Shown piece by piece: positions 1-36,839 of a stretch of 36,839 nt of DNA. The notes beneath the pieces were generated by a model that was not told the origin of the DNA, made no database searches, and saw only the letters and a list, made by a program, of their open reading frames with translations. Both the position numbers and the translations under genes were made by a program. Location of the stretch: contig JAAZGT010000139.1 of NCBI GenBank assembly GCA_012511095.1, positions 1 to 36,839 of the forward strand. Reading direction: 5' to 3'. Source of the stretch: Alcaligenaceae bacterium (GTDB lineage Bacteria > Pseudomonadota > Gammaproteobacteria > Burkholderiales > Burkholderiaceae_B). Positions within the stretch are counted from its first letter, which is position 1; every line of letters begins with the position of its first letter.

Positions 1-338
1 GCGCCGGCATCGAGGGCTGCCTGCATTACTTGTGGTTTTAGGGTGTCAATGGATAAAGGCACCCCCGCCTCTCTAAGCCCCTCAATTACTGGTAAAACTC
101 GTCGCAACTCCTCTTGTAAGGATACGGCATCACTACCAGGACGCGTCGACTCACCACCAATATCCAATATCTGCGCGCCCGCCTTAACCATGGATAAACC
201 ATGCTCAATAGCCAAATCCAACTGCTCGGATTGAGGCCCACCATCGGAAAAAGAATCGGGTGTCACATTGACAATACCCATAACTAATGGGCTAGATAAA
301 TCAAGGACATAACGCCCACAAATAAACTTATTATTCAT
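1..338 (-). CDS. folP: Dihydropteroate synthase, N-terminal part (gene runs off the left edge)
   Basis: Minus-strand translation from ATG at 338: MNNKFICGRYVLDLSSPLVMGIVNVTPDSFSDGG...AGAQILDIGGESTRPGSDAV...PLSIDTLKPQVMQAALDAG; classic FolP motifs. Confidence 0.95.
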   Translation of the reverse strand, partial: MNNKFICGRYVLDLSSPLVMGIVNVTPDSFSDGGPQSEQLDLAIEHGLSMVKAGAQILDIGGESTRPGSDAVSLQEELRRVLPVIEGLREAGVPLSIDTLKPQVMQAALDAG

Positions 339-370
339 ATGATTTTTATTTTTAAAAGCCAATAAAAAAA

Positions 371-395
371 GCACTGTGAAATCATATCACAGTGC
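371..395 (-). terminator. Rho-independent terminator downstream of ftsH
   Basis: GCACTGTGA / TCACAGTGC 9-bp stem, 7-nt loop, followed on the minus strand by a T-run. Confidence 0.8.
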
Positions 396-415
396 CTTTT
401 GAAAATAGAAAGCTT

Positions 416-2398
416 TTATTTAGCTTCTACAGGCGTATCGCCATCATCATCTTTTTTATCAAAGCCTTGGTCGATTCCATCATCAGAGACTGGTTTTGGC
501 TCGCTAGGATTTTCTACTTCGGCTGCGGCATTACCATCGTCGGCTGGTGGTTGTGAATCATAAGGCTTATCAGGAACCTTAGGTGGACGTGGAGGACGAC
601 CTTCCATGATATCTGCAATCTGATCAGCATCAATGGTCTCCCACTCCATAAGGGCCTTAGCCATGGCATGCATTTTGTCTTTATTGGCCTCAATCAAGTC
701 ACGAGCGACTTTATATTGTTGGTCAATAATGGCACGAATCTCGGCATCTACCTTTTGCATGGTAGCTTCAGACATTTGGCCCGAACGCGTCATTTGACGT
801 CCTAAGAATGGATCCGTGTCATTTTCAGCATAAACCATAGGACCTAAGGAATCCGTCATACCGTAGCGAGTAACAATATCGCGAGCAAGCTGCGTTGCAC
901 GTTCAAAGTCGTTAGAGGCGCCGGTTGTCATTTGATTCATAAAGACCTCTTCGGCAATACGACCACCAAATAAAACTGCGATCATATTAAGTAGACGCTC
1001 TTTATCCATACTGTAGCGGTCACCCTCAGGCAACTGCATAGTCACGCCTAAAGCACGACCACGAGGGATAATGGTTACTTTATGAACTGGGTCAGTCTTA
1101 GGTAGTAACTGGGCTACGATGGCGTGACCTGATTCATGATAAGCGGTGTTTAGACGCTCCTCTTCGGGCATAATCATCGAACGACGCTCAGCACCCATGA
1201 TGATTTTATCTTTGGCATGCTCAAAGTCGACCATATCTACCATGCGACCATTGCGACGCGCTGCAAATAAAGCAGCCTCGTTAACCAAGTTGGCTAAGTC
1301 AGCACCCGAGAAACCAGGGGTACCGCGCGCAATAATTGATGCATCAACGTTAGGCGCAACATGCACTTTACGCATATGCACTTTAAGGATTTGCTCACGA
1401 CCACGTACATCCGGTAGTGACACAACCACTTGACGGTCAAAACGACCAGGACGTAATAATGCAGGGTCTAATACATCAGGACGGTTAGTTGCAGCAATTA
1501 CAATCACACTCTGACCTGACTCAAAACCATCCATTTCAACTAATAACTGGTTAAGCGTTTGCTCACGTTCGTCGTTACCACCGCCAACGCCAGCACCACG
1601 CTGACGACCAACGGCATCAATCTCATCAATAAAGATAATGCACGGCGCATGTTTTTTTGCTGTTTCGAACATGTCACGCACACGAGAGGCACCCACACCC
1701 ACGAACATTTCGACGAAGTCAGAACCAGAAATGGTAAAGAAAGGCACCTTGGCTTCACCAGCAATGGCCTTAGCGAGTAAGGTCTTACCTGTACCAGGTG
1801 AACCGACCATCAGCACACCGCGAGGGATACGACCGCCTAGACGCTGAAAGCGCGAAGGATCACGTAAGAACTCAACAATTTCGCTAACCTCCTCTTTTGC
1901 TTCATCACAACCAGCGACATCAGCAAAAGTGACACGGTTAGTCGATTGGTCGAGCATCCGCGCCCGTGATTTACCAAAACTAAAGGCACCGCCCTTGCCC
2001 CCACCTTGCATTTGACGCATGAAAAATATCCATACCCCAATTAACAAGAGCATTGGGAACCAAGACAATAAGGCGCTTAATAAAAAAGAAGGCTGCTCAG
2101 GTGGCCGCGCTGTAACTTGCACGCCATCACGAATTAAATCGCTCACCATCCAAAGATCTCGCGGCGCAGTTAGACTATAAGTACGACCGCTTGCCGGGGT
2201 CACCGTGAGTTTGTCACCCTGGATTTCAACTCTAGACAACTTGCCCTGCTTTGCATCTTCCAAGAATTGCGAATAAGTTACGGTATCTGTAGGCACTGAC
2301 GGTCCGTCAAGTTGCCTAAAGACCGTAAATAGAACCATCGCAATTACAGCCCAAATGGCGAATTTCGAAAAGGAATTATTCAAGGCATGGTACTCCAA
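416..2398 (-). CDS. ftsH: ATP-dependent zinc metalloprotease FtsH
   Basis: N-terminal TM segments, Walker [20 protein letters not shown] region, HESGH zinc motif. Confidence 0.98.
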
Positions 2399-2522
2399 AA
2401 AAACCGAATTTTATAATAGTAAAACATTGAGCCAATAAATACAGCGTAAACACGACAATTAGCCAGACTTGCAACAAATTACGGCTCAGGTTGTATTAAA
2501 AATATGTTTTATTCTAACTTAT

Positions 2523-2552
2523 TATAGTGGGGTCAAATTCCTATAACTCAAG
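2523..2552 (-). promoter_or_regulatory. Candidate RpoH (sigma32)-type promoter for ftsH
   Basis: Minus strand reads CTTGAG-N14-CCCCACTATA, resembling CTTGAA / CCCCATNT; TATAAT overlaps the -10 region. Confidence 0.5.
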
Positions 2553-2591
2553 AACCCAGGTAATAAATAATGTCTTTAATAATGACAAGTA

Positions 2592-3227
2592 TTAATCCTT
2601 AAGGTTTCTTGCGACTAAAAAAGTCTCAGCAGAACGGTCGCGTGATGCCTTTGGTTTACGCTCTACCACGCGTTTAAAGTGTTTTTTAAACATCTCTACG
2701 ATTTGAGAAAAACCACTGCCATGGAAAGCCTTAAGTATTACTGCACCCTCTGGTTTTAAATGTTCAGTAGCAAATTCGAGTACTAACTCGCAAACGTGTT
2801 GAACCCGAGCCGCGTCTGCAGGACCTACACCAGAAAGGTTAGGTGCCATATCGGAAATCACCAAATCGACCTTTTGGCCCCCTAGTCTTTGTTCGAGCTC
2901 GTGTAAGATTTCGTCTTCGCGAAAATCGCCTTGAAAAAACTCAACGCCCGGGATCTCCTCCATCGGCAATAGGTCGAGTGCTATGATGCGACCATTGATT
3001 TCGCCAGAGGGTGTAAGCAATCTTTCTCGTGCAACTTGGGACCAACTGCCGGGTGCGGCGCCCAAGTCTACTATAATATCCCCTTGACGCATTAGCTTTT
3101 CAACCTCTAAAATCTCGATAAGCTTAAATGCAGCCCTTGCTCTATATCCTTTTTGCTGAGCAAGCTTTACGTATGGGTCATTAATATGTTGATGTATCCA
3201 ATTTTTGGAAAATTTCTTTTTGGCCAT
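2592..3227 (-). CDS. rlmE: 23S rRNA (uridine-2'-O-)-methyltransferase RlmE/FtsJ
   Basis: [13 protein letters not shown] motif, [32 protein letters not shown] at 3227 with upstream AGGA preferred over the TTG at 3233 used in the ORF track. Confidence 0.95.
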
Positions 3228-3245
3228 TGCCAATAATTCCTATTT

Positions 3246-3809
3246 ATGTCTATTCTTGAAATAACTTCTAAAGAGCGTAGCACGCTACGCTCGGCGGCTC
3301 ACGCATTAAAGCCAGTTGTGCAAATCGGCGACAACGGTTTAAGTGAGGCCGTATTAAAAGAGATCGATCTCAATTTAAACGCTCACAGCCTAATTAAGGT
3401 CAAAGTAGCTTCTGACGATCGACAAGAGCGTGGTGAAATGCTCGATAAAATTTGTGATGAACTCTCATGTGCTAAGGTCCACCATCTAGGTAAAACCTTG
3501 ATTTTATACCGTCCGGGTAAATCCGTCATTGATACCGAGCCTTATGATGAATTTGCTCCTGAAAATCAGCGTAGCCACCGCAAAGCCGGTGAGGCTTACA
3601 CGCCAAAACGCCTAGCAGCTGAGGGCAAAAAACTCACCCGCTCATTTAAACAACCTAAACGCAAAGGCCCTGAAAGTAATCGCGACATTGCTAAGGCTTT
3701 CTTTAATCGCAAATCAGCTAAATCAGCAACCGCGAAAAAAACTGCAGGTCGTCGTCGACCAACCAGTGCTTTAAGCCTAAGAGCGGGTCGTCGCAATAGA
3801 GTCGATTAG
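3246..3809 (+). CDS. yhbY: CRS1-YhbY (CRM) domain RNA-binding protein with long basic C-terminal tail
   Basis: KERSTLRSAAHALKPVVQIGDNGLSEAVLKEIDLNLNAHSLIKVKV matches the CRM fold with its GxxG-like loop. Confidence 0.9.
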   Translation: MSILEITSKERSTLRSAAHALKPVVQIGDNGLSEAVLKEIDLNLNAHSLIKVKVASDDRQERGEMLDKICDELSCAKVHHLGKTLILYRPGKSVIDTEPYDEFAPENQRSHRKAGEAYTPKRLAAEGKKLTRSFKQPKRKGPESNRDIAKAFFNRKSAKSATAKKTAGRRRPTSALSLRAGRRNRVD

Positions 3810-4087
3810 TTTATTTGTTTTAAGACTCAATTTAAACTCAGTGATTATGCATACCCCATAATTTGGTTACATTAAATCCAGATTTTGGGGTTATTTGATC
3901 CAGCCTATAAAAATCACTCAGTATTTTCCCTTAAAAATCAGTAAATACCCCTAGAAAATCCGCTCTAATCTCAACCTTATTACAATCTCCAACTTGCTAA
4001 TTTCCCTCGTGGCTCCTATGCTGAATTCAGGTAATTAATTCATTACCCAGCAATACATCTTTAGTAATTCCATAAAAGGAGTTAGCA

Positions 4088-4780
4088 ATGTCAAAAGATT
4101 TTTGGTCTCCCTCCCGACGAGATTTCTTAAAAGTGGTTGGTGCTAGTAGTGTTGTCGTATCCACTCCTACCCAAGCCAAAATTACCCCTCCTATTCCTCT
4201 AAATGAATATCAACCCGTTTTTTTCAAGGCCGAAGAATGGCGTTTTATTCTAGCAGCTTGCGCTCGTCTTATTCCCTCTGAAGGCGATGGGCCAGGGGCA
4301 CTTGAAACAAGGGTCCCCGTTTTTATCGATTTACAGATGGCTGGTGACTTCGGTAATGCCGCTGATTGGTATATGGAAGGTCCTCATGAACCTGAAGCCA
4401 GTTTTGATCGCGGTTTTCAATCGCCCCTAACACCCGCAGAGATTTATCGTCAATCGATTGCTTTTATTGATCAATGGTGTGAACAACAGGATGGTAAAAA
4501 ATTCGCCGAACTAGCCAATGAACGCCAAGATGAAATTCTTACAGCATGTCAAAAAAACGAAATCGGTCTCGCACCAGAATTAAAAGAATTCTTTTCTCTA
4601 CTTTTACAAAACACCAAGGAAGGTTATTTTGCCGATCCTATATATGGTGGTAATTATGGCCTTGCTGCTTGGAAGCATATTGGTTTTCCTGGCGCAAGAG
4701 CAGCCTTCACCGAGTGGGTTGATCAGCACAATGTGCCGTACCCATTAGGCCCTGTGTCAATTTCTGGTGAGAGAGGTTAA
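4088..4780 (+). CDS. Gluconate 2-dehydrogenase subunit 3 family protein (Tat signal)
   Basis: SRRDFLKVVGASS twin-arginine signal; EWRFILAACARLIPSEGDGPGALE; directly upstream of a GMC flavoprotein and a triheme cytochrome. Confidence 0.88.
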   Translation: MSKDFWSPSRRDFLKVVGASSVVVSTPTQAKITPPIPLNEYQPVFFKAEEWRFILAACARLIPSEGDGPGALETRVPVFIDLQMAGDFGNAADWYMEGPHEPEASFDRGFQSPLTPAEIYRQSIAFIDQWCEQQDGKKFAELANERQDEILTACQKNEIGLAPELKEFFSLLLQNTKEGYFADPIYGGNYGLAAWKHIGFPGARAAFTEWVDQHNVPYPLGPVSISGERG

Positions 4781-4783
4781 TTT

Positions 4784-6553
4784 ATGGCACGCACAAATCC
4801 AAAAAAAGATGTTGTTATTGTGGGCTTGGGTTGGACTGGTTCCATTTTAGGTATGGAATTAGCTAATCAAGGATTAGACATAATTGCTCTAGAACGAGGT
4901 CCAGATCAAAATACAGTGCCTGATTTTCAATATCCCAAAGTGATAGACGAACTCAAATATGGCATTCGCTTTGGTTTTGCTCAAAAACCAAGAAACTCGA
5001 CTCTGACCGTACGTCGTAATTTAGATGAAACCGCTTTGCCCTATCGAGTTTTAGGCTCATTTTTACCTGGCAATGGTGTTGGTGGTGCAGGTTTGCACTG
5101 GAATGGCCACACCTGGAGACCACAGCTTGAGGAGTTAAAGCTTCGCAGCTATGTTGAAGAAAACTTCGGCGCTGAAATAATCCCAGAAGATATGACGATT
5201 CAGGACTATCCATTTACTTATGATGAGTTGGAACCTTTTTTTGATCGTTTTGAGTATGTAGCGGGTATTTCGGGTACAGCAGGTAATGTTCGTGGACAAA
5301 TTCAGCAAGGGGGCAATCCTTTTGAAGCGCCACGAAGTCGTGGCTATCCTATGCCTGCCATGCCACAAACCTATGATGCCATGAAATTTGCAAAAGCCGC
5401 TGCTAATTTAGGCTATCACCCATTTCCTAGGCCTGCTGGTATCGCATCTGAATCTTATGTTAATGAATATGGCATGCAGATGGGTCCATGTAACTTCTGT
5501 GGCTTCTGTGAACGCTATGGTTGCTACAACTATTCTAAATCCTCACCCCAAACCATGATTTTAGACGCTTTAAAGCGCAAGCCAAATTTCCAATACAAAA
5601 CAAATGCCGAAGTACTGAAAGTAGAATTAGCAGAAGACGGCAAAACGGCTACTGGTGTCACATATTTTGATGAAGAAAGTGGTGAACTAGTTTTCCAACC
5701 CGCAGATATTGTTCTCATATGCGCCTACTCTATTCATAATGTTCACTTAATGCTAGTGTCAGGCATTGGTAAACCCTACAACCCTCACACCGGTGAAGGC
5801 GTTGTTGGTAAAAACTACGCATATCAAATGAACGGCGGTGTGAGTCTTTTTTATAAAGAAGAGAATTTCAACTGGTTTATTGGCACCGGTAGCAATGGCA
5901 TGGTAATTGACGATTTTGGTATGAATAATATTGACTATGCCAAAGAGGGTTTTATCGGTGGCAGCTACATCTCTTCTGGTACCTTTAATGGTCAACCATT
6001 ACGCAGTATGCGTTTACCTGCTGGCACTCCAAGTTGGGGCGCCCAATGGAAATCTGCCATTAAGGAGTGGTATTCACACTCAATGGGCATAGGCTCACAT
6101 GGTTCTTGTATGTCATATAGACAATATTATCTTGATTTGGATCCGACCTATAAAGATCGGCACGGTCGCCCTCTGCTTCGTATGACTTTTGACTGGCATC
6201 CGAATGATATTCGTATGAGCCAATTTATGCGTGTAAAAATTGAAGAGATTGCTCGTTCTATGAATCCTGATCTCATGCAATCTGGCTTCAAAAATATCGG
6301 CGACCAATACAATGTTCGGCCCTACCAAACCACCCATAATGTTGGCGGCGCAATTGTCGGTGATAGCCCAGAAAACTCCGCGCTCAACAGATATCTCCAG
6401 GCTTGGGACCAACACAATGTTTTTGTTATAGGCGCTAGCGCTTTCCCACAAAACATTGAGTACAATCCCACTGGTTTAGTTGGCGCGTTGGCTTACTGGA
6501 CAAGCCATCACCTCATTGATAAATACCTCAAAGATCCACGACCATTAGTGTAA
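4784..6553 (+). CDS. GMC-family FAD oxidoreductase, gluconate 2-dehydrogenase-like large subunit
   Basis: VVIVGLGWTGSILGMELANQG FAD-binding motif; GNGVGGAGLHWNGHTWR; C-terminal NPTGLVGALAYWTS region. Confidence 0.9.
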   Translation: MARTNPKKDVVIVGLGWTGSILGMELANQGLDIIALERGPDQNTVPDFQYPKVIDELKYGIRFGFAQKPRNSTLTVRRNLDETALPYRVLGSFLPGNGVGGAGLHWNGHTWRPQLEELKLRSYVEENFGAEIIPEDMTIQDYPFTYDELEPFFDRFEYVAGISGTAGNVRGQIQQGGNPFEAPRSRGYPMPAMPQTYDAMKFAKAAANLGYHPFPRPAGIASESYVNEYGMQMGPCNFCGFCERYGCYNYSKSSPQTMILDALKRKPNFQYKTNAEVLKVELAEDGKTATGVTYFDEESGELVFQPADIVLICAYSIHNVHLMLVSGIGKPYNPHTGEGVVGKNYAYQMNGGVSLFYKEENFNWFIGTGSNGMVIDDFGMNNIDYAKEGFIGGSYISSGTFNGQPLRSMRLPAGTPSWGAQWKSAIKEWYSHSMGIGSHGSCMSYRQYYLDLDPTYKDRHGRPLLRMTFDWHPNDIRMSQFMRVKIEEIARSMNPDLMQSGFKNIGDQYNVRPYQTTHNVGGAIVGDSPENSALNRYLQAWDQHNVFVIGASAFPQNIEYNPTGLVGALAYWTSHHLIDKYLKDPRPLV

Positions 6554-6565
6554 AGGGGGGTCACT

Positions 6566-7888
6566 ATGTCAAAACTATTAAAAGCCATTGCTTTATTAGT
6601 GATAGTGGGTGCTATTGCGCTATTAGCTATCCTATTGATACCCTCTAAAAAAACGGGGCCGCAATCACAGCTTGACGAAAACTATCAAGCTGATCTAGAG
6701 ATTGGTCGCTATTTATCGATTATAGGTAATTGCCTAAGTTGTCATACCGCAGATGAGTCCAAACCATTTGCTGGAGGCAAAGCGATCTTTACCAATATGG
6801 GGGTAATTTACTCAACTAATATCACACCTGATAAAGAAACAGGCATTGGTAATTACAGTCTAGATGATTTCAGAGCAGCACTGTATGACGGATTGCGAAA
6901 AGATGGCAAACATCTCTATCCAGCTATGCCTTACGAGAATTATCGTAAATTAAACGAGGAAGATATTCGTGCACTGTATGCTTATTTTCTCAATGAGGTT
7001 AAAGCCATTAATCAAGAAAATTTAGCTATTCAAATGAACTTCCCCTTTAACCAACGTTGGGGTCTTAGACTCTGGAAATGGGCTAATTTAGAAAAGGTTG
7101 GTTTTAGGCCACCAAAAACTGAAAATGAAAAAATTATTAGGGGGGCCTATTTAGTTCAAGGTCCGGCTCACTGTTCCGCGTGCCATAGCCCAAGAAATGC
7201 CACCATGGGGCAAAAAGGCATTGATGATAGTCATAGCGCCTTTCTTAGTGGTGCTGAAATGAATGGTTTTGCAGTTCCCAATCTTCGTGGCGAAAATAGC
7301 GCTACCTATGATTGGTCAGTGGAAGATATCCGTTTATTTCTCAGTACCGCCCGCAATGCACACGCCACCGCCACTGGTGCGATGGGTGTAGTGATCGGTG
7401 ACGCCTTACAACACTTAACGGAAAGTGATAATTTAGCCATGGCGCTTTATCTTAAGCACCTTGATGGTAATAGCACGGATCCAGCCAACCTCGATACAGG
7501 CACAACGGAAAAAAATGCGACAACCATTGAGCTAAGTAAAGCGGACCCTAAACTAGACTTAGGTAAACGCTTATATCTAGATAACTGTGTTGGCTGCCAC
7601 TTTGTCGATGGTAGAGGCGCGCCTGAGATATTTCCTATGCTTGACGGCAACTCAATTGTTATTGCTGACAACCCAACATCGCTTATTAATATTATTTTAA
7701 ATGGTGCTGAGTTGCCATCGACTGAACAACGCCCTGCAAGGCTTCGTATGCCCGATTTTGCTTGGCGTTTAGATGATGATGAAGTGGCTAAATTGGCCAC
7801 CTTTGTGCGTCAAGGATGGACCAATAAAGCAGGCTCAGTGACTGCGTCACAAGTCAAATCGGTACGTGATATGACCTCAAAACAATAA
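6566..7888 (+). CDS. Membrane-anchored triheme cytochrome c subunit of the dehydrogenase
   Basis: N-terminal TM helix and three CXXCH motifs (CLSCH, CSACH, CVGCH). Confidence 0.92.
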   Translation: MSKLLKAIALLVIVGAIALLAILLIPSKKTGPQSQLDENYQADLEIGRYLSIIGNCLSCHTADESKPFAGGKAIFTNMGVIYSTNITPDKETGIGNYSLDDFRAALYDGLRKDGKHLYPAMPYENYRKLNEEDIRALYAYFLNEVKAINQENLAIQMNFPFNQRWGLRLWKWANLEKVGFRPPKTENEKIIRGAYLVQGPAHCSACHSPRNATMGQKGIDDSHSAFLSGAEMNGFAVPNLRGENSATYDWSVEDIRLFLSTARNAHATATGAMGVVIGDALQHLTESDNLAMALYLKHLDGNSTDPANLDTGTTEKNATTIELSKADPKLDLGKRLYLDNCVGCHFVDGRGAPEIFPMLDGNSIVIADNPTSLINIILNGAELPSTEQRPARLRMPDFAWRLDDDEVAKLATFVRQGWTNKAGSVTASQVKSVRDMTSKQ

Positions 7889-7919
7889 ACAATCATCGTT
7901 AAGAGCCCATCTCAACTTA

Positions 7920-7953
7920 AAAAGTCCTCCTGCTATAGAGCAGGAGGACTTTT
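7920..7953. terminator. Bidirectional intrinsic terminator between the dehydrogenase cassette and greA
   Basis: AAAAGTCCTCCTGCT-ATAG-AGCAGGAGGACTTTT perfect 15-bp stem with A/T tracts on both sides; flanking genes converge. Confidence 0.92.
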
Positions 7954-7976
7954 AAATAATATTAAATCTAAACGCC

Positions 7977-8453
7977 TTAGATATACTCTACTGATAAAAT
8001 CTCAAATTCGCGCTCACCAGAAGGTACTACTACATTAACTACATCACCTTCGTGCTTGCCAATTAAGGCTCGCGCTACTGGACTTGAAACCGAAATTAAA
8101 TTGAGACGAATATCTGACTCAATATCACCCACAATTTGATATTTTAATTGCTCACCCGAATCAAGATCCTCTAGCTCTACGGTGGCACCGAAAACAATAC
8201 GATCACCTGCTTCTAAAGTGGTTGGATCGATGACATTAGCAGCTGATAAGGTGCCCTCTAGCTCCTTAATGCGACCCTCTACAAAACTTTGACGCTCGCG
8301 AGCTGCGTCATATTCAGCGTTTTCCGAAAGATCGCCGTGTGCACGAGCGACTGCAATCGCTTCAATCACAGCAGGACGCTCTACTGTCTTTAAATTATGT
8401 AGTTCTTTGTTAAGACGCTGAGCGCCAGCAACAGTTAATGGAATACCTGACAT
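7977..8453 (-). CDS. greA: Transcription elongation factor GreA
   Basis: 158 aa; VERPAVIEAIAVARAHGDLSENAEYDAARERQSFVEGRI. Confidence 0.97.
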   Translation of the reverse strand: MSGIPLTVAGAQRLNKELHNLKTVERPAVIEAIAVARAHGDLSENAEYDAARERQSFVEGRIKELEGTLSAANVIDPTTLEAGDRIVFGATVELEDLDSGEQLKYQIVGDIESDIRLNLISVSSPVARALIGKHEGDVVNVVVPSGEREFEILSVEYI

Positions 8454-8484
8454 GATCTACCTCTATCATGAAATACAATGAAAA

Positions 8485-8526
8485 GAGCGCCCTAACGACA
8501 GCTAAGCATAGCGATATAAGGGCGCT
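8485..8526 (-). promoter_or_regulatory. Structured greA 5' leader hairpin (possible attenuator)
   Basis: AGCGCCCT ... AGGGCGCT arms with a nested GCTA-TGCT-TAGC hairpin; minus strand continues CTTTTC; ends about 30 nt before the greA ATG. Confidence 0.45.
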
Positions 8527-8537
8527 TAAAAATAAAA

Positions 8538-8558
8538 CCCCGACCATCACAGCCGGGG
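8538..8558 (-). terminator. Rho-independent terminator downstream of the uracil/xanthine permease
   Basis: Minus strand CCCCGGC-TGTGATG-GTCGGGG followed by TTTTATTTTT. Confidence 0.8.
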
Positions 8559-8624
8559 AATTGATAACTCTATTATCCTTAAAAACCACTTAAAAATCAA
8601 GTAGTCATAAACATAGCATGGCTA

Positions 8625-10067
8625 CTACTTAGCTCTATTTATGCTTAAGAGTTGATATAACAAGATAGCACCAAAAGTAGCAGTACCTATTCCTTCAAGC
8701 TTAAACATACCGAGCTCAATAGTAAAGTTACCTGCACCTAAGATCACAGCTATAGCCGCTACAATCAAGTTACGGTTATCAGAGAAATCAACATGATTAG
8801 TCACCCAAATACGAGCACCAGCAATTGCAATCAGGCCAAATACCACGACTGATACACCACCTAATACAGGCGCAGGCACACTATGAATTAAGGCACCAAA
8901 CTTAGGTGAAAAGCCAAGAATAATAGCAAAAATTGCCGCAATGACAAAAATTATAGTGGAGTAAATGCGAGTTACTGACATCACACCAATGTTTTCACCA
9001 TAGGTCGTCACCCCTGTACCACCAACCGATGCCGCAACCATAGTCGCAACGCCATCACCCACAAAAGCACGACCTAAATATTTATCTAAATCGCGTCCAG
9101 TCATCGCACTAACCGCGCGGATATGACCGAGGTTTTCAGCGACTAAAATAATGGCCACGGGTGCAATAATGGTAATAGCTGAAAACTGAAACTCTGGTTT
9201 ATAAAAAGTAGGCAAACCAAACCAAGGCGCTGCTGCCACCGCGCTTAAATCAACCGGTGTACCAAAGCCAAATACATTGCTAAAAACATAATAAACAAGA
9301 TAGGACAAAATTAAACCTATCAAGATTAATAAGCGTTGCAACATACCTCGTGTAAATACAGCCACTAAGCCCACACTCACCATGGTAACAATTGCCATTA
9401 AGGCATCATAGGTTGAGCCGCTAGCCATAGCGCCACTCGCTGCAACAGGCGCTAAGTTTAGACCAATCACAGCAACAATAGCACCAGTAACCACCGGTGG
9501 CATGAACTTTTCAATCCATGCTGAGGCATTGCCTTTGGCATTAAAATGCCAGACGACCAAACCAATAAGGGTATAGATCAAACCACAAACTATGATGGCA
9601 CCCAAAGCCACACCAATATTAGGGTTGATGCCAGAACCGCTATAAGCAGTGACTGATACCACTCCACCGATAAAGGCAAAGCTCGAACCTAAATAACTAG
9701 GCACCTGCCCTTTTACAAAAAAGAAAAATATTAGCGTACCAATACCTGACATCAAAATAGCTAGGTTGGCGTCAAAACCCATCAGTAATGGACCCAAAAC
9801 AGTGGCACCAAACATGGCAACAACGTGTTGCACGCCCATAACTAAGGATTGCCCCATTGGTAAACGCTCATCTGGTGCAATCATTTGCCCTGGCTCTAAT
9901 TTATCGATTTTGCGCCATTTTGGGTACCATGGCGCAACATCTGGGTCAGGTGTTTGAGACTCTACTAGCTCAGGCTCCGCGAGCTTAGTTTCGGCGTTAA
10001 TACTTTCTTCGCCACTATAACCAAAACCCACCGCCTCATCTGATGTGGGTTGCCCCTTATTTGTCAT
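8625..10067 (-). CDS. uraA: NCS2 family uracil/xanthine permease (UraA-like)
   Basis: Polytopic membrane protein; LVMGVQHVVAMFGATVLGPLLMGF, AENLGHIRAVSAMTGRDLDKYLGRAFVGDGVATMVAASVGGTGVTTYGENIGVM. Confidence 0.88.
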   Translation of the reverse strand: MTNKGQPTSDEAVGFGYSGEESINAETKLAEPELVESQTPDPDVAPWYPKWRKIDKLEPGQMIAPDERLPMGQSLVMGVQHVVAMFGATVLGPLLMGFDANLAILMSGIGTLIFFFFVKGQVPSYLGSSFAFIGGVVSVTAYSGSGINPNIGVALGAIIVCGLIYTLIGLVVWHFNAKGNASAWIEKFMPPVVTGAIVAVIGLNLAPVAASGAMASGSTYDALMAIVTMVSVGLVAVFTRGMLQRLLILIGLILSYLVYYVFSNVFGFGTPVDLSAVAAAPWFGLPTFYKPEFQFSAITIIAPVAIILVAENLGHIRAVSAMTGRDLDKYLGRAFVGDGVATMVAASVGGTGVTTYGENIGVMSVTRIYSTIIFVIAAIFAIILGFSPKFGALIHSVPAPVLGGVSVVVFGLIAIAGARIWVTNHVDFSDNRNLIVAAIAVILGAGNFTIELGMFKLEGIGTATFGAILLYQLLSINRAK

Positions 10068-10171
10068 GATTATTCCCTTATTATTTCGTTGAAATTAAGA
10101 TAACGGCTTTTCCGCTCTAAGTTTAGCACGATGGCAGCTACTTCTTAATACGTTGAAATGGTAGAATATAG

Positions 10172-10196
10172 CCTAAATTTTAAATCCAAATTTAGG
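10172..10196 (+). promoter_or_regulatory. Inverted repeat overlapping the Shine-Dalgarno of the phosphatase gene
   Basis: CCTAAATTT-TAAATCC-AAATTTAGG perfect 9-bp arms; the right arm includes part of the AGGAG SD upstream of ATG 10204. Confidence 0.45.
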
Positions 10197-10203
10197 AGTA
10201 AAA

Positions 10204-10851
10204 ATGTTGAAACGTAGCACTGATTTATTAATTATTCGTCATGGTGAAACGGATTGGAATGCTTTGCAACGTTTACAAGGTTGGTCTGATATCGCGCTTA
10301 ACGAAGCGGGTCACAATCAAGCCCAACATTTAAATAATTATCTACAAAAAGAGTATTTACAAACAATTTATAAAGAGCATGGCTTAAAACCATCGCGTAT
10401 TTATACCAGTGATTTAAAGCGTGCTGTTCAAACAGCCCAACCTTTAGCCACTGATTTATCCATTGAAATTCATATCGACCCTGATTTGCGCGAACGTAAT
10501 TACGGCAAACTCGAAGGTAAAAACTGGCGTGAGGCTTTTAATCACTTTGATACAAACCATCACGTTACACCCACTGACTTCGCACCTGAATTAGAGGTAG
10601 AAACACTTGAGGTCTTTTCACAACGCCTACAACGTGGTTTAAATGGTATTGCCCACAGATATCCGGGTGAGTTAGTGGTGCTAATCTCTCATGGTGGCGC
10701 TTTAGACATGATGTGGCGTTACTTTAAAGGCTTAGCATTAGATGCACAACGCGAGGTATTACAACGCAATACCACGATCAATCATGTGCGATTTGATAAT
10801 AGCATGTGGGAATTAATTGACTGGGGTCATAAGGCGCATTTAAAACTCTAA
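10204..10851 (+). CDS. Histidine phosphatase family protein (phosphoglycerate mutase-like)
   Basis: LLIIRHGETDWNALQRLQGWSDIALNEAG and LISHGGALDMMW motifs. Confidence 0.9.
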   Translation: MLKRSTDLLIIRHGETDWNALQRLQGWSDIALNEAGHNQAQHLNNYLQKEYLQTIYKEHGLKPSRIYTSDLKRAVQTAQPLATDLSIEIHIDPDLRERNYGKLEGKNWREAFNHFDTNHHVTPTDFAPELEVETLEVFSQRLQRGLNGIAHRYPGELVVLISHGGALDMMWRYFKGLALDAQREVLQRNTTINHVRFDNSMWELIDWGHKAHLKL

Positions 10852-10880
10852 GTTTTAAAGCAATTTAGGTCTATAAATTC

Positions 10881-10916
10881 AAAAAGCTCGGTATTAAAAA
10901 TAATACCGAGCTTTTT
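10881..10916. terminator. Bidirectional intrinsic terminator between the phosphatase gene and carB
   Basis: AAAAAGCTCGGTATTA ... TAATACCGAGCTTTTT inverted repeat between convergent genes. Confidence 0.92.
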
Positions 10917-10941
10917 ATTTGTTGAAGTATTAATTAACTAA

Positions 10942-14178
<3,237 letters not shown>

Positions 14179-14184
14179 AATTCT

Positions 14185-15348
14185 CTACTTTTCTGCCATT
14201 AAATTAATGAATTGATCAAATACTTTGACAGCAGCATTTGGTGCAGTCGTTGCTTCTGGATGTGCTTGCAAACCGATAGCAGGACAATCGCTTAACTCAA
14301 TACCTTGTAAGCCACCATCAAATAAAGAGACAAAAGTAGGCTTAACATTGTCAGCAAGACTATCGGCATCAACTGCAAAGCTGTGATTTTGTACGGTGAT
14401 CAACGCACGACCGCTCTCAAGATCCTTAATAGGGTGGTTAGCGCCATGATGACCTGACTTTAGCTTGTACGTTTTTGCGCCAGTCGCTAAAGCTAGGATT
14501 TGAAAACCTAAACCAAGCCCTAAAAGTGGGATTTTCTTATCTAATAACTGTTTGGTATTTTCGATAGCATAGTCACATGCTGCTGGATCACCAGGGCCGT
14601 TACTTAAGAAAACACCATCGGGATTTAATGCTAAGACATCAGCAACCGGAGTAGTTGCAGGTACCACAGTAATGCGGCACTTTCTATCAGCTAATAAACG
14701 TAAAAAGCTACGCTTAACACCAAAATCATAAGCCACTACGTGGTATGCAGGGTCGCTTAACTCACCATAGCCGTCGTGTAACTGCCATGAGGTCTGAGTC
14801 CACTCTTGAGGTTCTTGAAGGCTCACTGCTTGGGCTAAATCTTGACCCTGAAGACCTGCGTGAGCTTTGGCTAGTTCGATTGCCTTAGCCTCGTCAGCTT
14901 CGCCTTGACCCACTAGAATGCAAGCAGACTGTGCGCCGCCATCGCGAATAATGCGAGTTAATTTGCGTGTATCGATATCACTAATAGCAACAATGCCATT
15001 GGCTTTGAGATACTCAGGTAGGGATTGCTCGGCACGGAAGTTAGAGTAGCGTACTGGACAACTACGAATCACTAAGCCTGCCGCATGCACCTGATCGGAC
15101 TCAAGGTCCTCTGAGTTAATGCCACTATTGCCGATATGAGGATAAGTTAAGATGATAATTTGTTTGGAATAGCCAGGATCCGTCAAAAGCTCTTGATACC
15201 CGACCATTGATGTGTTGAAAACAATTTCCGCTGTGCTATAGCCCGCAGCACCGATTGAACGGCCTTTGAATACGGTACCATCAGCTAAAGCGAGAATTGC
15301 TGGCTCAACACCTTGTTGATAAGCGAAAATGCTACTAGAGTGCGCCAT
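14185..15348 (-). CDS. carA: Carbamoyl-phosphate synthase small subunit lacking the canonical catalytic Cys
   Basis: Full-length CarA similarity ([67 protein letters not shown]), but the nucleophile motif reads GLGLGFQ instead of GICLGHQ. Confidence 0.96.
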
Positions 15349-15474
15349 AAAATCTCATACATAAAAACTTAGATAAACCTATTTATTATATAGGAAATAT
15401 CGCTACTACTTTAGGATTAGTCTAGTATTAAAGATATTTATGCAACACTCTAGCAATATAGAAACTATTAAAGT

Positions 15475-15507
15475 CAATGATCGTTTACCTTAGGTTAACG
15501 ATCATTG
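15475..15507 (-). terminator. Hairpin spanning the stop codon of the secreted-protein gene (possible terminator)
   Basis: CAATGATCGTT-(T)ACC-TTA-GGT(T)-AACGATCATTG; 11-bp plus 3-bp stem; weak U-tract afterwards. Confidence 0.5.
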
Positions 15508-16464
15508 CATAAAGGCATGCGCCCTACCTAAGGCATCAAACTCTAGATTTAACACCGTACTGCGAGTATATCTTTGCTGAGATGATTGAAAATCATAAAC
15601 AGTCAACTGCTCGCCGGAAGCCGTTGGACGACGACTATAAAGTGTTGGATAAGCGGTGCGGCTATTAGTAAACACATATAAACGACTCTCACCTGACTCA
15701 ACTAAAATCTCACGCCAAGTACTACCGCTTGTATCGTCAATCTCTTTAGAGTTAGCTTTATCGGAATCTAGCCTTTCTAGAAGCCAAATCTTTTGGTGAG
15801 TTTTGGCACCATTAGCCACAGTATTACAGGTAGCGAGCACTAATGGACGCCCCTCAACAGAAAAGTTAACTGTATGAAAATCAAGGTGACGAATTTCCAT
15901 ACCACTACAAACATCTTCTAGACCAGATAAAGGCAAGGGCAAATTCCTTAATGCCAAACTAGGATGCACTATAGGATCGCCTGCTAAAGGCGTCAAACTA
16001 CGACGCGCGCTTTCAGAATCGGTGTATACAGGTAATCTGTCAATATTTAAATGCACCCACTCCGTAATGCGTGGCAACAAGCGATTTAAACAAGCAAGAT
16101 TGCGACACTCTCTGAGCGACTTCAGATGCTTATTAATCTCGTTAGCAATAACGGTGGGACGCTCTGTATGAGCTAATAAGGTAGTGTAATAATAATTCCA
16201 AGTTAAAAGTTGACGCGCTACATCAAGGTTTTGACATAAACCGTCTGGCCACTTTGCCAACTCTCTTTCTTGAGCGCGCAAAGCCTTAGAGCCAAAACGA
16301 TCAAATAAAACCACCTGATCTAGGCATGGATTAATTGCTACCTCGTACTCTGCCTGGGAAAAACCCAATAAATTATAGGCATTAGGAAATGCGCCTGCTG
16401 TTGAGGAAATCAACGACAAACAAAAACCAAGCAATAAGGTAAAACGAGAAAAAAACCCTTTCAA
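15502..16464 (-). CDS. Secreted protein of unknown function
   Basis: 320 aa ORF with N-terminal signal peptide (MKGFFSRFTLLLGFCLSLISSTAGA); several Cys including CRNLAC; no family assigned with confidence. Confidence 0.75.
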   Translation of the reverse strand: MKGFFSRFTLLLGFCLSLISSTAGAFPNAYNLLGFSQAEYEVAINPCLDQVVLFDRFGSKALRAQERELAKWPDGLCQNLDVARQLLTWNYYYTTLLAHTERPTVIANEINKHLKSLRECRNLACLNRLLPRITEWVHLNIDRLPVYTDSESARRSLTPLAGDPIVHPSLALRNLPLPLSGLEDVCSGMEIRHLDFHTVNFSVEGRPLVLATCNTVANGAKTHQKIWLLERLDSDKANSKEIDDTSGSTWREILVESGESRLYVFTNSRTAYPTLYSRRPTASGEQLTVYDFQSSQQRYTRSTVLNLEFDALGRAHAFMQ

Positions 16465-16805
16465 TTAAAGCTGCCTCATGAGCGAATGGGATCAATGTTT
16501 ATTAGATAATTCTTAAGAAAAAGTCATACATTTACTTACAGAGAATTACATTCTATGCATACTATACTATAATCGCTGATTCGGCAAGTAACTGCGCCGA
16601 ACACTACATAACTACTGATATTTAAAAAATTTTATGCGAATTTATAAGCTAGTTATTGGTCTAAAATAGTAGTCGAAAGTTCCAGAATATTACAAGAAAA
16701 CGTAAAATTCATACAAAAGTATCAATTAACTGTAATTTAATTTGAAGATCATATAATTTTATAATTACGACTTCATTTTTCATTACACTGGATTTAGGTT
16801 ATTCA

Positions 16806-17759
16806 ATGACTAATCAATTAGAAAGCTTAGCAAAACACACAACCATTGTTGCAGATACTGGTGACTTTGAGGCGATTCGCCAACACCAACCTACCGATGC
16901 AACAACCAACCCCTCTTTAATTCTCAAGGCAATTCAAGACGAGCGCTATCGTCCGCTACTTGATGAGGTAATTAAAGCAAACCCTCAAGCCGATACGGAG
17001 GGTATTTTAGATCACTTATTAGTGCTATTTGGTCAGAAAATCCTAGAGGTGGTCCCTGGACGTGTTTCTACCGAGGTTGATGCTCGCCTGTCTTTTGATA
17101 CTGAGGCTACAGTTGCGCGTGCGCGACGTCTAATTGAATTTTATAAAGCTGCCGGCATTGATAAAAGTCGCATTTTAATAAAAATTGCCTCAACTTGGGA
17201 AGGCATCGAAGCCGCTAAACAATTAGAACGCGAGGGTATTCACACTAACCTCACCTTATTATTTAGCCTATCGCAGGCAGTGGCTTGTGCTCAAGCGGGT
17301 GTTACTTTAATTTCACCTTTTGTTGGTCGCATTTATGATTGGTACAAAAAACAAGCTGGTGCCGATTGGGATGAGGTCGCTAATGCCGGTCTTAATGATC
17401 CTGGCGTAAAATCAGTGACTGCAATTTTTAATTACTATAAGAAATTCGGTATCACGACTGAAATTATGGGCGCTAGTTTCCGTAATATCGGTCAAATCCA
17501 AGCCTTAAGCGGTTGCGACTTATTAACCATCAGCCCAGATTTATTACAACAATTAAGCAATAATACCGAAGCTCTAGAGCAAGTTCTTGATGCTGATAAA
17601 TCAAAAGAGATGGCTATTGAGAAACTAGATTTGAATGAGGCAAGTTTCAGATTCTTATTAAATGAAGATGCCATGGCTACTGAGAAATTAGCCGAAGGTA
17701 TTCGTAACTTTGTAAGTGATGCGATTAAATTAGACAAGCTAATCGAAGCAGCACGCTAA
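16806..17759 (+). CDS. tal: Transaldolase
   Basis: [24 protein letters not shown] (Schiff-base Lys), [30 protein letters not shown]. Confidence 0.97.
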
Positions 17760-17786
17760 ATTTATTATCAAAAAGGCTTTCTAAAG

Positions 17787-17808
17787 GTTTCCCAGTTCGC
17801 TGGGAAAC
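17787..17808. terminator. UUCG-loop hairpin between convergent tal and recR
   Basis: GTTTCCCAG-TTCG-CTGGGAAAC perfect 9-bp stem; U-tracts weak. Confidence 0.5.
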
Positions 17809-17829
17809 TATCACTTACATATAGTAGAT

Positions 17830-18450
17830 TTAGCCTTTACGCTCCATAAGGGCCCAAGCAATGGTTCCTGCATCAACGTATTCTAACTCACTACCTGCTG
17901 GTACACCGCGTGCAATACGGGTTACTTTAATGCCATGCGGTTGCAACAGTTGGCTCAAATAATGAGCCGTAGTCTCACCCTCTGTGGTGTAGTTATTCGC
18001 TAGAATCACCTCTTTAATCTGACCGCTTTTCGCTCGAGCAATTAAACGCTCTAAACCCAGGTCCTTTGCCCCAACGCCTTGAATAGGTTGCAATTTACCC
18101 ATTAAGACATAGTAAAGACCATGATAACTACGAGTAGACTCGATCATATTTTGATCTACAGGGGTTTCAACAACACAAAGCACTGTATGATCTCGCATTT
18201 CATCACTACAGGTTGAACAAATCTCATCTGTAGTAAAGGAATTACAAAGTTTACAGTGCTTTAGGTTATTTAGTGCATTATCTAGGGCCGCGGCTAATCT
18301 TAGTCCACCCTTTGGATCATACTGCAATAAGTGATAAGCCATACGCCTAGCGCTACGCTCACCGACCCCTGGGAGTTGGCACAAACTGTCGACCAACTCC
18401 TCTAAAGGCTCAGAAAACTGAGCATCGGCTGTAGATGAAACTTTAGACAA
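17830..18450 (-). CDS. recR: Recombination mediator RecR
   Basis: LPGVGERSARRMAYHLL, C4 zinc finger CKLC...CSTC, Toprim region. Confidence 0.97.
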   Translation of the reverse strand: MSKVSSTADAQFSEPLEELVDSLCQLPGVGERSARRMAYHLLQYDPKGGLRLAAALDNALNNLKHCKLCNSFTTDEICSTCSDEMRDHTVLCVVETPVDQNMIESTRSYHGLYYVLMGKLQPIQGVGAKDLGLERLIARAKSGQIKEVILANNYTTEGETTAHYLSQLLQPHGIKVTRIARGVPAGSELEYVDAGTIAWALMERKG

Positions 18451-18491
18451 TGAACTATAAAAAGAATAAAAAGGTGATGTATTAAGCTAAT

Positions 18492-18821
18492 TTAGAATGG
18501 GAACTTCATGCCAGGAGGAAGTGGCATGCCCGATGTTGCTGCGCCCATTTTCTCATCAGAGGTGGCTTGCGCTTTACGAATAGCATCATTAAAAGCAGCA
18601 GCTGTTAGATCCTCTAGCATATCCTTATCATCTTCTAGCAACGATGGATCGATGGTAACGCGTCTCACATCAAATCGGCAATTCATAGTTACTTTAACTA
18701 AACCACCACCAGCGGCACCCTCTACCTCAATCTCAGCTAAGGCTTCTTGAGCTTTTTTCACATCTTCTTGCATTTTTTGAGCCTGCTTCATAAGCCCGGC
18801 TAATTGCTTTTTCATAATCAT
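18492..18821 (-). CDS. ybaB: YbaB/EbfC family nucleoid-associated protein
   Basis: [41 protein letters not shown]...[11 protein letters not shown]; dnaX-ybaB-recR order. Confidence 0.97.
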
Positions 18822-18867
18822 ATGACGTTTTCCTTTTGATTGAAAAATTTACCGTATTGTATCGTAT

Positions 18868-20913
18868 CTATTCTGATGATAAAACGCGCACCGAACCCTC
18901 AACCACATTCGCCCCAAAATTTTCTTTTAAGGTTTTGATAAATGGGTCATTAGCAACGCGCTCTTCTGCTTGTTTTTGTCGATCTTTTTGCTCTTTAATT
19001 AATTGAGCTCGCGCTGTGGCATCACCCGTCTCACCACTTTCAAAATTTAACTTAATGACTCGAGAAAAATACTCTGTCAACGCTGTCGTTAAGCTTGCTT
19101 TAATAGCAAACTCATCGACATTTTTTAGAGAAATCTTAAGATAAATGGTACTGCCTTCGGTCGCCACCCATTGGCTATTGAGTAATAACTCACCCGCTAA
19201 ACCAGGCAAGGCTAAACGCTTGGTCAACTCAATCCAGCTCTCTTGATTCAGCATCGATAAAGTGATTTTATCGTCAGCTTCGGTTGATTGAGGCTCCCAC
19301 GCCATATCGAAGCTTGCATCTTGTAAAGGCTCATCAGATATATCACCATCAAAGTCATCGGGCAAGGCTCCATACATAATCGCCCAATCAGCATCTGACA
19401 TGGATGCAAGCTCACCGTTAGTAGTATGGTTGTTGCTTGCTTGCACCACCTGATTTTGCTCTTGTGATATGACACTGGCTGCGGGGGTGGGTGTAATTTC
19501 ATTAGGTAGAACCGTATCTACTACATCCACTGCGGCTATTTCGCCTGTAGTGTGTGTGGCGTCATTTTGATGAAACTCCTCTGGAGTTTCATCAGCAGGA
19601 GTTGCTATTGAAGCGGATTCAGATAGCTCTGCTTCGACGTTAGAATCCACAGGTGTGGCAGCAGTCACCGTTTCATCTGGCGGACTCACAACTGTGACCG
19701 CTTGATCTGACTCTGATTCAGTCTCTAGTGCTTGCTCAGGAAGTTTTTTTTTAGACTCTTCGTTGGTTGAACTATCGGCGCTAGGTGCCACCGAAGTTGA
19801 AGACTTTTTAGTCTCGGCTTGAATGGCTGGCGTATTAACTAAAGCCAACATGCGTAGGCAAATCATCACAAAGCCTGAATACTCATCAGGTGCTAAGGCT
19901 AATTCCTTGCGACCATGAACGGCAATGCTATAGAAAAGCTGTAGTAGATCGTGATTAGCACTTTGCACAACCTCTAAAATATCGTTGTACAAAGGATCAT
20001 CGCTATCAAGCGTGCCTGCCAAACGTTGCTCCATCGCAATACGCGATAAAAGCACCGCTAAATCAGCTAAAGCGCCCTCATAGGAAAAACCACGATCGGC
20101 AATGGCATCAGCTAAAGCAACCACGGTGCTCGCATCACCTGCTAATAAGGCTTTAATTAAATTAACTAAATAGCTTTGATCGATGGTGCCAAGCATATCT
20201 TGCATGGCTTGCACGGTAATACGATTACCACTAAATGCAATGGCTTGATCCGTTAAAGATAAGGCGTCTCGCATGGAACCAGCGGCACCACGCGCGATGA
20301 GCTGTAAAGCGGCATTGTCATATTCGACCTTTTCCTCGGCTAAGAGCACTTCTAAATGCTCTACTACCGCCTCGGGTGACATCTGTTTTAGGTTGTATTG
20401 AATACAACGTGATAAAACAGTCACTGGAATCTTTTGGGGGTCGGTGGTTGCCAAAATAAACTTTAGATGCGCTGGCGGCTCTTCGAGCGTCTTTAACATG
20501 GCGTTAAAAGCGTGAGTCGTCAGCATATGCACCTCGTCAATCGTATAAATTTTAAAACGACCGCGAGAAGGTGCATAAATGGCTTGCTCTAATAAAGGTG
20601 TAATCTCATCTACACCACGTCTAGATGCTGCATCTACCTCGACATAATCTACAAAACGGCCCTGGTCGATTTCCACACAAGCAGAACACTTGCCACATGG
20701 GGTGGAAGTAATACCAGTTTCACAGTTAAGGGATTTTGCGAGGATGCGTGCTAAGGTTGTTTTACCGACTCCGCGAGTACCAGTAAATAACCACGCATGA
20801 TGAATTCTTTGAGTATCGAGCGCATTTGATAATGCACGAACCACATGATCCTGGCCAACTAATTCCGAAAATGAACGAGGACGCCACTTACGGGCAAGGG
20901 CTAAATAATTCAT
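18868..20913 (-). CDS. dnaX: DNA polymerase III subunit tau (and probable gamma)
   Basis: LARKWRPRSFSELVGQDHVVRALSNAL, GTRGVGKTTLARILAKSLNC, zinc-binding Cys cluster, DEVHMLTTHAFNAMLKTLEEPP. Confidence 0.97.
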   Translation of the reverse strand: MNYLALARKWRPRSFSELVGQDHVVRALSNALDTQRIHHAWLFTGTRGVGKTTLARILAKSLNCETGITSTPCGKCSACVEIDQGRFVDYVEVDAASRRGVDEITPLLEQAIYAPSRGRFKIYTIDEVHMLTTHAFNAMLKTLEEPPAHLKFILATTDPQKIPVTVLSRCIQYNLKQMSPEAVVEHLEVLLAEEKVEYDNAALQLIARGAAGSMRDALSLTDQAIAFSGNRITVQAMQDMLGTIDQSYLVNLIKALLAGDASTVVALADAIADRGFSYEGALADLAVLLSRIAMEQRLAGTLDSDDPLYNDILEVVQSANHDLLQLFYSIAVHGRKELALAPDEYSGFVMICLRMLALVNTPAIQAETKKSSTSVAPSADSSTNEESKKKLPEQALETESESDQAVTVVSPPDETVTAATPVDSNVEAELSESASIATPADETPEEFHQNDATHTTGEIAAVDVVDTVLPNEITPTPAASVISQEQNQVVQASNNHTTNGELASMSDADWAIMYGALPDDFDGDISDEPLQDASFDMAWEPQSTEADDKITLSMLNQESWIELTKRLALPGLAGELLLNSQWVATEGSTIYLKISLKNVDEFAIKASLTTALTEYFSRVIKLNFESGETGDATARAQLIKEQKDRQKQAEERVANDPFIKTLKENFGANVVEGSVRVLSSE
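19744..19752 (-). promoter_or_regulatory. A9 slippery run in dnaX (candidate programmed frameshift or transcriptional slippage site)
   Basis: Minus strand TCT AAA AAA AAA CTT CCT GAG; the -1 frame gives ACT TCC TGA. Confidence 0.6.
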
Positions 20914-20940
20914 AGGATATGTGGATATTGAAAATTAGGC

Positions 20941-21035
20941 GGTGAGCCTTACTCCGGCACTGAGTCGAAATGGCTGTGGCTGCTTCCTTCCGGACCTGAC
21001 CAGGTTGACCATGGACCCATGCGGAGGGACCCACC
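20941..21035 (-). ncRNA. ffs: 4.5S / small SRP RNA
   Basis: Minus strand contains ACCTGGTCAGGTCCGGAAGGAAGCAGCC (SRP apical hairpin and domain IV) within a long base-paired stem (GGTGGGTCCCTCCGC with GCCGGAGTAAGGCTCACC). Ends approximate. Confidence 0.93.
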
Positions 21036-21042
21036 GACGATT

Positions 21043-21048
21043 AGTATA
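21043..21048 (-). promoter_or_regulatory. Candidate -10 box for ffs
   Basis: Minus strand TATACT about 7 nt before the inferred 4.5S RNA start. Confidence 0.5.
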
Positions 21049-21054
21049 ACAAAC

Positions 21055-24000
21055 TTATGAGATCACTTCCACAAAGCTACCTTCTTCTATTAAGAATAAT
21101 GATGCTTTGGCTTTTTTCCCATCAATATCTTGCAAATAAGCACAGTATGCCTCGAGTTGTGGCAAGTACTCTCTAATCATGCGTTGCTTAAAGTCTTCGA
21201 TGCTCTCACCCTCGCGTCGACGTGAGCTCTTATAGTCAACAACCTCCCAATGATCGTCGTGAGGCACGACTAAATCCATAATCAATAACTTACCGTCTAC
21301 ATCATATAAAGGCCATTCGTGTTGAACCTGAGGATTCATTAAGAGCGCTCTAAGCTCCTCATGCTGCAAGCACTTGATAAGCAGTTGTTGTAATCTTTTT
21401 ACTGCATCGTTTAGACCCTCTTCGTTATAACCTGCGCTCATCAATTGATATCGCATCAATGAATGACCTTGATTTAAACGCTCCTCATCCCATTTCTTGA
21501 GGCGATCTAAACCCATCATTTGCAACCAACGATGAGTAACTGTACCTAGAATGGCATCGTCCTCATCAAGAAACTCCCAAGTACCCGCTTGAGTGGCTGC
21601 TTCTTTGCTGAGTTGCAACCCGATTTGTCGATGTGGCGCATAGTGCTCTTTTAATTGATCAATAGTTGCTTGCTTAAAGCGCACAAAGTCATTTGTCTGC
21701 GCTGCAACTTCTGCAACCTCAACTTGAATTGGCTCCATCTCAACTGCAACGTCCCCCGCCATGTGTTTTTGATATTCAGGTAGGGCTTGTTTAATCACCT
21801 CTGTATCGTACTCAAGGGCTTGCTCAATACAGCTGAGAAACTGTCTTTTGCTTGGTTTAACCACTTCCAAACCTTTTTTATCATCTTTTAAAGCAATGCG
21901 ATAAAAAAGATGTAATCGCTGACAAGGGCGTGTGGTTGCCACATAGAATAGACGTGCCTCCTCTAAAGCTTGTCGATACTCCTCACGGCGTTTTAATAAA
22001 TTGGACATCACATCTTCTGCAGCCTCATGTTGCTTAGATGGAGCGGTACTAATTAAAACCCCTGGCAATAATTCACCACCAAGCTCATATTCATAAGGCT
22101 CTAAGCTTAAAAGCATTTTAGAAACACCTGGACTCCCCTTGTCTAAACCGAAGAGAATCACCTCCTCAAACTGCAACCCCTTTGCCTTATGGATGGTCAT
22201 AATTTCCACAGCAGAATCCGAGGTCAGACTTTCAGCATAGAGCTCAGAAATATGCTCTTCAAGCACATCTAAATCAGGCGTCCCATAAGGCGCTAATTTA
22301 TCTAATAAGGCAAAAACAGACTCAATATCCGCTTTTTCGGAGGGTTTTGAGTAGAGCAGATGACCTCCAAGCTGTTGCCAAATCATGCTCACACGCATAG
22401 TAAAGCTTAGCCCCTGTTGCTCAGCATTCGCATTAAGCATTACCTCACAAATGTGCTTAAAACGTTTGAACTGCTCGGCGCCTAGCTTTTGCTCACACGC
22501 AATCTCATTATCCAAAGCGGTGCGAATTTGCTTCAAAACATTAGGCTCGGACTTATCGCCAAATAAACTATGTAAGCTTTGCAGGGTTAATCCACAAAGT
22601 GGTGAGCGAAACAATGACAACCAAGCCACTCTATCAAAACGATAGCTTAAGGCACGGATAATCTGCAGTAAGTCAATCACATAGGGTTGCTCGCTTAGTG
22701 GGAACATTTCCACCGCACGCACAGGAATGTTCGCTTGCAATAAACGCTCATTCAAACGACCTAAGGCAGTACGACTTTTAACGAGAATGGCGACTGGCTT
22801 TTCACGACCCTGCTGACGTTCTAAGGCTTCTTGCGCCACTTCAACCACACGCTGCTCTGCAGCCTCAAGCGCTTCATCCTTGTTGTCGATACCAGGAATC
22901 GTTTTTGCAGACCAGTAAAATGGATAATGCGTGACGGGGTCACCATCGCCAGGACCATTAAATGAAACGGAAAACTCATAAGGCACCGCACCAAATTCCA
23001 TATCGTATTCACTTGGAAAGCTTTGCTGATAGACCTGATTATTCCACTCCACAATGCCTTCAACTGAGCGGAAATTCTCTCTTAAATTGAGCACTTCTAA
23101 ATCAACGTGATTGATTTTTTTCTCATCAGCGACCTTAATAAATAACCCTACCTCCGCTTTTCGGAAACGATAAATGGACTGCATCGGGTCACCCACTAAA
23201 AACACCGTGCGACCGTCATTTGCCTGCCATCCCGAGGTTAATAAACCAAGCAATTTAATTTGAGCTTGGCTAGTATCTTGGAATTCGTCCACTAATAAAT
23301 GCTGAATACGCGCGTCCATGGCTAACAACAAATCAGCCGGCTCATCCGCACTACCCAAGCCATTTAAGGCACTAAGAGCAACCTCCGTAAAATCCACTGC
23401 CCCATCATCAATGTAGACCTGGTGCAATTGCTCCAGAGACGCTTTTAATACGCTGGCTAAATTTTTATAAAGCTGAGCCTGATTGGCCGTTAATAACTCC
23501 TTAGGCAGGTATTTTAAGGTCGACAAAGCCTCGATAAAGTCTGGCGTAAAATTGCTATTATTTAAATAATCTAATAAACCTTTTCTATAAGTTGAACCAG
23601 CAGGTACTCCTTGGCTTTTAGTAAGACTTTTTCTGATGGTATTTTCTTTGGTTAATAATGAATCAGCCACTGCTTGCCAACGCTCTAAGTCATCTGACTC
23701 AGTTGTTAAAGGATTAATATCGACATCCTTTAAACATTCGTAAGCAGGCCATTCTTGTGCCCAAACTGCCAATAAGGGGATATAGTCAGAATTAAAACCT
23801 AAGGGTAATCGACTTGTTACTTTTTCTAAAGCGCGCTGAATCAATAGGTCCAAACTTTGGACCATAACCGCAATGGTATTGCTTGGATCACTTAAAGCAT
23901 CTTGCCATTGATCGCGAATTTTCAGCATTTCGACCAAAGAGCCTTCGAGGTGCTCTAAGTCTACGTTTAGGTGATCTAAAACGGCCTGCAACTCTGGAAA

Positions 24001-24489
24001 GGTATCGATTTGTTGGATGGTTTTAAAGGCAGCTTCACGATATTGACGGTCACGCGATTCGGAAATCTCTAAGCTCCCACCTGTCTGTGAAGACCATGGC
24101 ATGGTGCGCACTAAACCCGAACTCAGAGAGTCAAAAGTCATAATGCGTAAACGACTTGGATATTCTAATAAATGCCATTCTTTATCTGCGTTGCGCTCTA
24201 ATACCTTTTGAGCTAAAAGCCAGCTACTTAATTTGTGTTCTTCAGTTGGTTCGGGCCCACGTCCAGCTATGAGCTTTTCAAGTACACGATTACGCATTTC
24301 ACCAGCCGCTTTACGGGTAAAGGTAATCGCTAGAACCTGCTCGGGTTGCTCAACAATTGCTAAAAGCGAAAGGATACGGTCAGTCACCAGCTCGGTTTTA
24401 CCTGAGCCTGCAGGCGCTTGTACTAAAAATGATGCATCGGGTTGTAGCGCACGTTGGCGCTCCGCCATATCAGAAGGTTGTTTAGTCAT
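21055..24489 (-). CDS. addA: UvrD-like helicase with C-terminal PD-(D/E)XK nuclease (AddA-like)
   Basis: QAPAGSGKTELVTDRIL Walker A, VDEFQDTSQAQ, FLVGDPMQSIYRFRKAEV, MTIHKAKGLQFEEV, VVDYKSS nuclease motif. Start moved to MTKQPSD at 24489, preceded by AGGAGG. Confidence 0.9.
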   Translation of the reverse strand: MTKQPSDMAERQRALQPDASFLVQAPAGSGKTELVTDRILSLLAIVEQPEQVLAITFTRKAAGEMRNRVLEKLIAGRGPEPTEEHKLSSWLLAQKVLERNADKEWHLLEYPSRLRIMTFDSLSSGLVRTMPWSSQTGGSLEISESRDRQYREAAFKTIQQIDTFPELQAVLDHLNVDLEHLEGSLVEMLKIRDQWQDALSDPSNTIAVMVQSLDLLIQRALEKVTSRLPLGFNSDYIPLLAVWAQEWPAYECLKDVDINPLTTESDDLERWQAVADSLLTKENTIRKSLTKSQGVPAGSTYRKGLLDYLNNSNFTPDFIEALSTLKYLPKELLTANQAQLYKNLASVLKASLEQLHQVYIDDGAVDFTEVALSALNGLGSADEPADLLLAMDARIQHLLVDEFQDTSQAQIKLLGLLTSGWQANDGRTVFLVGDPMQSIYRFRKAEVGLFIKVADEKKINHVDLEVLNLRENFRSVEGIVEWNNQVYQQSFPSEYDMEFGAVPYEFSVSFNGPGDGDPVTHYPFYWSAKTIPGIDNKDEALEAAEQRVVEVAQEALERQQGREKPVAILVKSRTALGRLNERLLQANIPVRAVEMFPLSEQPYVIDLLQIIRALSYRFDRVAWLSLFRSPLCGLTLQSLHSLFGDKSEPNVLKQIRTALDNEIACEQKLGAEQFKRFKHICEVMLNANAEQQGLSFTMRVSMIWQQLGGHLLYSKPSEKADIESVFALLDKLAPYGTPDLDVLEEHISELYAESLTSDSAVEIMTIHKAKGLQFEEVILFGLDKGSPGVSKMLLSLEPYEYELGGELLPGVLISTAPSKQHEAAEDVMSNLLKRREEYRQALEEARLFYVATTRPCQRLHLFYRIALKDDKKGLEVVKPSKRQFLSCIEQALEYDTEVIKQALPEYQKHMAGDVAVEMEPIQVEVAEVAAQTNDFVRFKQATIDQLKEHYAPHRQIGLQLSKEAATQAGTWEFLDEDDAILGTVTHRWLQMMGLDRLKKWDEERLNQGHSLMRYQLMSAGYNEEGLNDAVKRLQQLLIKCLQHEELRALLMNPQVQHEWPLYDVDGKLLIMDLVVPHDDHWEVVDYKSSRRREGESIEDFKQRMIREYLPQLEAYCAYLQDIDGKKAKASLFLIEEGSFVEVIS

Positions 24490-27247
24490 TTTGATTTTCC
24501 TCCTCATCAAGCTTTTGCCCCAAACGTAGAAAAGGCAAAACCTCACAATATCTCATATCATTTATGTTGCTATAGCAGTTGGCTGCATAACCATCGGCAA
24601 TTTCTTGAGCCAAACCCAAAATGACATCCTTCCATATTTGTAGCTGCTGCTCGAAGCCAGCTGCGTCTTTAACCTCAACACCACTCTTAGCTCTACCCTT
24701 AGGTTGCAGTGACCAATCAACTGAGCCAATGCCGGCAAAACCCATGGCATTAGGCTTTAAACCCGCAAAACCCACACCGCTAATCTCACTCGTTGGGTAA
24801 TCGCCATAAGCCGCATACAATGGAAGCTGCAAATCAATTGGTCTTTCTCTATACCAACTATTTTTATAATTAGGTAAGTTACCTGTTTTGTAGTCTAGGT
24901 AAACAAAGCTGTCATTGTCTAAGTAATCAATGCGGTCGACTTTGACCCTAAGCTTAATATTTGAAACCATAACCTCAGCACTTTTCTCAACCTCTTCTAC
25001 CCTAAAGCTATGGTCGCGCTCTTGCTCCATACTCAGGAAATAATAGAGCTGACTTTTGGCAAAGTTTTTTTCCAACTCGAGTAAGGCCTTTGAATCAAAA
25101 AGCAGTTCGCTCTTGGCGCATTTTTCGACCACCTCACTAATCTTGGCATTGAGTGTCGCTTGGTCCATCGCTTTTAAAGTCACTTGGTCTTGTACATCAC
25201 GCCAAAACTCCTCTAAGGCAGCGTGGATGAAGTTTCCTCGTTGCAAACGATCTAGCTCATATCGCGGATAAGGACAGAACTCCTCCATATGTAAACGATA
25301 GGTAGCAAAAGCCCATTGAGGATTAATAGCTTGCAGATCAATGAGGCGCGAACCGCCTTTGAGTAGCCCATCAACTTTAGGACCATAATTATCGCTAAGA
25401 TACTCTAACTCGACCTCTGTTGCCGTCTCAACGCTCTGAGTAGCATCCGCCCCCTCTAAGGCTTCGTCATTTAGATCTCGCCACTGATCTTCAGCTAAGT
25501 ATTGAGCCAATAAAGGCGAAGCCTTGGTCGGCATTTCACCACTAAAGGCGTGCCAACTAATGTTGATTTCAGGTGCTGTTTCTAAGAGACTACGTAGCAT
25601 TAATTCTGCCCATACAAATTCGCGTTGATGGTCAGAACGCGGAGCACCCACTCGCTGGAGCGCCGTTTTTGGAATTAGAGGGTTAGGCTTAGGCACTGTT
25701 GGCAAGACATCATCTTGCATACTTAAAATCCACACTGCATCCCATTTTGCGGCTTCGGCTTCTAACATACCCAGCACATCGAGACGTGCTGTAGCTGCAC
25801 GCTGTGGCTGGAACAGCTGTTGCTTGCAGAAACGTTCAAATAAATAAAAGGCCTCAGCTGCTGTCATCTTATCTAAGACAGGCGATAAAGCGGTGGCGTT
25901 TTTAAGAGCTTGCTCAAAGGCATGACAAACTTGATATTGCACAGAACTCAATTTAGGCAGTCCAGGGAATTGGAAGACAGCTAAAAAGTGTTTGAATTTT
26001 TGCAGCCATTGATTTAAGCTTAAACTACTGGCATTGGAGAAAATCTCTGTAGCAGTCTCAACCAGAGCACTAAACTCATCCGATATATCGTAGAAAAACT
26101 TTAGCACTTGATTTTTGCTATAACTAATCCGACTTTCTCTACGCAAACCACGATCGATTTTTGTGAGTTCATCAGCATAATTCGACATCAAGCCCTCTTG
26201 TGCTAATAGCAATGACTCACCCAAGACATGGGTGGCGATACGATTATTTTGTTCTAGCTTGATGAATAAACCCAACCACGCTAAAGCAGAGCGCACAATG
26301 GACCAATCGCTTAAAGCTCGGCCAATAGCTACGTTATAGAGCAAATCCGTTTTAAGACCAGACTCTTGAATTTGCTCATGCAAATAACGTCGTACAGTAT
26401 CGACCTCTGTTTGCAATAAAGGGTCAATAATCGCAAAGTGACCTTGGGGATTATCATTTAGTTTTTGCTTGGCCCACGCTACTGCAGCCGCTAACTCCTG
26501 ACTGCGACTATGCGCACTACGTACCTGTAGCCCTGCTACTTGGCTAGCTTCTGGCTCTAATACATAAAGCTTAGCCCCTAAGGAATGACAATGCTTTAAT
26601 AAAGCCTGTTGAAAGGCGGATAACTCATTAAAACCTAATAAAACAATCTGTTCAGAAACGAGTTTTGATTTATAAGTTGGGGCAAAATCTAGGCTACCCT
26701 GCTGCTCATCCTCAGCGCTGTACTCGACAAACTCAACACATTGCTCTAATTGATTTAATAACCATTGGTCTCTTAATGGCCCGTCAATGACGTCACGATC
26801 TCTTAGTCTTTGCAGATAATGCTCACGGATATTTTTATACTCGGTGTACTCGGGCGTTTCCTCAGTGCCATCGACCTCAATAGCCCATTCAAGCTGCAAA
26901 CTATGAGCATCGGCCAACACCTTAGCTAATTTTGTGAGGTTTAAAGTAATTAATTGCTGCTCTTCGAGAACTGCCTCCCAATATAATAAGGAGGCAAAAT
27001 GACTAAGTTGCTTAGAAGCAGGCAGCTCACCTAAGACAAAAATCACTTGCTCATTTAGCGACTCTACGAAGTTTGACCAAGGTTGTATCTGAGCTAATTC
27101 GAACACCTTTGTGTGACTCCGATTAGCCTCAATTAAAGTCTTTTTTAATTGAATGGCCATACGGTTATTGACCGTGATCACCGTGGTACTTGCTGGATCT
27201 AAGTCCAACAGCTCTTGCCTTGAAATTCGTATTAAACTATCTAGCAT
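24482..27247 (-). CDS. addB: AddB-like PD-(D/E)XK nuclease / probable DNA repair protein
   Basis: No Walker A in the N-terminal part (degenerate helicase), FCPYPRYELDRLQRGNFIHAALEEFW, VDRIDYLDNDSFVYLDYKTG nuclease motif; overlaps the addA start. Confidence 0.82.
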   Translation of the reverse strand: MLDSLIRISRQELLDLDPASTTVITVNNRMAIQLKKTLIEANRSHTKVFELAQIQPWSNFVESLNEQVIFVLGELPASKQLSHFASLLYWEAVLEEQQLITLNLTKLAKVLADAHSLQLEWAIEVDGTEETPEYTEYKNIREHYLQRLRDRDVIDGPLRDQWLLNQLEQCVEFVEYSAEDEQQGSLDFAPTYKSKLVSEQIVLLGFNELSAFQQALLKHCHSLGAKLYVLEPEASQVAGLQVRSAHSRSQELAAAVAWAKQKLNDNPQGHFAIIDPLLQTEVDTVRRYLHEQIQESGLKTDLLYNVAIGRALSDWSIVRSALAWLGLFIKLEQNNRIATHVLGESLLLAQEGLMSNYADELTKIDRGLRRESRISYSKNQVLKFFYDISDEFSALVETATEIFSNASSLSLNQWLQKFKHFLAVFQFPGLPKLSSVQYQVCHAFEQALKNATALSPVLDKMTAAEAFYLFERFCKQQLFQPQRAATARLDVLGMLEAEAAKWDAVWILSMQDDVLPTVPKPNPLIPKTALQRVGAPRSDHQREFVWAELMLRSLLETAPEINISWHAFSGEMPTKASPLLAQYLAEDQWRDLNDEALEGADATQSVETATEVELEYLSDNYGPKVDGLLKGGSRLIDLQAINPQWAFATYRLHMEEFCPYPRYELDRLQRGNFIHAALEEFWRDVQDQVTLKAMDQATLNAKISEVVEKCAKSELLFDSKALLELEKNFAKSQLYYFLSMEQERDHSFRVEEVEKSAEVMVSNIKLRVKVDRIDYLDNDSFVYLDYKTGNLPNYKNSWYRERPIDLQLPLYAAYGDYPTSEISGVGFAGLKPNAMGFAGIGSVDWSLQPKGRAKSGVEVKDAAGFEQQLQIWKDVILGLAQEIADGYAANCYSNINDMRYCEVLPFLRLGQKLDEEENQND

Positions 27248-27341
27248 GACGCCTACCCCTTACGCCTTTAAGGCTCTTTTTAAATTCTAATGACCTTAAT
27301 GATTCTAAGCGATAAAAATAATTATTCAAAACTACAAGGAC

Positions 27342-27373
27342 AAAAAGCACATAGCGAATGCCATGTGCTTTTT
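27342..27373 (-). terminator. Intrinsic terminator downstream of the acyl-CoA synthetase
   Basis: AAAAAGCACAT ... ATGTGCTTTTT 11-bp inverted repeat ending in a T-run. Confidence 0.85.
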
Positions 27374-27395
27374 ATGATTGATAGGAAATCAAAAC

Positions 27396-29021
27396 CTATA
27401 GAAATAACTCTTCGGCCTGCTTTCTAAGCTCAAACTTTTGAATCTTACCTGTGGCTGTTTTAGCTAATTCACCTAAAACATAATGTTTAGGGCGTTTAAA
27501 TCCAGCTAAATGCTTACGGCAATATTGATCTAACTCCTCTTCGGTAACCGCAGCGCCCTCATCCAACTCAACGAAGGCGACGGGTATCTCACCCCATTTT
27601 TCATCGCTTAAGGCCACTACGGCTACGTTAGCAACGCCAGGGTATTTATAGAGTGCGTCTTCAATTTCAATACTGGAAACGTTTTCACCGCCAGAAATAA
27701 TAATATCTTTACTGCGGTCTTTAATTTGAGCATAACCGTCGGGGTGTAGCACGCCGAGGTCACCAGTGCGGAACCAACCACCCGCAAATGACTTCTCAGT
27801 TTCCTCAGGGTTTTTCAAATACCCTTTCATGACAATATTACCGCGGAACATAAGCTCACCAATGGTTTCTCCATCAGCTGGCACAACCTCCATGGTATTT
27901 GGATTCATCACGGTGAAACCAGCTACCACGGCAGAGCGCACACCTTGACGCGCTTTTTTCATTGCACGCTCCTCCATCGACAACTCGGCCCAATCGTCGT
28001 GCTCAACGCAAGAAGCCGAAGGACCATAGACCTCGGTTAAGCCATAAACATGCGTCATATTAAAGCCCATTTCTTCCATGCGCGCTAAAACAGCCTCAGG
28101 AGGCGCAGCGCCAGCAATCATCGCATTAACCTCGTGCTCCACACCCTGTTTCATTTCTTCAGGGGCATTAGCTAAGGCGGCATGCACCACCGGTGCAGCG
28201 CAGTAATAGCCAACACGCTCTTGACGAATTAAATCAAAACATAACTTAGGCTCAAACTTACGTAAGCACACGTTAACGCCACCACGGGCAGCAATGGTCC
28301 AAGCAAAACACCAACCATTACAGTGGAATAAAGGTAAGGTCCATAAATACACTGGACGCTTAGGCATATCGAATTCTAAAACTTGTGATAGTGCATTAAT
28401 AGCCGCACCACGGTGATGATACACCACGCCCTTAGGATTGCCTGTGGTGCCTGAAGTGTAGTTTAGGGCGATGGCATCCCACTCATCTTCGGGTAGAACC
28501 CAGTTATTAATATCTTTAGCCGATGCTAAAAAAGACTCATAATCAGTATCACCAAAGGGCTCAACATCTTTAGGGCCTAATTCATCATTAACCTGAATGA
28601 TTTTTAACTCAGGCATAGCGGCTTTAATTTCAGGAATTAATGGCGCAAACTCACTGTCAACGATCAAAAACTCAGCTTCACCATGCTGTAAGCAGAACAA
28701 CATACCCTCTGTCTCTAAGCGTACATTAAGTGCTAAAAGCACACCACCTGACATCGGCACACCAAAGGTTGCCTCAACCATAGCCGGGGTATTGTATAAA
28801 AGTGTTGCTACTGTGGTGCTACGCTGAGCGCCATTTTGCCTAAGGGCAGAAGCTAATTGACGACAACGGTTATAGGTCTCTGTCCAAGTCTGGCGAATCG
28901 CACCATGCACAATTGATAATTCATTGCCATAGACCTCGTGGGCACGGAGCAAAAAATCGATAGGTGTAAGTTGCTCGTAGTTTGCTGCATTTTTGCCAAG
29001 ACCTGTATCAAAATCGGCCAT
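27396..29021 (-). CDS. AMP-binding acyl-CoA synthetase
   Basis: LNYTSGTTGNPKGVVYHHRG, GWFRTGDLGVLHPDGYAQIKDRSKDIIISGGENVSSIEIE, KTATGKIQKFELR. Confidence 0.93.
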   Translation of the reverse strand: MADFDTGLGKNAANYEQLTPIDFLLRAHEVYGNELSIVHGAIRQTWTETYNRCRQLASALRQNGAQRSTTVATLLYNTPAMVEATFGVPMSGGVLLALNVRLETEGMLFCLQHGEAEFLIVDSEFAPLIPEIKAAMPELKIIQVNDELGPKDVEPFGDTDYESFLASAKDINNWVLPEDEWDAIALNYTSGTTGNPKGVVYHHRGAAINALSQVLEFDMPKRPVYLWTLPLFHCNGWCFAWTIAARGGVNVCLRKFEPKLCFDLIRQERVGYYCAAPVVHAALANAPEEMKQGVEHEVNAMIAGAAPPEAVLARMEEMGFNMTHVYGLTEVYGPSASCVEHDDWAELSMEERAMKKARQGVRSAVVAGFTVMNPNTMEVVPADGETIGELMFRGNIVMKGYLKNPEETEKSFAGGWFRTGDLGVLHPDGYAQIKDRSKDIIISGGENVSSIEIEDALYKYPGVANVAVVALSDEKWGEIPVAFVELDEGAAVTEEELDQYCRKHLAGFKRPKHYVLGELAKTATGKIQKFELRKQAEELFL

Positions 29022-29141
29022 TATGTCTCCTTTTACAAAAATTGGCTTTTATCCTTTTTTCAGTCTTGAATTTTAAACCTTTAAGATTAAAACTCAAGAC
29101 TTGCATAATTTAACATTTTGTAAGTGTTTTGAGCAGCTTTT

Positions 29142-30035
29142 TTAGGCTCTTGGATGATGTTTTTGGTGAAGAATCTTTAATCGCTCTCGCGCCACATGTG
29201 TATAAATTTGCGTTGTTGATATATCTGCATGGCCTAATAACATCTGTACCACCCGTAGATCAGCGCCATGATTGAGTAAATGCGTGGCAAAAGCGTGCCT
29301 TAACACATGAGGTGATAGTGGCACTTGAATATCTTGTTGTTGTGCGTATTTTTTAATCAATTGCCAAAAGGCCTGGCGACTCATACCCTTTCCTAAGCGG
29401 GTAATAAAAACGGCATCATCAAGACGTCCTTTAAGTAATTCCGGTCTAGCTTCACTAATATAACGGCTTAGCCAATACATCGCCTCCTCACCTAAAGGTA
29501 CGATACGGTCTTTGCCACCCTTGCCCTCAATAACGCGCACAAAACCCTCGTTTAAGGCTAAATTAAAGCTTTTAAGACTAATTAACTCAGTCACCCTTAA
29601 ACCCGTGGCATATAGGGTTTCTAACATGGCCCTATCGCGAAGGCCTCCGGGGGTATTCAAATCGGGGGCGGCTAATAATAGCTCAACTTGGGCCTCACTT
29701 AAACTATTAGGAAAACGCGCCGCTTGCTTAGCTGCTTTGATATGCAAACAAGGATCCTCTTCCATATAATGGCGCTGAATGGCCCAAGCATAAAACCGCC
29801 TAAGGGTTGCTAGACGCCTATTGGCCGTGCTGGCTTTAGTTTGCAAATGCATTTGCGCCAACCACGCCTGTATATCTTCTGCTTTAACTGACATAAGCGA
29901 TAGATTATGACGCTTTTCTTTTAAAAAGTTTAAAAAGGCATTCATATCTTGTCTATAAGCAGCCAAGGTGTTTTTAGATAGCCCGTCTTCTAACCATAGG
30001 GTGTCTAAAAAAGAAGTGATATGGCTTTCTTGCAT
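29142..30035 (-). CDS. xerD: Site-specific tyrosine recombinase XerD
   Basis: ATGLRVTELISL, GKGGKDRIVPLG, SPHVLRHAFATHLLNHGADLRVVQMLLGHADISTTQIYTHV (R-K-HxxR-H-Y). Confidence 0.95.
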   Translation of the reverse strand: MQESHITSFLDTLWLEDGLSKNTLAAYRQDMNAFLNFLKEKRHNLSLMSVKAEDIQAWLAQMHLQTKASTANRRLATLRRFYAWAIQRHYMEEDPCLHIKAAKQAARFPNSLSEAQVELLLAAPDLNTPGGLRDRAMLETLYATGLRVTELISLKSFNLALNEGFVRVIEGKGGKDRIVPLGEEAMYWLSRYISEARPELLKGRLDDAVFITRLGKGMSRQAFWQLIKKYAQQQDIQVPLSPHVLRHAFATHLLNHGADLRVVQMLLGHADISTTQIYTHVARERLKILHQKHHPRA

Positions 30036-30135
30036 CGTATTTCCAATTTCAAGTTTTTTAATTTCAGCTATACTTAAGTGTATTTTATGAACCTCAATTG
30101 AGCAATCTTACAGCACACGTCGGTACGGATTATTT

Positions 30136-31074
30136 ATGACCATTTTATTTATTCTCTTACCCGATATTATCTTGGTCGCTCTTGGATGGTTCATGCTCAA
30201 TAAGCTAAAATTCAATCGAGAGTTCTTTGCAGCCACCGAAAAGATGGTTTATTTCATCATGTTTCCAGCGCTGTTATTTCGCTCGGTGCTCTCCAGCTCG
30301 CTTAGCCTAAATACTGCAAGCACCTCTTTTCTGGCCTGTGTGTTTTTAGCCTTTAGTGGCTTGTTGTTAGCGAGTTTGGCTAAACCTGTGTTAAAAATCA
30401 TAAAAATCAGTGATCGGGCCGCAAATTCCACACAACAATGTGTTTATCGCTTTAGTACTTATCTTGCTTTATCCATCGGCCCATCAGTAGGTGGCACCGA
30501 GGGTTTGGCGGTAATGGCTGTATTTATTGGCTTTACCGTACCCTTAGTTAATATATTAGCGGTAAGGGCTTTGGCTGCTGAGCAAGGTGGGAATATTTTG
30601 AAGTCGATAATTAGCAACCCCCTAGTTCTTGCCACGGTATCTGCCGTTGTCTTAAACCTACTTGGCTTTAAATTACCCGAGGTCGCAGATAATACGCTAT
30701 TAAAACTAGGTCAAGCCTCTATCCCGCTGGGTCTAATTTGTATTGGCGCTGCCTTAAAGCTTAGAGAAGGCACCGAAAATGCGCCTTTAGTGGCGTGGAT
30801 GACAGTTTCACGTTTAGTAATGATGCCTATTTTTGCCCTAATTATTTCATTAATTATGGGCTTTAGCACCTTGCAGACACAGATGTTCATTATCTTTGCA
30901 GCCATTCCTACCGCGCCAGCGGCTTATGTATTAGCGGTACGTATGGGGGGTGATGCCCGTTTAGTGGCTAACATTATTTCGGTACAAACCCTTAGCTGTT
31001 TACTAAGCTTACCGATTTGGCTTTATGTGATAGTCAATACGAACCTCTTACAAACACTTACTCGTTATTTTTAA
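30136..31074 (+). CDS. AEC family transporter (auxin efflux carrier-like permease)
   Basis: Multi-TM protein; ASIPLGLICIGAALKL and AAIPTAPAAYVLAVRMGGDARLVANIISVQTLSCLLSLPIWL. Confidence 0.9.
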   Translation: MTILFILLPDIILVALGWFMLNKLKFNREFFAATEKMVYFIMFPALLFRSVLSSSLSLNTASTSFLACVFLAFSGLLLASLAKPVLKIIKISDRAANSTQQCVYRFSTYLALSIGPSVGGTEGLAVMAVFIGFTVPLVNILAVRALAAEQGGNILKSIISNPLVLATVSAVVLNLLGFKLPEVADNTLLKLGQASIPLGLICIGAALKLREGTENAPLVAWMTVSRLVMMPIFALIISLIMGFSTLQTQMFIIFAAIPTAPAAYVLAVRMGGDARLVANIISVQTLSCLLSLPIWLYVIVNTNLLQTLTRYF

Positions 31075-31146
31075 GCAATTAGTTAAGATCAATAGCTTAT
31101 AATTCATCTACTTAACATATATATCGCGTAATCAAGCAAAATTTAA

Positions 31147-31674
31147 ATGAATCAAGAATTGAGTCAATATCGCCTCTTTTTAAAAGATGAAGAGGCAAGC
31201 AATACTTTTGCTCAACAACTAGCCAAAGCAATTTTCCCTGATTTATCAAGCACTTGCGAACCCGATCTCAGTCAGTTCACAGGTGCTCGTATCTATTTGC
31301 ATGGTGATTTAGGTGCTGGTAAAACTACTTTTGCTCGTGCTTTTCTAAGAGCTTTAGGTGTAACAGGTAGGATAAAAAGTCCCACATATACCCTACTTGA
31401 AAGCTATAATGTTTCTAGATTATACTTATATCACTTTGATTTTTATAGGTTTAATGACTCCGACGAATGGCAAGAGGCCGGTTTTGAGGAGCAACTTCTT
31501 GACCAAGCAATTGTCTTGGTTGAGTGGTCAGAAAAAGCAAATGAACAACTTCCGCCGCCTGATTTAAGACTGCATTTAACTTATCAAGACGAGGGAAGAG
31601 AGGCTGTATTATCAGCAATTTCAGACAAAGGGAAACAATGGCTAAACAATCTAAACTCACAGACAAAGGCGTAG
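31147..31674 (+). CDS. tsaE: tRNA threonylcarbamoyladenosine biosynthesis ATPase TsaE
   Basis: LHGDLGAGKTTFARAFLRALGVTGRIKSPTYTLLESY, VLVEWSEKA. Confidence 0.96.
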   Translation: MNQELSQYRLFLKDEEASNTFAQQLAKAIFPDLSSTCEPDLSQFTGARIYLHGDLGAGKTTFARAFLRALGVTGRIKSPTYTLLESYNVSRLYLYHFDFYRFNDSDEWQEAGFEEQLLDQAIVLVEWSEKANEQLPPPDLRLHLTYQDEGREAVLSAISDKGKQWLNNLNSQTKA

Positions 31675-32966
31675 AACGTCGCCGCGCTTTGGGCTTTGCG
31701 GGTAGCATTTTTACCCTAAGTGTTGTCCCTAAATGGGCCCACGCTGCCGAAGCTAAGGTATTAGCAGTCCGTACCTGGCCTGCTGACGAATACACGCGCG
31801 TAACGCTTGAATTAAGCGCGCCACTTAATGCCGAGCATTTTATGCTTGATAACCCAAGCCGTTTAGTGGTGGATTTACAAGGCATTAGCCTAAACCAAAC
31901 GCTAAACTCTTTGGTTTCTCAAATTAAACCTAATGATCCATATATTCGCTCTATCCGCGTTGCGCAAAACCGTGCTGATGTGGTGCGTCTGGTGATGGAT
32001 TTAAAGCAAACCATTGCGCCCCAAGTCTTTACCTTGAAGCCTATTGGTGATTATCAATACCGTCTGGTATTAGACCTTTATCCTAAGGTTGCGCATGACC
32101 CGCTAATGGCTTTAATCGACTCTTCAGCTGGCGACGACCCTTTGGCTGGCATTATCGACCAGCTAGGTGGTAGCCGTCCGACCACTAATGCACCTACAGT
32201 AGCTGGTCAAGTCGCTCCTACGCCACCACCGACAGGACTGGCTCCACAACGTGGTAGAGGATCAAGACGTCCTGTTTTAATTGCCATTGATCCAGGCCAT
32301 GGCGGCGAGGATCCAGGCGCTATTGGTCCTCGTGGCACACGTGAAAAGGATGTGGTCTTAGCCATTGGTAAGCAACTACGCGATCTAGTCAATGCTCAGC
32401 CTAATATGCGTGCTTATATGACGCGTGATGCTGACTTCTTTGTACCGTTACAAGTGAGAGTGCAAAAAGCACGTCGTGTTAAAGCCGATATCTTTGTATC
32501 TATCCACGCCGATGCCTTTACTAACCCCAATGCCAAAGGAACTACTGTTTTTACTCTTTCTAATAAGGGTGCCAGTAGCGCTGCCGCCAAATGGTTAGCT
32601 AATCGCGAGAACCAAGCCGATATGATCGGCGGTGTAGATTTTGGTGCTCACGACAGAAATACTGCAAGCGTGCTGTTAGATATGTCGACCTCTAGACAGA
32701 TTCAGGACTCCTTACAAATTGGCCACCGTGTCTTGAGCTCTTTAGGTAAGGTTAATGGTGTTCACAGTCGTCGCGTTGAGCAAGCTGGCTTTGCCGTATT
32801 ACGCTCACCTGATACCCCATCAATTTTAGTGGAAACTGCTTTTATTTCTAATCCACGAGAGGAGCAATTCCTACGTTCTAAAAGTAACCAACGCGCATTA
32901 GCTCAAGGCATTTTAAGTGGTTTAAAAGATTATTTAGCGACCAATCCACCATTAGCTAGTCGCTAA
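31638..32966 (+). CDS. amiC: N-acetylmuramoyl-L-alanine amidase (AmiC-like: Tat-type signal, AMIN, Amidase_3)
   Basis: ERRRALGFAGS signal, AMIN domain VLAVRTWPADEYTRVTLEL, IAIDPGHGGEDPGAIG, VSIHADAF, LVETAFISN. Confidence 0.93.
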   Translation: MAKQSKLTDKGVERRRALGFAGSIFTLSVVPKWAHAAEAKVLAVRTWPADEYTRVTLELSAPLNAEHFMLDNPSRLVVDLQGISLNQTLNSLVSQIKPNDPYIRSIRVAQNRADVVRLVMDLKQTIAPQVFTLKPIGDYQYRLVLDLYPKVAHDPLMALIDSSAGDDPLAGIIDQLGGSRPTTNAPTVAGQVAPTPPPTGLAPQRGRGSRRPVLIAIDPGHGGEDPGAIGPRGTREKDVVLAIGKQLRDLVNAQPNMRAYMTRDADFFVPLQVRVQKARRVKADIFVSIHADAFTNPNAKGTTVFTLSNKGASSAAAKWLANRENQADMIGGVDFGAHDRNTASVLLDMSTSRQIQDSLQIGHRVLSSLGKVNGVHSRRVEQAGFAVLRSPDTPSILVETAFISNPREEQFLRSKSNQRALAQGILSGLKDYLATNPPLASR

Positions 32967-32999
32967 ATTATTGATGTAAATTTAATAAAATGAATTTGA

Positions 33000-33030
33000 A
33001 AACCGCTTGATTAATATCGAGCGGTTTTTT
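33000..33030 (+). terminator. Intrinsic terminator between amiC and mutL
   Basis: AAACCGCTTGAT-TAAT-ATCGAGCGGTTT (one T-G pair) then TTT. Confidence 0.85.
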
Positions 33031-33042
33031 AATATGTACGGC

Positions 33043-34959
33043 ATGAATCAAAGAAAAGAAATCCGCCCCCTTCCCGAGCAATTAATTAATCAAATCGCCG
33101 CTGGCGAGGTAATTGAGCGTCCGGCTTCTGTGCTCAAAGAGGTACTAGAAAATGCCATTGATGCTGGTAGTACCCAAATCGAGGTGCGCCTTGAGGGTGG
33201 CGGTATTCGCCGTATCTGCGTGATCGACGATGGTAGTGGTATTCCTCAAAATGAACTGCCCTTGGCCATTACGCAACACGCCACCAGTAAGATTCGCTCC
33301 CTCGAGGAATTGGAGTCTGTGGATTCAATGGGTTTTAGGGGTGAGGCCTTAGCTTCTATCGCCTCGGTTAGTCGTATGACTATTACCTCTCGCAGCGCCG
33401 ATCAAGAGCATGCGTTTAGTATTTGCGGCACCACTAAGGAAATCACACCAGCAGCGGGTGGTGTGGGCACTACGGTTGATGTTAAGCAGTTATTTGAGCA
33501 TATACCTGCACGTCGTAAATTCCTTAAAACAGAGGGAACTGAGTTTGGTCACGCAGTTGACGCGCTTGAGCGTATTGCCATGGCTAATCCTCAGGTCAGT
33601 TTCAGAATCTTCCACAATCAAAGACCTTATAAGCAATGGCTTGCCACAGATGCATTTCAACGTGTGCGTGATGTGATTGGTGAGGAGTTTATTGAGCATG
33701 GCCTAGAGGTGCAAATGGACCATGGTCTGGCGCGCGTACACGGTATGATTATTCATCCAACCGCGGCCAGAGCGCGTGCTGATAAACAATATCTTTTCGT
33801 CAATGGTCGCTTTGTACGTGACCGGACCGTCAGTCATGCCATTCGCCAGGCGTATAGTGATGTGTTGCATGGTGATCGCCAACCTGCCTATGTGCTTTTC
33901 CTAGAAATCTCACCCGAGCTGGTAGATGTCAATGTGCATCCAGCTAAAAGTGAGGTGCGTTTTAGGGAATCAGGTGCTGTCCACCGTTTATTTACTCAAG
34001 CTTTGGGCGCAACCCTATCAAATACTGGTGGTCAAAACCAGAGTGATGCCGATGCGGTAATGAGCTCTCTAGGTCGTGCGGGTGATGGCACAGTGGCAAC
34101 TCAACAGGGGCTCGCGGCTCAAGCTGCACTCAATCCACAACCACACTTAATGTCTCAAGGCACAGTACCATCTGGAACCTATCCTAAATACACAGCTCCA
34201 GGCTATAGCCAAGACTCACTTAATCTACCTCCAACAGGCGATTGGCGTTCGGCTTATGCGCCTATTAATCAAGAAGGTGCAAATGTTGGTACAGCCAGTC
34301 CTACTATGGCAGCTGCGACTACTACACAAACTGCAACTGTTCAGAGCCAAGACCCAACTGCAACTGAGACCGATGATTTCCCATTAGGCATGGCCATTGG
34401 TCAATTACATGGTATTTATATTTTGGCGCAAAATCGCTCCGGTATGGTCTTAGTGGATATGCACGCCGCCCACGAGCGCGTCGTTTATGAGCAATTAAAG
34501 CATTTACACGATGCAGACGATATTGTGATTCAAGAGTTCTTAGTACCTTATTTAATATCATGCTCTGAAACCGATGTGGCCGTTGTGGAGTCGGAACAAG
34601 AGCTTTTACGTGAATTAGGTTTACATCTCAGTGCGAGCGGTCCAAAAAGTATCACAGTACGAGCCGTTCCAGCGCTTTTGGCACGTGGCGATATTGAGAG
34701 TTTAGTACTTGGCGTTTTAAAAGACATTCACGATATTGGTAGCTCAGAGCGTCTTGCTTTACAACGCAATGAAATTCTTGCCACCATGGCGTGTCATGGT
34801 GCAGTGCGTGCAAATAAATTTCTTTCCATTACTGAAATGAATGCGCTTTTACGAGCGATGGAAGCCACTGATAAAGCCGATAACTGCAACCATGGTCGTC
34901 CAACGTGGTTCCAATGGTCCATGCGTGATTTGGATAAACTCTTTATGCGTGGCGAGTAA
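33043..34959 (+). CDS. mutL: DNA mismatch repair protein MutL
   Basis: [41 protein letters not shown] ATPase; C-terminal [12 protein letters not shown]. Start [10 protein letters not shown] at 33043 chosen because the TTG at 33007 lies inside a terminator. Confidence 0.95.
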
Positions 34960-34967
34960 CTAATAAC

Positions 34968-35903
34968 ATGAACAAAAAAATTCTCTGTATCGCCGGCCCT
35001 ACTGCTGCCGGCAAATCCGCTTCGGTCTTGGCACTTGCTGAAATCACCCCCATTGAGATTATTTCAATGGACTCAGCCACCATTTATAAGGGTATGGATA
35101 TTGGTACCGCTAAAGCCAGTGCCACTGAGCAAGCCTTGGTACCACACCATTTACTCGATATACGCGACCCCGCTGAAAGTTATAGTGCAGCTGATTTTGT
35201 AAGCGATACCCTAAAACTCATTCCTGAAATCCAAGCACGCGGTCGTCGCCCTGTTATCGAAGGTGGCACCATGATGTATTACAAGGCTTTACGTGAAGGA
35301 ATGCACGATCTACCTAAGGCCGATGCCACGCTACGAGAACAAATTGAGGCTGAGGCCGCTGCCTTAGGGTGGCCTGCCTTACACGAAAAATTAGCTAAAC
35401 TAGACCCTATTACCGCCGAACGGTTGGCCCCTAATGATAGTCAACGTATTTCTCGTGCCCTAGAAATTATCGAACTCAGTGGCCAAGCCATGTCAACTCT
35501 GTTGGCTCAGAAAAAAGAACCTGATCATAATTATGACTTTGTGACCATTAGCTTAGAGCCAGTGGACCGCAGTTTACTGCATAAACAAATTGCAAAACGC
35601 TTTATGCAAATGATGGAGATGGGTTTTTTAGATGAGGTAAAACGACTCTATGAGCGTGAGGATTTACACCCTGAGCTACCGTCTATTCGTTGTGTAGGCT
35701 ATAGGCAATTATGGGATCATCTAGCTAATAATTGCAGCTATGAAGAAGCCATTGAGCGCGGTATAGCAGCTACCAGACAATTGGCTAAACGCCAGATCAC
35801 GTGGTTACGCAGTCAACCTGAACGAATTCAAATTGACTGCTTTTCTGAAAATGTACCGAGACAAGTATTAGACACTAGTCGTCAGTTAGGTTTGATTGAC
35901 TAA
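34968..35903 (+). CDS. miaA: tRNA dimethylallyltransferase MiaA
   Basis: [49 protein letters not shown]. Confidence 0.97.
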
Positions 35904-35918
35904 TAGTTTATATCTAAA

Positions 35919-36839
35919 CTACTCATTAACCACAACGCGAGGACCATCGCCCTGCTCTACAATCTCACCGAGGTGGTAAACAGTCTCACCTGCCTCGCTT
36001 AGCTGGGCTTTGATTGCATCAGCTTGATCAGCCGAGACCACCATAACCATACCTAGACCACAGTTAAAGACACGATACATCTCTTGAGTATCAACATTAC
36101 CCTGCTCTTGTAACCATTGGAATAAAGGTGGCAACTGCCATTCGCCCTTTTGTAAATGAGCAGCTAAACCCTCAGGCACAATACGTGGAATATTTTCTAA
36201 TAAACCACCCCCAGTAACGTGTACTAAACCTTTGATTGACTCACCAAACTGCTCAATAGCAGCCAATACTGGTTTAACGTACAAGCGCGTTGGCGCCATA
36301 ATCGCTTCACCAAAGGTAGTGCCATTAAATGGATCCGTCGGCTTAATGCCTGCACGGTCAATGATCTTACGAATTAAAGAATAACCATTAGAGTGTGGAC
36401 CACTTGAAGCTAAGGCAATAACCACGTCACCTGCAGCGATGGTTGAACCGTTAATAATTTTAGACTTTTCAACTGCACCAACAGCAAAACCTGCTAAATC
36501 GTATTCGCCCTCAGGATACATACCTGGCATTTCGGCGGTTTCACCACCAATTAAGGCACAACCAGAAAGCTCACAGCCTTTGGCAATACCACCAACTACT
36601 GCTGCGGCTTTATCAACTGACAACACACCACAAGCAAAGTAATCAAGGAAAAATAAAGGCTCAGCACCCTGTACTAAGATATCATTAACACTCATCGCTA
36701 CTAAATCGATACCAACGGTGTCATGCTTATCCCAGTCAAAGGCCAAGCGTAATTTAGTACCTACGCCATCTGTACCAGCCACTAACACAGGCTCTTGATA
36801 GCGCTTAGGCACCTCGAATAATGCACCAAAACCGCCTAA
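35919..36839 (-). CDS. purM: Phosphoribosylformylglycinamidine cyclo-ligase, 5' end cut by the window edge
   Basis: Frame stays open to 36839 ([30 protein letters not shown]); [23 protein letters not shown]. Confidence 0.97.

Follow-up and report, generated by a model that had tools for sequence, protein, structure and literature searches.

A conserved run of nine adenines in dnaX of an Alcaligenaceae bacterium points to probable transcriptional slippage and a predicted gamma-like clamp-loader subunit

The window analysed here, the whole stretch of 36,839 nucleotides from an Alcaligenaceae bacterium, contains a dnaX gene with nine consecutive A's in its coding strand. This raises the question of whether the gene gives rise to one protein or to two and, in the latter case, which enzyme slips. 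Our reading, to which a probability of roughly 0.7 is assigned, is that dnaX of the window would yield two products in the way known from Thermus: RNA polymerase would slip on the A9 run, and both tau and a gamma-like form would be made. In the proposed mechanism, the number of A's in the transcripts would vary (8, 9, 10 or more) owing to slippage during copying of the run. Where this number is nine, or exceeds nine by a multiple of three, translation would continue to the end of tau (681 aa); transcripts off by one or two would meet a stop within 2–5 codons, giving a gamma-like clamp-loader subunit of about 392–395 aa that keeps domains I–III and has lost most of the tau linker together with the polymerase-binding domain. 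That slippage takes place, that gamma is produced and that polymerase rather than ribosome is the main slipper are what we infer from the comparisons below.

The A9 tract and its predicted products

The open reading frame matched TIGR02397 (dnaX_nterm) at 419.8 bits against a cut-off of 250. The Pfam model for domain III, DNA_pol3_gamma3, ends at residue 363, 25 codons short of the A9 run. A preliminary description of this DNA had located the run where the domain I–III core gives way to the linker, and the Pfam boundary at 363 with the run at 388–390 agrees with this. The position of the tract, its codon numbers, the reading frames and the stops in both alternative frames, all claimed in that description, were reproduced from the sequence (Table 1), and the 681-aa tau and 392-aa short form proposed there are, as predicted products, what the gene encodes. 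In translation of the window sequence, a transcript with one extra A ends in KKKTS* after 392 aa and one lacking an A ends in KKNFLSKH*, while a ribosomal +1 shift after the run would read TTC CTG AGC AAG CAC TAG. As domain III ends at residue 363 and domain V occupies residues 545–675, the predicted short form would be a complete domain I–III protein; domains I–III are predicted to be common to tau and the gamma form, and domain V is predicted to be missing from the latter.

Table 1. Features of the dnaX locus in window coordinates.
Feature	Position	Strand	Basis
dnaX, DNA polymerase III subunits gamma/tau, 681 aa in frame 0 (tau)	18868..20913	minus	ORF, TIGR02397, Pfam
Domains I–III (AAA+ ATPase, lid, domain III), codons 1–363	19825..20913	minus	Pfam PF13177, PF22608, PF12169
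Variable linker, codons 364–544	19282..19824	minus	alignment of seven congeners
A9 slippery tract, codons 388–390 AAA AAA AAA	19744..19752	minus	read directly from sequence
TGA stop, -1 frame (one extra A, or ribosomal -1 shift), two codons past run	19736..19738	minus	
TAG stop, +1 frame (one A missing, or ribosomal +1 shift), five codons past run	19725..19727	minus	
Tau C-terminal domain V (alpha-binding), codons 545–675	18889..19281	minus	PF12170 DNA_pol3_tau_5, E 5e-11

A ybaB gene lies downstream of dnaX. A small SRP RNA gene (RF00169; 20938–21035, minus strand) lies upstream of it, 24 bases from the start codon of dnaX. Elsewhere in the window, AddB-like (TIGR03623) and AddA/RecB-like helicase open reading frames overlap by 65 bases (24482–24546, minus); this overlap may be a start-site artefact, the downstream frame having been called from GTG.

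Conservation of the run in the genus and across Burkholderiales

The closest named relatives are Oligella urethralis and Alcaligenaceae MAGs. Conservation of the run in close relatives had been named beforehand as a check on the two-product proposal, and exactly nine in-phase A's were found in dnaX of 7 of the 8 genomes of the genus, O. urethralis included. In six of the seven other congeners the run lies in phase 0 at codons 387–394; the outlying congener G004 (L026), whose core is 75% identical, has no run of nine in its dnaX. When the seven A9-bearing genes of the genus, that of the window among them, were aligned around the run, no block but KKK was common to all of them, the linker being otherwise variable. 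In each of these seven, translation shifted to -1 meets a stop (TGA, TAA or TAG) after exactly two codons, and a +1 shift meets one 3–5 codons past the run. Taken singly, these close stops are only mildly unusual within the genus (P 0.07–0.21 each).

Such a pattern might also be expected if KKK were kept for the protein or simply by descent, the run having no role in decoding. KKK is indeed conserved as protein, and A-rich codons are common here, AAA accounting for 64% of the Lys codons in the open reading frames of the window. The codon choice at KKK is however unlike that of other conserved lysines. Among the 16 Lys columns common to six congeners, AAA is used without exception at the three that form A9, whereas only 1 of the other 13 columns shows it throughout; a single codon is retained across all six species at just 19% of conserved residues. 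Synonymous shuffling of the codons of each gene gave a probability of obtaining AAA AAA AAA, and these probabilities multiply to 2e-5, a value that makes the case look too strong since the species are related. A neutral lysine patch also leaves unaccounted for the lack of any other coding A9 in the assembly, the excess at length nine alone and the near stops in both frames in other genera, described below, and we consider it improbable.

The scarcity of such runs was evaluated in the host assembly (1.79 Mb, 89% complete), where no more than three separate A/T runs with a length of at least nine were found by pattern search; by a rough scaling up of the window shuffle, about 98 would be expected genome-wide. 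Of the runs found in this incomplete assembly, that of dnaX alone is coding, the other two being intergenic: one between purA-like and hisZ-like frames of L096 (gene names by reading) and one between the frames ending at 899 and 1109 of L098. Scarcity of A/T runs of nine in coding sequence is a sign of a slippage-prone polymerase. The frequency of A9 within the window was rejected as evidence, as a single run is unsurprising by shuffling (1 observed against a mean of 2.0 in dinucleotide shuffles).

The survey was extended to Burkholderiales by taking one dnaX from each of 119 out of 121 genomes, the partial matches in G057 and G077 being excluded. In the part of the genes behind the core, 195, 67, 21, 7, 4, 17 and 2 runs of A were counted for lengths 4 to 10, respectively, compared to 184, 59, 17, 8.5, 3.7, 4.7 and 1.1 under a synonymous-shuffle null for the same genes. 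Length nine alone is thus in excess, with 17 observed and 4.7 expected, and the other lengths roughly fit the null. Runs of nine or longer were present in 19 genes, where 5.9 were expected and the maximum in 200 shuffles was 10. These 19 runs lie in three codon phases, and 16 of them are no more than about 32 codons from the end of domain III, the other three being farther downstream. Behind the core of the 119 genes, runs of T or G did not reach eight, and a single C8 was found. Taken together, the conservation among congeners and the excess at length nine place A9 well beyond chance.

The distance to the next stop was evaluated with one genome per genus and with the genus of the window left out. 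Compared with other positions in the linkers of these genes, the distance from the run to the stop is shorter in the -1 frame (P = 5e-5) and in the +1 frame (P = 5e-5). These observations also bear on the possibility that gamma arises through cleavage of tau by a protease, the A9 being incidental. Such processing is known in Caulobacter, another proteobacterium (PMC5009743), but it would leave the length of the run, its codon choice and the out-of-frame stops without a reason, and is regarded as very improbable here. A9 or A10 linker runs in other genera were recorded at L036, L064, L065, L069, L077, L088, L094, L125, L143 and L146; they occupy phases 0, 1 and 2, and the genes at L077, L094 and L125 have a GC content of 66–68%.

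Counting against slippage are the 100 of the 119 sampled dnaX genes in which a run of nine or longer is absent, and congener G004 with no run of nine. This means that the product is either not universally needed or made in another way in these organisms. On a quick core tree the state of the run changes at least nine times, the tree being weakly supported and gains not being told apart from losses.

Polymerase or ribosome

The two-product outcome could also result from programmed -1 ribosomal frameshifting at A_AAA_AAA, as in Escherichia coli dnaX, which would give the 392-aa form ending in KKKTS. The heptamer is contained in every A9 and its phase is suitable, and all seven A9-bearing genes of the genus share the -1 stop two codons on. 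Furthermore, tRNA-Lys(UUU) was the sole Lys tRNA in the incomplete tRNA lists for G000, G002 and G007, and E. coli shifts in that same setting. Seven A's would however suffice for the heptamer, yet runs of seven and eight show no excess while nine does. The more shift-prone A_AAA_AAG (PMC5009743) is not used at the site in the genus, where all seven genes have AAA AAA AAA with C or G as the next base. Frameshifting in the -1 direction moreover leaves the near +1 stops unexplained.

Stimulatory elements were sought on both sides of the run. Downstream, no hairpin was found in the genus as a group (z means of -0.2 to +0.7), one being seen only in L007; the mean z near 0 is in line with the earlier remark that a convincing downstream stimulatory hairpin is lacking. 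Upstream, no Shine-Dalgarno-like element 10–14 nt from the run is common to all seven by reading; GAGG or GAAGAG occurs near the run in five of the seven congeners and is absent in two (by eye, unscored). The missing downstream structure counts against -1 frameshifting, which on all these points we judge to be an unlikely main source of the short product, although ribosomal shifting at A_AAA_AAA may add to it.

Polymerase slippage is favoured because the runs are of exactly nine, lie in all three phases, have near stops in both directions, use AAA and not AAG, and have no hairpin downstream. The same points strengthen the preliminary lean toward transcriptional slippage, which would be the predicted route. 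On the other side, E. coli RNA polymerase slipped less on A than on T runs in a reporter study, and some A-run slippage was below detection (PMC6260861).

Structure upstream of the run was also considered. The mean z in the genus was -1.4 to -1.75, compared to -0.43 at other linker sites, with heterogeneity between genes. Strong hairpins ending 0–5 nt before A9 are predicted in L003, L004, L035 and L062, that of L003 having 10 bp and directly abutting the run, and upstream hairpins are absent or weak in the window gene, L005 and L006. A nascent-RNA hairpin adjoining the run stimulates polymerase slippage in a Roseiflexus IS630 element (PMC5009743), and a similar role for upstream hairpins in the genus is suggestive only. 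The hairpins of L003, L004, L035 and L062 resemble the layout of intrinsic terminators.

Inverted genes, recurrence and known systems

A different layout was found in genus g23 of the same family. There the frame-0 open reading frame stops 3–5 codons after A9 and domain V (PF12170) is in the -1 frame, at loci L058 (G063, 328–1937) and L062 (G029, 999–2581), which represent two species. Read from these sequences, gamma is encoded in frame 0 in g23 and tau only after a shift. The ybaB- and recR-like open reading frames downstream of the g23 dnaX are intact. Inverted dnaX of this kind, with gamma in frame 0 and tau made by a shift, was described by Antonov et al. as a GeneTack cluster of 17 genes (PMC3711429). 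The window gene is alike in having a poly-A run in the dnaX linker; it differs in that tau is in frame 0 and no frame-0 stop follows right after the run. A single base can turn one layout into the other (PMC5009743), and the occurrence of both in one family is what would be expected from such interconversion.

It appears fairly probable from the survey that polymerase slippage at dnaX runs of exactly nine A's has been gained or lost repeatedly across Burkholderiales, in GC-rich genomes and in inverted form as well, and that gamma is a switchable, re-evolved trait. If true, the presence and absence of gamma could be compared between related genera. The need of bacteria for the gamma subunit has long been disputed (PMC5009743), and a clade in which A9 is present, absent or inverted depending on genus provides natural pairs in which to ask what gamma does. 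Slippage that leads to truncation only was found hard to predict from sequence in a 2005 survey (PMC1088944); an excess at one run length offers a simple way of testing sequences for programmed slippage of that kind. The literature searched contained no report tying dnaX slippage to Oligella, Taylorella or Burkholderiales and no description of the order-wide A9 pattern in dnaX, the Thermus-type mechanism itself being known.

Compared to E. coli dnaX, the window gene is alike in that the gamma form, predicted in the window, ends soon after a mid-gene lysine slip site. The slip sites differ, however, being A_AAA_AAG in E. coli and AAA AAA AAA in the window, and the downstream stem-loop of E. coli has no counterpart in the window gene. 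For the upstream Shine-Dalgarno stimulator of E. coli, no conserved equivalent was seen in the genus by reading.

The closer likeness is to Thermus thermophilus dnaX, in which a stretch of nine A's is the slippage site and stops lie close by in each of the other two frames (PMC5009743). Both genes have a sense-strand A9, tau in one frame-0 open reading frame and near stops in both frames (PMC5009743, PMC1088944). Conserved 9A run length among homologues is a stated criterion for purposeful slippage (PMC1088944), and conserved run length is found for the window gene along with A9 in a frame-0 tau and stops in both shifted frames. Under-representation of A/T runs of nine in host coding sequence, a further Thermus-type trait, was seen as well. 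The T. thermophilus run is seven-eighths into the gene, whereas that of the window is just after domain III, at about 57%, and T. thermophilus has two Lys tRNAs, compared to only tRNA-Lys(UUU) found in the group of the window. The likeness is one of sequence, and on its account slippage of the Thermus type is predicted for the window gene.
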